The notes under the pieces are model-generated. The model was not told where the DNA came from, searched no databases, and was given only the letters and a program-made list of their open reading frames with translations. From NCBI GenBank assembly GCA_028287035.1, contig JAQBQL010000186.1, positions 1 to 64,000 of the forward strand: a DNA stretch of 64,000 nucleotides, read 5' to 3'. Positions 1 to 64,000 of the stretch are shown here, one piece after another. Source of the DNA: Labilithrix sp. (GTDB lineage Bacteria > Myxococcota > Polyangia > Polyangiales > Polyangiaceae). The translations under genes and the position numbers were made by a program. Numbering within the stretch: the first letter of the stretch is position 1; each line of letters opens with the position of its first letter.

Positions 1-327
1 GGCGGCGCCCCGACCGCCGGCGCCGCGGGCGTCAACGCCGCGGTGTGCGCGGTCGCCTGCGGCCCCTACGACCTCGCGACCAACGCGTGCCTGCCGAGCA
101 CCACCGATCGCGGGCTCGCCGGCGCGCCCGGAGGCGCAGGAGGCGCAGGCGGCGCGGGCGGCCCCGGCGGCGGCGGAGCGGGCGGGTCCTCCTTCGCGAC
201 GTACCAGGGCAACGCGGGCTTCGTGAGCGTCTCGATGACGACGCTCACCCATGGCAAGGCGGGGTCGGGCGGCGGAGCCGGCGCCTCGGCCGGAGCTCCC
301 GGAACGGCCGCCGATCGCTGGCCGTGA
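1..327 (+). CDS. C-terminal part of a Gly-rich protein (cut by window edge)
   Basis: Frame 1 is open from base 1 to the TGA at 325, so only the last 108 codons are visible and the true start lies outside. The fragment has a Cys-bearing stretch (CAVACGPYDLATNAC), then a collagen-like Gly/Ala run, a short less biased segment (SSFATYQGNAGFVSVSM) and a second Gly/Ala-rich tail. Codon third positions are strongly G/C as in the neighbours. Such tails occur in secreted or cell-surface proteins of myxobacteria, but I recognise no domain. A kinase gene begins 48 bases downstream on the same strand. Function unknown. Confidence 0.55.
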   Translation, partial: GGAPTAGAAGVNAAVCAVACGPYDLATNACLPSTTDRGLAGAPGGAGGAGGAGGPGGGGAGGSSFATYQGNAGFVSVSMTTLTHGKAGSGGGAGASAGAPGTAADRWP

Positions 328-360
328 CGACGAAGGCGCGAGCGCCGCGCGCTTCCTTGG

Positions 361-366
361 TACGCT
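361..366 (+). promoter_or_regulatory. TANNNT -10-like hexamer before the kinase gene
   Basis: TACGCT ends 8 bases before the ATG at 375 and no Shine-Dalgarno sequence is visible in between. The same spacing recurs before several other first genes of this window, so I read it as the -10 element of a leaderless promoter. No convincing -35 is seen. Confidence 0.35.
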
Positions 367-374
367 GAGCGTCG

Positions 375-2789
<2,415 letters not shown>

Positions 2790-2805
2790 CCCGAAGAGCG
2801 GCGAC

Positions 2806-4491
2806 TCAGGACGACGGGCGGCTGGCGCGTGCGGCGACCGCCTCGCCTACCCGCCCAGCCGCGCGCTCGGCGCTCTCGCCCTCGACGAGCAGCACCGCGT
2901 CGCCATCGATCTCGGCGAGCACGCCCGCGGGCGCCGCCGCGACCACCGCGACGATGCCGCTACGCGCGAGGACCGCCGCCGACGTGGCCTCGTCCTCGTC
3001 GAGCACCGCCGCGACGAGGCCGCGGTCGAAGAGCTCCCGCTCCACGGCGAACGCGAGGCTCCCCGCGACCCGCACCACCGCGCCGAGCTGACCGACCCGC
3101 TGCCGGCGCTCCGCCGGGCTGACCTGCGAGCGCGCGTCGCCAAGGCTGCCGCCCGGAACGTCGCCCTCCTCGTGCGCCGGTAGCCCCACGATCATCCCGG
3201 CGGCGACGGTGTCGTTCGTGACCGAGTCGACGAGCACGAACGCGCCGGTGGTGCGGTTGTCGCGATACGGGTCGAAGAAGATGGGCGCGCGCGTGCGTAC
3301 CCGGACGCGTCCGATGTCGTTCAGCGCGAGCGGGTGCGGCGCGCACGCCTCGAGCGTCTCCGGATCGGAGCCGGCGACCACCTCGATCTCGGCACGCACC
3401 GACCGCGTCGTGTGCTTGAGGAGGTAGGTCCGCGCCGGGTCGAGCGGCCGCTCGCTCATCCACACGAGGTCGGCGTCGACCTCGGTGGCGCCGCACGGCG
3501 CGTCCGCGACGTGGGCGAGGAGATCGCCGCGGCTCACGTCGATGTCGTCGGCCAGGCGCAGCGCGACGCTCTCCGGCGCCGACGCCTGCCCCACGTCGCG
3601 GCCCGCGCGGTCGACGCCGATGACGCGCGTTCGCTTGCCCGACGGCAGCACCACCACCTCGTCGCCGGTCTGGACGGTGCCCGAAGCGATCGTGCCGGCG
3701 AATCCGCGATAGCCGATGCTGGGCCGCAGGACGATCTGCACCGGAAGCCGGAAGGAGGCCGGCCGGTACGCGCTCGCGACCGGCACAGTCTCGAGATGAC
3801 CGAGCATCGTGCCGCCCTGCCACCACGGCATTCGCGTGCTGGGCGTCACGACGTTGTCCCCGGCGAGCGCCGACACCGGGATGCCGCGCATGCTCACGAG
3901 GCCCACCTTGCGGGCGATGGCGTCGAGATCGGCGACGATCGCCTCGAACCGCGCCTCGTCGAAGCCGACCAGGTCCATCTTGTTCACGCACGCGATCACG
4001 TTGGGAATCCCGAGGAGCGCCGCAATGTGGGCGTGGCGCCGCGTCTGGGGAACGACGCCGAGCCGCGCGTCGACGAGCACGACCGCCACGTCCGCGGTGG
4101 ACGCGCCCGTCGCCATGTTCCGCGTGTACTGCACGTGGCCGGGCGTGTCCGCGATGATGAACTTCCGCTTGTCGGTGGCGAAGTACCGGTAGGCGACGTC
4201 GATCGTGATGCCCTGCTCGCGCTCCGCCAGGAGACCGTCCGTGAACAGCGAAAAATCGATCTCCGAGGTGGAGCCCGCGCCCCGGGTCGAGCCCCGCACC
4301 GAGGCGCGGCGGACGGCGTCCAGCTGGTCCTGGTAGAGACCCTGGGCGTCGTGGAGGAGCCGGCCGATCAGCGTCGACTTGCCGTCGTCGACGGAGCCGA
4401 TGGTCACGAACCGGACGAGGTCCTTCTGCTCCTGCGCCCTCAGCCACCCGGAAAGGCCGTGGTCGTCGGGAGTCACCGCGTGCGCCGCCAT
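2806..4491 (-). CDS. cysN: Sulfate adenylyltransferase subunit 1 (GTPase) with decayed APS-kinase tail
   Basis: CysN is the GTPase that drives ATP + sulfate to APS together with CysD in sulfate activation. The 561-residue product shows the translation-factor-type G motifs: P-loop GSVDDGKST (32-40), DTPGH and NKMD, followed by beta-barrel domains. I start at the ATG at 4491, one base after the cysD stop (TGA-C-ATG); an upstream in-frame start at 4542 would lie inside cysD. E. coli CysN is about 475 residues; the extra ~105 residues here (457-561) align by eye with the start of the APS kinase CysC fused in CysNC proteins, but the P-loop is gone. Translationally coupled to cysD. Confidence 0.95.
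   Translation of the reverse strand: MAAHAVTPDDHGLSGWLRAQEQKDLVRFVTIGSVDDGKSTLIGRLLHDAQGLYQDQLDAVRRASVRGSTRGAGSTSEIDFSLFTDGLLAEREQGITIDVAYRYFATDKRKFIIADTPGHVQYTRNMATGASTADVAVVLVDARLGVVPQTRRHAHIAALLGIPNVIACVNKMDLVGFDEARFEAIVADLDAIARKVGLVSMRGIPVSALAGDNVVTPSTRMPWWQGGTMLGHLETVPVASAYRPASFRLPVQIVLRPSIGYRGFAGTIASGTVQTGDEVVVLPSGKRTRVIGVDRAGRDVGQASAPESVALRLADDIDVSRGDLLAHVADAPCGATEVDADLVWMSERPLDPARTYLLKHTTRSVRAEIEVVAGSDPETLEACAPHPLALNDIGRVRVRTRAPIFFDPYRDNRTTGAFVLVDSVTNDTVAAGMIVGLPAHEEGDVPGGSLGDARSQVSPAERRQRVGQLGAVVRVAGSLAFAVERELFDRGLVAAVLDEDEATSAAVLARSGIVAVVAAAPAGVLAEIDGDAVLLVEGESAERAAGRVGEAVAARASRPSS
2809..3123 (-). other. Vestigial CysC (APS kinase) domain at the C-terminus of CysN
   Basis: Residues 457-561 of CysN begin VSPAERRQRVGQLGAVV and continue VERELFDRGLVAAVLDED. 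CysC domains of CysNC fusions start with Ser/Val-x-x-x-x-Arg ... GQ-x-GA-x-V-x-x-TG-GxxGxGKST ... VER-x-LFD-x-G ... VLDGD. The flanks match but the GxxGxGKST nucleotide loop is absent and LDGD has become LDED, so no kinase activity is expected. The remaining sequence is Ala/Val-rich without further CysC motifs. Confidence 0.7.
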
Positions 4492-4492
4492 G

Positions 4493-5404
4493 TCAGAAGT
4501 ACCCTTCCCGCTTCTTCGCTTCCATCGAGGCTTCCTCGTCACGATCGATGAGCCGACCCTGACGCTCCGAGCTCGTCGCCTCGATCATCTCGCGCAGGAT
4601 GGCGGGCACCGTCGTGGCCTCGCTGCGCACGGCGCCCGTCAGCGGGTAATCACCGAGCGTCCGGAAGCGGACCATCTCGAGGCGCGGCCGCTCGCCCGGC
4701 TCGAGCTCGAACCGGTCGTCGTCCACCATGATGAGCGAGCCCTCGCGCTCCACGACCGGCCGCGGCGCCGCGAAGTAGAGCGGCACGATCGGGATCTCCT
4801 CGAGCCAGATGTATTGCCAGATGTCGAGCTCGGTCCAGTTGGAGAGCGGGAAGGCGCGGATGCTCTCGCCCTTCTTGATCTTGCCGTTGTAGAGGCTCCA
4901 CAGCTCGGGCCGCTGGTTCTTCGGATCCCACTGGCCGTGGCGGTCGCGGAACGAGAGGACACGCTCCTTGGCGCGCGAGCGCTCCTCGTCGCGCCGCGCC
5001 CCGCCGAAGGCGGCGTCGTAGCCGCCCTCGCGCAGCGCCTCGAGGAGCGCATGCGTCTTCATCACCTGCGTGAACTTGTTGCTGCCCCACGCGAACGGGC
5101 TCGCGCCCTCGGCGAGCCCCTTCTGGTTCGTGTGCACGCGGAGGTCGAGGCCCTGCTCGCGCGCGAAGCGGTCACGGAACTCGATCATGGCGCGGAACTT
5201 CCACGTCGTGTCGATGTGGAGGACCGGGAACGGCAGCGGCGCCGGCGCGAACGCCTTCTGGGCGAGCCGCACCAGCACCGCCGAGTCCTTGCCGATCGAG
5301 TAGAGCAGCACCGGCCGCTCCAGCTCCGCTACGACCTCGCGGAAGATATGGATGCTCTCGGCTTCGAGCGCGGCGAGATGGGAGAGGCGGCGGCATGCTT
5401 CCAC
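4493..5404 (-). CDS. cysD: Sulfate adenylyltransferase subunit 2
   Basis: CysD is the adenylyl-transferring subunit of the ATP sulfurylase heterodimer. The 303-residue length is typical. The PP-loop appears as YSIGKDSAV near residue 36-44, and the family signatures [37 protein letters not shown] and the C-terminal KKREGYF are all present. The start is a GTG at 5404 giving [23 protein letters not shown], the normal CysD N-terminus; no strong Shine-Dalgarno is visible. cysN follows one base after the stop. No cysH or cysI is in view, so the route after APS cannot be told from the window. Confidence 0.96.
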
Positions 5405-5442
5405 GATAGTGGAGACACTTCTAGCATACAGAACGCGTCAGG

Positions 5443-5859
5443 TCACATCCCGACGACCACCACGTCCGCCGCGGCCGTGCTCGGGTGGTCGGGGCACCGG
5501 AACGCATTGCCCATGTGAGTCACGTCGGTCTGGCCGCCGCTGCCGCCGTTCCGGTCCGCGGTGAAGGTGCTGCCGGCGTGCGTGTCCTCGAGCAGCACGT
5601 AGTTGGCCCCCATCGCGTGGGCCCGGTTCTTCATGTCGTTCAGCGCGCCCTCGGCGAGGCGCTTGTTGCTCGTGTACTTGCCGGCGACCGAGCCGCCCTG
5701 CTCGCCGATCACGCTGCCGACATAGATGCAGCCATCGGCAGGCGCGAGGTGCGTGACCATCACGCGCTCGGCGCCGGGCTCGAGCGCCTTCGCCGAGCAG
5801 CCGGCGACCGAAGCAAGGGAGGTGATCACGAGAGCCATCGAGAGGTGACCGAGTTTCAT
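5443..5859 (-). CDS. DUF4156-type lipoprotein
   Basis: A 138-residue small lipoprotein: signal peptide with lipobox ending Cys21 (ASVAGC). The mature part carries the pattern of DUF4156 proteins: DGCIYVGSVIGEQGG, YTSNKRLAEGALNDMKNRAHAMGANYVLLE. The function of this family is unknown; proteins of this kind are found anchored in the outer membrane or periplasm. It sits 38 bases upstream of cysD on the same strand, so read-through is possible, but nothing links it to sulfate metabolism. Confidence 0.82.
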   Translation of the reverse strand: MKLGHLSMALVITSLASVAGCSAKALEPGAERVMVTHLAPADGCIYVGSVIGEQGGSVAGKYTSNKRLAEGALNDMKNRAHAMGANYVLLEDTHAGSTFTADRNGGSGGQTDVTHMGNAFRCPDHPSTAAADVVVVGM

Positions 5860-5965
5860 GATGGTGGATGCTGAAGCAGCGGATGTGCCATCCCCTGCGC
5901 ACCGCGATTTCCCGGTGCAACACGCCTCCTCGTGAACCGCGGAGGCGCGGCCCGTGAACCAGCGC

Positions 5966-6706
5966 TCACGCGCGGGCGCGGTGCTTCCGGTAGATCTCGT
6001 CGCGCCACGCGAGAAGATCCGCGTACTCGTCGGCGAGCGCCGGCTGCGTCAGGAGCGCGCGCGTCGCGGGGCCGAGCGGCGCCGCCTCGTGCGGACGAAG
6101 CGCGCCCAGCGCGGTGGCGATCGCCGCGTCGGCAAAGCCGAAGGAGTCCGTGGCCAGGTAGGGACCACGCGCGACCGCCGCGCGCAGCTCGTCGAGCACC
6201 GGCCGGGTCTCGGCGGCGACCGCGGCGCTGTCGTGCGCGACCGCGTGCTTGCTGCCGACGTACCCGACGCCCATCGTCACGAGGGCCCCGAGCGCCCCCT
6301 TCAGCGGCCCCGGGACGAGGTCGGGCAGGTTCTCGCGCTGCGCCTCCGGGCTGCTCGCCATCCCGCGGATGAGGCTGGTGCGGCCGATCTCGATGATGCG
6401 GTCGGAGCGGGCCGCCCAGCGCTCGACCTCCTCCTCGCGCCCCGGAGCGAACAGCGGCGCTCCCGTTCCGATCGCGTCGGCATGGCGCGCGATGGCAAGC
6501 GAGGTCGTGAACGCCTCGTCGCCGTCGACGAGGAGCGGGACGGTGGCCTTCGTTCCGGGCGGACGCCCCTTCGACTTCAGGCGGAGGAGGGGCTCGCCGA
6601 GGAGCGGCACGTGCTCGTGGTAGTGGAACGGCAGCTCGTGGTGGTCGAGCGCCCAGCGTGCCTTCTCGGTGTAGAGCGAGATACGTAGGCCGTAGAGGGT
6701 GCGCAT
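5966..6706 (-). CDS. Glutathione S-transferase-like protein
   Basis: 246 residues starting at the ATG at 6706 (MRTLYGLRISLYTEKARWALDHH). The N-terminal thioredoxin-like GST domain is seen with the cis-Pro region ATVPLLVDGDEAF and TTSLAIARHAD, followed by an all-helical C-terminal domain with FGFADAAIATALGAL. GST-fold proteins conjugate or reduce electrophilic compounds with glutathione or act as lyases; the substrate cannot be told. The frame stays open upstream to 7327, but that part runs antisense through the yceI-like gene and is not coding. The start lies 3 bases from an 18-bp palindrome shared with the divergent YceI gene. Confidence 0.85.
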   Translation of the reverse strand: MRTLYGLRISLYTEKARWALDHHELPFHYHEHVPLLGEPLLRLKSKGRPPGTKATVPLLVDGDEAFTTSLAIARHADAIGTGAPLFAPGREEEVERWAARSDRIIEIGRTSLIRGMASSPEAQRENLPDLVPGPLKGALGALVTMGVGYVGSKHAVAHDSAAVAAETRPVLDELRAAVARGPYLATDSFGFADAAIATALGALRPHEAAPLGPATRALLTQPALADEYADLLAWRDEIYRKHRARA

Positions 6707-6709
6707 CGC

Positions 6710-6727
6710 GCCCGAGTATACTCGGGC
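6710..6727. promoter_or_regulatory. 18-bp perfect palindrome filling the GST/yceI divergent promoter
   Basis: GCCCGAGTATACTCGGGC is perfectly self-complementary and occupies nearly all of the 24 bases between the two divergent start codons (6706 and 6731). Its centre contains TATACT on both strands, each 8 bases before its start codon, so the palindrome can serve at once as overlapping -10 elements and as a dimeric repressor site. No Shine-Dalgarno fits in the remaining bases. Binding protein unknown. Confidence 0.6.
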
Positions 6728-6730
6728 ACC

Positions 6731-7261
6731 GTGAGTGAGCTCGTCCTCGATCCCGCGCAGAGCCGGCTGACCGTCCACACGTTCGCGGAGGGGCTGATGG
6801 CGCGCCTCGCCCACGATCTCGAGCTCACGTGGACGGGTCTGTCCGGCACCGCCTCCCGCGCGGACGGCTCCGCCCGCGTCGAGGCGCCGCTCGCCGGGCT
6901 CCTCGTACGCGGCGTGCTCGGCAAGGACGGCCGCGTGGACGAGCGCGCGCTGTCCGCCTCCGATCACCGCTCGATGGTCGACAAGATGCGTGGCGACGTC
7001 TTCCACGCCCGCGGCGGCGAAGGCATCCTGCGCGTGGAGGCGACGCAAGCGCGGGCCGTGGTGGTCATGCCGGCGGGCCGCTCGCTCACCGTTCCGCTCT
7101 CCGCTCGGCTCGCCGACGACGGCGCGACCCTGCGCGTCACCGGCGAGGTGACGCTGTCGCTCGCCGCCCTCGGGTCTGACGCGATCAAGGGACCGATGAA
7201 CGCGTTCCGCGTGAAGGACGCCGTCCGCGTCGCGTTCGACCTGCGTTTCGCCGGCGTGTGA
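6731..7261 (+). CDS. YceI-like domain protein
   Basis: 176 residues beginning at a GTG (6731). The sequence follows the YceI lipocalin-like pattern: DPAQSRLTVHTFAEGLMARLAHDLEL, then alternating beta strands with DKMRGDVFHARGGEGILRVEATQ and the closing GPMNAFRVKDAVRVAFDLRF. YceI proteins bind isoprenoid or other lipophilic molecules; here there is no signal peptide, so it would be cytoplasmic, unlike the classical periplasmic member. Divergent from the GST-like gene across the palindrome, suggesting joint control. It converges on amt with 7 bases between. Confidence 0.8.
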   Translation: MSELVLDPAQSRLTVHTFAEGLMARLAHDLELTWTGLSGTASRADGSARVEAPLAGLLVRGVLGKDGRVDERALSASDHRSMVDKMRGDVFHARGGEGILRVEATQARAVVVMPAGRSLTVPLSARLADDGATLRVTGEVTLSLAALGSDAIKGPMNAFRVKDAVRVAFDLRFAGV

Positions 7262-7268
7262 GCGCGCA

Positions 7269-8492
7269 TCAGCCGGCGTAGCCCTCCTCGCCGTGCTGCG
7301 TCGTGTCGAGGCCCTCGCGCTCGTCACTGACCGTCACCCGGAGGCCGATCGTCTTGTCGATCACCTTCAGGATCACGATCGTCAGCACCGCCGCGTAGGC
7401 CGCTGCGACGAGGCACGCGAGCGCCTGGATCCCGAGCTGCCGCGGATTGCCCTCGAGGAGCCCGGCCTCGCCGACCGCGTCGGTCATTCCCGGGAACGTG
7501 CGCTTCATCGAGAAGACGCCGGTGAGCAGGGCCCCCGTGAGCCCGCCAACGCCATGGACGCCGAACGCGTCGAGCGAGTCGTCGTAGCCATACTTGTACT
7601 TTGCAAGCACCGCGAGATAGCAGACGATCGAGGCGATGAACCCGATGGCGAGCGCCCCGAGCGGGCTGACGTAGCCCGCGGCAGGCGTGATGGCGACGAG
7701 CCCGGCCACGAGCCCCGAGGCGATGCCGAGGGCGGTCGGCTTGCCGCGGTGCCGCCACTCCACGACGACCCAGCCGAGCGCGCCGCCCGCCGCGCCGACG
7801 TGCGTCGCCATGAAGGCCGCGACGGCCCCGTAGCCGCTCGACAGAGCGCTCCCCGCGTTGAAGCCGAACCAGCCGAACCAGAGGATCCCGGCGCCGGTGA
7901 GCGTCATCGTGAGATCGTGCGGCAGCGGGCGCTCGTGGGGATACTTGAGACGCTTGCCGACCATGAATGCGCAGACGAGCGCCGAGACGCCCGCCGTGAG
8001 GTGGACGACCGTGCCGCCGGCGTAGTCGAGCGCGCCCAGCTTGAGGAGCCAGCCGTCCTCCGCCCACACCCAGTGGGCGACCGGGATGTACACGAGCACC
8101 ATCCACACCAGGGTGAAGACGACGTACGCGGAGAACTTCATCCGCTCCGCGAACGCTCCCGAGATGAGGGCCGGGGTGATGATGGCGAACATCATCTGGA
8201 ACGCGACGAACGCGAGCGATGGCGTGGTCCCGTGGAGCGTCGTGTCGAGCCCGCGTAGCCCGACGTACTCGAAGCCGCCGATCAGGCCGCCGTGGCTCTT
8301 GCCGAAGGCGAGCGAGTAGCCGAACGTCACCCACACCACCGTCACGAGCGGGATCGCGCTGAGCGAGTGCATGAGCGTCGAGAGGACGTTCTTCTTCCGC
8401 ACCATCCCGCCGTAGAAGAGCGCGAGCGCCGGCGTCATGAGGAGGACGAGCGCAGTGCTCACGAGCAGCCAGGCGGTGTCACCAGCGTTCAT
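7269..8492 (-). CDS. amt: Ammonium transporter (Amt family)
   Basis: A 407-residue inner-membrane ammonium channel with about 11 transmembrane helices and no cleaved signal. The N-terminus AWLLVSTALVLLMTPALALFYGG is the canonical first helix. The pore residues are visible as DYAGGTVVHLTAG (Asp and first pore His) and DAFGVHGVGG (second pore His), and GILWFGWFGFNAGS is the family signature. The cytoplasmic tail is short. The usual partner glnK is not adjacent, so regulation by PII must come from elsewhere. ATG at 8492; nothing resembling a sigma-54 site was found in the short upstream gap. Confidence 0.96.
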   Translation of the reverse strand: MNAGDTAWLLVSTALVLLMTPALALFYGGMVRKKNVLSTLMHSLSAIPLVTVVWVTFGYSLAFGKSHGGLIGGFEYVGLRGLDTTLHGTTPSLAFVAFQMMFAIITPALISGAFAERMKFSAYVVFTLVWMVLVYIPVAHWVWAEDGWLLKLGALDYAGGTVVHLTAGVSALVCAFMVGKRLKYPHERPLPHDLTMTLTGAGILWFGWFGFNAGSALSSGYGAVAAFMATHVGAAGGALGWVVVEWRHRGKPTALGIASGLVAGLVAITPAAGYVSPLGALAIGFIASIVCYLAVLAKYKYGYDDSLDAFGVHGVGGLTGALLTGVFSMKRTFPGMTDAVGEAGLLEGNPRQLGIQALACLVAAAYAAVLTIVILKVIDKTIGLRVTVSDEREGLDTTQHGEEGYAG

Positions 8493-8559
8493 GGACCCTG
8501 GATCTCACGACGACCCGCGTTTCGCGAAGGTTTCGGCGCGCTTTTCCGCGGCCGCTCCG

Positions 8560-9663
8560 TCAGCGCACGTCCACCTCGACGGTGCGCCAGGTCATGCCGC
8601 CGCGGCTGTCGCGGAGAACCACCCAGACCGGGTGGACGCCCGGCGTCGTGGGGGCGGTCAGCTCGTTCTCCGAGTCAGTCACGAGATCGTTCCCGTCGCG
8701 CCCCGTCCGGTCGTCGCGGAACGAGCCCGCGCCGATCGGCGCATACCACGACACGCGCATGATCTCGCGGACCTCGCTGAGCGTGCGCGTCTCGAGGCTG
8801 AACGCCAGGAAGCGCTCGGCGCCGCCGCAGGCCTTCTCGCCTCCGGTGCGACAGTCCGCGTCGCAGCTCCCGGGGCCTGGTTCCTTCGTCTCGGTCGGGC
8901 CGCACACCCCGTCGCCGCACACGTCGACCAGAGGGCACGCTGGCCAGCTCACCGTCAGCGACACCTTCTGGCCGGGCGCGACCGGCAGCGGCGCCGGCTT
9001 CGGAGCGGCGTCGGCGGCGCCGAGTAACACGGGCCCCGTCGGCAGGTTCGCGGTGACGGCGGCGATCACCGGGTTCGCATTGAGGTGATAGCTGCGATTG
9101 TACTGCTGGGTCTGCTCCTGGGACGCGCCCGGAAGCCCGCAGCGGATCCGCACCTTGCCGATGGTCGGAACGAGCGAGTCCGGCGTGGGACGGTAGAGGA
9201 CGCGCAGCGGCTGGTAGTAGCCGCCGGTCACGTCGGGGTCGGCCGGGCGGAACGACTGGTCCTCGGGAATGTCCGGGCCAAACTGCCGGCAGGTGTTCTC
9301 TGGGACCGCCGCCGATGCCTCGGCGCCACTGCCGATCGGCACGATGAAGCTGGGATCGTTCTGGAAGCACGCGATGCTCACGTCGTTCAGCTCGTTCAGC
9401 GGGCGCGGGCGCATGCAGAAGGCCCATTCGAGATTGGCATCTCCGATCGTCCCGGACGCCGTGACCACGAGAGCGCGGAACTTCGCGGGCCTGGCTTCAC
9501 CGGTATCGGGATCGAGCGTGCGACTCCACTCGGCCGGCTCGGCCTGCACCGCGAGCACGCGGATGTTCGCGATCTCGGAAGCGCGGTCGTCGAAGTCGGG
9601 TTTGCACGCGAACGGCAACGCCGCGAGAAGGCCGAGGAGGACACTGCGCATCGGGGTCACCAT
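8560..9663 (-). CDS. Secreted lipoprotein of the Ton/porin operon, unknown function
   Basis: 367 residues, last gene of the nine-gene minus-strand operon; its ATG at 9663 overlaps the stop of the TonB-dependent receptor (7 bases). An alternative ATG is at 9651. The N-terminus RSVLLGLLAALPFAC reads as a signal peptide with an imperfect lipobox. The mature part has scattered Cys and a CGDGVCGPTE ... CDADC segment, a Cys-rich motif often seen in myxobacterial surface proteins, and ends in a beta-rich stretch (PGVHPVWVVLRDSRGGMTWRTVEVDV). I recognise no enzyme. By position it is probably an outer-membrane partner of the receptor. Confidence 0.78.
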   Translation of the reverse strand: MVTPMRSVLLGLLAALPFACKPDFDDRASEIANIRVLAVQAEPAEWSRTLDPDTGEARPAKFRALVVTASGTIGDANLEWAFCMRPRPLNELNDVSIACFQNDPSFIVPIGSGAEASAAVPENTCRQFGPDIPEDQSFRPADPDVTGGYYQPLRVLYRPTPDSLVPTIGKVRIRCGLPGASQEQTQQYNRSYHLNANPVIAAVTANLPTGPVLLGAADAAPKPAPLPVAPGQKVSLTVSWPACPLVDVCGDGVCGPTETKEPGPGSCDADCRTGGEKACGGAERFLAFSLETRTLSEVREIMRVSWYAPIGAGSFRDDRTGRDGNDLVTDSENELTAPTTPGVHPVWVVLRDSRGGMTWRTVEVDVR

Positions 9664-12410
9664 TCGAGCTTCGCCCCCGCGACCGCCAGTGTCGGCAGAC
9701 CGCTGATGTAATTGCGCGTCGTGTAGTTGTAATTGTAGACGATATCCTCACGATTCTTTCGATTCGTGACGTTCTGCACGTCCACGTACAGCTCGAGCTT
9801 CGCGCGCTCCCAGCTGAACCGCTTCGCGAGGCGTACGTCCGCCTGGTAGAACGCGGGGATGCGGATCGAGTTCTGGGCACCGAACGCCGGCTCGAAAAGG
9901 TCGCGCCGCGCGTTGTAGTACGCGCCGACCACGGGGGTCCGGGGAAAGCCGGTCGCGTAACGGAGGCGTGTTCCCACCTCGAATCCGAGCGGCAGCTGGT
10001 AGCTCGCCACCAGGGTCGCCACGTGCGTCTGGTCGTAGTCGAAGAGACGCCAGGGGAGACCGTCGCCGTCCTTCCGCTCCGAGCGAATGTAGCTGTAGCT
10101 GATCCAGCCGAAGAAGCCCTTCGCCAGCTCCTGGCGGAGGAGGAACTGCCCGCCGTAGGCACGGCCTTCGCGCGTGTTGAGGAGCGCCTCGCCGGTCGCG
10201 GGGGACGGGAGCGGGCTCCGCGCCGCGAGGTCGTCGGACCGGGACGTGAAGCCCGTCGCCTCGGCGGAGAGCTTCGGCAGGAGCCGGTAGCTCAAGCCTG
10301 CGAGGTAGTGCGACGCCCTGGCGAAGCCGAGGCTCGGGTTACCGAACACCGGCGAGAGATCCTCCGCGTCAGGCGCCTGGTGGTACTGGCCAAAGGCGCC
10401 TTTCAGGAGAAGCTTCTCGGAGATCTGCCACCGGGCGGCGAGGCGCGGCTCCGCAACCGTCTCGCTGTGGAGATAGCCGCGCTGCTCCGAGCCGTCCTTC
10501 GTCGGGTATTGCTTGTCGCCGCTCACGAAGAACGCGTCCATGCGGACACCCGGCACCACGTGCACGCGATTGCCGAACAGCTCGATGTCGCCCTGCACGT
10601 AAGGGGCGACGCTGCCGAGGAAGGTCGACCAGGTATCGAAGTTGACGACGTCGTTCGGCGGCTGGCCGAAGACGGTGATGTCGCCCTCGCGCGGCGGAAG
10701 GATGGTCGCGCCGCGACGGCGTATGTCGTTGTCGGACCCCTCGATGTCGACGCCGGCGTTGAGCACCACACGGGGCGCGACCTTCCCGCGCCACTTCGCA
10801 CGGAAGCCGAAGACCGTGGAGTCGATGGTCTGCTCGGTGGGCGTGGTGCCGAACGCCTGCGAATAATCGAAATGGTCCTTGCCGAAGGACGGGGTGAGCG
10901 TCACCGACGACCCGTCGGCAAAGGCCTTGCGATAGACGGCGACGACGCGCCCGAAGCGCACCTTACGGTCGTCGGAGATGGTCTGCGCGGGATCTGGATT
11001 CGTGACCGTGCGCTTCAGGGAGTCGTCGGACCCCAGCGCCATCAGGGTGATGGTCTCGTTCTCCCCGAGGTCCTGCTCGACCTTGATCTGTCCGTCGAAG
11101 AACCGAGGAATGGGCACGAACTCGCTGACGTCGCGCTTCGTGAACAGCCCGAGCGTCTCGCCGAGGTAGCTTCCTCGTGCCGTCACGGCGATGCGCGTGG
11201 AGCGCGTGAGCGGCGCCTCGATCATCGCCGAGCTGTCGATGACGTCCGCCGAGACGTAGCCGTGCACGCGGTCGGCCCGCAGTGCGCGAGTGTCGACGGT
11301 GACCAGTCCGCCGAGCGCTCGTCCGTATTCCGCGCCGTAGCCGCCGGGCGCGAGGTCGATGGCACGGACGAGGTCCGAGTTGACGGTCGCCCGGAATCCG
11401 CCCGTATGATAGAGCTGCGGGATGCGCACGCCGTCGACGTAGACGCGCGTATCCTGAGGAGCGGCGCCCCACACCACCAGCGCGCCCGAACCGAACGCGG
11501 CGCGTCCCACCCCGGGCAGGTTCTGGACGACGCGAAGGGCCTCGCCGCCGGTGCCGGGCACGCGGCGCGCCTCCTCGGTCTTTATGGCCACGGTCGTGGC
11601 CTCCTTCTGGATCCGCGGAGCGATGACCTCGATGGTGAGCGTGTCGGCGTCGGCCGCCGCGGCAGGCTCGACCTTGTACGTCACCTCGAGCGCGCGCTTG
11701 GGCTCGATGCTCTCCTCGGTCTTAACGGTGGCCACGTCGGCGCCGGACACGGTCACCTCGTACACGCCGGGGGCAAGCCCCTCGAACTCGAAGTAGCCGT
11801 CGTCCTCGCTCGTCGTCGTCGCCGACGTGATCTCCCCCGCGCGCGGCGGCTCGGCGGGAATCTGGCCGGTGCGGAGGACCTTGACGGTGATGCCGGCGAG
11901 CGGTCGCGGCTTCTTGCGGGGCGCCGTCGAGTCGAGGATCTGTCCGGAGAAGTTCACCTGCGGGCCGAGATCGACCATCTCCTCGCGGAACGTGAAGTCG
12001 TACCGGAAGGTGAGCTTCACGGGCGCGGGCTTTCCGTCGATCTCCGCGGGCGTGAACCGGAATCGTCGCGCCGAGTCGGCCGCGGCGGCATCGAACGCGG
12101 GGCCGGCGGACTCGACGACGACCACCTCGACGACGTCGCCGCGCTCCGAGAGCGCCAGCTGGAGAACCACGGCGACGGTGCGTCCCGCGGCCTTCTCCGC
12201 TTCGGGATAGGGCGCTTCCACCTCCTTGAAATTCGTGAGCTGGGGAGGCTTCGTGAGGGTGCCACCACGCTGCGTGTTGTCCCCCCCGCCCACGGCGTTT
12301 CCCTGCGCCCGGGCCGCGCCCGGGAGGGGACCGAGCAGCAGCACCGCGAGCAGCCCGCAGGCGCGGGCCCGGAACGCCGCGCCGTTCCTAGTCGCCGAGA
12401 CGGAAGGCAT
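9657..12410 (-). CDS. TonB-dependent receptor with N-terminal TonB_C-like domain
   Basis: A 917-residue outer-membrane beta-barrel receptor. Order: signal peptide (1-35, GAARA), TonB C-terminal-like domain (about 60-138, with the AFDAAAADSARRFRFTPA segment), a carboxypeptidase-regulatory-like beta-sandwich (about 150-245, DDGYFEFEGLAPGVYEVTV), plug (about 275-390, GEALRVVQNLPGVGR, DTRVYVDGVRIPQLYH, GGYGAEYGRALGGLV), then the barrel ending in a terminal Trp. Such receptors import large or scarce ligands energised by TonB-ExbBD, whose genes lie just upstream. The ATG at 12410 overlaps the TonB-like gene by 23 bases. Ligand unknown; porin and PstS-like neighbours suggest a phosphate-type anion or phosphate ester. 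Confidence 0.92.
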   Translation of the reverse strand: MPSVSATRNGAAFRARACGLLAVLLLGPLPGAARAQGNAVGGGDNTQRGGTLTKPPQLTNFKEVEAPYPEAEKAAGRTVAVVLQLALSERGDVVEVVVVESAGPAFDAAAADSARRFRFTPAEIDGKPAPVKLTFRYDFTFREEMVDLGPQVNFSGQILDSTAPRKKPRPLAGITVKVLRTGQIPAEPPRAGEITSATTTSEDDGYFEFEGLAPGVYEVTVSGADVATVKTEESIEPKRALEVTYKVEPAAAADADTLTIEVIAPRIQKEATTVAIKTEEARRVPGTGGEALRVVQNLPGVGRAAFGSGALVVWGAAPQDTRVYVDGVRIPQLYHTGGFRATVNSDLVRAIDLAPGGYGAEYGRALGGLVTVDTRALRADRVHGYVSADVIDSSAMIEAPLTRSTRIAVTARGSYLGETLGLFTKRDVSEFVPIPRFFDGQIKVEQDLGENETITLMALGSDDSLKRTVTNPDPAQTISDDRKVRFGRVVAVYRKAFADGSSVTLTPSFGKDHFDYSQAFGTTPTEQTIDSTVFGFRAKWRGKVAPRVVLNAGVDIEGSDNDIRRRGATILPPREGDITVFGQPPNDVVNFDTWSTFLGSVAPYVQGDIELFGNRVHVVPGVRMDAFFVSGDKQYPTKDGSEQRGYLHSETVAEPRLAARWQISEKLLLKGAFGQYHQAPDAEDLSPVFGNPSLGFARASHYLAGLSYRLLPKLSAEATGFTSRSDDLAARSPLPSPATGEALLNTREGRAYGGQFLLRQELAKGFFGWISYSYIRSERKDGDGLPWRLFDYDQTHVATLVASYQLPLGFEVGTRLRYATGFPRTPVVGAYYNARRDLFEPAFGAQNSIRIPAFYQADVRLAKRFSWERAKLELYVDVQNVTNRKNREDIVYNYNYTTRNYISGLPTLAVAGAKLEW

Positions 12411-13119
12411 AGTTGATCTTCATCGATTTCTGGAATCCCGCACGGCACCCGTCCGCGCGCTCGAACTCCTGTTTACGGACCGCCGTGAGGGCGGCCTCGT
12501 CGAGCCCGTGGCCGAGGCCGTTCAGGACCTTGGCGCTCGATACCTTCCCGCTACAGTCGATGATCGCCTCGACCACCACGGTGCCCTCGATCTCGGAGCT
12601 CCGCGCGTCGTCGGGATAGACCGGCTTCACGCGCGCCGTCGCCCTCGGGCGCCAGCCAGCGATGAGCTCCTGGAGGTCCGGGTCCTTGGCGGCCCCGGGA
12701 GCAGGGTTGCCGAGGGTCTTCTCGACGGGCTTGCCGGTGCCGCCGGGCACGGTGCCCGTACCGCCCGGTACCCCGCCCTTGTTGTCCGGTACACCGACGC
12801 CGCCCGACCCCTTGGCACCCGAGAGTTTCAGCCCGTAATCCGGCATGGCCGCCATCTGCGGCGACGGCGCGGGGCTCGCCGCGGGCTCCGCCGGCGCAGG
12901 CGCAGGCGCCGGCTGGAGAAGCTTCGGCCGGAGGACCTCCTTCGGCGCTTCGATCGGCTTCGGCGGCGGCTCCGCCTTCCTCTCCGCCTCCTTCTTCTTC
13001 TGGTCGACCATCGCGATCAGCGTCTGCCGCTTCTCGATCTGCTTCGAGCGCTGCGAGATCGTCGCGAACAGCCCGACGTGGAACGCGAGACTGGCTGCGA
13101 TCAGATAACCAGTTCGCAC
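12388..13119 (-). CDS. TonB-like energy transducer
   Basis: 243 residues from a GTG at 13119, 7 bases after exbD, with GAGG as ribosome site. Architecture is that of TonB: one N-terminal membrane helix (about 3-20), a charged then Pro/Ala-rich periplasmic linker (KPIEAPKEVLRPKLLQPAPAPAPAEPAASPAP), a Gly-rich segment, and a C-terminal TonB domain (about 155-240: ARVKPVYPDDARSSEIEGTVV ... IDCSGKVSSAKVLNGLG ... EFERADGCR). It would carry energy from ExbBD to the receptor encoded next. The C-terminal domain has a Cys pair (IDCSG, DGCRAG) that may form a disulfide. Confidence 0.9.
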   Translation of the reverse strand: MRTGYLIAASLAFHVGLFATISQRSKQIEKRQTLIAMVDQKKKEAERKAEPPPKPIEAPKEVLRPKLLQPAPAPAPAEPAASPAPSPQMAAMPDYGLKLSGAKGSGGVGVPDNKGGVPGGTGTVPGGTGKPVEKTLGNPAPGAAKDPDLQELIAGWRPRATARVKPVYPDDARSSEIEGTVVVEAIIDCSGKVSSAKVLNGLGHGLDEAALTAVRKQEFERADGCRAGFQKSMKINYAFRLGD

Positions 13120-13126
13120 GGCGACC

Positions 13127-13546
13127 TCACTGCTTCGCGTCTTCGACGTTGATGGCGAACTTCGTCAGACCCGCGACCTTGGCGAGATCCACGACATGCA
13201 CGACGGAACCGTGGAGCGCGGCGCGATCGGCGCTCACCACCACGTTGGTATTCGGGTCCTTGTCGGCCGCTTCCTTCAGCTTCGCAGCGAGCGCGGCGTC
13301 GTCGACCTTCTGCTCGTTGTAGAAGTACGCGCCTTCCTTGGTGACCACGACCGCGGCCACCATCGGCACCGCGTCGGCGGCGCTCGCGGTCTTCGGCAGC
13401 TCCACCTTGAGGCTCTTCGAGACGATGTACGTCGCGGAGACCATCATGATGACGAGGAGCACGAGGACCACGTCGACCATCGGGGTGATGTTGATCTCGG
13501 CGATCGGCTTGCGGCCGCCGCCACTCTTCATCGTTCCTGCGCCCAT
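13127..13546 (-). CDS. exbD: ExbD/TolR-type proton channel subunit
   Basis: 139 residues. A short cytoplasmic N-terminus (KPIAEINITPMVD), one membrane helix (about 22-42) and a periplasmic domain. Asp25 in the membrane segment matches the essential Asp of ExbD. The ATG at 13546 has a clear AAGGAG ribosome site (GAAGGAGAAATCTC before ATG), so the longer open frame upstream is not used. It lies between exbB and the TonB-like gene, completing a dedicated ExbB-ExbD-TonB motor. Confidence 0.94.
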   Translation of the reverse strand: MGAGTMKSGGGRKPIAEINITPMVDVVLVLLVIMMVSATYIVSKSLKVELPKTASAADAVPMVAAVVVTKEGAYFYNEQKVDDAALAAKLKEAADKDPNTNVVVSADRAALHGSVVHVVDLAKVAGLTKFAINVEDAKQ

Positions 13547-13572
13547 GAGATTTCTCCTTCGTGCGTCAGGGA

Positions 13573-14289
13573 TCAGGTGGAGAGCGCGGGCGAGGACTCG
13601 CGCGCATCGGCCGCGGCCGGGACCGGAGTGCTCACCACCGCGCGGCGGTGCGCCGGCGGACCGCCCATGAGCTGCGCCGCCACGTACTTGGTCATCACGT
13701 TGACGTTCTGCTCGACGTTCGAGATGGCCTTGTTGACGATGTTGAACGCAACGACCGCCGGAATGGCCACGACCAGGCCGACGCCGGTGGCGATGAGCGC
13801 TTCGGCGATGCCGACCATCACGTTGCCCATGGCGTCCTGGCTCTTGTTTCCGAGCTGCTGGAATGCCTGGATGACGCCGAGGACCGTGCCGACGAGGCCG
13901 ATGAACGGGCCATTGTTGCCGATCGTCCCGAGGAACGTGGTGCCGCGCTCGAGCACGCGCTTCTGCTTCGTCATCTCCGCGTCCACGACCTCGCGAAACG
14001 CGTCCGGTCCGCGATCGGTCCACTCGATGGCGGGCAGGAGGACCGCCGCCTCGATGGACCTGCTCCCCTTCAGGAGCTTCTTCGCGCCCTCGTGGTCATC
14101 GGCGCCGAGCAGCTTGATCAGCTTGTCGGTGAGCTTGTCGGTGTCGTCACGGTGGCTCGCGAAGAAGATCAGCCGCTCTGCCATGATGGCGATGGACACG
14201 ATCGAGAGCGCGATCATGACCCAGAGCACCCAGCCGCCTCCACCAGAGGCCACGCGCTGCAGTCGTTCGATGAGCTGTTGGGTATTCAT
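13573..14289 (-). CDS. exbB: ExbB/TolQ-type proton channel subunit
   Basis: 238 residues with three membrane helices: one near the N-terminus (WVLWVMIALSIVSIAIMAERLIFF) and two in the conserved block GTIGNNGPFIGLVGTVLGVIQAFQ and IAEALIATGVGLVVAIPAVVAFN. This is the MotA/TolQ/ExbB proton-channel domain; ExbB and ExbD use the proton gradient to energise TonB. ATG at 14289 with TGAGGAGT as ribosome site. A 26-base gap separates it from exbD. Confidence 0.95.
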   Translation of the reverse strand: MNTQQLIERLQRVASGGGGWVLWVMIALSIVSIAIMAERLIFFASHRDDTDKLTDKLIKLLGADDHEGAKKLLKGSRSIEAAVLLPAIEWTDRGPDAFREVVDAEMTKQKRVLERGTTFLGTIGNNGPFIGLVGTVLGVIQAFQQLGNKSQDAMGNVMVGIAEALIATGVGLVVAIPAVVAFNIVNKAISNVEQNVNVMTKYVAAQLMGGPPAHRRAVVSTPVPAAADARESSPALST

Positions 14290-14298
14290 GATGACTCC

Positions 14299-15207
14299 TC
14301 AGAACGAAACGTCGGCGACGTGATCGCCGAGCCCGAATCCACCTTGCTGAACCTCGGGCGCACTGATGCGACCGACGTAACGGTCCGTGACGATGCCCTT
14401 GCGTGAGACCATCACCTCGTACGCGGTCCCCTGCTGGCCGCAGAGGCTGTACGGGTTGACGTAGATCGCGTACGTGCCGCTGACCGGAGTGGCCGTGAAG
14501 AGCACGTCTTCCTGGCGGTATCCGTCGTTCACGCAGGCCGCCATCGAGTCGCCGAGCGAATGGCCGTATCCCGGCGCGGTGCCTGCGTCGGGCGCACCCA
14601 CCGGCGCGGTGGTCGGCCGCTTGGGTGACAGGAAGGTGCCGCCCGGCGCGGCGATCTGGAGGTCGAGGTCGACGGCCGCGTCCCACCGGAGCGAGATGAC
14701 CGCCGGGGCATCGGCGGGCACACGCGGGATGATGTCGAGCGGCGCGAGGGCGCGCTCCCCGAAGCGGTTCTGACCGTCGATCCCGCTTACCTCGATGCGG
14801 TAGCGGCCCGGGGTGGCCGCCGGTGACACATCGAAGAAGATGGCCGCCGACACCTGGTTGGCGTTGATCGCCTCGACCTGGTTCACGCGTGCCACCCAGT
14901 AACCGTTGCTGCGGCCCTGCAGCCGGAGCGCGACGGAGTAGGCGTTGTCGGCGAGACGGACCACGTAGCCGCCCTTGTCGACGGTGCCCGGAGCGACCTG
15001 GTTCGGGCCGATGTCGACGCCGGCCACCGCGGGCCCGCCGCTCGGCGCCGGGAGCTCGCCGGGGAAGAACTGCGCATCGAACGCGGCGCTGCCGATCTGG
15101 TAGCGGAAGCGGAGCGGCTCCTCGAGGACGGAATTCGTCTCGACCGAGTCGTCGCACGCCGCGGAGAGCGGCAATGCCAGCGCCAGGAGCACGGCGAGGC
15201 GCCTCAC
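14299..15207 (-). CDS. Lipoprotein of the Ton/porin operon, unknown function
   Basis: 302 residues from a GTG at 15207 that overlaps the porin stop (GTGA). Signal peptide with lipobox LSAAC (Cys18). The mature part is beta-rich, with two sandwich-like halves: YWVARVNQVEAINANQVSAAIFFDVSP and VISLRWDAAVDLDLQIAAPGG, the latter resembling the 'D-L-D-L-x-v-x-x-P-x-G' strand found in bacterial pre-peptidase C-terminal-like beta-sandwiches (inference). It lies between the porin and exbB, so it may be a periplasmic or outer-membrane accessory of the uptake system. Confidence 0.8.
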   Translation of the reverse strand: MRRLAVLLALALPLSAACDDSVETNSVLEEPLRFRYQIGSAAFDAQFFPGELPAPSGGPAVAGVDIGPNQVAPGTVDKGGYVVRLADNAYSVALRLQGRSNGYWVARVNQVEAINANQVSAAIFFDVSPAATPGRYRIEVSGIDGQNRFGERALAPLDIIPRVPADAPAVISLRWDAAVDLDLQIAAPGGTFLSPKRPTTAPVGAPDAGTAPGYGHSLGDSMAACVNDGYRQEDVLFTATPVSGTYAIYVNPYSLCGQQGTAYEVMVSRKGIVTDRYVGRISAPEVQQGGFGLGDHVADVSF

Positions 15208-16736
15208 AGGTTCACCTGGAGCCGCACGGTGGCGCGGTCGTTCGACAGGTCGGTGGGAATACCGGCCAGGTCACGACCGAACTTGTCGGTCACGATGTCG
15301 TACTGGAAGAGAAGGCGCGCGCGGCGCTGGAAGCGCACGCCGACGATCGGAGAATAGGTACGAATGCTGCGGTCGTTGGGCTGGACCGGCCGGGCATTCT
15401 CGACGTCCGCCGAGTCGCTGTCGGGATTGTAATAGTCGGTGCGGAAGCCGACGACTCCCCACTTCCCGGCCTCCTGGAGCACCGAGAGCATGTAGCCGGT
15501 CTGCCGCGTGTCACGTCCGAGGAGCACGGGGTCGGAGTACATGACTCCACGGTCCATGTTGTTGCCGAGGTAGAACGCGCCGGCGAGCTGCGTCTCGCCC
15601 AGGACGCTGCGGATGTTGACCTGCCCGTCCAGCGCCAGGCCGAAGCGGCGGAACGTGGAGGACGGGCGCGCCGCGACGGCCGAGACGCCTCCGACCTCGG
15701 AGGCCTGGAAGATCCCGTCGCCGTTCTGGTCGACCCACTGGACGTTCGACTTCGTGGACGGCGACTCCTCGTGGAAGCCGCGACCGACGATCGAGGAGAT
15801 CCCGGCACTGACGTCCACGTGCTTGGTCGGCTTCACGGCGACGCCGAGGCGCCCGCCGACATCCTTCGCCGAGTCGGGGTCCTGCAGCGCCCACGTCGAG
15901 CCGATCGGATTGCCGTTGGTGGCCGCGAGCTGGTAGCGGAACCACCCGATCCCGCCGGCGACGCGGAGGCCGAGGTCCACCTCGGAAGGGAAGAAGGCGC
16001 GGGATGCGAGCGAACGCTCCATGAAGTAGCGCAGCCCCGGCGACTGCAGGTTCTCGTCGCCGAAAGGGACTCGGAACTGGCCGAGCGTGGCCGAGACGAG
16101 CGGCGGCTCCGGAGGATTGTTGTCGGCGCCGCGATAGAGGATCGTGGCCTCGGCACGTTGCACGCCGAAGGCGGCGCGGTTCAGGGTGTTGCCGTCGAGC
16201 TCGAGAAGCACACTCGCGATCCTCCACTCGCGCTCCGCGATGAGGCGTGCGCGTGGGAGGAGAAAGCGATTCTGATTGAGAAGGTGCCCGTCCTGCGCGA
16301 CCACGTTCTGCGAGGAGCTGTCCGTCTGGAACTGGCCCTGGACGTAGCCATAGAGAAGGATCTTCTCTCGCGGGTCGTCGACCGTCTCGCGTCCTTCGGC
16401 GGACGACGACGTGGAAGTGGCCGGGGCGCCCAGGCCCACGGCGGCTGGCGCCGAGCCGCCGAGCGGAGCCACGGCGCCCTCCGCGGTCTTCCGGTCCTTC
16501 TCCTCGAGCCGCTTGATGATGGCGGCCTGCTCCTCGAGCATCTTCTGCTGCGCGGCGAGCTGGTCCGTGATCCTGCGCATCTGCTGCGCGCGCGTGGGCG
16601 GGGGCGGCGCCGCGGCGACATCCGGCGCGGCGGGGGCCGCGGGCGCAACCGGATCGGGCGCGGGCCCGCCCTGAGCGTGGGCAACGCTCGGAACGGCGAG
16701 CGCGCAGGCGATCGATAGAAGGGAGGTGCGGTACAC
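15204..16736 (-). CDS. OprO/OprP-type (phosphate-selective) porin
   Basis: 510 residues from a GTG at 16736. Signal peptide (cut after AHAQ), Pro/Ala linker, a coiled-coil segment (about 48-85: RAQQMRRITDQLAAQQKML ... AAIIKRLEEKDRK), then a 16-strand-type barrel of the phosphate-selective porin O/P family (LYGYVQGQFQTDSS, LPRARLIAEREWRIASVLLELDGN, LGQFRVPFGDENLQSP, RYFMERSLASRAFFP). The coiled coil before the barrel is common in this family and trimerises it. The end VRLQVNL fits a barrel C-terminus. Placed between a PstS-like protein and a Ton motor; phosphate or another oxyanion is the natural guess, but family specificity is not strict. Confidence 0.87.
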   Translation of the reverse strand: MYRTSLLSIACALAVPSVAHAQGGPAPDPVAPAAPAAPDVAAAPPPPTRAQQMRRITDQLAAQQKMLEEQAAIIKRLEEKDRKTAEGAVAPLGGSAPAAVGLGAPATSTSSSAEGRETVDDPREKILLYGYVQGQFQTDSSSQNVVAQDGHLLNQNRFLLPRARLIAEREWRIASVLLELDGNTLNRAAFGVQRAEATILYRGADNNPPEPPLVSATLGQFRVPFGDENLQSPGLRYFMERSLASRAFFPSEVDLGLRVAGGIGWFRYQLAATNGNPIGSTWALQDPDSAKDVGGRLGVAVKPTKHVDVSAGISSIVGRGFHEESPSTKSNVQWVDQNGDGIFQASEVGGVSAVAARPSSTFRRFGLALDGQVNIRSVLGETQLAGAFYLGNNMDRGVMYSDPVLLGRDTRQTGYMLSVLQEAGKWGVVGFRTDYYNPDSDSADVENARPVQPNDRSIRTYSPIVGVRFQRRARLLFQYDIVTDKFGRDLAGIPTDLSNDRATVRLQVNL

Positions 16737-16750
16737 GCGGCTCTCGCGGA

Positions 16751-17077
16751 TCAGGGAATGTCGGAGGTTGTCGCCGGCTTGACCGCGAGGTTCACGGGAA
16801 GCGCGGTGGCATTCGTGCAGCGGTTCAGGAACTGGACCTGCGTCGTCGGCGTGCCGCAGAAGCAGCCGGCGGGCTTGTTCGTGCAGGTGCCGCCGTCGCT
16901 GGCCGTGCTTCCGTCGGAGGCCGCGTCGACCGCGCCCGAGGTGCCGCCGTCGCCGGGATTCAGCGGACTGCCGCCGCTCGTCGAGGCCGATCCCGTATCA
17001 TCGCTACACGCGATGAAGGTCGCTGCCGACAGCGCGAGCGCCGCGCCGATCACGAGGAGTGAATTCTTCTTGAACAT
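16751..17077 (-). CDS. Small Cys-containing lipoprotein
   Basis: 108 residues; ATG at 17077 lies one base after the stop of the PstS-like gene. Signal peptide with lipobox FIAC (Cys24), a Ser/Gly/Asp-rich spacer (about 26-66), then a compact Cys motif, NKPAGCFCGTPTTQVQFLNRC, and a short tail. A related KP-x-GCF motif ends the PstS-like protein encoded upstream. No known domain; probably anchored in the outer membrane beside the porin. Confidence 0.75.
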   Translation of the reverse strand: MFKKNSLLVIGAALALSAATFIACSDDTGSASTSGGSPLNPGDGGTSGAVDAASDGSTASDGGTCTNKPAGCFCGTPTTQVQFLNRCTNATALPVNLAVKPATTSDIP

Positions 17078-17078
17078 G

Positions 17079-18272
17079 TTACTTGGCCTCGCAATATCCA
17101 AAGACGCACTGACCACTCGCGCCGCACGTCGCGTCGTCCTTGCAGGTGGTGCAGGACGCGGGCGCGGTGCCCGACGCGGAGGCTTCGAAGAAGCAGCCGC
17201 AGGGCTTGGCCGGGGTATAGAGAGAGAAGTCGCCCCCATCGGCAGCGCGGCTGACCTGCATCGCGCAGCTCGGCACCGCGCGGATCTTCGCGACCGCCGC
17301 GACCGCCGGCTGGCTGTCGACGAGGCCGAGAACGGTCTTCACCTTCGCGGAGTAGTCACCGCCCGCATCCTTGCGCGCGAAGAAGTGGAGGTTCGCCCAC
17401 GTCTGGTAGTGGCCGTCGCGGACGTTGATCATGTCGGTCGCGGAGGAGGTGCTGCTCGGGTAATAGGCGAAGTCCTGGCCCTTCGCCTTGAACGCGAGGG
17501 GACGCACCTTGGGCGCGACGCCACCGCTGGCGACGATGTCGTTCAGCGCGATGATGCCGATCGCCGAGCTCCGGTTCGCAGTGTTGAGCGCGGCGAGCAC
17601 CGCGCCCGAGCCCGTCTGGGGCGCCGACACGGGCTTCTGGGTGACGAGGCCGAGGTTGCGTGACCACGTCTGCCAGGTTCCCGAGTCCTCGGCGCGACCG
17701 AAGATGTCGGCGGGGACCGTCCACGGCGTGACCGCGAAGCTCGCGTCACCGCCCCGGGCGGTGATCCCGAACGTGTTGAAGGCCGCCTCGGCGCTGATCG
17801 CGACGGGGAACCCCGGGTCGTCGTACACCGCGAGCGTGAACGCCTGTACGGGTCCCAGCGTATCGGTGACGTTCGCGGGTAGCGTCGTCGTCGGAAGACC
17901 GGCAAGGCCGGCGCACGATGACGGATACACGTCGGACACGCCGATGTCCGCGGCGCGGGGGGTCGCAAAGGTGCACGTGGCGGTCGGTGCCGCCGGGTCG
18001 TAGGCAGTGTTGGCGCTGGCCGCACGGCCCGTCGTGACGCTCGGGTCGGTCACCGCCTCGTAGACGCCGCCGGCGCACGAGCTCCCGTTCGAGCTGTAGA
18101 CGATCTTGATGCCCTGGGTCGCGGCGACACTCGCGACGGCCTCGATGAGCTTCTGGCTCGCGCTCGAGCCACGGACGAGGACCACATCCGCGTCGCAGTC
18201 GGCCGCCAGCGCGTTCGAGGCGACACTCAAGGACAGGAACGTTCCTGCAGCGATGATTAGATAATTGCGCAT
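17079..18272 (-). CDS. PstS-like periplasmic substrate-binding protein with Cys-rich tail
   Basis: 397 residues from the ATG at 18272 (GGGAG ribosome site). Signal peptide cut after NALAA. The body looks like the phosphate-binding (PstS-like) fold: DADVVLVRGSSASQKLIEAV, KIVYSSNGSSCAGGVYEAV, RAADIGVSDVYPSSC, TGSGAVLAALN and SAIGIIALNDI match the ligand-loop positions of that family, though PstS itself differs in detail. The last ~45 residues form a Cys-rich tail (KPCGCFFEAS ... CTTCKDD ... CGASGQCVFGYC). First gene of the nine-gene operon. No ABC permease genes are next to it, so its partner is probably the Ton/porin machinery. Confidence 0.75.
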   Translation of the reverse strand: MRNYLIIAAGTFLSLSVASNALAADCDADVVLVRGSSASQKLIEAVASVAATQGIKIVYSSNGSSCAGGVYEAVTDPSVTTGRAASANTAYDPAAPTATCTFATPRAADIGVSDVYPSSCAGLAGLPTTTLPANVTDTLGPVQAFTLAVYDDPGFPVAISAEAAFNTFGITARGGDASFAVTPWTVPADIFGRAEDSGTWQTWSRNLGLVTQKPVSAPQTGSGAVLAALNTANRSSAIGIIALNDIVASGGVAPKVRPLAFKAKGQDFAYYPSSTSSATDMINVRDGHYQTWANLHFFARKDAGGDYSAKVKTVLGLVDSQPAVAAVAKIRAVPSCAMQVSRAADGGDFSLYTPAKPCGCFFEASASGTAPASCTTCKDDATCGASGQCVFGYCEAK

Positions 18273-18358
18273 CCGGGTATCTCCCTGTTCGGTGGCTGCA
18301 CCTTGGGGGAAGCGCATGTCGGGCGCGCTCGGTTCCGGTGACGTTCTCGCGACGTGTG

Positions 18359-18376
18359 CAGTGCGTCATCGCACTG
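18359..18376. promoter_or_regulatory. Inverted repeat upstream of the PstS-like/porin/Ton operon
   Basis: CAGTGCG-TCAT-CGCACTG is a perfect 7-bp inverted repeat with a 4-base spacer, 87 bases before the operon start. It lies in the 285-base gap between arsH and the operon, which otherwise shows no gene or strong promoter hexamers. It may be an operator or a hairpin separating the ars transcript from the operon. Confidence 0.4.
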
Positions 18377-18557
18377 ATCGTTGCCATTCGACGAGCGGAT
18401 ATGCGGGTGCCCGAAGCGAGACTCCGGCGCCGCTGACATCATGCAGGCGGTCGGGGTCGACGAGGCGATCTCTGCGTGACGTCCGCGTGTCGAGACCCAG
18501 GTGTCGACGAGGTGACGATCTGGCTTCAGCGTGACACGCGGGGGCCGCGCCCGGGCT

Positions 18558-19295
18558 TCAGTCCTTCGTCGAGCCCGTCTCGTGACTCATCGCGGCGGCC
18601 GCCAGACGTGCGGCCGCCGCCTTCGCTGCGTCGTCCTTCCGTTCGCTGTAGCGATCGGTCAGGTACGCGGACTGGTCGCGGACCAGCAACGTGAACTTCA
18701 CGAGCTCCTCCATCACGTCGACCACGCGGTCGTAGTAGGCAGAGGGCCGCATCCGCCCGGCCTCGTCGAACTCCTCGAATGCCTTCGGCACCGACGATTG
18801 GTTGGGGATCGTCACCATGCGCATCCAGCGGCCGAGGACGCGCAGCGCGTTCACGGCATTGAAGGACTGCGAGCCGCCAGAGACCTGCATGACCGCGAGC
18901 GTGCGGCCCTGCGTCGGCCGGACGCTGCCGATGCGCAGGGGAAGCCAGTCGATCTGGCTCTTGAACACACCGGTGATCGTGCCGTGACGCTCCGGGCTGC
19001 ACCACACCTGCCCTTCCGACCAATCGGAGAGCGATCGCAGCTCCTGCACCTTCGGATGGTCCGCCGGGACGCTGTCGGGCATGGGCAGACCTGCCGGGTC
19101 GAACACCCGCGTCTCGGCGCCGAGGTGCTCGAGGATGCGTGCTGCCTCGAGCACCAGCAGCTTGCTGAACGAGCGCGTGCGCAGCGAGCCGTACAGCAGC
19201 AGGATCCGGGGACGATGCGCGGAGCTCGGCCTCTGTAGCTTGAGGAGGTCGGGCACGTCGACGTGGTCGGCCGAGAGGTTCGGAAGATCGCTCAT
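18558..19295 (-). CDS. arsH: ArsH NADPH-dependent FMN reductase
   Basis: 245 residues. ArsH is a flavoprotein that oxidises trivalent organoarsenicals and reduces other compounds with NADPH. Signatures are [18 protein letters not shown] (FMN phosphate loop), [35 protein letters not shown] and [23 protein letters not shown]. Its ATG at 19295 overlaps the arsC stop (ATGA). Last gene of the ars operon. Confidence 0.95.
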
Positions 19296-19696
19296 CGCGC
19301 CGCCCACCCCTCGTCGGCAAGGAGCGCCTCGACGCGGCTCCTCACCTCGTCGCGGATGGCTCGTACGCGCTCGAGCGGGAGCCCCTTCGGGTCCTCGAGC
19401 GGCCAGTCGGCGCGGCGGACACCGGGAACGACCGGGCACGCTTCGCCACAGCCCATGGTGATCAACATCGTGGCCGACCCGGCGAGCTCGTCGGACAGGA
19501 ATCGGGGTTCGATACCCGAGAGATCGATTCCGACTTCCTTCATCACCGCGAGCACCTCGGGATGCACGCGCGTGCCGGGCTCCGTGCCGGCCGAGACGGC
19601 GCGCGCCTCGGTCGCATCGGCGAGCCGGTTGAACCATGCCGCCGCCATCTGCGAGCGACCGGCATTGTGCACGCACGCGAAGAGAATCGTCTTCAT
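19292..19696 (-). CDS. arsC: Arsenate reductase, thioredoxin-coupled type
   Basis: 134 residues of the low-molecular-weight-phosphatase fold. The P-loop CVHNAGRS gives the nucleophile Cys8 and Arg14; Cys83 and Cys87 (MGCGEACP) are the relay cysteines of thioredoxin-linked ArsC, and DWPLEDPKG holds the general acid. It reduces arsenate to arsenite, the substrate of Acr3. ATG at 19696 overlaps the acr3 stop by 4 bases and its own stop overlaps arsH by 4, so the genes are translationally coupled. Confidence 0.95.
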
Positions 19697-20751
19697 GGTG
19701 ATCTCCGAAACATCTTCCGGCCGAGCCAGAGCGACAGATACACGAGCGCGAGCAGCGCCGGCACCTCGACGAGCGGTCCCACCACGCCCGCGAGCGCCTC
19801 GCCCGAGGAGATGCCGAACACCCCGATCGCGACGGCGATCGCGAGCTCGAAGTTGTTCCCGGCCGCCGTGAACGAGAGCGACGCGGTCTCCTCGTACGAG
19901 AAGCCGAGCCGCTTCGACAGGAGGAACGAGGCCGTGAACATGATTCCGAAGTAGAGGACGAGCGGAATCGCGATCCGCAGCACGTCGAGCGGCGCCTTCA
20001 CGATGCGGTCGCCCTGCAGCGCGAACATGATGACGATCGTGTAGAGCAGCCCCAGCAGGGCGGCGGGGCCGACCCGCTTCAGGAAGCGCTCCTCGTACCA
20101 GGCGTCGCCCCGGGCCCGCACCAGGAAGAGCCGCGTGAGGGCGCCCGCGACGAGGGGCACTCCGAGAAAGAGGAGGACGCTCCTCGCGATCGTCCACATG
20201 GAGACGTCGAGCTGCGTCGCCGGGCCGCCGAGCCACCCGGGAACGACCGTGAGGAACAGCCACCCGAGGACCGAATAGAAGAGGATCTGGAACACGGCGT
20301 TCAGCGCGACGAGCAGCGCCGCGATCTCCGCGCTGCCGCACGCGAGCATGTTCCAGATGAGGACCATGGCGATGCAGCGCGCCAGACCGATCAGCACGAG
20401 CCCGGTCCGGTAGTGCGGAAGATCGGGCAGCAGCAGCCACGCCAGCGCGAACATCAGTAACGGGCCGAGCACCCAGTTCAGCACGAGCGAGGTCCCGAAG
20501 AGCTTCAGGTTTGCGCCGGTCCCGAGGAGCTTCCCGTAGCGGACCTTCGCGAGGACCGGATACATCATCCAGAAGAGCCCGACGGCAATCGGAAGCGACA
20601 CGCCGCCGATCTTCATCGTGTCGAGCGCCGCCCCCAGGCCGGGCACGGTGCGGCCGAGCACGATGCCGAGGGCCATGGCCGCGAAGATCCACAGCGGCAG
20701 GAATCGGTCGAGCAGCGAGAGCTGACGTGTGGGGGCTGCGTGGCGGCTCAT
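19693..20751 (-). CDS. acr3: Arsenite efflux permease Acr3
   Basis: 352 residues with about ten membrane helices. The family's essential Cys is in [21 protein letters not shown] and the conserved Glu in [14 protein letters not shown]. It exports arsenite, probably as an antiporter, from the inner membrane. ATG at 20751; 36 bases separate it from arsR. The ACR3 family is distinct from ArsB and needs no ArsA. Confidence 0.95.
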
Positions 20752-20787
20752 CAGGGCTCTCCTTGATCGGGCACGGACGCCATGGTG

Positions 20788-21111
20788 TCAGCAGCAGCCG
20801 CTCGGGTCGGCCTTGCCGCCCTTGCAGCAGTCTTCCCAGAGGTAGTCGGTGAGCGCTCGCAGCGTCGTGAAGACGGCGCTGTAGTAGATGAACGTCCCCT
20901 CGCGCCGGGCCTGCAGCAGCCCGGTGCGCGCGAGCCGGTCGATGTGGTGGCTCAAGGTGGAGGCAGGGATGTCGAGCTTCGACTGGAGCTCACCGGCGGA
21001 CGCGCCCTCGGGCCCGGCCTGCACGGCATGACGGAGGATCGCGAGCCGCGCGGGATGTCCGAGCGCGCCGAGCTGCTCTGCTCGCTCCTCCAGCTTTCGC
21101 TTCACATCCAT
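20788..21111 (-). CDS. arsR: ArsR-type arsenite-responsive repressor
   Basis: 107 residues with a winged helix (ALGHPARLAILRHAV ... ELQSKLDIPASTLSHHIDRLARTGLLQARREGTFIYY). The classical metal site in the recognition region (ELCVCDL) is missing; instead there are Cys95, Cys96, Cys106 and Cys107 at the C-terminus, as in the ArsR type that binds As(III) with C-terminal cysteines. The ATG at 21111 lies at the edge of an inverted repeat and only 6 bases from a TATACT, so the mRNA is probably leaderless. The frame is open ten codons further to 21141, but that would put the start inside the presumed operator. Confidence 0.9.
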   Translation of the reverse strand: MDVKRKLEERAEQLGALGHPARLAILRHAVQAGPEGASAGELQSKLDIPASTLSHHIDRLARTGLLQARREGTFIYYSAVFTTLRALTDYLWEDCCKGGKADPSGCC

Positions 21112-21133
21112 GCTTCTAGTATATTCGAAGCAT
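21110..21133. promoter_or_regulatory. ars promoter/operator inverted repeat
   Basis: ATGCTTC, ten bases, GAAGCAT: a perfect 7-bp inverted repeat. On the minus strand it encloses TATACT, a good -10 hexamer, and its distal arm contains the arsR start codon. ArsR repressors bind such short inverted repeats over the -10 region, so this is very probably the ars operator. Confidence 0.7.
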
Positions 21134-21183
21134 ACGAGCAAGCGCTGGCCGGGCGGATCGTGAGCCGCCCCGTGGATCAGGCG

Positions 21184-22071
21184 CTACGCGGCCAGGCCGC
21201 GCGTCCTGGCTCGCGGCGCGACGCGCACCGACGAGCCCAGGACGTCGTACAGGCGCACGCGCGGGGAGCCGCGCCGGTCATCGATGGTGGCGGCTGCGCC
21301 GAAGATGCGTGGCCGGCGTGGATCCACCGAGGCGTCGGCCTCGTGATGGAGATGGCCGTGCAGCGCGTGCACGTCCGGGTACCGGGCGAGGATGTCGAGC
21401 AGGCGCTCTCCGCCCCGCAGACCGTGGACCGCCTCCCACGCGCGCGAGCCCTGCGGGACCGGACCGTGATGGAGCACGACCACGACCGCCTTGCCGCGCC
21501 CCGACACGTCACGGACGGTGCGCTCCAGCGCGACCGCAGCGGCGCTCCCGATCTCGCCGGCCGCGAGCGGGAATGCCTGGTGGCACGCGACGTCGAGCGG
21601 CAGGAAGAAGGCGCGCGCGCGCTCCACGACCGCGATCCGGTCGGGATGTCCGGCGGCCGACGCGCGGCGGAAGCGGGACAGCGGCCCGGCGATGGCGCGG
21701 GACCAGGCCCCTTCGCGCGTGATCGTGTCGTGATTGCCCGGGACGAGCGTCACGCGGTCGGGGTCGATGCGCGCGTCCGACAGCACCTCCGCGAGCGTCT
21801 CGAACTGCGCGGTCGTGCCCGTCTCCGTGAGATCACCGGAGACGACGAGATGGGTCGCGCCGCCCTCGCTGGCCAGAGCGAGCGCGGAGACCAGCCGGTC
21901 GATGCGCGCCTTCGGATCCAGAGCCCGGCCGGAGGAGCAGAGGCGCATCCCGCGCTCCAGCACGGTCCGCGCCGGCGCGGGCCGTGAGTCGAGCAGGTGC
22001 AGATCCGAGAGGTGAGCGATCTTCAAGCAAGCAGAGGATGCGGCCGCCCGCGGACGCGTGCGTGGAGCCAC
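21184..22071 (-). CDS. Calcineurin-like metallophosphoesterase
   Basis: 295 residues from a GTG at 22071. Five metal-binding motifs are seen in order: DLHL (DxH), SGDLTE (GD), PGNHD, LHHGP and HGHLHHE (GHxH). The conserved part begins at about residue 16 (LKIAHLSDLHLLDS), so a shorter start is possible. No signal peptide, so cytoplasmic. Related proteins are 3',5'-cyclic nucleotide or other phosphodiesterases; the substrate cannot be told. It lies 17 bases after the FAD monooxygenase gene and upstream of arsR on the same strand. Confidence 0.88.
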   Translation of the reverse strand: MAPRTRPRAAASSACLKIAHLSDLHLLDSRPAPARTVLERGMRLCSSGRALDPKARIDRLVSALALASEGGATHLVVSGDLTETGTTAQFETLAEVLSDARIDPDRVTLVPGNHDTITREGAWSRAIAGPLSRFRRASAAGHPDRIAVVERARAFFLPLDVACHQAFPLAAGEIGSAAAVALERTVRDVSGRGKAVVVVLHHGPVPQGSRAWEAVHGLRGGERLLDILARYPDVHALHGHLHHEADASVDPRRPRIFGAAATIDDRRGSPRVRLYDVLGSSVRVAPRARTRGLAA

Positions 22072-22088
22072 GGTGACACCTCTGCAAC

Positions 22089-23333
22089 TTACGCAGGCCG
22101 CGGCGGGGGCCGGACCTCCAGCATGCGACCGGTGAAGCCGTCGATGACGCCCAGCATGCTGAGCGTCATGATGCGCTCGAACAACGGAATCCGTGCGAGC
22201 AGCGGCATCCCGAGATCACGGAGCGTGCCGTGGAGCGGCTCGTCTCCCTGGAAGAACGGCGTGAGCAGCCGCGTCACCAGCTGATAGAACGCGAGGTGAT
22301 CGCGGCGGGCGCGCGAGTAGGCGTCGAGCGCGCAGGCGACGTCCCGCTCCTCGGCGGCCAGGCAGTCGGCGAGGACCATCGCGTCCCACAGCGCGAGGTT
22401 GCAGCCCTGGCCGAGCTGAGGACTCGTCGCATGGGCCGCGTCGCCGAGGTACACGACACTGCGGGTCGCCCACCGGTGCATGACGACGTCGTGGTAGCTC
22501 GCGAAGAGCACCTGATCGATATCGGTGATCTGCTCGAGCGCGAACGTGGACTCCGGGGCGAGCGCCGCGAGCTCCGCCTTCCACCGGTCGAGCCCCGCCG
22601 CGCGCCAGGCGTCGATGCGGTCGCAGCGGAGGCTCCAGAACAGGCTGACCAGGCGCGGTCCGGGGTCGGGCCCAGGACCGTGGCCGGTCGGCAAGAGGCC
22701 GAGGAAGCGCTGGTTCGTGTCGACGACCTGGCGCAGCACGTGCGCGTGCTCGTTGGGCTCGGGTCGCGTGTCGCGCGCGACGAACCAGAGCGCGCCCCAC
22801 GGGTAGCGTTCGGCCCGCTTGCTGGTGCCGGTGTGGTCGCGCAGCTGGGAGCGCGCCCCGTCGCACACGACGACGAGCTCGTGCGGTCCGTGCCTCTCGC
22901 CGCCGGCGGAGAGAAGCCAGGTGGCGCGCGGCGTCCGCTCGAGGCCGGTGATCTCGAGCCCTTCCCGCACCGCGATGCGGGGCTCGAGCGACACCGCCCG
23001 GTGCAGCGCCTCGAACAGGACGCCGCGGTGGAGCCCGAGGCCGTACGCGGCGGGACCGACCCTCGCATACGAGAGCGCGACGAGCGGCCTCCCATCGCGC
23101 GACGTGCAATACAGGCGATCGATCCGCGTGCCGCGGGCGACCACCGCCGCGCCGAGGCCGAGGCGCTCGAGCACGTGGAGGCCGGTCGGTTGCATCGTGA
23201 TGCCCGCACCCACCGGGCGCGGATCGAGAACGCGTTCGTAGAGCGTCACGCGATGGCCGGCGCGCGCCAGGAAGAGCGCCGCAGCAGATCCCGCGGTCCC
23301 CGCTCCGATGACCCCGACGTCGAGCGCGCGCAC
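22089..23333 (-). CDS. FAD-dependent aromatic-type monooxygenase
   Basis: 414 residues. The Rossmann FAD motif is GVIGAGTAGSAAALFLARAGHRVTLYER at the N-terminus, the second FAD motif YLGDAAHATSPQLGQGCNLALWDA, and CDGARSQLRDH is the DG motif of class A flavoprotein hydroxylases. These use NAD(P)H and oxygen to hydroxylate aromatic or related substrates. Start is a GTG at 23333, 8 bases after TACCAT and without a Shine-Dalgarno; the long open frame further upstream runs antisense to the protease gene. Divergent from that protease (54-base gap). Confidence 0.87.
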   Translation of the reverse strand: MRALDVGVIGAGTAGSAAALFLARAGHRVTLYERVLDPRPVGAGITMQPTGLHVLERLGLGAAVVARGTRIDRLYCTSRDGRPLVALSYARVGPAAYGLGLHRGVLFEALHRAVSLEPRIAVREGLEITGLERTPRATWLLSAGGERHGPHELVVVCDGARSQLRDHTGTSKRAERYPWGALWFVARDTRPEPNEHAHVLRQVVDTNQRFLGLLPTGHGPGPDPGPRLVSLFWSLRCDRIDAWRAAGLDRWKAELAALAPESTFALEQITDIDQVLFASYHDVVMHRWATRSVVYLGDAAHATSPQLGQGCNLALWDAMVLADCLAAEERDVACALDAYSRARRDHLAFYQLVTRLLTPFFQGDEPLHGTLRDLGMPLLARIPLFERIMTLSMLGVIDGFTGRMLEVRPPPRPA

Positions 23334-23387
23334 CGCGGGCGATGGTAGCGGGATCCGCGAGGCCACGAGCCGTGCAATAAGAAGCGG

Positions 23388-24665
23388 ATGCGGCAGAGGC
23401 CCTTCGCACGTTCCCGGGCCGCATGCCGGCAGGTCCTCGCCGGCCTCGCGCTCGCCGGCGCCGGCGCGTCGTGCGCGAGCGGCGCGAGCGTCGACGAGCA
23501 CGTCGGGCAGGCACGGTCTGCCGTGCTCCGCGGGACGGCCTCCGGCGCGAGCGACGACGCGGTGGTCGCCCTCGCGGCCTATCACAACGCCACGCTCTAC
23601 TCGCTGTGCACGGCGACGCTCGTCGCGCCCGATCTGCTCGTCACCGCGCGGCACTGCCTCGCGGTCACCGATCCGGTCACGGTGTGCTCGGCCGAGGGCG
23701 CGCCCGTGAAGGGCGCCACCGTGCACGAGGAGTTCCTCGCTCCCGATCTCCTCGTCTACACCGGCGCCGAGCTTGGTGACCGCTGGATGGACCCGTCGCT
23801 CGCCGCCGCGCATGGCGTCAGCATCGTCCGCGAGGACGCGGCGACCACCTGCAACCGGGACCTCGCGTTCGTCGTGCTCGACCACGATCTGCCGGGCCGC
23901 TTCGCCCGCCTCCGCACCGCGCGCCCGACGTCGGCCGGCGAGCCTCTCGCGGTCGTCGGCTACGGGGTCACCGAGGGCGGAGATCTCTCGCCGCGACGCC
24001 TGCGCCGTGACGGCGTACCGGTGCTCGCGACCGGGCCCGCGCCGCTGGACGACCCGCCCGGATCGGGCATCGGGTCCTCGGAGCTCCTCGTCGGCGAATC
24101 GATCTGCGCCGGCGACAGCGGCGGCCCGGCGTTCGCCGCGTCGGGCGCGCTCGTGGGCGTGGTCGGGCGCGGCGGCAACGGCCGCGACGACCCCGCGGAC
24201 CTCGCGGTCGCGTGCAGCGATCCAGGAGCGAAGAACGTCTACATGCAGCTCTTCGCGAAGCCCGACGTCGTGGCGGAGGCGTTCGCGCGCGCCGGCCACG
24301 CCCCGCGCATCGAGGACGATCGCCCGGTCGCGGCGGCGGGCGGCGCGTGCGAGCAGAGCTTCGATTGCACGAGCGACGCCTGCATCGCCGGCGTGTGCGC
24401 CCCCCGCTGCGAGACCACGGCGTGCCCGGGATCCCTCGCCTGCGGAGCCTTCGAGGACAAGCTCGCCTGCCACGACCCGGCGACGCTGCCCGCGTCGGCC
24501 CGAGGCAGCGGGTGCGCGGCGGCGCCCGGCGACCCTCCGCGGGGGCTGGCCTCCGGAGTCCTCCTCGTCCTGGTCGCCGCGCTCCGGCTCCGCAGGTCCA
24601 GGAACGAGAAACGCCGGGGCAAGGTCTCCCCTGCCCCGGCGTTCCGGGCCTCGCAAGCCTCGTGA
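23388..24665 (+). CDS. Secreted trypsin-like serine protease with MYXO-CTERM-like tail
   Basis: 425 residues. Signal peptide (about 1-31; SCAS could be a lipobox), S1 domain with catalytic His89 (VTARHC), Asp158 (NRDLAFV) and Ser244 (AGDSGGP), then a Cys-rich segment (CEQSFDCTSDACIAGVCAPRCETTACPGSLAC), and a C-terminal GSGC-spacer-hydrophobic helix-RLRRSRNEKRR arrangement, as in MYXO-CTERM proteins that are anchored and presented on the surface. A further ~16 residues follow the Arg cluster, unusual for this signal; they are encoded by the 24610-24643 hairpin and its flank. Converges on fadA. Confidence 0.85.
   Translation: MRQRPFARSRAACRQVLAGLALAGAGASCASGASVDEHVGQARSAVLRGTASGASDDAVVALAAYHNATLYSLCTATLVAPDLLVTARHCLAVTDPVTVCSAEGAPVKGATVHEEFLAPDLLVYTGAELGDRWMDPSLAAAHGVSIVREDAATTCNRDLAFVVLDHDLPGRFARLRTARPTSAGEPLAVVGYGVTEGGDLSPRRLRRDGVPVLATGPAPLDDPPGSGIGSSELLVGESICAGDSGGPAFAASGALVGVVGRGGNGRDDPADLAVACSDPGAKNVYMQLFAKPDVVAEAFARAGHAPRIEDDRPVAAAGGACEQSFDCTSDACIAGVCAPRCETTACPGSLACGAFEDKLACHDPATLPASARGSGCAAAPGDPPRGLASGVLLVLVAALRLRRSRNEKRRGKVSPAPAFRASQAS
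24610..24643. terminator. Strong hairpin between convergent protease and fadA genes
   Basis: AACGCCGGGGCA, a 10-base loop, TGCCCCGGCGTT: a perfect 12-bp stem lying inside the last codons of the protease gene and 30 bases beyond the fadA stop. There is no T-run, but position and stability suit a bidirectional terminator. Confidence 0.6.
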
Positions 24666-24672
24666 GTGACGG

Positions 24673-25839
24673 TCAGTCGATGCGCTCGAACAGACCGGCC
24701 GCGCCCATGCCGCCGCCGATGCACATCGAGACGATGCCGTACTTGCCCTTGCGGCGACCGAGCTCGTAGAGCAGCGACGACGTCAGCTTGGCGCCGGTGC
24801 AGCCGAGCGGGTGCCCGAGCGCGATGGCGCCGCCGTTGACGTTGAGCTTCTCGTCGGGAATCCCGAGCTCGCGGGTGACGTAGAACGCCTGGCTGGCGAA
24901 GGCCTCGTTGATCTCGAAGAGATCGATGTCCTTGATCGAGAGGCCCGTCTTCTTGAGCAGCTTCTGGATCGCGGGGAGCGGGCCGATGCCCATGATCGAC
25001 GGGTCGACGCCGACGGTGACGAACTGACGGAGGTAGGCGAGGCCCTTCACCCCGAGCTCCTTCGCCTTCTCGCCGCTCATGACGAGCGCCGCGGCCGCGC
25101 CGTCGGACAGCGGAGAGCTGTTGCCGGCGGTGACCGAGCCCTTCTGCGAGAACACGGGCTTCAGGGCGGAGAGGCCCTCGAGCGTCGTGTCGGCCCGGGG
25201 CATCTCGTCGACCTTGAACTCGAACTCGACGCGCTCGTTGCCATTGAAGCGGTGCGACTTCACGGCGATGATCTCGGCGTCGAACACGCGCTTCTCGATC
25301 GCGGCGGCCGCCTTCTTCTGGCTCTTGAGCGCGAACTCGTCCTGCTGCTGGCGCGTGATACCGAACTTGTTGGCGACGTTCTCGGCGGTGATGCCCATCG
25401 GCGTGTAGACCGACGCGTACTTGGCCATCGCCTCGGGGGAGGCCGAGAGCTTGTTGCCGGTCATCGGCACGAGCGTCATCGACTCGAGGCCTCCGGCCAC
25501 GACGATGTCGCTCGAGCCGAGCATGATCTGGCCGGCCGCGGTGGCGAGGGCCTGGAGACCGCTCGAGCAGAAGCGGTTGATGGTCTGGGCGCCGACCTCT
25601 TCGGGGAGGCCGCCGAGCATGCCCGCGACGCGAGCGACGTTGAGCCCCTGCTCGCCTTCCGGCATGGCGCAGCCCATGACGACGTCGTCGACGTCGCTCG
25701 GCTTCACCTGGGGAACACGGGCCATCAGGCCCCGGACGACGTCGCCGGCGAGCTCGTCCGACCGCTTGTTGGAGAGGGAGCCCTTGATGGCGCGACCGAC
25801 CGCGCTGCGAACCGCTTCGGCAATGACGATGTCTTTCAT
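24673..25839 (-). CDS. fadA: Acetyl-CoA acyltransferase (3-ketoacyl-CoA thiolase)
   Basis: 388 residues. Thiolase residues are visible: nucleophile Cys91 in [11 protein letters not shown], the His of [11 protein letters not shown] region, [14 protein letters not shown] with its His, and the second catalytic Cys in [15 protein letters not shown]. It cleaves 3-ketoacyl-CoA with CoA in the last step of fatty-acid beta-oxidation. ATG at 25839 with GGGAG as ribosome site; it follows the fadN-like gene by 18 bases, forming the usual two-gene beta-oxidation operon. Confidence 0.95.
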
Positions 25840-25857
25840 GACTATTACTCCCAGTCC

Positions 25858-28233
25858 TCAGTTACGAAGCGGCTTGTTGTTCATGAGCATGTACTGCATG
25901 CGCTCCTGGCTCTTCGGCTCGCCGCAGAGGCTGAGGAATGCTTCACGCTCGAGGTCGAGCATGTCGTCCTCGGTGATGTCCTTGGACGCGCCGGCGATGC
26001 CGCCGCAGAGGACGTTGGCGAGCTTGCGCGCGATCTTCGCGTCGTGCTCGGAGGCGTAGCCACCGGCGACGAGCGTGTCGACCATCATGCTGAGCGTCGC
26101 GATTCCGTTCTCGCCGGGCAGCCGGTACGCGCGCGGGGTGGGCGCGTGGTAGTTCGATTCGGACAGGCCGATGGCGCGCGCCTTCGCGTCGACGATCTGG
26201 CGAGCGCGGTCGAACGAGACGCCGTCGGTACGGCGGAAGTAGCCGAGCGCCTTTCCCTCGTCGGCGGAGGTCGCGATCTTGACGAGCGCGATGTTCTTGA
26301 AGGTCTGCGTGACGAACTCGTACGTGCTGACGTTCGTGCCCTCGGGGATGCCCTCGAGCGCGCGCCACAGCATGTTGAGCGTTCCTGCGCCGCCCGGGAT
26401 GAGGCCGACGCCGACCTCGACGAGGCCCGAGTACGTCTCGGCCGCCGCCTGCACGCCGGTCGCTCCGAGACAGAGCTCGAGACCGCCACCGAGCGTCATG
26501 CCGTAGGGCGCGACGATGACGGGGACGCGCGAGTACTTCATCCGCTGCGTCGCGTACTGGTAGCCCTTGACCATCTCCTCGATCTGGCCGAACTGGCCCT
26601 GACCGGCGGCCATCACGACGAGGAAGAGATTGGCGCCGACGCAGAAGTGCTCGCCGTCGTTGGCGATGACGAGGCCGCGGAAGTCGCTCTCCGCCTTCGC
26701 GACCGAGTCGTGGATCATCTTGATGACGTCCGGATCGATGCTGTTGGCCTTCGTCTTGAAGGTGAGGCCGAGGATGCCGTCGCCGAGGTCCCACGCCTCC
26801 GCGCCGTCGTTCTTGAGGACGGGGGAGCCGCCCTTCCTGAGCTGCTTCAGCGTGGCGTACCGCCGGTCCTGCTCGACCGCGACGTACTCGCCCTTCAGGA
26901 GATCGAAGACCTTGCCGTCGTCGGTATAGAAGGACTTGGCGCCGGCCGCCTTCATCTTGGCAATCGAGTCGGGGAGCTTCACGCCCGCCTTTTCCATCGC
27001 GTCGGCGGTCTCGGTGAAGCCGAGCGCGTCCCAGACCTCGAAGGGCCCGAGCTCCCAGTTGTATCCCCACTTCATCGCGTCATCGATGGCGATGACCGAG
27101 TCGGCAATCTCGCCGATGCGACGCGCCGAGTACGAGAGGCTCTTGTAGAGGATCTTGCGGGCGAACTCGCCGGCCTTGCCCTGATCGGCGACGAGCTTCT
27201 TCACGCGCTCGCGCGGATTCTCGATCTTCGACAGACCCTTGGTCGCGGCCTTGATCGACTCGTCGCCGCCCTTGGGGCGATACTCGAGCGTCTTCGGGTC
27301 GAGCGTCTGGATCTGCTTGTCGGCGCCGCGCTTGAAGAATCCGCCCTTGGTCTTGTCGCCGAGAAGCTTCTTCTCGACCATCTTCTTGATGTAGTCGGGC
27401 ACCTGGAAGACGTCGCGGTCCTCGTCCTCGGTGAGCGACGTGTAGCAGTTGGCAGCCACGTGCATGAACGTGTCGAGGCCGACGAGGTCCGCGGTGCGGA
27501 AGCTCGCGCTCTTCGGGTGCGCCATCGGCGTGCCGGTGATGTTGTCGACGTCCTCGGGCGCGAGGCCGTCCTCCAGCATCTGGTGGATGGTCGCCATCAT
27601 CGCGTGCGCGCCGATGCGATTACCCACGAAGTTCGGGGTGTCCTTGCCGAAGACGACGCCCTTGCCGAGCGTGTCCTGGGCGAACCGCACGCAGTGGGCG
27701 ACGACGTCCTTGTCCGCGTCGGGACCGTGGACGATCTCGAGCAGCTTCATGTACCGGACGGGATTGAAGAAGTGCAGCACGATGAAGTGCTTCTTGAAGT
27801 TGTCGCTCCGGCCCTTCGTCATCTCGGAGATGCGGAGGCCCGAGGTGTTCGAGGCGACGATGCAGTGCTCGGGCACGAGCTTCTCGAGCTTCGCGAACAG
27901 CTCCTGCTTCGCCTCGACCTTCTCGATGATGGCCTCGATGACGAGGTCGCAGTCCTTCAGCTTGTCGAGGTCGTCCTCGACGTTGCCGACCTTCACGAGG
28001 CGCGCGGCGTCCTTGTGGAAGAACGCGGCGGGACGCGCCTTCGTCGCCTTCTCGAGGCCGCCCGCCGACCAGCCGTTACGCTTGGCGGGGTTCTTCTTCT
28101 CCTCGTCCGTGAGGTTCGGCGGGACGATGTCGAGCAGCAGGACCTCGAGGCCCGCGTTCGCAAAGTGGGCGGCGATCCCGCTGCCCATGACTCCGGCCCC
28201 GATGACGGCAGTTCGACGAATAGGCTTGTTCAT
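25858..28233 (-). CDS. fadN: FadN-type 3-hydroxyacyl-CoA dehydrogenase/enoyl-CoA hydratase
   Basis: 791 residues, the length and domain order of Bacillus FadN rather than E. coli FadB: NAD-binding dehydrogenase first (AVIGAGVMGSGIAAHFANAG at 9-28; GNRIGAHAMMATIHQMLEDG), second dehydrogenase C-domain copies in the middle, then a crotonase-type hydratase at about 480-700 (DFRGLVIANDGEHFCVGANL; GGGLELCLGATGVQAAAET; VGLIPGGAGT). It performs the hydration and oxidation steps that feed FadA. ATG at 28233. The first gene of the fadNA operon; no FadR-like operator was identified. Confidence 0.94.
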   Translation of the reverse strand: MNKPIRRTAVIGAGVMGSGIAAHFANAGLEVLLLDIVPPNLTDEEKKNPAKRNGWSAGGLEKATKARPAAFFHKDAARLVKVGNVEDDLDKLKDCDLVIEAIIEKVEAKQELFAKLEKLVPEHCIVASNTSGLRISEMTKGRSDNFKKHFIVLHFFNPVRYMKLLEIVHGPDADKDVVAHCVRFAQDTLGKGVVFGKDTPNFVGNRIGAHAMMATIHQMLEDGLAPEDVDNITGTPMAHPKSASFRTADLVGLDTFMHVAANCYTSLTEDEDRDVFQVPDYIKKMVEKKLLGDKTKGGFFKRGADKQIQTLDPKTLEYRPKGGDESIKAATKGLSKIENPRERVKKLVADQGKAGEFARKILYKSLSYSARRIGEIADSVIAIDDAMKWGYNWELGPFEVWDALGFTETADAMEKAGVKLPDSIAKMKAAGAKSFYTDDGKVFDLLKGEYVAVEQDRRYATLKQLRKGGSPVLKNDGAEAWDLGDGILGLTFKTKANSIDPDVIKMIHDSVAKAESDFRGLVIANDGEHFCVGANLFLVVMAAGQGQFGQIEEMVKGYQYATQRMKYSRVPVIVAPYGMTLGGGLELCLGATGVQAAAETYSGLVEVGVGLIPGGAGTLNMLWRALEGIPEGTNVSTYEFVTQTFKNIALVKIATSADEGKALGYFRRTDGVSFDRARQIVDAKARAIGLSESNYHAPTPRAYRLPGENGIATLSMMVDTLVAGGYASEHDAKIARKLANVLCGGIAGASKDITEDDMLDLEREAFLSLCGEPKSQERMQYMLMNNKPLRN

Positions 28234-28314
28234 GCGCCCGGAAATAGAGCCCGCCCGGGGGCCGCGCGCAAGACTGAACCGCCATTCAGAAATCAGAAAG
28301 CGGGCGGCCGAGGC

Positions 28315-29052
28315 TCACTGGAAGCCGCGCGGGGGCAGGCTCCTCAGGTACGTGATGAGCCCATCCTTCTGGGCGTCCGTGACGTTCCACCGGTGCTGCG
28401 TGGTGCCGTCCCCGATCTTGATGACCGACGGGCCGGGCTTCACGCCGGTCGTGATGATGACGCCGATCTCCTGGTCGGACGCGGTGCCGAGCGCGGCCGA
28501 CGAATGGTCGACCGCCGAATCTCCGGCGTGGCAGGAGGTGCACGGGCGATCGGCGCCGGTCCCCGCGGCCTGGTACCGCGCCTCGCCGACCGCGTAGCGT
28601 GAAGGATCGTACGCGGTGATCGTCACGGTCGCGGTCGTCGACCTTCCGCGTGAGGTCGCGGTGAGGGTCACGGTGCCGGCCTTCCGGGCGCTCACGAGGA
28701 AGTACTGGCCGCTGTCGGTGACGCCGTCCTTCGTCGGGTTCACGAGGCTGGTCCTCGCGACGGACGCGAGGCTCTCGTCGGCGACGGTCACGGTCAGGTC
28801 GGCGTCCGCGTCGTACACGGCGACGGGCACCTGGAAGGCGTGCGTTCCGTCACTCCCCGTGAACACCGCGCCCGGGCGGAAGAGCAGCTCGCCGAGGCCG
28901 GAGCCCGGCGGCGCCGCCGAGTCGTAGGTGCTGCCGTCGCGCGCGCCGGCGTCCGCTGCCTCGTCGTCGTCGACGAGGACCTCCTTCGTGCTCGAGCAGG
29001 CGGCGAGCGACACGACCAGCGCTGCGCCGGCGAGGACCACGGAGGATCTCAT
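28315..29052 (-). CDS. Lipoprotein with Ig-like region and one c-type haem motif
   Basis: 245 residues from the ATG at 29052 (an in-frame start at 29100 would put 16 residues before the signal). Lipobox SLAAC (Cys19), acidic DAG-type spacer, an Ig-like beta-sandwich (about 65-165: VPVAVYDADADLTVTVADESLASV ... SARKAGTVTLTATSRGRSTTATVTI), then a single haem-binding CTSCH followed by a small cytochrome-c-like tail (EIGVIITTGVKPGPSVIKIGDG ... LITYLRSLPPRGF). It probably carries electrons at the periplasm or cell surface. Partner unknown. Confidence 0.82.
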   Translation of the reverse strand: MRSSVVLAGAALVVSLAACSSTKEVLVDDDEAADAGARDGSTYDSAAPPGSGLGELLFRPGAVFTGSDGTHAFQVPVAVYDADADLTVTVADESLASVARTSLVNPTKDGVTDSGQYFLVSARKAGTVTLTATSRGRSTTATVTITAYDPSRYAVGEARYQAAGTGADRPCTSCHAGDSAVDHSSAALGTASDQEIGVIITTGVKPGPSVIKIGDGTTQHRWNVTDAQKDGLITYLRSLPPRGFQ

Positions 29053-29192
29053 CGACGGCGGGACCAGCAACCGTCGTGCCGGTAGGAAGGGAGGCGTCAC
29101 GGCCCTGATCCCGCGTGGATCGCGAGCTCCGGCGCGTCATCCGCGCGTGCGCCTGGATCGTCGGAGGACCGGGCTGCGCGCCGAGGACCCGC

Positions 29193-30632
29193 TCAGTTCC
29201 CGTCGCTCTGCGCCGGCGCCTCGGTGGCGAGGCTCGCCGCCGGCTCGCGCGCGCCCTGGGTCTCGATCTCGCCGCTGGTCACCTCGACCTCGGAGGTGCC
29301 GGGCTCGGCCGCCGGAGCCGCGAGCGACGCCGCCGCCGGCCCGACCGACGAGGTGCGTACGTCGGGGTCGAGCGCGAGGTCCACGACCAGCGCGGTCGCC
29401 GACATCACGAACGTGACGACCGACGCGCCGACCGCCATCCACGCCCGCGCCCGCTTCGCGCGAGGCCCGGGGGGCATCATGACCTCCCGGGGACGGCGCC
29501 TCGCGATGCAGGAGCCGCGGTCGGCGCGCGGGTCGTAGCCGCAGGTGTCGATGGTGGTGAACGAGAGACGCTCCGGCTCCTCGATGGTGACGGCGGGCGG
29601 CATCGCGAGCCGGTCGAGGATCACCGCGTCCTCGTCGAGATCGAACTGCGGGTACTCGCGCGCCGGGCGCACCGAGACGCGCGCGACGTTGATGGCCTTG
29701 CGCTGCTCGGCGATGGCGGGCCCCGCCACCTGGAGGACCAGGTCGGCGACGTCGTCCCGCGAGGCGGCACCCGGGAGCGCGGCCTCCAGCGCGCCCTGGA
29801 GCTCGCGGATGGTGGCGAAGCGGTCCTCCGGCAGGCGCGCGAGGCAGCGGGCGATGACGGCATCGAGCGCGCTCGGCACGGCGCCGTTGACGGAGGCGGC
29901 GCTCGGCACGGCGGCGTCGAGCGTGAGACGGAGGGACTCGGCGGGGCTCGCGCCGCGGAACAGGTTCTTGCCGGTGACCGTCTCCCAGAGGACGACGCCG
30001 AGCGCGAACATGTCGGACTGCGCCGAGAACCGCGCGCCCTTCAGGTACTCGGGCGCCATGTAGCCGAGCTTGCCCGGCGGCTCGTACTCCTTCACCTCGA
30101 CGTCGTCGCGGTGGTTGGTCTTCGCGATGCCGAAGTCGGTGAGGCGCGCGAGTCCGTCGGTGTCGATGAGGATGTTCTGCGGGGACACGTCTCGGTGCAC
30201 GAGGCCGAGCGCCTCGCCATCCTCGTTCCTGGCGAGGTGAATCGCGTGGAGCGCGGCGCACGCATCCAGGCCGATGCGCACCGCGATCGGCAACGCGAGC
30301 GCTCCCGTCGTAGCGAGGAGGTGCGCGAGCGAGGTGCCCTCGACGTAGTCCATGACGAGGAGGAGCTCGCCGTCCGTCTCCTCGACGTCGTCGACGCTCA
30401 CCACGTTCGGGTGCCGCACGGCCGACGCGATGCGCGCCTCGGTGAGGATGGCGGCGCGGAGCTCGGGGTCACCGAGGAGGTGAGGATGCGCGCGCTTGAT
30501 GGCGACCGGCCGCTTGAACCCCGCGGCGCCGCGCTGGATGCCGACGTACACCGAGCCCATGCCCCCCGTCGCGATGCAGCTCGCGATCCGGTAGCGAGCA
30601 GAGGACGGGAGAGTATCGGACGGCTCGCTCAT
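29193..30632 (-). CDS. Membrane Ser/Thr protein kinase
   Basis: 479 residues. N-terminal kinase domain with TGGMGSVY (22-29), Lys46 (VAIKRA), HRDVSPQN (146-153), DFG (166-168) and YMAPEYLKG. The HRDVSPQN loop instead of HRDLKPEN is a common myxobacterial variant. After a linker and a basic patch (RAKRARAW) comes one membrane helix (about 390-415) and an Ala/Glu-rich extracytoplasmic tail of about 65 residues without a recognisable sensor fold. Divergent from the ECF sigma gene; the 218-base gap between them holds the sigma-gene promoter element. Confidence 0.92.
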   Translation of the reverse strand: MSEPSDTLPSSARYRIASCIATGGMGSVYVGIQRGAAGFKRPVAIKRAHPHLLGDPELRAAILTEARIASAVRHPNVVSVDDVEETDGELLLVMDYVEGTSLAHLLATTGALALPIAVRIGLDACAALHAIHLARNEDGEALGLVHRDVSPQNILIDTDGLARLTDFGIAKTNHRDDVEVKEYEPPGKLGYMAPEYLKGARFSAQSDMFALGVVLWETVTGKNLFRGASPAESLRLTLDAAVPSAASVNGAVPSALDAVIARCLARLPEDRFATIRELQGALEAALPGAASRDDVADLVLQVAGPAIAEQRKAINVARVSVRPAREYPQFDLDEDAVILDRLAMPPAVTIEEPERLSFTTIDTCGYDPRADRGSCIARRRPREVMMPPGPRAKRARAWMAVGASVVTFVMSATALVVDLALDPDVRTSSVGPAAASLAAPAAEPGTSEVEVTSGEIETQGAREPAASLATEAPAQSDGN

Positions 30633-30810
30633 GGCGCCCGCTGAAGCACGACCCGCGCCAACCCCTCGAAGCGACGAAACCAGGGAAAAACAGGCTCCGC
30701 GACATCAACCCAGGAGAGCTGAGAGCGGTCGGGGGTGACCCTGGGTCGGGGATGACTCCGGAGGGGCGACCTGCGGCGCGGGTCGTACCTCGGGAAAAAC
30801 GAGGGCGGCG

Positions 30811-30841
30811 TGTAACTCCGGACGAGGCTCTGCCACATTCC
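30811..30841 (+). promoter_or_regulatory. ECF-type promoter of the sigma-factor gene
   Basis: TGTAACTCC, 12 bases, GCCACATTCC. The same bipartite sequence with the same spacing recurs at 32004-32034 before the DsbA-like gene. The TGTAAC block is of the kind ECF sigma factors recognise at -35. Since the ATG at 30851 begins 9 bases after the second block, the transcript is nearly leaderless. Autoregulation is expected for an ECF factor. Confidence 0.6.
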
Positions 30842-30850
30842 CCCGTGGCC

Positions 30851-31459
30851 ATGGCTCCGCACGCTGGCTGGGCTGCTGCCCTGCTCTCCACCACCGCCTC
30901 GGCGTCCGACGAGCGGGCGAGCGAGGTCGCGTCCGGCGAGGGCCGCGCGCTCGCCGCGACCTACGCCGTGCGCGCGCCCGGCATCCGGCGCTTCCTCCAC
31001 GGCCTGCTCGGCGAGGCCGCCGCGGCGGACGACGCGACCCAGGAGACGTTCGCGCGCGCCTGCGTGCGGATGGACACGCTCCGCGATCCCGACCGGATCG
31101 CGCCATGGCTCTTCGGCATCGCGCGGAACGTCGCCCTCGAGACCCTCAAGGAGCGCCGCCGCCGCCGTCGCCTCGTCGATCCCGATGCCGACGTCGACGA
31201 CGGGAACGAGGGCGCGGACCACGTGACGCCGGAGTCGACGCTGCTCGGCCGGGAAGCGGTCGGCGTCGTCGACCGCGCGCTCGCCCGCCTCTCCACCCCG
31301 CGCCGCGCGGTCCTCATGCTGCGCCTCGATCACGCCATCGCCTACGAGGACATCGCCGAGCTCATGGGGTGGTCCGTCGCCAAGACCAAGGTCGAGATCC
31401 ACCGCGCCCGCGCCGTGCTCCGCGAGGAGCTCGCGCGCTACGAAGGAGAAACGTCGTGA
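30851..31459 (+). CDS. ECF RNA polymerase sigma factor
   Basis: 202 residues from the ATG at 30851. Region 2 is seen in GIRRFLHGLLGEAAAADDATQETFARACVRMDTLRDPDRIAPWLFGIARNVA and region 4 in RLSTPRRAVLMLRLDHAIAYEDIAELMGWSVAKTKVEIHRARAVLREEL. There is no region 1 or 3, as usual for group IV factors. The stop overlaps the anti-sigma start (GTGA), so the pair is translationally coupled. An upstream in-frame ATG at 30752 would put the promoter element inside the gene and is rejected. Confidence 0.93.
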   Translation: MAPHAGWAAALLSTTASASDERASEVASGEGRALAATYAVRAPGIRRFLHGLLGEAAAADDATQETFARACVRMDTLRDPDRIAPWLFGIARNVALETLKERRRRRRLVDPDADVDDGNEGADHVTPESTLLGREAVGVVDRALARLSTPRRAVLMLRLDHAIAYEDIAELMGWSVAKTKVEIHRARAVLREELARYEGETS

Positions 31460-32022
31460 CCAGCGATTGCGACTTCGACGCGCTCGAGTCCCTCGTCCTC
31501 GGGGAGCTCACCGCCGCAGCAGCGGCACGCGTCTCCGGGCACGCGACGACCTGCGCGGCGTGCACGGGCGAGCTCGCGCTCCTTCGCGCCGAGCGCGCGG
31601 CGTTCGCGGCCCGCGCCGAGCACCTCGCAGCGTCCCACGAGACGCCGGCGCTCACCGCGGTCGCGTCGCTGCCGGTGGCCGTCCCGCCCGTGAGCGCCCA
31701 CGTCCGCTCGCGCCGCCTCCGGTTGGTCGCGGCGCCGGCCGCCGTGGCGATCCTCGCGCTCGCCGCCGCGCTCACGCTCCGCCTCCGCGCCGCGGCCGAC
31801 GTCGATCCCGCCCTCACCAGCAGTGGTCCGGCGCCGATCGCCGCCGATCCTGCAGCCTCGGCGCTGGTGTGCCGCGAGGACGAGCCCGCGCGCCCACGCC
31901 TTCGCACGAGCCCGTTCGCATGCGAGGAGCCGCGCGATCCGGCGACCGAGGTGGAGCCGCGCGCATGCGCAGCGTCGTGCGGTCGGACATGCGCCGCCGA
32001 GAGTGTAACTCCCGCGCCCTGA
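31456..32022 (+). CDS. Zinc-finger anti-sigma factor with Cys-rich extracytoplasmic tail
   Basis: 188 residues from a GTG overlapping the sigma-gene stop. The N-terminal cytoplasmic part has the anti-sigma zinc motif His29-x3-Cys33-x2-Cys36 (GHATTCAAC), then one membrane helix (about 90-108). The roughly 80-residue outer tail contains five cysteines (139, 156, 171, 175, 179; CAASCGRTC at the end). It should hold the ECF factor at the membrane. The outer cysteines and the DsbA-like gene next door suggest that the signal is the thiol/disulfide state outside the membrane (inference). The promoter of the next gene overlaps its last codons. Confidence 0.82.
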   Translation: MTSDCDFDALESLVLGELTAAAAARVSGHATTCAACTGELALLRAERAAFAARAEHLAASHETPALTAVASLPVAVPPVSAHVRSRRLRLVAAPAAVAILALAAALTLRLRAAADVDPALTSSGPAPIAADPAASALVCREDEPARPRLRTSPFACEEPRDPATEVEPRACAASCGRTCAAESVTPAP

Positions 32023-32034
32023 TCGCCACTCTCC
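32004..32034 (+). promoter_or_regulatory. ECF-type promoter of the DsbA-like gene
   Basis: TGTAACTCC, 12 bases, GCCACTCTCC: 9/9 match to the first block and 8/10 to the second block of the element before the sigma gene, with identical spacing. It starts inside the anti-sigma gene and ends 44 bases before the ATG at 32079. Confidence 0.6.
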
Positions 32035-32078
32035 TCCGACGGCGCGCCACGAACGGCGCTGCCGAAAAGGAGAGAACC

Positions 32079-32786
32079 ATGAGATCGAACCTCGCCCTCG
32101 CCGCGACCATCGCCGCGACCCTCATCGCGTGCAGCCAGGGCTCGTCGGACCCGACGCTCACCGATCCCGCGAAGAAGACCGCCTCGGCCGCGCTCGCCGA
32201 AGCGCCCACGCCGGACACCAATTGCGGACCGTGCGGCGACAAGGACACCGTCGAGGACAGCCCGCGCACCGAGACGATCAACCTCGGCTCTTCACCCACG
32301 CGCGGCCCCGACGCCGCCCCCGTCACGATCGTCGTCTTTTCGGATTTCGAGTGCTCCTATTGTGCGAAGTCCGAGGCGACCTTGCGCGAGCTCGAGGCGA
32401 CGTATGGTGCCAAGGTGCGCTTCGTCTTCAAGAACGCGCCGCTGCCCATGCACGCCCACGCGCGGCTCGCCGCGAAGGCCGCCCTCGCCGCCGGCCAGCA
32501 GGGGAAGTTCTGGCCGTACCACGACGCGCTCTTCGCGGCGCAGGGCTCGCTCGATCAGGCAGGGCTCGAGCAGACCGCCGCGCGCGTCGGGCTCGACGTC
32601 GCGAAGTTCCGGCGCGCGCTCGCGAGCCAGGAGCTCGACGCCGCGCTCGAAGCCGACCTCGCCGAGGCGCGCCGGCTCGACGTGAAGGGCACGCCTGCGT
32701 TCTTCATCAATGGCAAGAACCTGCAGGGCGCGCAGCCCGCATCCGCCTTCAAGGCGAGGATCGATCAGGCGCTCGCCGAGCGCTGA
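32079..32786 (+). CDS. DsbA-like thiol-disulfide lipoprotein
   Basis: 235 residues; AAGGAGAG lies before the ATG at 32079. Lipobox TLIAC (Cys18), a spacer with an extra CGPC tetrapeptide (49-52), then a DsbA/thioredoxin-type fold: VTIVVFSDFECSYCAKS with active-site CSYC (92-95), a helical insert (HAHARLAAKAALAAGQQGKFWPYHDALF) and the cis-Pro loop VKGTPAFFINGK. It resembles DsbA-family oxidoreductases (BdbD/DsbG-like) that form or reshuffle disulfides outside the membrane. Likely controlled by the ECF factor encoded just upstream. Its 3' end overlaps the convergent symporter gene by 22 bases. Confidence 0.9.
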   Translation: MRSNLALAATIAATLIACSQGSSDPTLTDPAKKTASAALAEAPTPDTNCGPCGDKDTVEDSPRTETINLGSSPTRGPDAAPVTIVVFSDFECSYCAKSEATLRELEATYGAKVRFVFKNAPLPMHAHARLAAKAALAAGQQGKFWPYHDALFAAQGSLDQAGLEQTAARVGLDVAKFRRALASQELDAALEADLAEARRLDVKGTPAFFINGKNLQGAQPASAFKARIDQALAER

Positions 32787-34108
32787 TCGGAAGGCGGCGC
32801 GTCCACCGGGACCGGCACCTCACCGAAGACGCCTTCCCAGCGCGCGATGACGCACGCCGCGAGGCCGTTGCCGGTGAGGTTCAGCGCGGAGCGCGCCATG
32901 TCCATGATCTCGTCCACGGCGAGGATCATGGCGACACCCGCCTCGCCGGGAAGACCGAAGCCGCCCGCGGTGCCCGCGATGATGACGAGCGTCGCGCGCG
33001 GCACCCCGGCGACTCCCTTCGAGGTGAGCATGAACGTGAAGACCATCGCCAGCTGCGTGCCGATCGACATCTCGATCTTCGCCGCCTGCGCGATGGTCAG
33101 TGAAGCCAGCACGAGATAGAGCGTCGAGCCGTCCAGATTGAACGAATACCCGGTGGGGATGACGAAGCTGCCGACCCGGCGCGGCACGCCGAACTTCTCC
33201 ATCTGCTCGAGAAGGCGCGGAAGCGCCGCCTCGCTCGACGCCGTGGAGAAGGCAAGCGTCGCGGGCTCCCGGATGTGGCGCAGGAACCCGAGGATCGGGA
33301 TGCGGAAGATCAGCATCACCGGCACGAGCACCAGCACGAAGAAGAGCACCAGCGACAGGTACAGACTGCCCACGAGCACCGAGTAGTGCTTCAGCAGGTC
33401 GAGCACCGCCGGCCATCCCTCGAGGCCGTTGCCGCCCTGCCCGGAGGCCATGTGGCTCACGTTGTACGCCATCGCGCCGAACACGCCGATGGGCGTGAGC
33501 GACATGATCATCGCCGTGTACTTGAACATCACCTGCGCGACGCCATCGAAGAACGCGAGCACCGGCGCGCCCCGCGGCCCGATGCGCGTCAGCGCCACGC
33601 CGAACAGCGTCGCGAACACCACGACCGGAAGGATGTCGCCCTTGGCGGCATGCTCGATCAGGTTCGAGGGAAAGGCGTGGAGCGCGATGTCCCAGCCGCT
33701 CTTCGGCGTGGCGAGCACCGCATGCGCGTCGGCCTTGAGCGGCAGGCCGTCGCCGGGACGAAGCCAGTTCGCGATGACCAGCCCGAGCAGCAGCGCGAAG
33801 GTGGTCACCACCTCGAAGTAGAGGAGCGACTTGGCGCCCATGCGCCCGACCGCCTTGAGATCGCCGGTCTGCGCGATGCCGGTGATGATCGTCGACACCA
33901 GCAGCGGGACGATGATCCCCTTGATGAGCGCGAGAAAGCCCTTCGAGCAGAACTGGAAGAACGCGAACGCCACCGGGTGCTGGTCGGCGGGAAGGAAGCC
34001 GCCCACCAGCACGCCGAGCACGAGCCCGGTGAAGATGAGCGCCGTGCCCGAGCGCCAGAACGGCTTCCGCGGGGCTGCCGGCGAAGGGGCCGCCGCCTCG
34101 CCGCTCAT
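32765..34108 (-). CDS. Dicarboxylate/glutamate:cation symporter (DAACS family)
   Basis: 447 residues, eight-helix-plus-hairpin fold of GltP/DctA carriers. Signatures are SLTPIGVFGAMAY, the Ser-rich hairpin AFSTASSEAALPRLLEQME, FVIPTGYSFNLDGSTLYL (NMDGT-like motif) and the second hairpin SKGVAGVPRATLVIIAGTA, plus LAVDEIMDMARSALNLTGN in helix 8. It takes up C4-dicarboxylates or acidic amino acids with protons or sodium. Its ATG at 34108 shares a base with the acyltransferase stop (TGATG), so it belongs to the ether-lipid operon although the link is not obvious. Confidence 0.93.
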   Translation of the reverse strand: MSGEAAAPSPAAPRKPFWRSGTALIFTGLVLGVLVGGFLPADQHPVAFAFFQFCSKGFLALIKGIIVPLLVSTIITGIAQTGDLKAVGRMGAKSLLYFEVVTTFALLLGLVIANWLRPGDGLPLKADAHAVLATPKSGWDIALHAFPSNLIEHAAKGDILPVVVFATLFGVALTRIGPRGAPVLAFFDGVAQVMFKYTAMIMSLTPIGVFGAMAYNVSHMASGQGGNGLEGWPAVLDLLKHYSVLVGSLYLSLVLFFVLVLVPVMLIFRIPILGFLRHIREPATLAFSTASSEAALPRLLEQMEKFGVPRRVGSFVIPTGYSFNLDGSTLYLVLASLTIAQAAKIEMSIGTQLAMVFTFMLTSKGVAGVPRATLVIIAGTAGGFGLPGEAGVAMILAVDEIMDMARSALNLTGNGLAACVIARWEGVFGEVPVPVDAPPSDQRSASA

Positions 34109-35067
34109 CAACGCCCGTCGTGCGACGCGGGATCGGGGCCCCGCTCGGCCGCGGCGTGCTTCGCCTTGGCCGCCGCGGTGCGCCGCCCGTCGTCCGACTT
34201 CGCGATGTCCTTCACCGCGGCGGGGTCCTGTCCTGCGAGCGCGGCGGTCATGCGGCGCTGCTCGTCGGCGAGGACCTTGATCGCGTCGAGGCACCGATCC
34301 GCGGCGCGCTTCTGCGACGTGATCATCTTGGCCTTCGGGCGCAGGTCCGAGAAATCGATCGGCTTGCCGAAGTACACGTCGACCGGCGTCTCGCTGGCGC
34401 GGAGGAAGTTGTTCCGCCACTCGCCGGGGATGCTCTGGCCCATGCCGATGACGAACACGGGAATCACGTGCGCGCGCGTGGCGCCGAGCGCGACGCGCCC
34501 CACGCCGGGCTGCGCGGGCAGGAACTGGTAAGGGTCGTCGCTCTTGTTGCGCGTGCCCTCGGGATGGATGCCGAGCACCGTCCCGATGTCCGGCCGGTTC
34601 AGCTCCTCGATGCAGCGCTGCACGGAGTACGTGTTGAAGGCCTTCTTCTCCTTGTCGCGCATGATCGGCGGGAACATGCGCATGCCGCTCATCGCGAAGT
34701 TGACGATGGGCCCGAGCGCCGAGTCGTAGAAGAAGTTCTGACGGACCGGGAAGAAGATCCGCTTGGTGAGCCGCGTGCGCCAGTAGAGGAGCGCGGTGAT
34801 CGTGAAGAAGTCGAAGAACGACCGGTGGTTCGCGACGAGGAGGATCGAATCCTTCTTGCCGAACGGCGCGAGGTTCTCGAGCCCGTGGATCCGGAAACGA
34901 CGACCGCCACAGCTGTAGATCAGCGCGCCCATGACGACGCTGTTCCAGTTGGCGGAGAGCGGGGTGAGCGCCGGAGCGGAGAGCGCATCGGCGATTCGGA
35001 ACGACGCACGCTCGAAGAACGTCAGCGGCGCGAGCTGCTCGGGAGTGGGACGCACGGCCGGGGTCAT
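34108..35067 (-). CDS. PlsC-type acyltransferase, probably for ether-lipid synthesis
   Basis: 319 residues from the ATG at 35067 (a TTG four codons upstream is less likely). Acyltransferase motifs: ANHRSFFDFF (NHx4D), FPPIMRDKEKKAF, HPEGTRNKSD and VIPVFVIG. One weak membrane segment in the N-terminal part. It could act as a DHAP or lysophosphatidate acyltransferase. It follows the alkyl-DHAP synthase-like gene by 22 bases; that enzyme needs 1-acyl-DHAP, so DHAP acyltransferase is an attractive assignment (inference). The C-terminal ~45 residues are charged and low-complexity. Confidence 0.88.
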   Translation of the reverse strand: MTPAVRPTPEQLAPLTFFERASFRIADALSAPALTPLSANWNSVVMGALIYSCGGRRFRIHGLENLAPFGKKDSILLVANHRSFFDFFTITALLYWRTRLTKRIFFPVRQNFFYDSALGPIVNFAMSGMRMFPPIMRDKEKKAFNTYSVQRCIEELNRPDIGTVLGIHPEGTRNKSDDPYQFLPAQPGVGRVALGATRAHVIPVFVIGMGQSIPGEWRNNFLRASETPVDVYFGKPIDFSDLRPKAKMITSQKRAADRCLDAIKVLADEQRRMTAALAGQDPAAVKDIAKSDDGRRTAAAKAKHAAAERGPDPASHDGR

Positions 35068-35089
35068 AGCACGTGACAAGTTCCGCGCC

Positions 35090-36769
35090 TCAGCCAGGCA
35101 TCTTGAGGAGACAGCCCGGGTTCAGGATCCCGCTCGGATCGAGCTTGTCCTTGGCAGCGGTGAGCACCGACTCGAACAGCGGCGAGCCCTCCTGCTCGTA
35201 CCACGGCCGGTGCGTCCGACCGACCGCATGGTGGTGCGTGATGGTGCCGTGGTTGGCGAGGATCGCGTCGCTCGCCGCCGCCTTGATCGCCGCCCACTGC
35301 TCGAGCTCCGCGCCCGGACGTCCCGGCGCGACGAACGTGTAATAGGGAGCCGGACCATCCGGGTACACGTGCGTGAAGCGGCACGTCAGGAGGCCTCCGC
35401 CGCAGTGCTGATCCATCGCCGCCGTCACCGCGCGTGTCACCGCGTCGTGCAGCGCCGCGACCCGGTCCCAGGTGCACGCGGTCTCGAACGTGTCGCAGAC
35501 CGTGCCGAGCGACACGAGCGCGCTCTGCAGGTACGGCGCGTCGAAGAACGCCTGCTTCCACGTCGCGGCGTCGTCGGTGTCGTGCTCGACCGGGGGCGGC
35601 CGGTGGGTCGCGGTCGAGGGAAGCGCCGGCGGCAGCACCGACGGACGCGGCGGGCTCGAGTAGACGATGTCGGTCGTGTAGTGCGGCTCGTCGCCTTCGC
35701 CCCCCAGGTCGGTGGCAATCGAGAGCGCGCGCTCCATCCACGGCTCCACCGGATGGTCGGCGGACTCGAAGGCGATGAGGAGCACGCAGGTGCCCTTCGT
35801 CGAGACCTGGTGGAGCATCGCCTCGCCCGCGTCGAGCAAGCGGCAGTTCGAGGGGTGGAGGCCGGACTGGGAAAGGATGCGCGACGCGTTGATCCCGGCC
35901 TCGAACGTCGCGAAGTGCACGCTCGCCGAGGCCCGCCAGCGCGGGCGCGACTGCACGCGGACCCACGCCTCGGTGATGATGCCGAGGGCTCCTTCCGAAC
36001 CGAGGACCAGGCGATCGGGATCGGGGCCGGCGCCGGACGAGGGCACGCGGCGCGTCTCGAAGAGGCCGGCCGGCGTCACCATGCGCACCGACTGCACGAA
36101 GTCGTCGATGTGCGTGAAGAGCGTCGCGAAGTGCCCGCTCGCGCGCGTCGCGATCCAGCCGCCGAGCGTCGACAGCTCGAAGCTCTGCGGGTAGTGGCGC
36201 AGCGAGAAGCCGTTGACGCCGAGCTGCTCGGCGATGCGCGGGCCGGTCGCGCCGGCCTGGATGCGCGCCGACCGCGAGACGTTGTCGACCTCGAGAACCT
36301 TGTCCATCCTCGAGAGGTCGACGCACGCCGTGCCGCGGAACCGGCCCGACGCCGTGAACTCGGTGCCGCCCACCACGCTCGTTCCGCCGCCGTACGGAAT
36401 GAACGCGATCGATTCCTTCTCGCAGAAGCGGAGGAGCGCCGTGATGTGCTGCTCCTGCGTCGGATGAAACACCCAGTCCGGTGCGGCCGCGAAGTCGCCG
36501 CGGAAGCCGCGCACGAGGTCCCGGTAGCCGCGCCCGTACGTGTGAACGGCGCGGACGTGCGGGTCGGTCGTTCCTATGCCGCGGAGCTCGACGGGCGGCG
36601 CATACCGGGGCGCCGGCAGCGCGGCCTCGTCGAGCGTGGGCAGCGGGGCGAGCGCTGGCGCTTTACCGAAGACCGCGCCGAGGCGGCGGGCGAGGGCGCC
36701 GCGCACCTCGCTGCTCGGGAACCTGTCCTCGTAACCCCAGGCCCAGTGACTCCGCCTTTGCTCCGGCAC
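35090..36769 (-). CDS. Alkyl-dihydroxyacetonephosphate synthase-like FAD enzyme
   Basis: 559 residues. FAD-binding type-4 oxidase fold with IAFIPYGGGTSVVGGTEF, ARIQAGATGPRIAEQLG and SFELSTLGGWIATRASGHF, the latter typical of alkyl-DHAP synthase. The GTITHHHAVGR motif holds the His cluster required by that enzyme and the protein ends in DPSGILNPGCLL. It would exchange the acyl group of acyl-DHAP for a fatty alcohol, making the ether bond of plasmalogen-type lipids known from myxobacteria. Start is a GTG at 36769 preceded by GAGGAC and, 6 bases upstream, TAACGT. First gene of a three-gene operon. Confidence 0.92.
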   Translation of the reverse strand: MPEQRRSHWAWGYEDRFPSSEVRGALARRLGAVFGKAPALAPLPTLDEAALPAPRYAPPVELRGIGTTDPHVRAVHTYGRGYRDLVRGFRGDFAAAPDWVFHPTQEQHITALLRFCEKESIAFIPYGGGTSVVGGTEFTASGRFRGTACVDLSRMDKVLEVDNVSRSARIQAGATGPRIAEQLGVNGFSLRHYPQSFELSTLGGWIATRASGHFATLFTHIDDFVQSVRMVTPAGLFETRRVPSSGAGPDPDRLVLGSEGALGIITEAWVRVQSRPRWRASASVHFATFEAGINASRILSQSGLHPSNCRLLDAGEAMLHQVSTKGTCVLLIAFESADHPVEPWMERALSIATDLGGEGDEPHYTTDIVYSSPPRPSVLPPALPSTATHRPPPVEHDTDDAATWKQAFFDAPYLQSALVSLGTVCDTFETACTWDRVAALHDAVTRAVTAAMDQHCGGGLLTCRFTHVYPDGPAPYYTFVAPGRPGAELEQWAAIKAAASDAILANHGTITHHHAVGRTHRPWYEQEGSPLFESVLTAAKDKLDPSGILNPGCLLKMPG

Positions 36770-36858
36770 GTCCTCACGTTACCAGAGCGACGCTGCGCGG
36801 GGCCACGTCCCGAGCGCGCGCGCGGGCCGTGCTAGCTTCGAGAGGCGGGCGCGCCTCC

Positions 36859-37506
36859 ATGCCTTCCCTCCCTCGCCTCGCCTCGGGACCTCGCATCGTC
36901 GCGGTCGCCGACACGCACCTCCAGCACGACCGCCTCGCGATACCGGGCGGTGACATCCTCGTGCACGCCGGCGACCTGTGTCAGCACGGCTCGCTCGACG
37001 AGCTCGCACGCGCCGCCGACTTCTTCCGGGCGTTACCTCATCCCGTGAAGATCCTGGTCGCCGGCAACCACGACGTCTGCCTCGAGCGGACGCCGCAGGC
37101 AGCACGCGCGCTGCTCGAGGGCTTCGTCTACCTCGAGGACAGCGCGGCGGTGATCGAGGGGCTCGTCTTCCACGGGAGCCCGTGGCAACCGAAGTTCCGC
37201 GTGTGGGCCTTCGGTGCGGCGCGCGGTCCCGAGCTCGCCGCGAAGTGGGCGAAGATCCCGGAGCGCGTCGACGTCCTCGTCACGCACGGCCCGCCCTTCG
37301 GCCACGGCGACCGCATCCCGTGGGAGGGAACACCCCGTCACGTGGGATGCCTCGATCTTCGCCGGCGCGTGCAGGAGGTGAAGCCGCGGCTCCACCTCTT
37401 CGGGCACATTCACCAGGATCCGGGCGTGTGGCGCGAGGGGCCGACCACCTTCGCGAACGTGACCGTCGACGAGGGCCGCGTGGCCCCCGTCGTCCTCACG
37501 CTCTAG
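36859..37506 (+). CDS. Small calcineurin-like metallophosphoesterase
   Basis: 215 residues from the ATG at 36859 (the frame is open upstream but antisense to the AGPS gene). Motifs in order: ADTHLQH, HAGDLCQHG, AGNHDVCLE, VTHGPPFGHGDR and LFGHIHQDPG. This is the MPPED/UPF0046-like group of phosphoesterases. No signal peptide. Substrate unknown. It converges on lemA with 7 bases between. Confidence 0.9.
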   Translation: MPSLPRLASGPRIVAVADTHLQHDRLAIPGGDILVHAGDLCQHGSLDELARAADFFRALPHPVKILVAGNHDVCLERTPQAARALLEGFVYLEDSAAVIEGLVFHGSPWQPKFRVWAFGAARGPELAAKWAKIPERVDVLVTHGPPFGHGDRIPWEGTPRHVGCLDLRRRVQEVKPRLHLFGHIHQDPGVWREGPTTFANVTVDEGRVAPVVLTL

Positions 37507-37513
37507 TCGCTCT

Positions 37514-38149
37514 CTAGAACGAGACCTTGGGTGCAGCGGTCGACTCGGGCGCTGCCGAGTAGTAGACGCGCGGCTTGAACGGGGTGCCCGTCGCCTTGTT
37601 GACGACGGCGCCGCGGACCTTGCCGAGCTCCGAGTTGTAGTCCTTCACGGCGTCGTTGTACTGCTGCCGCGCGCGGAGGATCCGGTTCTCGGTCGACTCG
37701 AGCGACTTCATGAGATCGGTGAACTGACCGTTGGCCTGGAGCTTCGGGTAGTTCTCGTTCGACACGAGGAGCCGGCTGATCGCGCCCGAGCTGAGCTTGG
37801 CCTGCGCGTCCTCGAAGGCCTTCATCTTCGCCGGATCGGTGAAGTCGTCACCGGACAGCTTGATCTGCGTGGCCGACGCGCGGGCTTCCGTGATCTTGGT
37901 GAGCGTCGACTGCTCGTAATTCGCCGACGCCTTCACGGTGTTCACGAGGTTCGGGATGAGGTCGGCGCGCCGCTGGAGATCGGCCTCGAGGTCCGACCAC
38001 TTCTGCAGGCACACCTGATCCTTCTCGATCAGCGTGTCGTATTTCTGGCAACCGGGCACCGCAAAGATGCCGGCCACCACGAGCAGGAGGAGCTCGAACA
38101 CGCGCCAGGAGGCGATGGACGACAGAACATTGAGTGCTTTTTCGGTCAT
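37514..38149 (-). CDS. lemA: LemA family protein
   Basis: 211 residues from the ATG at 38149. One N-terminal membrane segment ending in a lipobox-like AVPGC, then the LemA helical domain: YDTLIEKDQVCLQKWSDLEADLQRRADLIPNLVNTVKA, the family's best conserved stretch, and LQANGQFTDLMKSLESTENRILRARQQYNDAVKDYN. Function of LemA proteins is unclear; they sit at the membrane with the helices outside. The usual partner (a TPM-domain/YgcG-like protein) is not next to it. Confidence 0.92.
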   Translation of the reverse strand: MTEKALNVLSSIASWRVFELLLLVVAGIFAVPGCQKYDTLIEKDQVCLQKWSDLEADLQRRADLIPNLVNTVKASANYEQSTLTKITEARASATQIKLSGDDFTDPAKMKAFEDAQAKLSSGAISRLLVSNENYPKLQANGQFTDLMKSLESTENRILRARQQYNDAVKDYNSELGKVRGAVVNKATGTPFKPRVYYSAAPESTAAPKVSF

Positions 38150-38232
38150 GACGCGCGCAACGGTAAGGAGGAAGTCTCCACGGTGCAAGGGCCTCACCTA
38201 CCTTCGTACCGCCCGCGGCATAATGCTTCGCC

Positions 38233-38925
38233 ATGAGACCGGTCATGAACCTCGATGGGGGCGAGCACGACGACGAGCCGGCGGAGCTCTATGCCTTGGC
38301 CGACGTCGTCCACGTCGCGTGCGGGGGCCACGCCGGTGACGACGCCTCGATGGAACGCGTCGCGCGCGCCTGCCTTGCCGCCGGCACCAGCATCGGCGCG
38401 CATCCCTCCTACGACGACCGGGAAGGGTTCGGGCGCCGCGCCCAGGAGGTCTCGCCCGCAGCGCTCGAGGCGCAGATCGCCGCCCAGTGCTCGCGGCTGC
38501 GCGACATCGTCACGGCGCTCGGCGCCGCGCTCGTCTCGGTGAAGCCCCACGGAGCGCTGTACCACGAGGCGCACGTCAGCGAGGTCACTGCGCGGGCATG
38601 CGTCGCCGGCATCGTGCGCGCGGTCGGCCCGGTGGCGATCGTCGGCCCGGCCGGAGGGGCGCTCGAGCAGGCGGCGCGTTCGGCGGGCGCGGCGTTCCAG
38701 CGCGAGGCCTTCGCCGACCGTGGGACGCGACCCGACGGGAGCCTCGTCCCCCGCGGCGAGCCAGGCGCGCTCGTGGACGATCCGGCGGTGGCCGCGGCAC
38801 AGGCCGTGAGGCTGGCGGCGCGGGGCGACGTCGACACGCTCTGCGTCCACGCCGACACGCCGGGCGCGGTCACGATCGCGCGCGCGGTGCGGGCGGCGCT
38901 CGGTCCGAAGGGCGAGGCCCGGTGA
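38233..38925 (+). CDS. pxpA: 5-oxoprolinase subunit A (LamB/YcsF family)
   Basis: 230 residues. PxpA is part of the ATP-dependent PxpABC enzyme that opens 5-oxoproline to glutamate. The N-terminus MNLDGGEHDDEPAELYALADVVHVACGGHAGD is a shortened form of the canonical N-x-D-x-GE ... NIACGFHAGD; the motifs GAHPSYDDREGFGRR, VKPHGALYHE, AFADRGTRPDGSLVPRGEPGALV and CVHADTPGAV are intact. Slightly shorter than the usual 245-255 residues. Its stop overlaps the next start (GTGA). Confidence 0.92.
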   Translation: MRPVMNLDGGEHDDEPAELYALADVVHVACGGHAGDDASMERVARACLAAGTSIGAHPSYDDREGFGRRAQEVSPAALEAQIAAQCSRLRDIVTALGAALVSVKPHGALYHEAHVSEVTARACVAGIVRAVGPVAIVGPAGGALEQAARSAGAAFQREAFADRGTRPDGSLVPRGEPGALVDDPAVAAAQAVRLAARGDVDTLCVHADTPGAVTIARAVRAALGPKGEAR

Positions 38926-40376
38926 GCGGGATCGCTTCCTTCGGCGACCGCGCGCTTCGCTTCGCGCTGCCGGAAGGGACCGACCGGCGCGCCCTCCTCG
39001 CGAGGCTGCGCTCGCTGCCGGGCGTCACCGACGTCGTCCTCGCCGAGACCGTCGGGGCCGTGCTCGCGACGTCGCCGGCAGAGGTGGCGGGCGCGGTCGC
39101 GGCTGCCCTCGCATTGCCGCCGGAGAGCCTGGTCGGGCCACCGCCCGTGGAGCATGCCATCGAGGTCGCCTACGACGGCGCGGACCTCGAGGAGGTGGCG
39201 CGCACGCTCGCGCTCGCGCCGGATGCGCTGGTCGCGCTGCACGCGGCGCCCACCTACGACGTCGCGCTGGTCGGGTTCCAGCCCGGCTTCGCGTACCTGC
39301 GCGGGCTCGATCCGGGCCTCGTGCTGCCGCGGCGCGCCTCGCCGCGGCCACGCGTACCGGCACGCAGTGTGGCGGTCGCTGCAGGATACACGGGGATTTA
39401 CCCCCAGGCCTCGCCCGGCGGATGGCACCTCCTCGGCGAAGCGCTCTCCTTCGTCCCCTTCACTGCGGCCGGCGCGCGGCTCGCGCTCGGCGATCGCGTC
39501 CGCTTCGTGCCGGCCGCGCGAGACGTGACGCCGCCAGCGGCCGCGGGAGCGGAACGCGCGGAAGAGCCGGTGGAGACCCACCTCGAGGTGACCGCGGCGC
39601 GCGGACCGGCGCTGCTCGTCGATGCCGGACGCACCGGGCACATGCACGAGGGCGTCCCGCACGGCGGGCCCCTCGTGCGGGGCGCGTTCGCCCGCGCGAA
39701 CGAGGCCGCCGGTAACGCGCCGGGGGCGTGCGGGATCGAGATCTACGGGGACCTCGAGCTCCTCGCTCACGCCGACGTCTGCCTCGCAGACGACACCGGA
39801 GCACGTCACGTCCTCGCCCGCGGCGCCTCCCTGCGGCTCGGGACGGACGGGCGGAGCCGCGTCCGCTATCTCGCGGTGAGCGGAGGGATCGACGCGCGCC
39901 TGGTGCTCGGCAGCCGCGGCGCGCTCCTCGGCGCAGGCCTGGGCGGCCTTGCGGCGCGCGGCCTCCGGCGTGGGGATCGCGTCGCGGTGGGCGGCGTCGC
40001 CGCGAGCGCGACCACCGCGGTCGTCGCCGCCGCGCGCGCGGACGCTCCCATCGTGCTCCGCCGCGGTCCTGACGCGACGGACGAGGAGCTCGCCGCCATC
40101 GCCCGGGGGACGTTCGCGGTGTCGCCGACCTCTGACCGCACGGGCTCGCGCCTCGACGGTCCGCCGCTGCCCGCGCGCCCGCACGTGACGGAACGCGTGA
40201 GCGTCCCGATGGTGCGCGGCGCCATCGAGCGGACGCCCTCGGGTCTGGTCGTGCTCGGGCCCGATCATCCGACGACGGGCGGCTACCCGGTGGTCGCCGT
40301 GGTCGCCGAGGCATCCCAGGACGCCTTCTTCGGGCGGCTCCCCGGCGCCCCCTCGCGTTTCGTGCTCGAGACGTGA
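38922..40376 (+). CDS. pxpBC: Fused 5-oxoprolinase subunits B and C
   Basis: 484 residues beginning with a GTG overlapping the pxpA stop. Residues 1-205 are PxpB (kinase inhibitor KipI/allophanate hydrolase subunit 1 type: FGDRALRFALPEG, VGFQPGFAYLRGLDP, ARSVAVAAGYTGIYPQASPGGWHLLG), and 215-484 are PxpC (biotin-dependent carboxylase-like: LLVDAGRTGHMHEGVPHGGPLV, ANEAAGNAPGACGIEIYGD, YLAVSGGIDARLVLGSRG, GLVVLGPDHPTTGGYPVVAVV). The two are separate genes in E. coli. With PxpA this recycles 5-oxoproline formed by damage or glutathione breakdown. Confidence 0.93.
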   Translation: MSGIASFGDRALRFALPEGTDRRALLARLRSLPGVTDVVLAETVGAVLATSPAEVAGAVAAALALPPESLVGPPPVEHAIEVAYDGADLEEVARTLALAPDALVALHAAPTYDVALVGFQPGFAYLRGLDPGLVLPRRASPRPRVPARSVAVAAGYTGIYPQASPGGWHLLGEALSFVPFTAAGARLALGDRVRFVPAARDVTPPAAAGAERAEEPVETHLEVTAARGPALLVDAGRTGHMHEGVPHGGPLVRGAFARANEAAGNAPGACGIEIYGDLELLAHADVCLADDTGARHVLARGASLRLGTDGRSRVRYLAVSGGIDARLVLGSRGALLGAGLGGLAARGLRRGDRVAVGGVAASATTAVVAAARADAPIVLRRGPDATDEELAAIARGTFAVSPTSDRTGSRLDGPPLPARPHVTERVSVPMVRGAIERTPSGLVVLGPDHPTTGGYPVVAVVAEASQDAFFGRLPGAPSRFVLET

Positions 40377-40460
40377 GCAGATCGACCACATGTCGTTCTG
40401 CGGCCGGTGTGCGACGGAGACTTGCCCGCCCCGGGACCCCTGCGTAATGCCCTGTCCTTG

Positions 40461-41054
40461 ATGATGCGCGCCGTGTTCCTGGGATCCGCTCTCCTGCTGA
40501 TGGGTTGCAACGAGCCCGCGCCCGGAGAGCGCGTCGACGTGCAGGTCTCGCGCACTCCCCAGGCGACCGCGGAGACCGTTCGGCCCGCCGTCTCGTGGCC
40601 CGAGCCGGCGGCCGTCGACGACCGCGCGCTCTCCGCGATCGTGCGTGCGAGCGCGCGCCCCGAGGCCGAGCTCCGTGGGCTCGTCGCCCGGTCCCCCGTG
40701 CCGGTCCTCGCGCCGCGCGACCTCGTGCTCGAGCGGCCCACGGTGGTCGTCGAGGGCGAGTACTTCGCGCTCACCGGCCGCGCCGCCGGGGCCACGATCG
40801 CGCTCCAGGGCACGCGCGCCGCGCGCCGCTACGAGGGCGTCGCGCCGGTCGCAGGCAACCGCGACGTCCGCGGGAGCAAGGGGTTCGTGTCCGCGAACGA
40901 GGGCATCCGGACCGCCTCGTGGAACGAGAACGGCGCCGCCTACAGCCTCGACGTCGAATGCGCCGACCCCGCCGGCGATGCCCGCTGCCAGAGCGACGAC
41001 TTCGTGCTCTCGGTGGCCGCGCAGCTCGTCTACGTCGGAGGCGCTGGCCGATGA
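40461..41054 (+). CDS. Lipoprotein coupled to an M23 peptidase
   Basis: 197 residues; two adjacent ATGs (40461, 40464) are possible. Signal peptide with lipobox LLLMGC (Cys16). The mature part has a beta-rich domain (LERPTVVVEGEYFALTGRAAGATIALQGT) and ends GAAYSLDVECADPAGDARCQSDDFVLSVAAQLVYVGG, with two Cys. No known domain seen. Its stop overlaps the start of the M23 peptidase gene (ATGA), which suggests that they work together at the cell wall. Confidence 0.8.
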   Translation: MMRAVFLGSALLLMGCNEPAPGERVDVQVSRTPQATAETVRPAVSWPEPAAVDDRALSAIVRASARPEAELRGLVARSPVPVLAPRDLVLERPTVVVEGEYFALTGRAAGATIALQGTRAARRYEGVAPVAGNRDVRGSKGFVSANEGIRTASWNENGAAYSLDVECADPAGDARCQSDDFVLSVAAQLVYVGGAGR

Positions 41055-41968
41055 GCGCTCTCTTCCCTCACGCCGCCGCGTTCGCCGTGATGTCGCTGGC
41101 CATGCTGGCGTGTCCCTCGTTCGCGCGCGCCGACGCGCCGTTCAGCTTCGATCCTCCGGGCAAGCTCGTGCCCGGCTCGGGCAAAGGCCGCGTCGACATG
41201 AACGTCTACGCGCCCGGCATCCGCTTTCCCATCGAGGAGGGTCCGGCGTTCGCCAACTCCCAGGTGTACGGCCACGGCGGCGGCAGCGGGCCGGACGGCA
41301 CCTCGCAGTGCGACGACGAGAACTTCAGCTACCCGTGGCACGACAACTATTGCGAGTCGCGCTCGTACTCGATGCCCCTCTGTCCGTCGGGAGTCGGTCA
41401 CCAGGGTCAGGACATCCGCTCCGCCGACTGCACCAAGGGCAAGCACTGGACGGTCGCCGTCGCGGACGGGACGATCACGAGCATCGGCAGCTACTCGGTC
41501 TACCTCACGACCCCCGACGGCACCCGCTTCGACTACCTGCACATGTCCGACCTGCAGATCAAAGAGGGTCAGAAGGTGAAGCGCGGCGACCGCATGGGCA
41601 AGGTCGCCAACGTGTTCGGCGGGACGGCGACCACCGTGCACCTGCACTTCAACATCCACGAGAACGTCGCGGGCGTCGGGGCGGTCTACGTGCCGCCGTA
41701 CCTCTCGATCGTCCAGGCGTACGAGGCGCTGCTCGCGCCTCCCGCGACCGACGCGGGCGTGGACGCGGCGCCGGGCGCGCCCGCGAAGCCCCCGGTGCTC
41801 AACGAGGCGCCGCTCGCGGCGCCCGAGGATCCCGCTGCGGCGAGCGACGATGACGGCGGCTGCTCGGCGGCGCGCGGCGGCGCGGGGTCTTCTGGCACCG
41901 GCGGGCTTGCCGTCGTGGTCGCGGCCCTGGCGCTCGGCCTCGTGACGGCGAAGCGCCGGCGCCGCTAG
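41051..41968 (+). CDS. Secreted M23 metallopeptidase with MYXO-CTERM-like anchor
   Basis: 305 residues. Signal peptide cut after FARA (about 27). The LytM/M23 domain has the zinc ligands His117 and Asp121 (GHQGQD) and His199 in HLHF (197-200), with YLHMSDLQIKEGQKVKRGDRMG typical of the family. A C-terminal DAG/Pro linker leads to GGCSAARG, a hydrophobic helix and KRRRR: a MYXO-CTERM-type sorting signal. It should cut peptide cross-links in peptidoglycan or other Gly-rich peptides outside the cell. One unusual Cys-rich insertion (CDDENFSYPWHDNYC) precedes the active site. Confidence 0.9.
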   Translation: MSALFPHAAAFAVMSLAMLACPSFARADAPFSFDPPGKLVPGSGKGRVDMNVYAPGIRFPIEEGPAFANSQVYGHGGGSGPDGTSQCDDENFSYPWHDNYCESRSYSMPLCPSGVGHQGQDIRSADCTKGKHWTVAVADGTITSIGSYSVYLTTPDGTRFDYLHMSDLQIKEGQKVKRGDRMGKVANVFGGTATTVHLHFNIHENVAGVGAVYVPPYLSIVQAYEALLAPPATDAGVDAAPGAPAKPPVLNEAPLAAPEDPAAASDDDGGCSAARGGAGSSGTGGLAVVVAALALGLVTAKRRRR

Positions 41969-41978
41969 GCTCGGCGCG

Positions 41979-42824
41979 GTGCACTCACGGACGTTCGGCC
42001 CGCTCACCCGCGAGGTGCCGGTGGTCGGCCTCGGCACCTGGCGCATGGAGGCCGACGATCGCGAGGCCGCGATCGCCGCCATCCGTCGCGCCGTCGACCG
42101 CGGGATGACCCACATCGACACCGCCGAGATCTACGGCAAGGGAGCGGTCGAGGAGCTCGTCGGCGAGGCGCTCGCCGGGTACCGCAGCGACGTCTTCCTC
42201 GCGTCGAAGATCCATCCCGAGCACGCCACCTTCGCGGGCACCCTGCTCGCGTGCGAGAAGAGCCTGCGGCGCCTGCGGACCGACCGTCTCGACCTCTACC
42301 TCCTGCACTGGCGCGGAGCGCAGCCGCTCGAGGAGACCATTCGAGCGTTCGAGGAGCTGAAGAAGGAAGGAAAGATCCTGGCCTGGGGACTCTCGAACTT
42401 CGATATCGCCGACGTCGAGGCGGTGGTCGAGATCGCAGGGCCCGGCAAGGTCGCCTGCAACCAGGTGCTCTACAACCTCGCCGAGCGCGACGCCGAGCAC
42501 GTCCTCCAGAGCGTGTGCGAACGCCATCGCATCGCGCTCGTCGCGTACAGCCCGCTCGGCTCGGGGGACTTTCCGCGCCCTGGCACCGCGCGAGGCGACG
42601 TGCTCGAGCGGGTCGCGGCGGCCCACGACGTCACCGCGCGAGCGGTTGCCCTCGCCTACCTCGCCCGGCGTCCGTCGGCCTTCGTCATCCCGAAGAGCGC
42701 GCGCCCGGCGCACGTCGACGAGCTGGCGCGCGCGGGCGACGTGGTGCTCACGCCGGCCGAGCAAGAGGCGATCGGCGCGGCGTTTCCGCTCGGGCCGCCC
42801 CGCTCGCACCTGCCCTCGTCCTGA
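41979..42824 (+). CDS. Aldo/keto reductase
   Basis: 281 residues from a GTG. (beta/alpha)8 barrel of the AKR superfamily; the catalytic tetrad is visible as Asp and Tyr in HIDTAEIYGKG, Lys in FLASKIHPE and His in LYLLHWRG. NADPH-binding segments VIPKSARPAHVDE and LSNFDIADVE are also seen. It reduces aldehydes or ketones; substrate unknown. TAGGCT lies 7 bases upstream of the GTG (its TAG is the M23 stop codon), with no Shine-Dalgarno. Confidence 0.92.
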   Translation: MHSRTFGPLTREVPVVGLGTWRMEADDREAAIAAIRRAVDRGMTHIDTAEIYGKGAVEELVGEALAGYRSDVFLASKIHPEHATFAGTLLACEKSLRRLRTDRLDLYLLHWRGAQPLEETIRAFEELKKEGKILAWGLSNFDIADVEAVVEIAGPGKVACNQVLYNLAERDAEHVLQSVCERHRIALVAYSPLGSGDFPRPGTARGDVLERVAAAHDVTARAVALAYLARRPSAFVIPKSARPAHVDELARAGDVVLTPAEQEAIGAAFPLGPPRSHLPSS

Positions 42825-42834
42825 GCGGCGAGGC

Positions 42835-44172
42835 TCAGCGCGAGCGCAGCGTGGTCGCGACGCCCGGCCCTTCCGCCATCGGATGACGCAGCGACAGCGG
42901 GGCGTGACGGCGGACGATCGATCCCTGGAGCAGCGTGCAGCCGATCGCGGCGAGCGCCTCGGACTCCTCGGCGGTCGACACGCCCTCGGCGATGGTGGTC
43001 GCCTCGAGCGTCTTGCACATCGAGACCACCGCCGCGACGAGCCGCTTCCGGCCCGCCGACTGGTCCATGTTGCGGACGAGGCGCGCGTCGATCTTCACGA
43101 ACTCCGGTGAGAGGTCGGCGATCTGCGAGAGACAGGCCTGACCGGCATCGAGGTCGGCGATGGCGAGGCGGAAGCCGACGAAGCGGAGCACGCTGGCGCG
43201 CGCACAGAGGTCGTCGATCGACAGCCCGCGGGCGCGGACCTGGAGGACGACGCGCTCGGCGATGCGCGCGAGCGGCGGCTCGGGGGAGTAGAGGTCGCCG
43301 TCGAGCAGGTCGGTCGGGTGGACGTCGACGAAGAGGAGCGTGTCGGAAGGCGCGTCCACGAACGTCTTCACCGCGAGGTCACGGACGCGGCGGCGGAGCT
43401 CGTCGAGGCGGCCGAGGCGCTCCGCGGCGACGACGAGCGCCGGCTCGGACGAGAGCGTCTCCTCGGCGGACGACATCTTCGATCCGTAGCCGAGGAGCTT
43501 CTTCGTCCGTCCGTCGGCGATGGGCTCGAGCTCGACGGAGAGCGTCGCGAGGGCACGCTCGAAGGCGCGCTTGAGGCTGGGCCCGGCGTCGTCGACGATG
43601 ACGTCGGCGCGGTGGGCGGGGGGCACCACCGCGACCATCGACGGGGTCGTGGTCTTGCACGCCCCGTGGCTGACGCGATCGGCGTTGAGGTTGACCATGC
43701 CCACCGCGCTCGGCGCCGGCTGGTCGGAGGGGGGCGGCCGGACCGTCTCCGCGTTGGCGACGGCGAGCACCGCGGACGTCGCGACCTCGCGCTGCTGGAT
43801 CGACGACTTTCGGACCTTCTTGCAGCGGTTCAGCACGCGCACGAGGTGCTCGCGCGGCGTCGGCTTGACGAGGTACTCGAGGACGCCGAGGGAGACCGCC
43901 TCGATCGCCGTGTCGACGGTCGGCGCGCCGGTCATGAGGACGAGCGGCACGTCCGGATCGTAGGCGCGCACCACGTTGAGGACGTCGACGCCCGAGGCGC
44001 CCGGCAGGTTGAGATCGCTGATGACTGCGTCGAAGGACCGGCTCATCACCTTCTCGACCGCGGCGGCCCCGCTGCCGACGTGGACCACCTGGTAGCCCTC
44101 GGCGTTCATGAGCCGCACCAGGCTGCGCGCGAGCGGCGCGTCGTCCTCGATGAGGAGCACCGTGCCCTGCAT
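42835..44172 (-). CDS. Response regulator with degenerate EAL domain
   Basis: 445 residues if started at the ATG at 44172, directly before the receiver domain; ATGs at 44232 and 44310 would add a disordered leader. Receiver domain: acidic pair Glu9-Asp10-Asp11, phospho-acceptor Asp53 (ISDLNLPG) and Lys103 (YLVKPT). After a linker comes an EAL-type fold (about 205-430) in which the catalytic EAL is GSK (GYGSKM, 228-233) and DDFG is ADLD (339-342), while FVKID and AEGVST remain. It is expected to be unable to cut c-di-GMP and may bind it or a partner protein instead. No histidine kinase is adjacent. Confidence 0.85.
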   Translation of the reverse strand: MQGTVLLIEDDAPLARSLVRLMNAEGYQVVHVGSGAAAVEKVMSRSFDAVISDLNLPGASGVDVLNVVRAYDPDVPLVLMTGAPTVDTAIEAVSLGVLEYLVKPTPREHLVRVLNRCKKVRKSSIQQREVATSAVLAVANAETVRPPPSDQPAPSAVGMVNLNADRVSHGACKTTTPSMVAVVPPAHRADVIVDDAGPSLKRAFERALATLSVELEPIADGRTKKLLGYGSKMSSAEETLSSEPALVVAAERLGRLDELRRRVRDLAVKTFVDAPSDTLLFVDVHPTDLLDGDLYSPEPPLARIAERVVLQVRARGLSIDDLCARASVLRFVGFRLAIADLDAGQACLSQIADLSPEFVKIDARLVRNMDQSAGRKRLVAAVVSMCKTLEATTIAEGVSTAEESEALAAIGCTLLQGSIVRRHAPLSLRHPMAEGPGVATTLRSR

Positions 44173-44367
44173 CGTGCGCGGCGCGGCGAAGCGAACGGTC
44201 TCGTGGACGGGGGCGGTTCCGGCGGGAAGCATTGCCGGCACAATTGCAACGGCTGGGCCATGCGCAACACCGCGGAAGCATGCGGAAGCGCTCGCCGGAT
44301 CAGGGGTCAACCCGAACCCGGAGTCATCCGTGACCCATCGGGAGAACCCACCCCGCCGGGGGAATGC

Positions 44368-45141
44368 TCAGGGCGCGGTGGTGGTGAGCGCGCGGGCGAA
44401 GGCGTCGACGAGAGGGTCGCTGCGGTCGAGCGCGGCCACCGCCTCGTCGAAGGAGCCGCTGCGCCGCGCGAAGACGGACGCATACGCCTTCTCGAGCCGG
44501 GCGACGGCGTCGCGCGCGACGCCGCGACGCGCGAGGCCGACCACGTTGAGGGCGCGCACGCGGGCGCGGTCGCCCTGGACGATCACGAACGGCGGCACCG
44601 ATCGCTCGCACATCGCGCCGGCGGCGACGAACGCGCTCTGACCGACGCGCACGAACTGGGCGGCGCCCGCGAGCCCACCGAAGGTGACCCAGTCCTCGAC
44701 GACCACGTGACCGGCGAGCTGCACGGCGTTCGCGATGACGCAGTGCGACCCCACGACGACGTCGTGCCCGATGTGCACGGCGGCCATGAAGAGGTTCTCG
44801 TCCCCGATGCGCGTGGGAGTCGGGCCGCTCGAGAGGCTCACCGTCACGTGCTCGCGGAACACGTTCCCGTCGCCGATGACGAGCGAGCCCGGCGGCTGGT
44901 CCGCGGCGGCGGCGGCCTTCCGGATCTGGGGATCACCGCCGAGCACCGCGAAGGGGTGGACGATGCATCGCGCGCCGAGAACGGTCGACCCGCTGACCAC
45001 CGCATGCGCCATCACGCGCGAGCCCTCCCCGATGCGCACGCCGCGCCCGATGATCGCGTACGGCCCGACCTCGACGCCGCCTGCCAGCTCGGCCTCCGCA
45101 TCGACGACCGCCGTGGGATGGACGAGCGCGCGCGTGCTCAT
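44368..45141 (-). CDS. lpxA: UDP-N-acetylglucosamine acyltransferase
   Basis: 257 residues. Left-handed beta-helix built of hexapeptide repeats (VHPTAVVDAEAELAGGVEVGPYAIIGRGVRIGEG), with the catalytic His in AAVHIGHDVVVGSHCVIAN and the helical C-terminal domain. It adds the 3-hydroxyacyl chain to UDP-GlcNAc, the first step of lipid A synthesis. The ATG at 45141 is preferred; a GTG at 45150 overlapping the fabZ stop (GTGA) is equally possible. Final gene of the skp-lpxD-fabZ-lpxA run. Confidence 0.94.
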   Translation of the reverse strand: MSTRALVHPTAVVDAEAELAGGVEVGPYAIIGRGVRIGEGSRVMAHAVVSGSTVLGARCIVHPFAVLGGDPQIRKAAAAADQPPGSLVIGDGNVFREHVTVSLSSGPTPTRIGDENLFMAAVHIGHDVVVGSHCVIANAVQLAGHVVVEDWVTFGGLAGAAQFVRVGQSAFVAAGAMCERSVPPFVIVQGDRARVRALNVVGLARRGVARDAVARLEKAYASVFARRSGSFDEAVAALDRSDPLVDAFARALTTTAP

Positions 45142-45146
45142 GAGGG

Positions 45147-45611
45147 TCACCCGTTCCGGTCCACGACGCTGGCGAGAAGCTCACCCTGCGCGCACAGCGT
45201 GCCGTCGACGCTCGCCTCGCCGCGCAGCTTCCACACGTTGGTCCGGTGGTGGACGACCGTGACCTCGAGGTCCAGGCGATCACCCGGGACCACGGGCCGG
45301 CGGAACTTCGCCTTGTCGATGCCGAGGAAGTAGAGAAGGCTGTTCGCCTCGTCGAAGGGCTCGCTGGCGTAGGCGAGGATGCCGCCGATCTGCGCGAGCG
45401 CCTCGATGACCAGCACGCCGGGCATGATCGGGTTCTGCGGGAAGTGCCCGAGGAACCACGGCTCGTTCATGCTCACGCACTTGTGGCCGCGGATCACCTC
45501 GTTCGGGATCACCTCGGTCACGCGGTCGACCATCACGAACGGCCAGCGGTGCGGGAGGATCTGGAGGATCCGATCGATGTCGATCTGCGTGCGCGCGGCC
45601 TTCGCTTTCAT
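45147..45611 (-). CDS. fabZ: 3-hydroxyacyl-ACP dehydratase
   Basis: 154 residues of the hot-dog fold. The active-site pair lies in GHFPQNPIMPGVLVIEALAQ (His and Glu), and ILPHRWPFVMVDRV is the usual N-terminus. It dehydrates 3-hydroxyacyl-ACP in fatty-acid elongation and so competes with LpxA/LpxD for the same acyl donor; clustering with lpx genes is standard. ATG at 45611 overlaps the lpxD stop (ATGA). Confidence 0.96.
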   Translation of the reverse strand: MKAKAARTQIDIDRILQILPHRWPFVMVDRVTEVIPNEVIRGHKCVSMNEPWFLGHFPQNPIMPGVLVIEALAQIGGILAYASEPFDEANSLLYFLGIDKAKFRRPVVPGDRLDLEVTVVHHRTNVWKLRGEASVDGTLCAQGELLASVVDRNG

Positions 45612-46669
45612 GACTGCCCCGATGACCCTGGCTCGGGTGGTGGCGTGGTGCGCCGGATGATCGCCTCGGGCCTCACGTTCAACGGGTCGCCCTCGGGAGG
45701 CGGCAGGCTGCTCAGCCTCGTGACGCTCGGCGGCGGCAGCGACGTGGGATCGGACGACGGCGGCGCGCTCACGGGCCCGGAGGGCGGCAGCGAGCTCCCG
45801 CGGCTCGCCGCGAGCCGATACAGCTCGGCGAGGCCGCGGAGCCAGCGCGGGCGCTCCACCGCGGGGTACCCGGCCACCGTCGAGCCGACCGGCACGTCGC
45901 CGATGACGCCGCTCTTGGCGGCGATGCGCGCGCCGTCGCCGATGACGACGTGATCGGCGATGCCGACCTGGCCGCCCATGAGCACGCCGCGCCCGACGAT
46001 CACCGAGCCGGCGAGCCCGCTCTGCGCGGCGATCACCGTGCCTTCGCCGATCTCGCAGTTGTGGCCGACGTGCACCTGGGCGTCGAGCTTCACCGCGTTC
46101 CTCACGACGGTCGGCCCGAGCGTGCCCGACGCGATCGTGCAGAGTGCACCGATGTGGACGTCGTCCTCGATGACGACGCCGCCGAGCTGCGGGATCGCGC
46201 GGAGCTTGCCGTCGGGGCCGCCCGCCCAGCCGAAGCCGGCGTCGCCGATGACCGCCCCGGGGCCGATGGTGACCCGCTTTCCGATGCGGACGCGCGGCAT
46301 GAGCACCGCTCCGCGCCCGATGGTGGTGCCCTCGCCGACGATCGGGTCGTCGGCCGGAGCGTCGCCGCTCTCGAGCAGCTCGGCGAGCGCGAACGACGCG
46401 AACGGATGAAACCACCCGGGCATCGCCGCGACGTCGGGCTTGCTCGTGACGAGCGCCTCGTCGACCAGCAGGAACGCGCCGCGGGCGAGCGCCAAGCGCG
46501 CATCCTCGACGTACCGCACGGCGAGGAGCGGGGCGAGGTCACCCGCGCCCGCATGAGCGACCGGAACGAGTCGCCGGACGACGCCGTGCGCTCCGCCGCG
46601 GAGCGCCCCGCCATGACGCTGGACGAGGTCCTCGAGCGGGCGCGGCGAGAGCGGGATCCCGGTCGTCAT
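45608..46669 (-). CDS. lpxD: UDP-3-O-acylglucosamine N-acyltransferase
   Basis: 353 residues. An N-terminal uridine-binding domain (about 1-100), then a hexapeptide beta-helix (GEGTTIGRGAVLMPRVRIGKRVTIGPGAVIGDAGFGW) with the catalytic His in VHVGHNCEIGEGTVIAAQSGLAGS, and GYPAVERPRWLRGLAELYRL. Unlike E. coli LpxD it ends in a ~60-residue Pro/Ser-rich extension (from about 290). It adds the second acyl chain to the lipid A precursor. A 28-base gap follows skp. Confidence 0.93.
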   Translation of the reverse strand: MTTGIPLSPRPLEDLVQRHGGALRGGAHGVVRRLVPVAHAGAGDLAPLLAVRYVEDARLALARGAFLLVDEALVTSKPDVAAMPGWFHPFASFALAELLESGDAPADDPIVGEGTTIGRGAVLMPRVRIGKRVTIGPGAVIGDAGFGWAGGPDGKLRAIPQLGGVVIEDDVHIGALCTIASGTLGPTVVRNAVKLDAQVHVGHNCEIGEGTVIAAQSGLAGSVIVGRGVLMGGQVGIADHVVIGDGARIAAKSGVIGDVPVGSTVAGYPAVERPRWLRGLAELYRLAASRGSSLPPSGPVSAPPSSDPTSLPPPSVTRLSSLPPPEGDPLNVRPEAIIRRTTPPPEPGSSGQS

Positions 46670-46697
46670 CGGACGGCGCGCGTGCCTGGCGCGACGG

Positions 46698-47252
46698 TCA
46701 GGGCTTCTTCGCCGGAGCGGCCGCGCCGCCCGCGCCGCCGTTGTACATCTGGATCGCCTTGTCGGTCAGGTCGAGGTCGGTGCGCACGTACGCGACCGTC
46801 GCCTTGTCGAGCACGACGTCGACGTTCTCGGCCGTCGCGAGGCGCTTGATGATGGCGAGCACCTTCTCGAAGACGGGGTCGGTGAGCTCCTTCTGCTTCT
46901 TCTCGAGCTCCTTGTTGTACTCGAGGAAGATCGCCTGGAGCTCCATCATCTGCTTCTGCCACTCGTCGATGCGCTTCGTCAGCGCATCCTTCGGGAGGAC
47001 CTTCGCCTGCTTGTCGAGGTCCTCACGCTGGCGCTGCAGGTCGGTCTGCTTCTTGTTCAGCTCCTGCTGGCGGCTGTCGAACAGCTTCTTCAGCGTCGCC
47101 TGGGCCCGGAGGCCGTCCTCGGTGCTCGCGACGGCGCGCTGCACGTCGACGATGGCCACCTTCGTCTGCGCCGAGGCGAGGCTCGGGAAGAGGAGGAACG
47201 CAGCTGCGAACGAGACGGACACGATCGCGGTGACCAGGCGGTGGCGAAGCAT
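46698..47252 (-). CDS. skp: OmpH/Skp-family periplasmic chaperone
   Basis: 184 residues from the ATG at 47252. Signal peptide cut after LASAQ, then KVAIVDVQRAVASTEDG (family start) and a long coiled coil (about 45-130, RQQELNKKQTDLQRQREDLDKQ) forming the tentacles that hold unfolded outer-membrane proteins, and a C-terminal strand region (ENVDVVLDKATVAYVRTDLDLTDKAIQMYN). It heads the lipid A cluster, as in many proteobacteria, but the usual upstream bamA is absent. Confidence 0.92.
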   Translation of the reverse strand: MLRHRLVTAIVSVSFAAAFLLFPSLASAQTKVAIVDVQRAVASTEDGLRAQATLKKLFDSRQQELNKKQTDLQRQREDLDKQAKVLPKDALTKRIDEWQKQMMELQAIFLEYNKELEKKQKELTDPVFEKVLAIIKRLATAENVDVVLDKATVAYVRTDLDLTDKAIQMYNGGAGGAAAPAKKP

Positions 47253-47259
47253 GGGCGCC

Positions 47260-47288
47260 GAGGTACCGAATGCGGACTCGGGGGTCAA
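47260..47288 (-). promoter_or_regulatory. Promoter of the skp-lpxD-fabZ-lpxA run
   Basis: On the minus strand TTGACC, 17 bases, TACCTC, then 7 bases to the ATG at 47252. The -35 is near consensus and the spacing ideal for the housekeeping sigma factor. The short distance to the start codon again points to a leaderless transcript. Confidence 0.5.
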
Positions 47289-47517
47289 GCTGCCAAGCGC
47301 CCGAAAGCAGGGGCCGAGAACGCTGGTTCACACGCCACCCGGCAAGAAGGTCCTACGGTTCACAGGCCCGGCCGGCGCGATCGGGCACTTCCCCGCAGAA
47401 AAAGAGGTGCCCGCCGGCCTCGACCCGGTGGCACGCCACGTGGATACTGTCGGTCGGCGGCCGCGGTCCCGTGAGGGGAGCCGGCCGGCAAGTCGTGCCC
47501 TCCGGAGGTCGTCGATC

Positions 47518-48525
47518 ATGATGTCTCGCTTCGCTTCTGTCGCGATGGGTGGTGCTCTGACCGTCCTCGGCACCCTCGCCTGGATGGGCTGCGGCTCGAG
47601 TGACGACACCCGCTATTACTGCGATTCCAGCGGGTGCTACGACTGCGACGCCTACGGGTGCTCCGCGGTCGCGCCCCCGACGCACCCCACCTGTACCGGC
47701 GCCACGAGCTGCGCCGCGGGCTCGGTCTGCACGACCAACGGCTGCGCGCAGACCTGCTCCGCCGATGCAACCTGCCCCAAGGGCGAGGTCTGCAAGGACA
47801 GCGTCTGCAGCGCGCCGGGCGGCGACCCGGGCACCACCAAGGACTGCACCACGAAGGCCGACTGCGCAGGCGGCGTCTGCGTCGCGGGCAAGTGCGAGGC
47901 GTGCGGCGGCAGTGCGGGGCCGTGCCCCTGCACCGCGGCGAGCGACTGCGCGACGGGCGAGGCCTGCGTGGCCGGCGCCTGCACCGCGGCCTCGAACACC
48001 TGCAAGTACTCGAGCGAGTGCGACAGGGGCAAGGTCTGCGCGGACGGCCAGTGCCTCGCCGGCTGCGAGAATGGGTCGTGCGGCACCGGCTTCACCTGCG
48101 AGAAGGGCGTCTGCGAGCCCACGAGCACCGGGCCGACCTGCACGGGCGACGCGCAGTGCGGCGGCGCCACCCCGCAGTGCGTCGCGGGCAGCTGCGTGAA
48201 GGGCTGCGTGGCCGACCCCGAGTGCGGCACGGGCTCGTTCTGCGACCAGGGCGCCTGCGTCGCGGACACCCGGCCGAAGCCGAACTGCACGGACGACGCG
48301 CAGTGCGGCGGCTCCACGGCGACGCCCAAGAAGTGCGTCGGCGGGTTCTGCAAGTACACGTGCACGACCGCCCAGGGCGACGCGTACTGCAAGACCATCG
48401 ACAACCGCATCCCGACCTGCGCGAGCGACAACGTGTGCCGCGCCACCTCGGAGGCGAACGCGCAGTGCACGAGCGCAGCCCAGTGCGCCGCCGGTCAGTC
48501 GTGCATCGACAACAGCTGCAAGTGA
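47518..48525 (+). CDS. Cys-rich secreted protein, probable lipoprotein
   Basis: 335 residues; GGAGG lies 9 bases before the ATG at 47518. Signal peptide ends LAWMGC (Cys in a weak lipobox). The mature protein is a chain of about eight short repeats of the form C-x5-C-x3-x-C-x5-C (for example CSADATCPKGEVCKDSVC, CTAASDCATGEACVAGAC), similar to the Dickkopf-like Cys repeats widespread in myxobacterial surface proteins. The repeats should be knitted by disulfides and probably act in adhesion or display. The open frame continues upstream to 46741 but is antisense to skp and not coding. Confidence 0.85.
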   Translation: MMSRFASVAMGGALTVLGTLAWMGCGSSDDTRYYCDSSGCYDCDAYGCSAVAPPTHPTCTGATSCAAGSVCTTNGCAQTCSADATCPKGEVCKDSVCSAPGGDPGTTKDCTTKADCAGGVCVAGKCEACGGSAGPCPCTAASDCATGEACVAGACTAASNTCKYSSECDRGKVCADGQCLAGCENGSCGTGFTCEKGVCEPTSTGPTCTGDAQCGGATPQCVAGSCVKGCVADPECGTGSFCDQGACVADTRPKPNCTDDAQCGGSTATPKKCVGGFCKYTCTTAQGDAYCKTIDNRIPTCASDNVCRATSEANAQCTSAAQCAAGQSCIDNSCK

Positions 48526-48623
48526 TCCGCGCCTAGCGCGTCCCACATCTCGCCGCCCGCCGCCGTGCCCCCCCGGGCGCGGCGGCGATCTGCTGTCCGG
48601 AGCGCTACACTCGGACGGCGGCG

Positions 48624-49193
48624 ATGGCGTACCGGGACGAGCACCACGCACTGCTCGCTCGCCTCGCGGCGACCGAGGAGCGGCTCCGCGTCGTGGAGCA
48701 CGAGCTCGCCGAGGCGCGCCGGCGCTTGCACGGCGAAGCGCTGGTCGGTCCCTCGGCGCCGCCACCCGGATCGCGCCGCGTCGGGTACCGGCCCACGCGG
48801 CCGGCGTACGCCGCGCACGGACCGACCGCCGCGGCGGTGCTCGGCGTCGTGCTCGCGCTGTTCGGCGTCGCCTTCCTCCTCTGGAGCTTTCCCGGCGAGG
48901 AGGAGCTCGGCGAGATGCTGACGACGCTCGGCATCGCCTTCGGGGTGGGCCTCGCGCCGGGCGGCGTTCTCGTCCATTACGCTCTCCGCGCGCCGGTCCG
49001 GGCGCAGCCGGCGGCGCGCGTGACGCCGCGGCGGGTGCCGCCACGTCGGGTCGAGGTCCCGCTGGTCCGCGCGCCCGAGCCGCGCGCCCGCGTCGCGGAC
49101 GAAACTGCCGCCGCCCCGGAGGCTCACGAGGTGCTCGCAGCCGAGAACGAGAGCGAGGACCCAGGGGTCCGCCAGGCGGCCGCGCGTGATTAG
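48624..49193 (+). CDS. Small membrane protein of unknown function
   Basis: 189 residues. An N-terminal coiled coil (AYRDEHHALLARLAATEERLRVVEHELAEARRRL), a basic linker, two membrane helices (about 68-90 and 97-118: AAVLGVVLALFGVAFLLWSF; LGIAFGVGLAPGGVLVHYAL) and a Pro/Arg/Ala-rich tail. I know no family. TACACT lies 12 bases before the ATG. Its last codons overlap the convergent CDF transporter gene by 4 bases. Confidence 0.65.
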   Translation: MAYRDEHHALLARLAATEERLRVVEHELAEARRRLHGEALVGPSAPPPGSRRVGYRPTRPAYAAHGPTAAAVLGVVLALFGVAFLLWSFPGEEELGEMLTTLGIAFGVGLAPGGVLVHYALRAPVRAQPAARVTPRRVPPRRVEVPLVRAPEPRARVADETAAAPEAHEVLAAENESEDPGVRQAAARD

Positions 49194-50302
49194 TCGGCGT
49201 GGCGACTCGCGCAGACCGGGAGGACGGCGGCGTCGACGACGTCGACCTGCACGGTGACGAACTCCGCACGGAATTTCGTGCGGAGCACGTCGCCGAGCGA
49301 GGTGCCGAGGTTCGGGTCCGCGCCGTCGGCCGTGACGTGCACCGTCACCGCGTCGTGGCCGGTGCCGAGCGACCACACGTGGAGAGCGTGCACGCTCTTC
49401 ACTCCGGCGTGAGCGAGCACCGTGCGCTTCACGCGGGCGACCGGGAGCCGCGGGGGCGCGGCGTCGAGCAGCACGAGCCCGGCGTCGCGCAGGAGGCGGA
49501 ACGCGCCGACGAGCAGGATCGCGACGACGAGGAAGCTCGCGATCGGATCGACGATCGGTGAGACGTGGAGCTGGATGGCGACCCCGGCGAGCAGCGCCGC
49601 GAACGAGCCGAGCGCGTCGCCGAGCAGGTGGAGCCACGCGCCGCGCAGGTTGAGGTGCGCCGCGTGAGCCTCGGCGTGCCGGCCCTCCACCTCGTCTTCG
49701 TGGTCGTGCCCGGCGTGGTCGTGCCCGGCGTGGTCGTGCCCGGCATGGTCGTGCCCCGCATGGTCGTGCCCCGCGTGCGCGCCATGCGCGTGGCCGTGGG
49801 CGCCGGGGACGTGCATCGCGCCGTGGAGAAGCCATGCGCTGAAGCCGTTCACCACGAGCGCCGCCGCCGCCACCGCGAGCATGATCCCGGGCCGCGGCAT
49901 GTTCGGATGCGCGAGGTGCTCGAGTGAATCACGGACGATCTCGATCGCGACGCCGATGACGAGCACGCCGTTCACCACCGCGGCGAGCGGCTCGACGCGG
50001 CGCAGCCCGAACGTGAAGCGCGCGTTCGGCCGGCGCGTCGCGATGCGCATCGCGACGAGGCTGATCGCGAGCGCGAGGACGTCCATCAGCAGGTGGTAGG
50101 CGTCGGCCTCGAGCACGTCGGACCGCGCCGCCTTGGCGCCCGCCAGCTCGACGAAGAAGAACGCCCCGATCGCGAGCAGCACGATGAAGAGCCGGCGCGC
50201 CTGGCGCTTCTCGGTCGCGCCGTCGACCGCGGGCTCCGGCGCGACGCTGGGAAGCGCCGCCTTCGCAGCGCCGTGCGCGTGCTCGTGATCGTGCTCGCTC
50301 AC
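49190..50302 (-). CDS. CDF-family metal cation efflux transporter with His repeats
   Basis: 370 residues with six membrane helices. Metal-site residues are in SDVLEADAYHLLMDVLALAI (the HxxxD of helix 2) and HLLGDALGSFAALLAGV (helix 5 HxxxD), as in Zn(II)/H+ antiporters such as ZitB or CzcD. The loop between helices 4 and 5 is very His-rich, with five tandem GHDHA units followed by HEDEVEGRHAEAHAAH, probably a zinc-sensing or -buffering loop. The C-terminal cytoplasmic domain (VHALHVWSLGTGHDAVTVHV) is normal. It lies 4 bases after the cNMP-binding gene on the same strand. Confidence 0.93.
   Translation of the reverse strand: MSEHDHEHAHGAAKAALPSVAPEPAVDGATEKRQARRLFIVLLAIGAFFFVELAGAKAARSDVLEADAYHLLMDVLALAISLVAMRIATRRPNARFTFGLRRVEPLAAVVNGVLVIGVAIEIVRDSLEHLAHPNMPRPGIMLAVAAAALVVNGFSAWLLHGAMHVPGAHGHAHGAHAGHDHAGHDHAGHDHAGHDHAGHDHEDEVEGRHAEAHAAHLNLRGAWLHLLGDALGSFAALLAGVAIQLHVSPIVDPIASFLVVAILLVGAFRLLRDAGLVLLDAAPPRLPVARVKRTVLAHAGVKSVHALHVWSLGTGHDAVTVHVTADGADPNLGTSLGDVLRTKFRAEFVTVQVDVVDAAVLPVCASRHAD
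49701..49775. repeat. Five 15-bp tandem repeats encoding GHDHA units
   Basis: Five exact-length copies of TGGTCGTGCCCGGCG (last bases vary: CGGCG, CGGCG, CGGCA, CCGCA, CCGCG) in the CDF gene. On the coding strand each gives Gly-His-Asp-His-Ala. The near identity means copy number can change by slippage without breaking the frame. Confidence 0.9.
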
Positions 50303-50306
50303 GTCA

Positions 50307-51665
50307 TCACACGAGGGTGAAGTCTTCGCCGATCGCCGTGGTGGAGCCGGCGAGCACGCTGGTCGTCTCGTCGTCGCGGTCGACGGCGGCGAGATAGAGC
50401 CCGGCCAGGATCGCGGGATGGTCCTGCACGAGACCGAGGAACTCGCCGCGCGGCAGGTGCAAGGTCACCGTCGGATGGACGGCCACGACGTCGGCGTTCG
50501 CCTTGCGCCGCAGGACGAGCGCGACCTCACCGACGGTCTCACCGACCGGCAGCGTCGCGATCACGAAGGACTCGCCGCCCTCCTCGTGCCCGACGACCGC
50601 CACCTCTCCCGAGGCGATGAGGTGGAGCCCGGTGGTCTCCTTGCCTTCCTCGATGAGCTTGTCGCCCTTCTCGAAGACGCACGTCTCGAACCGCTCGACG
50701 AGCGCCGGTCGCTCGAGCGGGTCCACCGCGAGCAGCAGCTTCGAGGTGCGCAGCAGGTTCGTCACCATGCGGCGCCGGCAGTGCGCCGCGAGCTCGATGC
50801 CGACGTCGGGACGCACCTCGGCCACCGCCTCGAGCGCGTCGCGCCGCGCGACGAGCAGGATCGACGGCCGGTTCGCGATGACGCTGGCCGCCCGGGGCGC
50901 ACGCGAGAGCAGCGCCATCTCGCCGAACAGCGCGCCGTTGTTGAGGCGCGCCAGGGTGAGGCTCGTCCCGTCGGCCGCGGTGCGACGCACCTCGCACTCG
51001 CCGCGCGCCACGATGTACGCCTCGGCGCCCTCCTCGCCCTCGCTGATGACCGCGCTGCCCGCGGGCACGGTGAACATCTCGAAGCACCCGATGAGGGCGC
51101 GGAGGCCCTCCTTCTCGAGGGCGCTGAAGAGCGGCAGCGGCGAGAGCAGCGGAGCCTCGGAGTCCTTGAGGCCCTCGTACTCGAGCGACGCGTCGTGGAT
51201 GATGCCGGTCGCCTTCGAGAGCAGGGCAGGCCCGGTCAGGAACGAGCTGAGCGGCTGGAAGCTCGCATCGTGGGGGAGCGGCGGCGGGGGCGGCGCCGCG
51301 TCGTCCGACAGGCGCGGCGAGCCGGCACAGAAGGCCGCGGCGATGTCGTCCATGAGGCCCGCCGTGTCCTTGCCGAGCTTCTGCAGGTCGCCGAGCGCGG
51401 CGACGGCGAGCGGAAGGTTGCCGAGGTCGACCGCGCGCTTGACCGACAGCTCGAAGCCCTCGATCGCCGCCTCGGTGCGCCCGGCGTCGGCGAGGAGCCG
51501 GCTCGTCAGGATGAGCGCGCTCGACACCGACGCATCCTGCGCGACGACCGCCGCGCTCCAGCGCAGCGCCGCTTCGCGCTCGCCGGCGAGGAGCAGGGCG
51601 AGCGCGCGGTCCAGCGGCGAATCGACCGACTGGGCTCCAGGAAGGTCCGGGGGGGCCACGCGCAT
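50307..51665 (-). CDS. Protein with two cyclic-nucleotide-binding domains
   Basis: 452 residues. The N-terminal 120 residues are helical and TPR-like (REAALRWSAAVVAQDASVSSALILTSRLLADAGRTEAAIEGFELS). Two CNB domains follow: about 175-290 (LPLFSALEKEGLRALIGCFEMFTVPAGSAVISEGEEGAEAYIVARGECEV ... NGALFGEMALLSRAPRAAS) and about 305-420 (FETCVFEKGDKLIEEGKETTGLHLIASGEVAV ... VGETVGEVALVLRRKAN). The first keeps GEMALL-x5-RAAS, a phosphate-binding cassette like that of cAMP receptors; the second is GEVALV-x4-KANA and less typical. No output domain, so it may act as a regulatory subunit. TAGTAT lies 9 bases before the ATG. Confidence 0.88.
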   Translation of the reverse strand: MRVAPPDLPGAQSVDSPLDRALALLLAGEREAALRWSAAVVAQDASVSSALILTSRLLADAGRTEAAIEGFELSVKRAVDLGNLPLAVAALGDLQKLGKDTAGLMDDIAAAFCAGSPRLSDDAAPPPPPLPHDASFQPLSSFLTGPALLSKATGIIHDASLEYEGLKDSEAPLLSPLPLFSALEKEGLRALIGCFEMFTVPAGSAVISEGEEGAEAYIVARGECEVRRTAADGTSLTLARLNNGALFGEMALLSRAPRAASVIANRPSILLVARRDALEAVAEVRPDVGIELAAHCRRRMVTNLLRTSKLLLAVDPLERPALVERFETCVFEKGDKLIEEGKETTGLHLIASGEVAVVGHEEGGESFVIATLPVGETVGEVALVLRRKANADVVAVHPTVTLHLPRGEFLGLVQDHPAILAGLYLAAVDRDDETTSVLAGSTTAIGEDFTLV

Positions 51666-51697
51666 GGTGCGTCTATACTACAGGCCGCGGCGACCCG

Positions 51698-52750
51698 TCA
51701 GTCGTCGCCGTCGTCGTGCATGATACGGCGCTCGTGGAGCGAGCTCATCGCGTTGGCGGTGGCCGTCACGAGCGGCACGACCTTCGGGTAATCCATGCGC
51801 GTGGGGCCGATGATGCCGACCGCGCCCCCGCTTCCGCCGTGGTTCGCGTACGACGCGCCGACGATCGACAGGTGACCGCCCGCGAGGCCGCCCGCCTCGC
51901 CGCCGACCACCACCGACGTACCCTTCGCGGCGGCGAGCGTCGCGTCGAGCAGCCGCACGATGCTCTGCGCCTCGTCGAGCGCGTTGACGACGTCCTTCAG
52001 GCCCTCGCCGCCCGCGAACTCGGGGAGGTTGAGGAGCTTGGCGCGCCCCTCGATCACGACGTCGGCCGGGCCGTTGCCGGCGTCGGCCAGGGCCGCCTCG
52101 CCGAGCTCGAACGCGCGCTTGCGGACCGCGTCGTTCTGCACGTTCTGGCTCTGCAGGCGCCGCGCGAAGAGCTCGCGCAGCTCGCCCAGCGAGCGCCCCT
52201 CGATGACGTCGTCGAGGAGGTTGTGGACCTTCTGTAGCTCGTTCTCCTCGACGCCCGCCTTGAAGAAGACGTTCTGCACGGACCCGTTGGTCATCACGAG
52301 CACCGCGAGCACCTCGCCGGGCAGCGTCCGGATGAAGCGCATGTGCTTCAGCGTGAGGTTGTCGGCGCGTGGTGACACGACGACCGCTGCCGTCCCGGCG
52401 AGCTCGGCGAGGAGCCGACCGGTCTCGCGGAGGAAGTTCGGCCCGGGCGTGATCTCCGCGAAGCGCACGACGAGGTTCTTCTCCTCGTCGTCGGAGAGCG
52501 CGCGCACGTCCATCATGGCGTCGATGAAGAGGCGAAAGGCGCGGTCGGTCGGCACGCGCCCGGCGCTCGTGTGCGGCTGATGCAGGTAGCCGGCCTCTTC
52601 CAGGTCGGAGAGCACGTTCCGGATGCTCGCCGCGGAGAGCGCGATCCCCTTCTTCGAGAGCGTGCGCGAGCCGACCGGCTCACCCGTGGCGACGTACTCG
52701 GTGATGCACGCGTACAGGATCTGTCTCGCGCGCGCAGGCAGCTCGGCCAT
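51698..52750 (-). CDS. hrcA: Heat-inducible transcription repressor HrcA
   Basis: 350 residues. N-terminal winged helix (ARARQILYACITEYVATGEPVGSRTLSKKG ... SAASIRNVLSDLEEAGYLHQPHTSAGRVPTDRAFRLFID) is the classic HrcA pattern; the GAF-like and dimer regions follow, ending VGIIGPTRMDYPKVVPLVTATANAMS. HrcA represses groESL and/or dnaK operons by binding CIRCE. Here grpE, dnaK and dnaJ are not adjacent; instead the cNMP-binding gene follows after 32 bases. No CIRCE sequence is visible upstream. TAGACT lies 8 bases before the ATG. Confidence 0.96.
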   Translation of the reverse strand: MAELPARARQILYACITEYVATGEPVGSRTLSKKGIALSAASIRNVLSDLEEAGYLHQPHTSAGRVPTDRAFRLFIDAMMDVRALSDDEEKNLVVRFAEITPGPNFLRETGRLLAELAGTAAVVVSPRADNLTLKHMRFIRTLPGEVLAVLVMTNGSVQNVFFKAGVEENELQKVHNLLDDVIEGRSLGELRELFARRLQSQNVQNDAVRKRAFELGEAALADAGNGPADVVIEGRAKLLNLPEFAGGEGLKDVVNALDEAQSIVRLLDATLAAAKGTSVVVGGEAGGLAGGHLSIVGASYANHGGSGGAVGIIGPTRMDYPKVVPLVTATANAMSSLHERRIMHDDGDD

Positions 52751-52816
52751 CAGCGGTCAGTCTAGCATTTCGACGGGGATTTTCCCGTTCTGGCGTGCCG
52801 GGGGTAGCCTTCCCCG
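52751..52816. promoter_or_regulatory. Divergent promoter region hrcA / extensin-like gene
   Basis: The 66-base gap holds TAGACT (minus strand, 8 bases from hrcA) and TAGCCT (plus strand, 52805-52810, 6 bases from the extensin-like ATG), and between them a near-perfect palindrome, ACGGGGAT-TTTCCCGT (52773-52788, one mismatch). The palindrome could be an operator for both genes. It does not resemble CIRCE. Confidence 0.4.
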
Positions 52817-53671
52817 ATGCCTCCCAGGACGCGTCCTCACCGCTGGGCTCCGGGGCTCCTGGCGCTCGCCGTCACCGCCTGCGGGTCGCCGGCGCGGGCG
52901 CGTGGCACGAGCGTCCCGTCCGGCACGCACGCGAGCGGCGGGCTCCCGCGCCTGCCGAGCGGCGAGCCCGACGGCGCGAACGAGGGTGACACCGGCGAGC
53001 TCCCCGCGCTGCCGCCGCCGGACGAGTCGGTCGTCCCGATGACCGCCGCCATGGCGAGCGGCGCGCCGCCGGCCGCCCGGTACGCCTCGCTCACGCAGGC
53101 GCAGTGCGAGGCGGAGCTCGGAAAGCGGAGCATCGCGTTCGAGCGCGTCGCCGAGGCGAAGGGCGTGGTCGCGCCGCTGCGCCTGAAGAGCACCGTCGGC
53201 GGCATCGACTTCCACTCGATGCTCCCGCCGGCCCAGCGCAAGACCTCGCCGTACGAGATCTACGACTGCCGCCTCGTGCTCGCGATCGACGACTGGGCGC
53301 GCGTGCTCGTGAAGCACGACGTGGTCGAGGTCATCCACTACTCGGTGTACCGGCCGCCGCCCGCGAAGGCGACGCTCGGCGGGCCGGGCCGCCGCCATCC
53401 CGGTGGCCTCGCGATCGACGCGGCGATCTTCAAGCTGCGCGACGGCACGAGCCTCAGCGTCGAGAAGGACTTCCACGGTCGCATCGGCGGCAAGCCCTGC
53501 GCCCCGGTGACGGGATTGCCGGCGACGAGCACGAAGCTCCGCGCGCTCGTCTGCGAGGCCGCCGAACAGCAGCTCTTCAACGTGCTGCTCACGCCCGACT
53601 TCAACTGGGCACATCGCAACCACTTCCACCTGGAGGTGTCGGCGAGCGCGCGCTGGGTCTATCTGCGCTGA
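52817..53671 (+). CDS. Extensin-like C-terminal domain lipoprotein
   Basis: 284 residues. Signal peptide with lipobox AVTAC (Cys22), a low-complexity Gly/Pro/Asp spacer to about residue 85, then an extensin-like C domain: QCEAELGKRSIAFERV, YDCRLVLAIDDWARVLVKHDVVEVIHYSVYRPP, HPGGLAIDAAIFKLRDG and NHFHLEVS. The HxxGxAxD and HFH motifs resemble the metal site of LAS/M15-type peptidases, so a peptidoglycan-related hydrolase role is plausible but not proven for this family. Divergent from hrcA. Confidence 0.87.
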   Translation: MPPRTRPHRWAPGLLALAVTACGSPARARGTSVPSGTHASGGLPRLPSGEPDGANEGDTGELPALPPPDESVVPMTAAMASGAPPAARYASLTQAQCEAELGKRSIAFERVAEAKGVVAPLRLKSTVGGIDFHSMLPPAQRKTSPYEIYDCRLVLAIDDWARVLVKHDVVEVIHYSVYRPPPAKATLGGPGRRHPGGLAIDAAIFKLRDGTSLSVEKDFHGRIGGKPCAPVTGLPATSTKLRALVCEAAEQQLFNVLLTPDFNWAHRNHFHLEVSASARWVYLR

Positions 53672-53672
53672 C

Positions 53673-54572
53673 TCAGCGGAGGCCGACGCCGACCGACCGC
53701 AGCCACGCGCCGACCTGGTGGCGCGACTTGTCGTCGAGGCGGGTGTGCCAGTTGGTGATCGGCATGCCGACCGTGTCCACGTCGTCTGGCGCGAGCGTGT
53801 AGTTCGAGTTCACGCCCACGACGACCAGCCGGCCGCCATGCTGCGCGTAGACGGGACCGCCCGAGTCGCCCGGGCAGAGCCCCGCGTGTGACTTCGCGGC
53901 GCCCGGTCCGAGCGTGATGACGTAGTTGCCCTCGGTCTGCGGCACGAGCGCGCTCGTGATCGGGCTGCCCTCGTGGACGACGCGGCCCGGCGACGCGAGG
54001 CGCGCCGTCGCGAACTGGAGGGAGGCGACGTCCCGGCTGTCCGGCTGCAGCACGCCGACCGTGCAGCCGTAGCCGACCACGGTGACGCGCTCCTTGCTTC
54101 CGAGCGGCGCCGCGTCGACCGGCGCGACCGGGATCGCGTCGTCCTCGGCGAGCGTGATGACCGCGACGTCGGGCGCGTCGAGCTTCGCGGTGACTGCCGA
54201 GGCTGCGCAGAAGGACTGCTCGCACAGCTTCAGCCACTCGGGGTGAACGGCCACCGACTCGACGACCACGTCGGTGTAGCCCTTGCTCGGATCGCGCGTG
54301 ATGGAGAGCTTCGAGCCCTTCGCGTAACGGATGCTCACCGTCGCGGGGTCCACCACGCAATGCGCGGCCGTGAGCAGGCGCCTCGGGCCGACCTTCGCCG
54401 CCGTGCACTCGCCCTTCAGGTAGACGGTCGACGGGAACTTCGCCATCGCGCCGGGCTGACCGCCGATGAGGGCGTCGGAGGTGTCGTCCGGCGCGGCCTC
54501 ATCGCCGGTCTCCACCGAGCACCCGGCGAGGGCGACGAGACCGATCACGGAGAGGACGGAGAGGCGGAGCAT
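53673..54572 (-). CDS. Trypsin-like serine protease lipoprotein
   Basis: 299 residues from the ATG at 54572 (54593 also possible). Lipobox ALAGC (Cys18), a short acidic spacer, then an S1 domain with the activation-type start ALIGGQPG, His71 (LTAAHCV), Asp135 (DAPDVAVITL) and Ser237 (CPGDSGGP). Additional Cys pairs (CEQSFCAAS) fit disulfides. It is probably tethered to the outer membrane and extracellular. It converges tightly on the extensin-like gene (1 base between). Confidence 0.9.
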   Translation of the reverse strand: MLRLSVLSVIGLVALAGCSVETGDEAAPDDTSDALIGGQPGAMAKFPSTVYLKGECTAAKVGPRRLLTAAHCVVDPATVSIRYAKGSKLSITRDPSKGYTDVVVESVAVHPEWLKLCEQSFCAASAVTAKLDAPDVAVITLAEDDAIPVAPVDAAPLGSKERVTVVGYGCTVGVLQPDSRDVASLQFATARLASPGRVVHEGSPITSALVPQTEGNYVITLGPGAAKSHAGLCPGDSGGPVYAQHGGRLVVVGVNSNYTLAPDDVDTVGMPITNWHTRLDDKSRHQVGAWLRSVGVGLR

Positions 54573-54691
54573 CGAACGGTCTTCGAGCACCATGTGTGCC
54601 AACGTGCGCTCGCCCCGATCCTCGTGCTTTCGAGCGAGCGCCACCCCGCCGTGACCCGGGAGCCGCCCGGGCCTGGATCCCGAGAGATCCG

Positions 54692-56263
54692 CTACTTGTC
54701 GTCCGAGAGGTGATTGACCGGCTGGTCCGCGCTCGACGCCATCGCGTTCTTCAGTGGCTTGTTGAAGAGCCAGATCGCGACGCCCGCCGAGATGCCCATG
54801 ACCATGAGCAGGAGGAAGAACATGTCGGCCGAGATCGTCGTGTAGAGCTGCCCGACGTAGCCGGACAGGATGTTGCCGAAGAACGACGAGAGGAACCACA
54901 TGCCCATCATCAGGGACACGATGCGCACCGGCGCCACCTTGGTGACGAGCGACAGGCCGATCGGGGACAGATAGAGCTCGCCCACCGTGAGGAGGAACGT
55001 GCAGAAGATCGGCCAGAAGAGGCCGCCCTTCCCGGCACCGATCACCCTCGCGCCGATGACCATCACGATGAACGATCCGCCGAGCACGAAGCAGCCGATC
55101 GCCATCTTTGCGACGCTCGAGGGCTCCTTGCCCTGCTTGGCCTGCTTCGACCAGAGGCGATCGAAGAGCGGCGCCAGCATGAAGACGAACATCGGGTTGA
55201 CCGACTGGAACCAGGTGGACGACGCCCACGACGGCCAGACCGTCTTCTCGTCGGCCCACGACTGCATCGTGTTGCCCTGCTGCTCGTACACGGCCCAGAA
55301 CACGATGTTGAGCGCGCAGAGGATGACGAGCGCCCAGACGCGCTTCCACTCGCTCTTGGTGAGCGGCTCCTTGGGCTTCGCGTCGCTCGCCTGCTGCTGA
55401 CGCGTGTCGGGCGCGAGGTACTTGCCGCCGACCAGCTGCACGACGAGGCCGATCATCATGCCGATGCCGGCCGAGAGGAAGCCGTACCGCCAGCCGTAGA
55501 ACGCCGCGAGCGTCCCGCAGATGAAGTTGCAGATGAACGACCCGAGGTTGATCCCCATGTAGAAGATCGTGAACGCGCCGTCGCGGCGGGAGTCACCGGG
55601 GGCGTAGAGGTTACCGACCTGCGTCGAGATGTTCGGCTTGAAGAAGCCGTTGCCGATGATGAGGAAGAAGAGCCCGAGGAAGAAGCTCGACTCGGAGAGG
55701 AAGAGGATCACCTGGCCCAGCGCCATGAGCGTGCCGCCCACGAACACCGAGCGCTTCTGGCCGAGGTACTTGTCCGCGATGAGGCCGCCGAGCACCGGCG
55801 TCAGGTAGACGAGGCCGGTGTACCAGCCGTAGAGGACGGACGCGTTAGGGGAGACGGCGCACGTCTGCTGCGCGACGCTCGCGGCGACCTCCTGGGCAAG
55901 GGGCGCGATGTGCTTCGCCGCGTCACCCGCGACGAGCAGCGCCGTCTTGTCGCTCACGCACTGCGCGAGCTTCGACGGGTCGACGCTCGGGAGGAGGCTC
56001 TTCACGAAGCCCCAGCCGAGGACGCTGTTCGGATCACCGGCGCCGACGTACGCGCCGCCCTGCAGGGTCTGCCGAACCGTGATGAACAGGAAGTTCACCA
56101 TGTAGAGCTTCAAGAGCCCGCGCATGCCGTAGTACGAGAAGCGCTCCCACATCTCCGTGAAGAAGAGGACGTAGAGGCCGGTCGGATGGCCGAGGAACTC
56201 CTTGCCTCCGGCCGGCGACACGAACGCGGGCGCTCCGGCCTTCGCGGTTTCTTGGTTCGACAT
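54692..56263 (-). CDS. POT/PTR-family peptide:proton symporter
   Basis: 523 residues, about 14 membrane helices. The proton-coupling motif ExxERFxYYG is present as EMWERFSYYG (37-46), with FIIGNGFFKPNIS-like (LIIGNGFFKPNISTQVGNLY) and FYMGINLGSFICNFICGTLA, hallmarks of POT carriers. It imports di- and tripeptides, a sensible activity for a protein-degrading predator. ATG at 56263 preceded by GGGAGA. A periplasmic loop insert (about 80-125) carries three Cys. Transcribed away from the TonB-receptor cluster. Confidence 0.93.
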   Translation of the reverse strand: MSNQETAKAGAPAFVSPAGGKEFLGHPTGLYVLFFTEMWERFSYYGMRGLLKLYMVNFLFITVRQTLQGGAYVGAGDPNSVLGWGFVKSLLPSVDPSKLAQCVSDKTALLVAGDAAKHIAPLAQEVAASVAQQTCAVSPNASVLYGWYTGLVYLTPVLGGLIADKYLGQKRSVFVGGTLMALGQVILFLSESSFFLGLFFLIIGNGFFKPNISTQVGNLYAPGDSRRDGAFTIFYMGINLGSFICNFICGTLAAFYGWRYGFLSAGIGMMIGLVVQLVGGKYLAPDTRQQQASDAKPKEPLTKSEWKRVWALVILCALNIVFWAVYEQQGNTMQSWADEKTVWPSWASSTWFQSVNPMFVFMLAPLFDRLWSKQAKQGKEPSSVAKMAIGCFVLGGSFIVMVIGARVIGAGKGGLFWPIFCTFLLTVGELYLSPIGLSLVTKVAPVRIVSLMMGMWFLSSFFGNILSGYVGQLYTTISADMFFLLLMVMGISAGVAIWLFNKPLKNAMASSADQPVNHLSDDK

Positions 56264-56411
56264 GACGCGTGGGTCTCTCCCTTGCCCCCTCGCGAGGGCG
56301 GGGCATCCAACCACAAACCCGCCGCGGGTCAAAGGACGCTTCGCCAGGGACGCGGCGCGTCAGGATCTACGTGCCCCGCAGGATCGCTGAATTGATGAAG
56401 CGATCATCTAT

Positions 56412-56426
56412 TGCAACTCAGTTGCA
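56412..56426. promoter_or_regulatory. 7-1-7 palindrome upstream of the TonB-dependent receptor
   Basis: TGCAACT-C-AGTTGCA, a perfect 7-1-7 inverted repeat in a locally AT-rich stretch (about 56390-56435) in the 256-base gap between two divergent transporter genes, 94 bases before the receptor ATG. The 7-1-7 layout is that of Fur-family operators (Fur, Zur, Mur), so metal-responsive control is likely (inference). Confidence 0.55.
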
Positions 56427-56519
56427 TTAACGTTCTGCGGTCGGTAGGGAAGGCGTCATGCAGTGCGCCGCCGGCCGTGACCACACCTTCATCGCCGCCG
56501 AGCCGCGCCGGGTCGCTCG

Positions 56520-59000
56520 ATGAAGGGCCCACGCACGCTCGCCGCCGCGGCGGTCGCCGCCGCCGTGCTCGCGACCGGCGCGCGATCGTTCGCGCAGGGA
56601 GCGCCGGCCATCACGCCGCCCGAACCGGTGTCACGCGTCGATGCCGTGTATCCGCGAGGCGAAGATCGCGGCGAGGTCGACGTCGTCCTCGCGGTCACGG
56701 TCGACGCGGACGGCAAGGTCACGGAGGCCGCGGTACTCACGTCGGGAGGCGCAGCCTTCGACGACGCGGCGATCCTCGCCGCGCACCAGTGGACGTTCAC
56801 CGCGGCACGGCGCGAGGGCGACCCCGTCCCCGCGAAGATCCGCGTCGCCTTCCACTTCGCTCCCCCGCCCGCGCCCGCCGCGGCTCCCCCGGCACCGCTC
56901 CCGCGCGCGGCGGAGGAGCCGGCGGAGGTGGTGGTCCGCGGGCGCTCCTTCATCCCGAGCCGCGGCGCGGGCGACCACGAGATACCGGTCGGCAAGCTCG
57001 CGCTCGTTCCGCGCGCCGACGCGGCCGCACTGCTCCGGCTCGCTCCGGGAACGTTCCTCACCAACCTGGGGGGGACCGGGCACCCGTACCAGGTATTCCT
57101 CCGCGGGTTCGACGCGCGGGAAGGACAGGACATCGAGTTCACCGTTGACGGAATGCCGATCAACGAAGTCGGTAATCCGCACGGCAACGGGCTCGCCGAC
57201 ACGCACTTCGTCATCCCGGAGCTCGTGCGCAGCCTGCGCGTGATCGAAGGGCCGTTCGCGCCCCAGCAAGGCAACTTCGCGGTGGCCGGCTCGGCCCTCT
57301 ACGAGCTCGGCATCACCGATCCCGGCCTGCGCGCCAGCGCGACGTACGGTTCCTTCGGCACGAAGCGACTCCTGCTCACGTGGCGCCCCGACGGGTCGTC
57401 CGATCACACCTTCGGGGGGGCCGAGATCTACGGGTCGGAGGGCTTCGGCCAGAACCGCAAGAGCGAGCGCGCCACGGCGATGGGCGGGTACGAGGGCGCG
57501 ATCGGAAAGAGCGGTTCGTGGCGCGTGCTCCTCACCTCGTACGCAGCGCACTATTCGTCGGCGGGCGTTCTCCGGGAGGACGACGTGCTCGCCGGTCGGA
57601 GAGGATTTTACGATACGTACGACGCCCAGCAGGGTGGTGATTCCTCACGGCATGCGCTGGCCGCCACCCTGCAGGACAGGATCGGCGACGTCTCGCTCGG
57701 GCAGTCGTTCTATCTCGAGCTTCGCAAGTTCCGGCTGCGCGAGAACCTCACCGGGAATCTGCTCGATCCTCAGCAAACCTGGCAGACCCCGCACGGGCAA
57801 CGAGGCGACCTCATCGACCAGCAGTCGACGGCGATCACCTTCGGCGGCCGCGGCAGCGCCCGCGAGCGGCTCGAGTGGCTGGGGCAAGAGCAGGAGCTCG
57901 AGCTCGGCTACTCCGCGCGCTACGACGACATCCAGGGCCTCCAGCAGCGTGACCGCGACGGGACGAACGTTCCCTACGCGAAGGACTTCGATCTCGACTC
58001 CGGGATCGCGAATCTCGGTCTCCACGCCGACGCCAGCGTTCGCCCGTTCGTCCGGTGGATCACCGTTCGCGGCGGCGGCCGCATCGACCTCTATTCGTAC
58101 GACATTCAGGACACGTGCGCGCTCCGCTCCCACACCACCCAGGCCGCGGTGGCCCCGGACACCGAGTGCTTCACCGCCGATCGCGTCGGCCCTCGCAGCG
58201 CCGATCAGCGGTCGACCACCTCCGCCAGCATCTTCGAGCCCCGCGCCACCCTGCTGGTCGGTCCCTTCGGCGGCTTCACGCTGAGCGCGAGCCACGGCAT
58301 CGGCTCCCGCAGCATCGACCCCAACTACGTCAACCAGGATCTCGAGACCCCTTTCGCGAAGGTGACCGCCACCGAGGCCGGCGTCGCTTACGTGAAGGCG
58401 ACGGGCGATGTCGATCTCCTCGCGAAATCGGTGTTCTTCAGCACCTCGGTCGACAAGGACCTCTTCTTCAATCCCGCCGAGGGCAGGAGCACGCTCTCCG
58501 ACGGAACCACGCGCACCGGATGGTCCGGAAACACGCGGGTGACCGGGCGCTTCTTCGATGTCGCGGCCAGCGCGACCTTCGTGCGCGCGGTGTTCGACGA
58601 CACGAAGCTGCTCGTTCCCTATGCCCCGAGCGTGGTGCTGCGCGGCGACGGCGCGATCTTCGGGACGTTGCCGTTCCGGCCCTTCGGCGAGCGGGTCGAG
58701 GGCTCGGCGGGCCTGGGTGTCTCCTACGTCGGCCGGCGTCCCCTGCCTTTCGGCGAGGAGTCCAACACGATCTTCACCACCGACGTGGCGGCGAGCCTCG
58801 AGGTCCGAGCCGTGCGGTTCGGCATCTCGTGCACGAACCTCTTCGACCGTCGTTATCGCGTCGCGGAGCTCAACTACGTCTCGGACTTCCGCAGCCAGGG
58901 CTATCCCTCGCTGGTGGCGGCCCGGCACTTCACTGCCGGCGAGCCGCGCGCGGTCTTCGCCACGTTCACCCTCACCTTCGGTGGACCGAAAGGCTCCTGA
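56520..59000 (+). CDS. TonB-dependent receptor with N-terminal TonB_C-like domain
   Basis: 826 residues. Signal peptide (cut after SFAQ), TonB C-terminal-like domain (about 35-113, AAFDDAAILAAHQWTFTAARREGDPVPAKIRVAF), Pro-rich hinge (114-133), plug (about 135-260: APGTFLTNLGG, YQVFLRGFDAREGQDIEFTVDGMPINEVGNPHGNG, GPFAPQQGNFAVAGSALYELG) and a 22-strand-type barrel ending in FATFTLTF. The double-domain N-terminus resembles the receptor of the 8.6-18.3 kb operon, but the plug differs and no carboxypeptidase-like domain is present. Heads a three-gene operon with two lipoproteins; the next ATG overlaps its stop (TGATG). Confidence 0.92.
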   Translation: MKGPRTLAAAAVAAAVLATGARSFAQGAPAITPPEPVSRVDAVYPRGEDRGEVDVVLAVTVDADGKVTEAAVLTSGGAAFDDAAILAAHQWTFTAARREGDPVPAKIRVAFHFAPPPAPAAAPPAPLPRAAEEPAEVVVRGRSFIPSRGAGDHEIPVGKLALVPRADAAALLRLAPGTFLTNLGGTGHPYQVFLRGFDAREGQDIEFTVDGMPINEVGNPHGNGLADTHFVIPELVRSLRVIEGPFAPQQGNFAVAGSALYELGITDPGLRASATYGSFGTKRLLLTWRPDGSSDHTFGGAEIYGSEGFGQNRKSERATAMGGYEGAIGKSGSWRVLLTSYAAHYSSAGVLREDDVLAGRRGFYDTYDAQQGGDSSRHALAATLQDRIGDVSLGQSFYLELRKFRLRENLTGNLLDPQQTWQTPHGQRGDLIDQQSTAITFGGRGSARERLEWLGQEQELELGYSARYDDIQGLQQRDRDGTNVPYAKDFDLDSGIANLGLHADASVRPFVRWITVRGGGRIDLYSYDIQDTCALRSHTTQAAVAPDTECFTADRVGPRSADQRSTTSASIFEPRATLLVGPFGGFTLSASHGIGSRSIDPNYVNQDLETPFAKVTATEAGVAYVKATGDVDLLAKSVFFSTSVDKDLFFNPAEGRSTLSDGTTRTGWSGNTRVTGRFFDVAASATFVRAVFDDTKLLVPYAPSVVLRGDGAIFGTLPFRPFGERVEGSAGLGVSYVGRRPLPFGEESNTIFTTDVAASLEVRAVRFGISCTNLFDRRYRVAELNYVSDFRSQGYPSLVAARHFTAGEPRAVFATFTLTFGGPKGS

Positions 59001-59872
59001 TGCGTATTCCCGTTCTCCTCACGAGCTGCATCGCTGGGGCGCTCGCCGCACTCCTCTCCTCGGGACCGGTGAGCTGCGGAAGCACCGGCAGCGCGCGTTT
59101 CGCCTTCGAGGCGCGCGCGGGCGGCATCGAGCGCGACCCCGCGCAGCCGCTCACCTTCGTCAACGCCACCGGCTGGACCATCACGCTGACCAGGGCGATG
59201 GTCACCATCGGGCCGGTCTACCTCAACGTGATCGCGCCGTTGCGCGACGATCGGTCGTCCGGATTGCCGCGCTTCCTGGGCATTCGCAGCGCGCTCGGGG
59301 ACGACGATCACCTCGGCCCCGGCCGTGAGGTGGGCGAGGTGCTCGCGCAGGTGACCTTCGACGCACTGTCGCCGGAGCTCGTGAGCTTCCCCGTGGCGGG
59401 ATCGATGACCCAGGAGCAGGTGCGCACCGCGGAGGTCTGGTTCTGGCCGCCGCCCGGCGCGGCCCCCGACACCCCGGACGCCGGCACCGTGCTCGACGTG
59501 GCGGGTACCGCGACACGTGCCGGCTCGTACGTTGCCTTCCGGGGAGCGCTCGTCCTCGACGACGCCTGGGCGACCGACGCGAAGCCCGGTGAACACAGCG
59601 CGCAGTCCCTCACCGAGCTGCGGAAGGTGCGCGGTATCCCGACGACGTTCTATCCGACGGAAGGCGGGTTCCTCGAGATCCGCTTCGACGTGCGCGCGCT
59701 CTTCCGCGGCGCCGAGCTCGCCGATCTCTCCTCGAACCCGACGGACACGGAGGGCACCCGCATTCTCGTCCAGTCCAAGGCGGGCAAGTACACGACCGAC
59801 CAGGTGATGAGGAATCTGTTCCAGGGCACCCGCGCGTCCACCGGGACGTACGCGGTGCACTGGCGTCTCTAG
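59000..59872 (+). CDS. Receptor-partner lipoprotein with GW-VTIG motif
   Basis: 290 residues, coupled to the receptor gene by TGATG. Signal peptide with a weak lipobox (GPVSC, Cys26). Early in the mature part stands GWTITLTRAMVTIGPVYLN, also found with 9/19 identities in the next gene product. The rest is beta-rich with FDALSPELVSFPVAGSMTQEQVRTAEVWFWPPPG and a long final domain (SYVAFRGALVLDDAWA ... GGFLEIRFDVRALF). No known domain named with certainty. Likely outer-membrane-anchored and involved in ligand capture for the receptor. Confidence 0.8.
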   Translation: MRIPVLLTSCIAGALAALLSSGPVSCGSTGSARFAFEARAGGIERDPAQPLTFVNATGWTITLTRAMVTIGPVYLNVIAPLRDDRSSGLPRFLGIRSALGDDDHLGPGREVGEVLAQVTFDALSPELVSFPVAGSMTQEQVRTAEVWFWPPPGAAPDTPDAGTVLDVAGTATRAGSYVAFRGALVLDDAWATDAKPGEHSAQSLTELRKVRGIPTTFYPTEGGFLEIRFDVRALFRGAELADLSSNPTDTEGTRILVQSKAGKYTTDQVMRNLFQGTRASTGTYAVHWRL

Positions 59873-59885
59873 AAAGGAACCTTCG

Positions 59886-61049
59886 ATGATTCTCTCCAGG
59901 AGCTTCTACGCACTGACTCTCGGGCTTGCCGTCGCGGGCACGCAAGCCTGCACCGACGACCCCACCGGCGCCACAGCGCCCGTGACGCCCGCGGGCGGCC
60001 CGGCAAAGAACGGATTCCAGATCACGGTGAGCGGCGAGGACCTCGCCATCAACGGCTACGACTGGCAGGACGGCGCGAAGGCCAACGACGATCCACCGGC
60101 GTTCGTCGACGGATGGGCCGTGGTGTTCGAGCACATCATCGTCACGATCGGTGAGGTGAGGCTCAATGCCAGTCCCGACAAGGACCCGGCGAATCCCGAG
60201 ACGCAGGGCCCCGTCGTCGCCCTTGCGAGCGGTCCCTGGGCGGTCGACGTGACGGTGGGTGGCAGCCTCGTTGGCAAGAGCGGCTCCGCGGCGGAGAAGA
60301 CGGTCGCCATCGCGAGCATCGACAGCCAGACCGACGGGACGCCCTTCGACCCGGCGCAGCGCTACGCCTTCAACTACACGACGGTTGCCGCGAGCGCGGC
60401 TGCGAAGCCCGTCAACCTCGATGCCGAAGGTCTCGCGCTCTACGAGCAAGCGAAGATCATGGGGTGGGCCATGCTCTACGTCGGAACCGCGACGTACAAG
60501 GGTCCCGCGCCCGACCCGGGCAGCGTGTTCGCGAATATCCCTTCGTCCGTGAAGTTCACCCTCGGCATGCGGAACCCGAGCTCGTACATCAATTGCCAGA
60601 ACACCGATCTCCAGCAGATCGGCGACGACCTCTTCCCGCGCGGCGTGCAGGCCAGCGCCGACAAGGCGACCGTCGCGCAGATCACCATCCACACCGACCA
60701 CTCGTTCTGGAGCAAGCTCAACGTCGAGGGGACCGAGCTCCACTTCGATCCCATCGCGGCGCGCGCCTCCACCTACGGTACCGTCGGCGCGCCCCCGGGT
60801 ACGGTCACGATCGATGATCTCGTGGACGTCGACGTCACCGGGTTCCGGACCAGGAACGGCGAGCCCCTCCCCGCCCGCAGCCTCGTGCCGGATTACGCAG
60901 CGCCCGCGGGACAGCTTTCGTACGACGCGAACGGCACGAGGTTCGCGAGGCCGAACAGCTTCGCTTCGTATCTGGAATACTCGGCGACGTCCGGCGGTCA
61001 CCTCGATGCCGACGGCCTGTGCAAGGTGCGGAACGACTACGACCTTTGA
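59886..61049 (+). CDS. Receptor-partner lipoprotein with GW-VTIG motif (second copy)
   Basis: 387 residues; AAAGGA lies before the ATG at 59886, 13 bases after the previous gene. Signal peptide and probable lipobox GTQAC (Cys22). The mature part contains GWAVVFEHIIVTIGEVRLN, the paralogous motif of the preceding protein, then SGPWAVDVTVGGSLVGKSG and a His-bearing stretch, AQITIHTDHSFWSKLNVEGTELHFD, that could bind a metal. It ends DADGLCKVRNDYDL. Unknown family; grouped by operon with the TonB-dependent receptor. Confidence 0.82.
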   Translation: MILSRSFYALTLGLAVAGTQACTDDPTGATAPVTPAGGPAKNGFQITVSGEDLAINGYDWQDGAKANDDPPAFVDGWAVVFEHIIVTIGEVRLNASPDKDPANPETQGPVVALASGPWAVDVTVGGSLVGKSGSAAEKTVAIASIDSQTDGTPFDPAQRYAFNYTTVAASAAAKPVNLDAEGLALYEQAKIMGWAMLYVGTATYKGPAPDPGSVFANIPSSVKFTLGMRNPSSYINCQNTDLQQIGDDLFPRGVQASADKATVAQITIHTDHSFWSKLNVEGTELHFDPIAARASTYGTVGAPPGTVTIDDLVDVDVTGFRTRNGEPLPARSLVPDYAAPAGQLSYDANGTRFARPNSFASYLEYSATSGGHLDADGLCKVRNDYDL

Positions 61050-61061
61050 GCGCCCGCCGCG

Positions 61062-62466
61062 TCAGCCGTCGCACATGAGAGGCTCGCCGTTCTGCCCGGG
61101 GCCGGCGCAGAGCGGCTTGTCGTCGGGGCACGTGGCGTGGCCGACCGTCTTGCCGTCCTTGCAGACGGTGCCGGTCTTCTGGAGGATGACGTCGCAGAAG
61201 CCGCCGTCCGGCTTGCCGGAGCACGGGTCGGCGCCGCCGCCGCTCGCCGCCGCGGGACGAGCCACGTCGCCGCGCATGAACGAGGGCAGCGCCACCCAGC
61301 CGAAGCGGCCTGCGATCTCGCCATAGGCGAAGATGATCCGCGGACGCCGCTTGAGATCGGTCGGCGCCCACACGAGCGCCGGTCGCTGCTTCGTCGACCT
61401 GACGCGCTTGAAGCCGACCGTCTCGTGGCCGATCGCGAACGTGTCGGCGGCGACGCCTCCGACGCGCGGCGTGTTGTAGGCGAGATTCAGGAGATTGCCG
61501 TCACGAAGCAGGTAGTCCTTCACCTGCTTGCTCCCGTCGCCCGGCGCGACCTTCGCCGCCGCGAAGTCCTGCGCCGGCAGCTTGGTCCACGAGTACGTCG
61601 CGGGGTCGAGGCCGAAGTCCTCGGCAGACTTGACGACGTACTTGGTCGAGACGAACGAGCGCACCGCGCGCGGGACGTGCGTCCCCATGGCGGCGACGTC
61701 GGCCGCACGCACCACGTTCGACAGCTTGATCCAGCCGCTCGCCTCCGCGGTCTTCACGCCGCCCAGGAAGACGTAGAAGGCATAGACGTACGGCACGGGC
61801 GCCGCGTCGTCGGCCGACCTCATCGACTTCATCGCGCCGTAGTTGATCTCGACGCAGCTCTTCGCCGGATCGCCGGCAACGATGGTGGCCGAACCGTCCG
61901 GGTTCCACGCGAAGCAGGGGCTCGTGAAGAATCCGCGCGCCGCGCCCCCGCCCTCGTAGAGGATCGTGTGGTCGGCGACCTCCCATCGTCCGGTATCGAG
62001 CTTGCCGGAGCGCTGACCCTCGGGGACGCGCTTCTCCAGCTCGGTGACGTAGTCGGGAGGCAAGTAGCGATTGTGGCCGGGCTGCGCGTTCGGTACCTGG
62101 CAGTTGAGCGGTGAGCCGCCGCAGACGCACTTGCCCTTTCCCGATGTCGACGTTCGGCAGCCCGAGGGTTCCGATGGCGGCGGGCTCCAGCTCCTCGTCG
62201 GCGTCCACCGGATTGTCGAGGATCGGGACCGTGCCCGCCTCGGCGCCGGCGAGGTCGCCCTCGTCGGAGATCCACTCGTCAGCGCCGATCTCGAGGTCGG
62301 CCAGCTCTGCGCGCTCCTCGGCCGTCGAGAGCGATGGATCGTCGCCATTCGCCGGCGGCGTCGCATCGTCGGGATTGCCGAGGCGGCTCGGGCCTTCCGT
62401 GGACGACGCGCAGCCGGAGAGCACGAGGAGCGCGGCCAGCGCGGCCAGCATGGTGGTGGTGCGCAT
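61062..62466 (-). pseudogene. Frameshifted lipoprotein, tandem paralog of the 62471-63943 gene
   Basis: Start (ATG 62466), lipobox VLSGC and an acidic region containing TAEERAELADLEIGADE are read in one frame to about 62130; the rest (KCVCGGSPLNCQVPNAQ onward to the TGA at 61062) is in the next frame. The switch falls at GGGAAAGGGC (minus strand, about 62128-62140), where one extra base, or two missing ones, breaks the frame. Both halves align along their length with the upstream paralog (YVYAFYVFLGG ... ASGWIKLSNVVR ... FGLDPATYSW). Either a recent mutation or a base error in the read; apart from this the gene looks intact. Downstream domains keep about eight Cys. Confidence 0.75.
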
Positions 62467-62470
62467 GGCT

Positions 62471-63943
62471 TCAGCCGTCACACGCGAGGGTGCTGGTGAC
62501 GGCGCCCTGGCCGACGCAGAACGGCCGGTCGCCGGGGCACGGGGCGGGCGGCTGGGCGACGGTCTTGCCGCCCTGGCACGCGTAGCCCGTGCTCTTCAGG
62601 ATCTCCGTGCAGTAGGCGCCGTCGCTCTTGCCTTCGCACGGGTCGCCGGTCGAGGGACCGGTCGCGCCCGGCTTCACCTTCCCCTTCATGATCGCGGCTG
62701 CGGCCATCCAGCCGTACCGATCGTCGATGCGGCCGTACACGAAGAACATCTTGTGGGCCTTCTGGGCGGTGTCGTAGACGGGCACCCAGACGATGGCCGG
62801 CCGCGACTTCGTCGACCGCGCGCGCTCGAAGCCGAGCGTGTGGTCGCCGACCGGCAGCGTGTCGGTGGCGGGACCGCCCACGCCGGGCGTGGCGTAGGCG
62901 AGATTGACGATGTTGCCGTTGTTGAGAAGGTAGTCGTTGGCCTCGCGGCTGCCGTCCTGCGGCGCCTTGTTCTTCAGGAAGCTCCACGTCGCCGCGCCCG
63001 AGAGCTGGTCCTGACGGAACGTCGCGGGGTCGAGGCCGTAGTCCTTCGCCGACCGGACCACGTAGCTGGTCGCAACGAGCTTCGTCACGTGCGGGGGCGA
63101 GTGGGTGCCCATCTTCACGAGCTCGCTCTTCCGGACGACGTCATCGAGCTTGATCCATCCCGCGGCGTCGAAGCCGTTCGTGAGCTGGACGTTGAACGCG
63201 TAGACGTAGCGGTTGTTCGAACCGCGGGGGATCGCCTTGATCTGGCCGTAGTTGATCTTCACGCACGTCTTGCCGGCCATCGCGGGGTCGGGCTCGGCCC
63301 CGTACGTCGTCGTGCCGTTCACGACCGTCGTGGTGAGCCTCTGGCACGGGCTCGTGAAGGTCCCGCGCACGCCGCCGAGGCCGTCGACCATGACGGTCCG
63401 CGGCTTCACCTCCCAGCGGCCGACGCCGATGACGACGTTCGAGCGATCGATCGCCGGGTGGGCCTTCAGGTAGCTGTCCCACGTCGGCGGGAGCCAGCGG
63501 TTCTTCCCGATCTGGGCGCTCGGCACGCGGCAGTTGAGCATCGAGCCGGCGCAGAGGCAGCGCGGGGTCGCGGCGGGATCCGACTTCACGCACGTACGGA
63601 CGCGGCCCTGCGATTCGCCGGCGAGCGGGATGCGCGAGAGGCCGAGCGTCGCGAGATCGCTCGTGTCGACCTCGTCCGCCGGCTCCTCGTCTGCCTCGGG
63701 AGGGAGCGCGTCGTCGGGCTCGGCGCGGCCCTCGTCGATGGCGGCGAGGTCACCCTCGTCGACCACGGCCTCGTCCGCCTCCACGTCGAGGGCGGCGAGC
63801 TCGGCGCGCTCCTCGGCCGTCAGCCCGGCGGGGTCGGCCGGGTTCTCGAGCGGGCCGGGGCCCTCCGGCTCACCCGAGCACCCGATGGCCACGAACGAAG
63901 CGAGCGCCGCAGCGCAGAGACCAAGGACCTTGGAGGAAGGCAT
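62471..63943 (-). CDS. Cys-containing lipoprotein of a tandem paralog pair
   Basis: 490 residues from the ATG at 63943. Signal peptide with lipobox VAIGC, a very acidic region (LTAEERAELAALDVEADEAVVDEGDL, about 35-90), then a large beta-rich domain: CLCAGSMLNCRVPSAQIGKNRWLPPTW, GVGRWEVKPRTVMVDG, TCVKINYGQIK, AAGWIKLDDVVRKSEL, YVVRSAKDYGLDPATF and YLLNNGNIVNLAYATPGVGG. It ends in a Cys-rich tail (DPCEGKSDGAYCTEILKSTGYAC ... CPGDRPFCVGQG). I know no family for it. The damaged paralog starts 4 bases downstream, so the pair arose by tandem duplication and was one operon. Confidence 0.82.
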   Translation of the reverse strand: MPSSKVLGLCAAALASFVAIGCSGEPEGPGPLENPADPAGLTAEERAELAALDVEADEAVVDEGDLAAIDEGRAEPDDALPPEADEEPADEVDTSDLATLGLSRIPLAGESQGRVRTCVKSDPAATPRCLCAGSMLNCRVPSAQIGKNRWLPPTWDSYLKAHPAIDRSNVVIGVGRWEVKPRTVMVDGLGGVRGTFTSPCQRLTTTVVNGTTTYGAEPDPAMAGKTCVKINYGQIKAIPRGSNNRYVYAFNVQLTNGFDAAGWIKLDDVVRKSELVKMGTHSPPHVTKLVATSYVVRSAKDYGLDPATFRQDQLSGAATWSFLKNKAPQDGSREANDYLLNNGNIVNLAYATPGVGGPATDTLPVGDHTLGFERARSTKSRPAIVWVPVYDTAQKAHKMFFVYGRIDDRYGWMAAAAIMKGKVKPGATGPSTGDPCEGKSDGAYCTEILKSTGYACQGGKTVAQPPAPCPGDRPFCVGQGAVTSTLACDG

Positions 63944-64000
63944 GCGCCGGGTGGAGCAAGAGCGCTGCCAGCGGAACAATCCGGGATCATGGCCACGAAC

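Follow-up and report, generated by a model that had tools for sequence, protein, structure and literature searches.

The window analysed here is a 64-kb stretch of DNA that holds, in a row, genes for an ECF sigma factor, an anti-sigma factor with cysteines outside the membrane and a DsbA-like lipoprotein. To our knowledge, bacterial sensing of extracytoplasmic disulfide-forming capacity is best known through Cpx in Escherichia coli, and the locus raises the question of whether a sigma factor and its anti-sigma factor could serve a similar end with a disulfide enzyme as their output.

A three-gene unit with one element before its first and last genes

The features of the locus are given below in window coordinates.

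29193-30632, opposite strand to the operon: flanking protein kinase gene
30811..30837, plus strand: putative promoter P1 of the sigma gene, exact match to TGTAAC-N15-GCCACA
30845..31459, plus strand: ECF sigma gene (Sigma70_r2 3.7e-11, Sigma70_r4_2 1.7e-09)
31456..32022, plus strand: single-pass anti-sigma gene, 4-nt overlap with the sigma gene
31540..31563, plus strand: inner zinc motif HATTCAAC of the anti-sigma (Hx3Cx2C; H29-x3-C33-x2-C36), seen in the sequence
31780..32019, plus strand: outer tail of the anti-sigma with Cys 139, 156, 171, 175 and 179
32004..32030, plus strand: putative promoter P2 of the DsbA-like gene, exact match, its start falling within the last codons (3' end) of the anti-sigma gene
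32079..32786, plus strand: DsbA-like lipoprotein gene
32765-34117, opposite strand to the operon: flanking dicarboxylate symporter gene

The flanking kinase and symporter genes lie on the other strand and the unit was therefore taken to consist of three genes. Sigma70 regions 2 and 4_2 of the sigma factor both scored above the Pfam cut-offs (scanned from 30851), placing it among the ECF sigma factors, and SigL is among the closest solved sigma structures. Its likely start, judged by position and alignment, is the GTG at 30845, 34 nt after the T of TGTAAC. Elsewhere in the window, 28315-29100 on the minus strand encodes a predicted lipoprotein that has no Pfam match and contains one haem c-type motif, CTSCH.

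An earlier note on this DNA had claimed that one element with equal spacing precedes the sigma and DsbA-like genes. The pattern TGTAACTCC-N12-GCCAC indeed matched exactly at 30811-30836 and 32004-32029 on the plus strand of the 64-kb window. With up to 3 mismatches allowed there were 6 matches against 2.55 expected, and as 7 of 100 shuffles reached 6 matches it is just the two exact copies that stand out. The two strands of the window (70.6% G+C) contain just two copies of TGTAAC, one in P1 and one in P2. When 22 sites of other genomes, without the window's two, were used to train a weight matrix, it ranked 32004 first and 30811 second of 127,948 window positions.

The gene order recurs in related genomes

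A search with the anti-sigma protein found no homologue but itself among 7995 scored candidates, and homologues were therefore collected by sigma similarity with the partners read from gene context. The sigma query matched in 12 of 240 genomes at E <=1e-35 and in 10 of 108 genomes of one family at 1e-40, and 17 loci in total were picked on sigma similarity alone, without regard to DsbA. A DsbA-like gene directly follows the anti-sigma gene at 11 of these 17 loci (L049-L058 and L062) and is missing from the other six (L059-L061, L063, L064 and L029); five of these, L059, L060, L061, L063 and L064, are the wider control loci, and they have no DsbA gene. A profile search of 317 genomes of the class returned 22 matches at 1e-40 with the 11 operon loci on top, those 11 being the rows of the profile model itself. 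Among the remaining 11 matches L100 alone has a DsbA-like gene within the available stretch. The order of sigma factor, one-helix anti-sigma and DsbA-like lipoprotein was thus found in the window and in twelve other genomes (12 of the 317 in the class, plus the window). The names of the sigma homologues (Byssovorax, Polyangiaceae, Sorangium) point to Polyangia as the class of the operon hosts, which would make them myxobacteria. Among 377 genomes drawn from the phylum there were 8 matches at 1e-55, all in previously known genomes (5 of the 8 with the operon), and no new operon genome, and a plasmid search with the sigma factor gave distant matches only.

The sister sigma group (L059-L061, L106-L110 and L029) has anti-sigmas with long outer tails rich in SGDV repeats and no DsbA-like gene within the available stretches, which extend about 1.5 kb past the sigma match at L106-L110 and total 3.4 kb at L029, so that a DsbA gene could lie beyond. 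Alignment A4 comprises 19 sequences; L004 was removed (stop in the stretch used) and L015, L016, L018, L019 and L021-L028 were left out. The nearest DsbA homologues elsewhere were examined at 28 loci (several just a few kb long) and had no adjacent sigma gene at any of them, which argues that the sigma link is confined to this operon group. At one of the 28 (L013) a sigma gene lies about 4 kb away.

Both elements are conserved at the operon loci

P1 was present as [TC]GTAAC with GCMA at a constant distance in 12 of 12 loci, and the thirteenth locus, L100, carries it in a CGAAAC form (its GAAAC was recognised by eye). Element and start codon are 34-35 nt apart at 12 of the 13 loci (39 nt in L055), predicting a leaderless sigma mRNA. 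P2 was found in 12 of the 13 loci, at or within the 3' end of the anti-sigma gene, and L053 has none. GTAAC served as the seed for finding P1 and P2 within the loci and its invariance there is by construction, whereas GCMA at its fixed distance and the distance to the start codon were not part of the seed and hence are not invariant by construction. L050 has an extra upstream GTAAC without GCMA. At the six related loci without DsbA no GTAAC with GCMA was found at the P2 distance, and two of these controls (L059 and L029) have GTAAC alone, without GCMA, close to where the anti-sigma gene ends. The presence of both elements at 12-13 loci strongly supports the earlier claim that the sigma and DsbA-like genes share a promoter, and by the same conservation the sigma factor would read both P1 and P2.

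Few matches to the element lie outside the operon

The earlier note had suggested searching for the element before other genes. Genome-wide pattern searches covered the genomes of the relatives, and the 64 kb alone for the window's source organism. TGTAACY-N14-GCCAY was searched in 16 genomes, 12 with the operon and 4 without; G252, chosen as a genome lacking the operon, proved to have one and counts among the 12. The operon genomes gave 14 matches, 9 in the operon and 5 strays versus 7 for the reversed control, and among the 4 genomes lacking the operon there were 6 matches versus 12 reversed. Three large genomes, G210 (10.8 Mb), G294 (14.8 Mb) and G181 (8.5 Mb), had no matches to this pattern beyond the two operon sites. 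The pattern CGTAACTT-N13-GCMA gave 9 matches in six operon genomes, 8 in the operon and 1 stray versus 0 reversed, and 4 matches versus 12 reversed in six genomes without the operon. Pooling both patterns, which are strict, miss some operon sites and could also let weaker targets escape, 17 of 23 matches in operon genomes lie in the operon and six strays stand against 7 + 0 reversed. Matches outside the operon are not above background.

Three strays in operon genomes have a start codon 34-35 nt away that opens a frame of more than 100 residues. At L081 (G265:C1407, site 1501, reverse strand) the copy lies 35 nt before the ATG of a two-DSBA-domain protein with a hydrophobic N-terminus, and the host genome, G265, is the one whose operon lacks P2. 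The sigma factor of G265 may have been retargeted, with the promoter having moved to another DsbA-family gene. At L069 (G188:C34, site 1501, reverse strand) the copy stands 34 nt ahead of a GTG that starts a cupin-domain protein; the N-terminus is lipobox-like, and this putative lipoprotein is a possible further target. The third copy, L124, also in G188, lies 34 nt before a 170-residue frame with no Pfam match.

The anti-sigma factor carries a cysteine-rich tail modelled without structure

Cysteines were found in the window anti-sigma at residues 5, 33, 36, 139, 156, 171, 175 and 179, and the sequence bears out the earlier description of five outer cysteines besides an inner zinc motif. A hydrophobic stretch spans residues 90-108. 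The structural model (mean pLDDT 68.2) has a confident helical N-terminal part (helices 7-14, 20-32 and 34-59) and a helix at 88-114, followed by a tail with pLDDT mostly <50 and no secondary structure past residue 120. With Hx3Cx2C over helices 2-3 the window protein belongs among the class I (zinc type) anti-sigmas. Its match to zf-HC2 (E 0.0036, 17.8 bits) is below the cut-off of 22.2, and 6 of 12 members match zf-HC2 at E up to 0.1. DUF1109 gave no match in the anti-sigma and the model has one membrane helix, not six. Searching the PDB by sequence with the inner part returned nothing.

The 13 outer tails together hold 57 cysteines in 1109 residues (5.1%) versus 1.4% in ten window genes, and every tail has between 2 and 7 (two in L100, three in L053 and seven in L049). 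Absence of the outer cysteines from orthologs had been set beforehand as the result that would speak against the idea of outside sensing; they are retained in 13 of 13 tails, variable in number and spacing. A common layout is a first cysteine pair, a gap of 14-32 residues and a second pair, to which not all members conform, and no single disulfide pattern is conserved. On the inside, E46, F50 and R53 are shared by all 12 aligned members; the part outside the membrane has no invariant position. At the related loci without DsbA the anti-sigmas have no outer cysteines, or 2-3 in a long SGDV-repeat tail.

The DsbA-like lipoprotein and its disulfide background

The window lipoprotein has a lipobox cysteine at C18, a linker CGPC at 49-52, the active site CSYC at 92-95 and a GTP loop. 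With its thioredoxin fold with inserted helices, CxxC and Pro loop it belongs with the DsbA-like/Thioredoxin_4 proteins, and BdbD, TsdA and ScsC are its closest folds and sequence neighbours. It differs from these three in being a lipoprotein with a cysteine linker, or having tandem DSBA domains in many members, encoded beside a dedicated sigma gene. It matches DsbG as well as DsbA, and together with the GTP loop this is compatible with oxidase or isomerase/reductase activity of the predicted enzyme. The NCBIfam model for the Rcas_1661 thioredoxin-like (seleno)lipoprotein was matched by all 12 aligned members at E up to 1e-5, the window protein scoring 94.7 bits, below the required 190.

Cysteines cluster in the linker between the lipobox and the DsbA domain in the window (CGPC, 32223-32234), L049 (CDHCDHC), L051 and L052, four single-domain members, and might form a second redox pair or bind metal. 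In L050, L054-L058, L062 and L100 two DSBA-like domains lie in tandem, the second domain being truncated in L050, where the contig stops, and in L100, where the locus does, and in L058 and L062 CPFS replaces CPFC in one domain. A DsbA oxidase donates disulfides and is itself reoxidised by DsbB or VKOR. Of 16 related genomes tested, 12 of them with the operon, all had VKOR and none gave a DsbB match, and a disulfide-forming route outside the membrane is therefore likely there.

A proposed circuit and its alternatives

The anatomy of the unit, its conserved twin promoters, the few matches elsewhere in the genomes and the retention of the outer cysteines are all observed in the sequences. They suggest a nearly private ECF circuit made up of a sigma factor, a cysteine-tailed anti-sigma that reports the outside thiol state and a DsbA-like lipoprotein as the output, a reading that we regard, nearly private regulon included, as on balance probable. 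The sigma factor would have few targets beyond P1, before its own operon, and P2, before the gene for the DsbA-like lipoprotein. The anti-sigma, with its single helix, would tether the sigma factor at the inner membrane, and the cysteines of its disordered outer tail would report the thiol state outside. In the most likely polarity the tail would be oxidised and the anti-sigma stable as long as disulfides are formed fast enough; if they are not, the tail would become reduced and be cleaved or reshaped, the sigma factor would be released, and more of the DsbA-like lipoprotein would be made, closing the loop. Promoter reading by the sigma factor, thiol sensing, its polarity and proteolysis are the parts that we infer, and among them likelihood falls from the outer cysteines being the sensor, to thiol redox being the signal, to the reduced state releasing the sigma factor, to proteolysis following. 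As the signal thiol redox is plausible, and metal binding or structural disulfides would also fit.

Metal stress is the main rival, as the enzyme could work in either direction and ScsC is close to it in fold. Here the outer cysteines would bind a metal such as copper, cadmium or mercury, leading to release of the sigma factor, and the lipoprotein would repair metal-induced wrong disulfides. ScsC, a suppressor of copper sensitivity found among both the fold and the sequence neighbours, carries out such repair, and the cysteine-rich linkers of L049 (the Cys/His-rich CDHCDHC), L051 and L052 could bind metal. The NrsF system, the nearest published case, with two predicted periplasm-facing cysteines, responds to chromium and cadmium independently of oxidative or disulfide stress (PMC3511200). 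Against this, the outer tails are poor in His (0-4) and Met (0-2 in 11 of 13, 4 in L053 and 6 in L058), the two cysteines of L100 lie 41 residues apart, and no metal-resistance family was found among nine neighbours scanned around the window operon (two of the nine without any match). We consider metal sensing unlikely, at a strength well below that of the thiol circuit.

Somewhat less likely again is that the outer cysteines form structural disulfides only, with some other envelope stress as the signal and the DsbA-like protein as a mere output. The variable cysteine spacing and a tail modelled without structure are consistent with this, as is the example of RseA, which is cleaved by a protease sensing misfolded outer-membrane proteins (PMC8103513). 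The sole conserved output is a disulfide enzyme, however, and at least 2 cysteines are found in every tail though no outside residue is invariant.

Cytoplasmic sensing of the RsrA/RslA type by the inner zinc motif is improbable. The window and 6 further members carry Hx3Cx2C. The other 6 of the 13 (L050, L053, L054, L055, L062 and L100) lack it; all of these keep the gene order and the outer cysteines, and 5 have P2. The absence of the motif maps to three changes on the sigma tree, at least two of them forced by well-supported branches, with six forks open. A motif missing this often is unlikely to be the family sensor and, with 2-7 outer cysteines in every tail, sensing outside is likelier than the RsrA type. 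About 48% of membrane-bound class I anti-sigmas have the zinc motif and a non-sensing, structural role has been suggested for it (PMC7406223), with which its repeated absence here agrees. Finally, the idea that P2 is a protein-level V-T motif at the anti-sigma C-terminus and not a promoter draws on the element being in frame as V-T in 10 of 12 P2 copies, and is very improbable given that GTA, its valine codon, is rare (used for 9 of the 309 valines, 2.9%, in ten window genes), that P1 is non-coding and that the anti-sigma genes of L050 and L055 stop on the element's own TAA, the element being kept while the peptide is lost, which argues that the DNA and not the peptide is conserved.

Relation to known systems

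The earlier note had held that sensing outside the membrane would be different. This holds in part only: OsrA (PMC3420878) and NrsF (PMC3511200) precede the present case with cysteines predicted to be periplasmic. In OsrA of Bradyrhizobium C179, proposed to be periplasm-exposed, is needed for the peroxide response (PMC3420878), and NrsF of Caulobacter has two cysteines that probably point into the periplasm in a system responding to chromium and cadmium (PMC3511200). The EcfF-OsrA and sigmaF-NrsF pairs (ECF16, DUF1109) resemble the present one in their predicted periplasm-facing anti-sigma cysteines, which matter for control there, and a periplasmic methionine sulfoxide reductase, a membrane-anchored periplasmic thioredoxin and a DsbD-like protein are co-regulated with EcfF (PMC3420878, PMC3511200). 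OsrA and NrsF have six predicted membrane helices each (PMC3420878, PMC3511200) and two cysteines, whereas the anti-sigma described here has one helix, a disordered tail with 2-7 cysteines and a DsbA-like lipoprotein as its near-sole target.

SigL-RslA is similar in pairing an ECF sigma factor with a membrane-associated anti-sigma that has a zinc-type motif. It differs in that sensing is cytosolic there, the HXXXCXXC motif of Mycobacterium tuberculosis RslA being redox-active (PMC2877774), whereas in the present family the corresponding motif is dispensed with in nearly half of the members. Cpx of Escherichia coli raises oxidising power, and NlpE is not required for its induction by fatty acids (PMC7598926). 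NlpE-Cpx is a two-component system with an outer-membrane lipoprotein and has no sigma/anti-sigma pair, unlike the present operon. Anti-sigma sensing outside the membrane is already known; the combination of a one-helix anti-sigma, a disordered cysteine tail and a near one-enzyme regulon was not found in print, no description of it having turned up in the open-licence literature.

More tentatively, with somewhat less than an even chance, these operons may represent a class of envelope thiol homeostat in which the disordered cysteine tail would be a substrate of the very enzyme it controls, so that enzyme activity would silence its own sigma factor through twin private promoters, and in one lineage the promoter may have been passed on to a different DsbA-family gene. 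The shared promoter of the first and last genes points to a self-contained circuit for adjusting extracytoplasmic disulfide chemistry. As a compact unit of sensor, regulator and enzyme with its own promoter, in genomes with VKOR and no detected DsbB, it would offer a clean system for probing direct substrate-level feedback on an anti-sigma factor, and the operon could become a portable reporter of periplasmic redox state.
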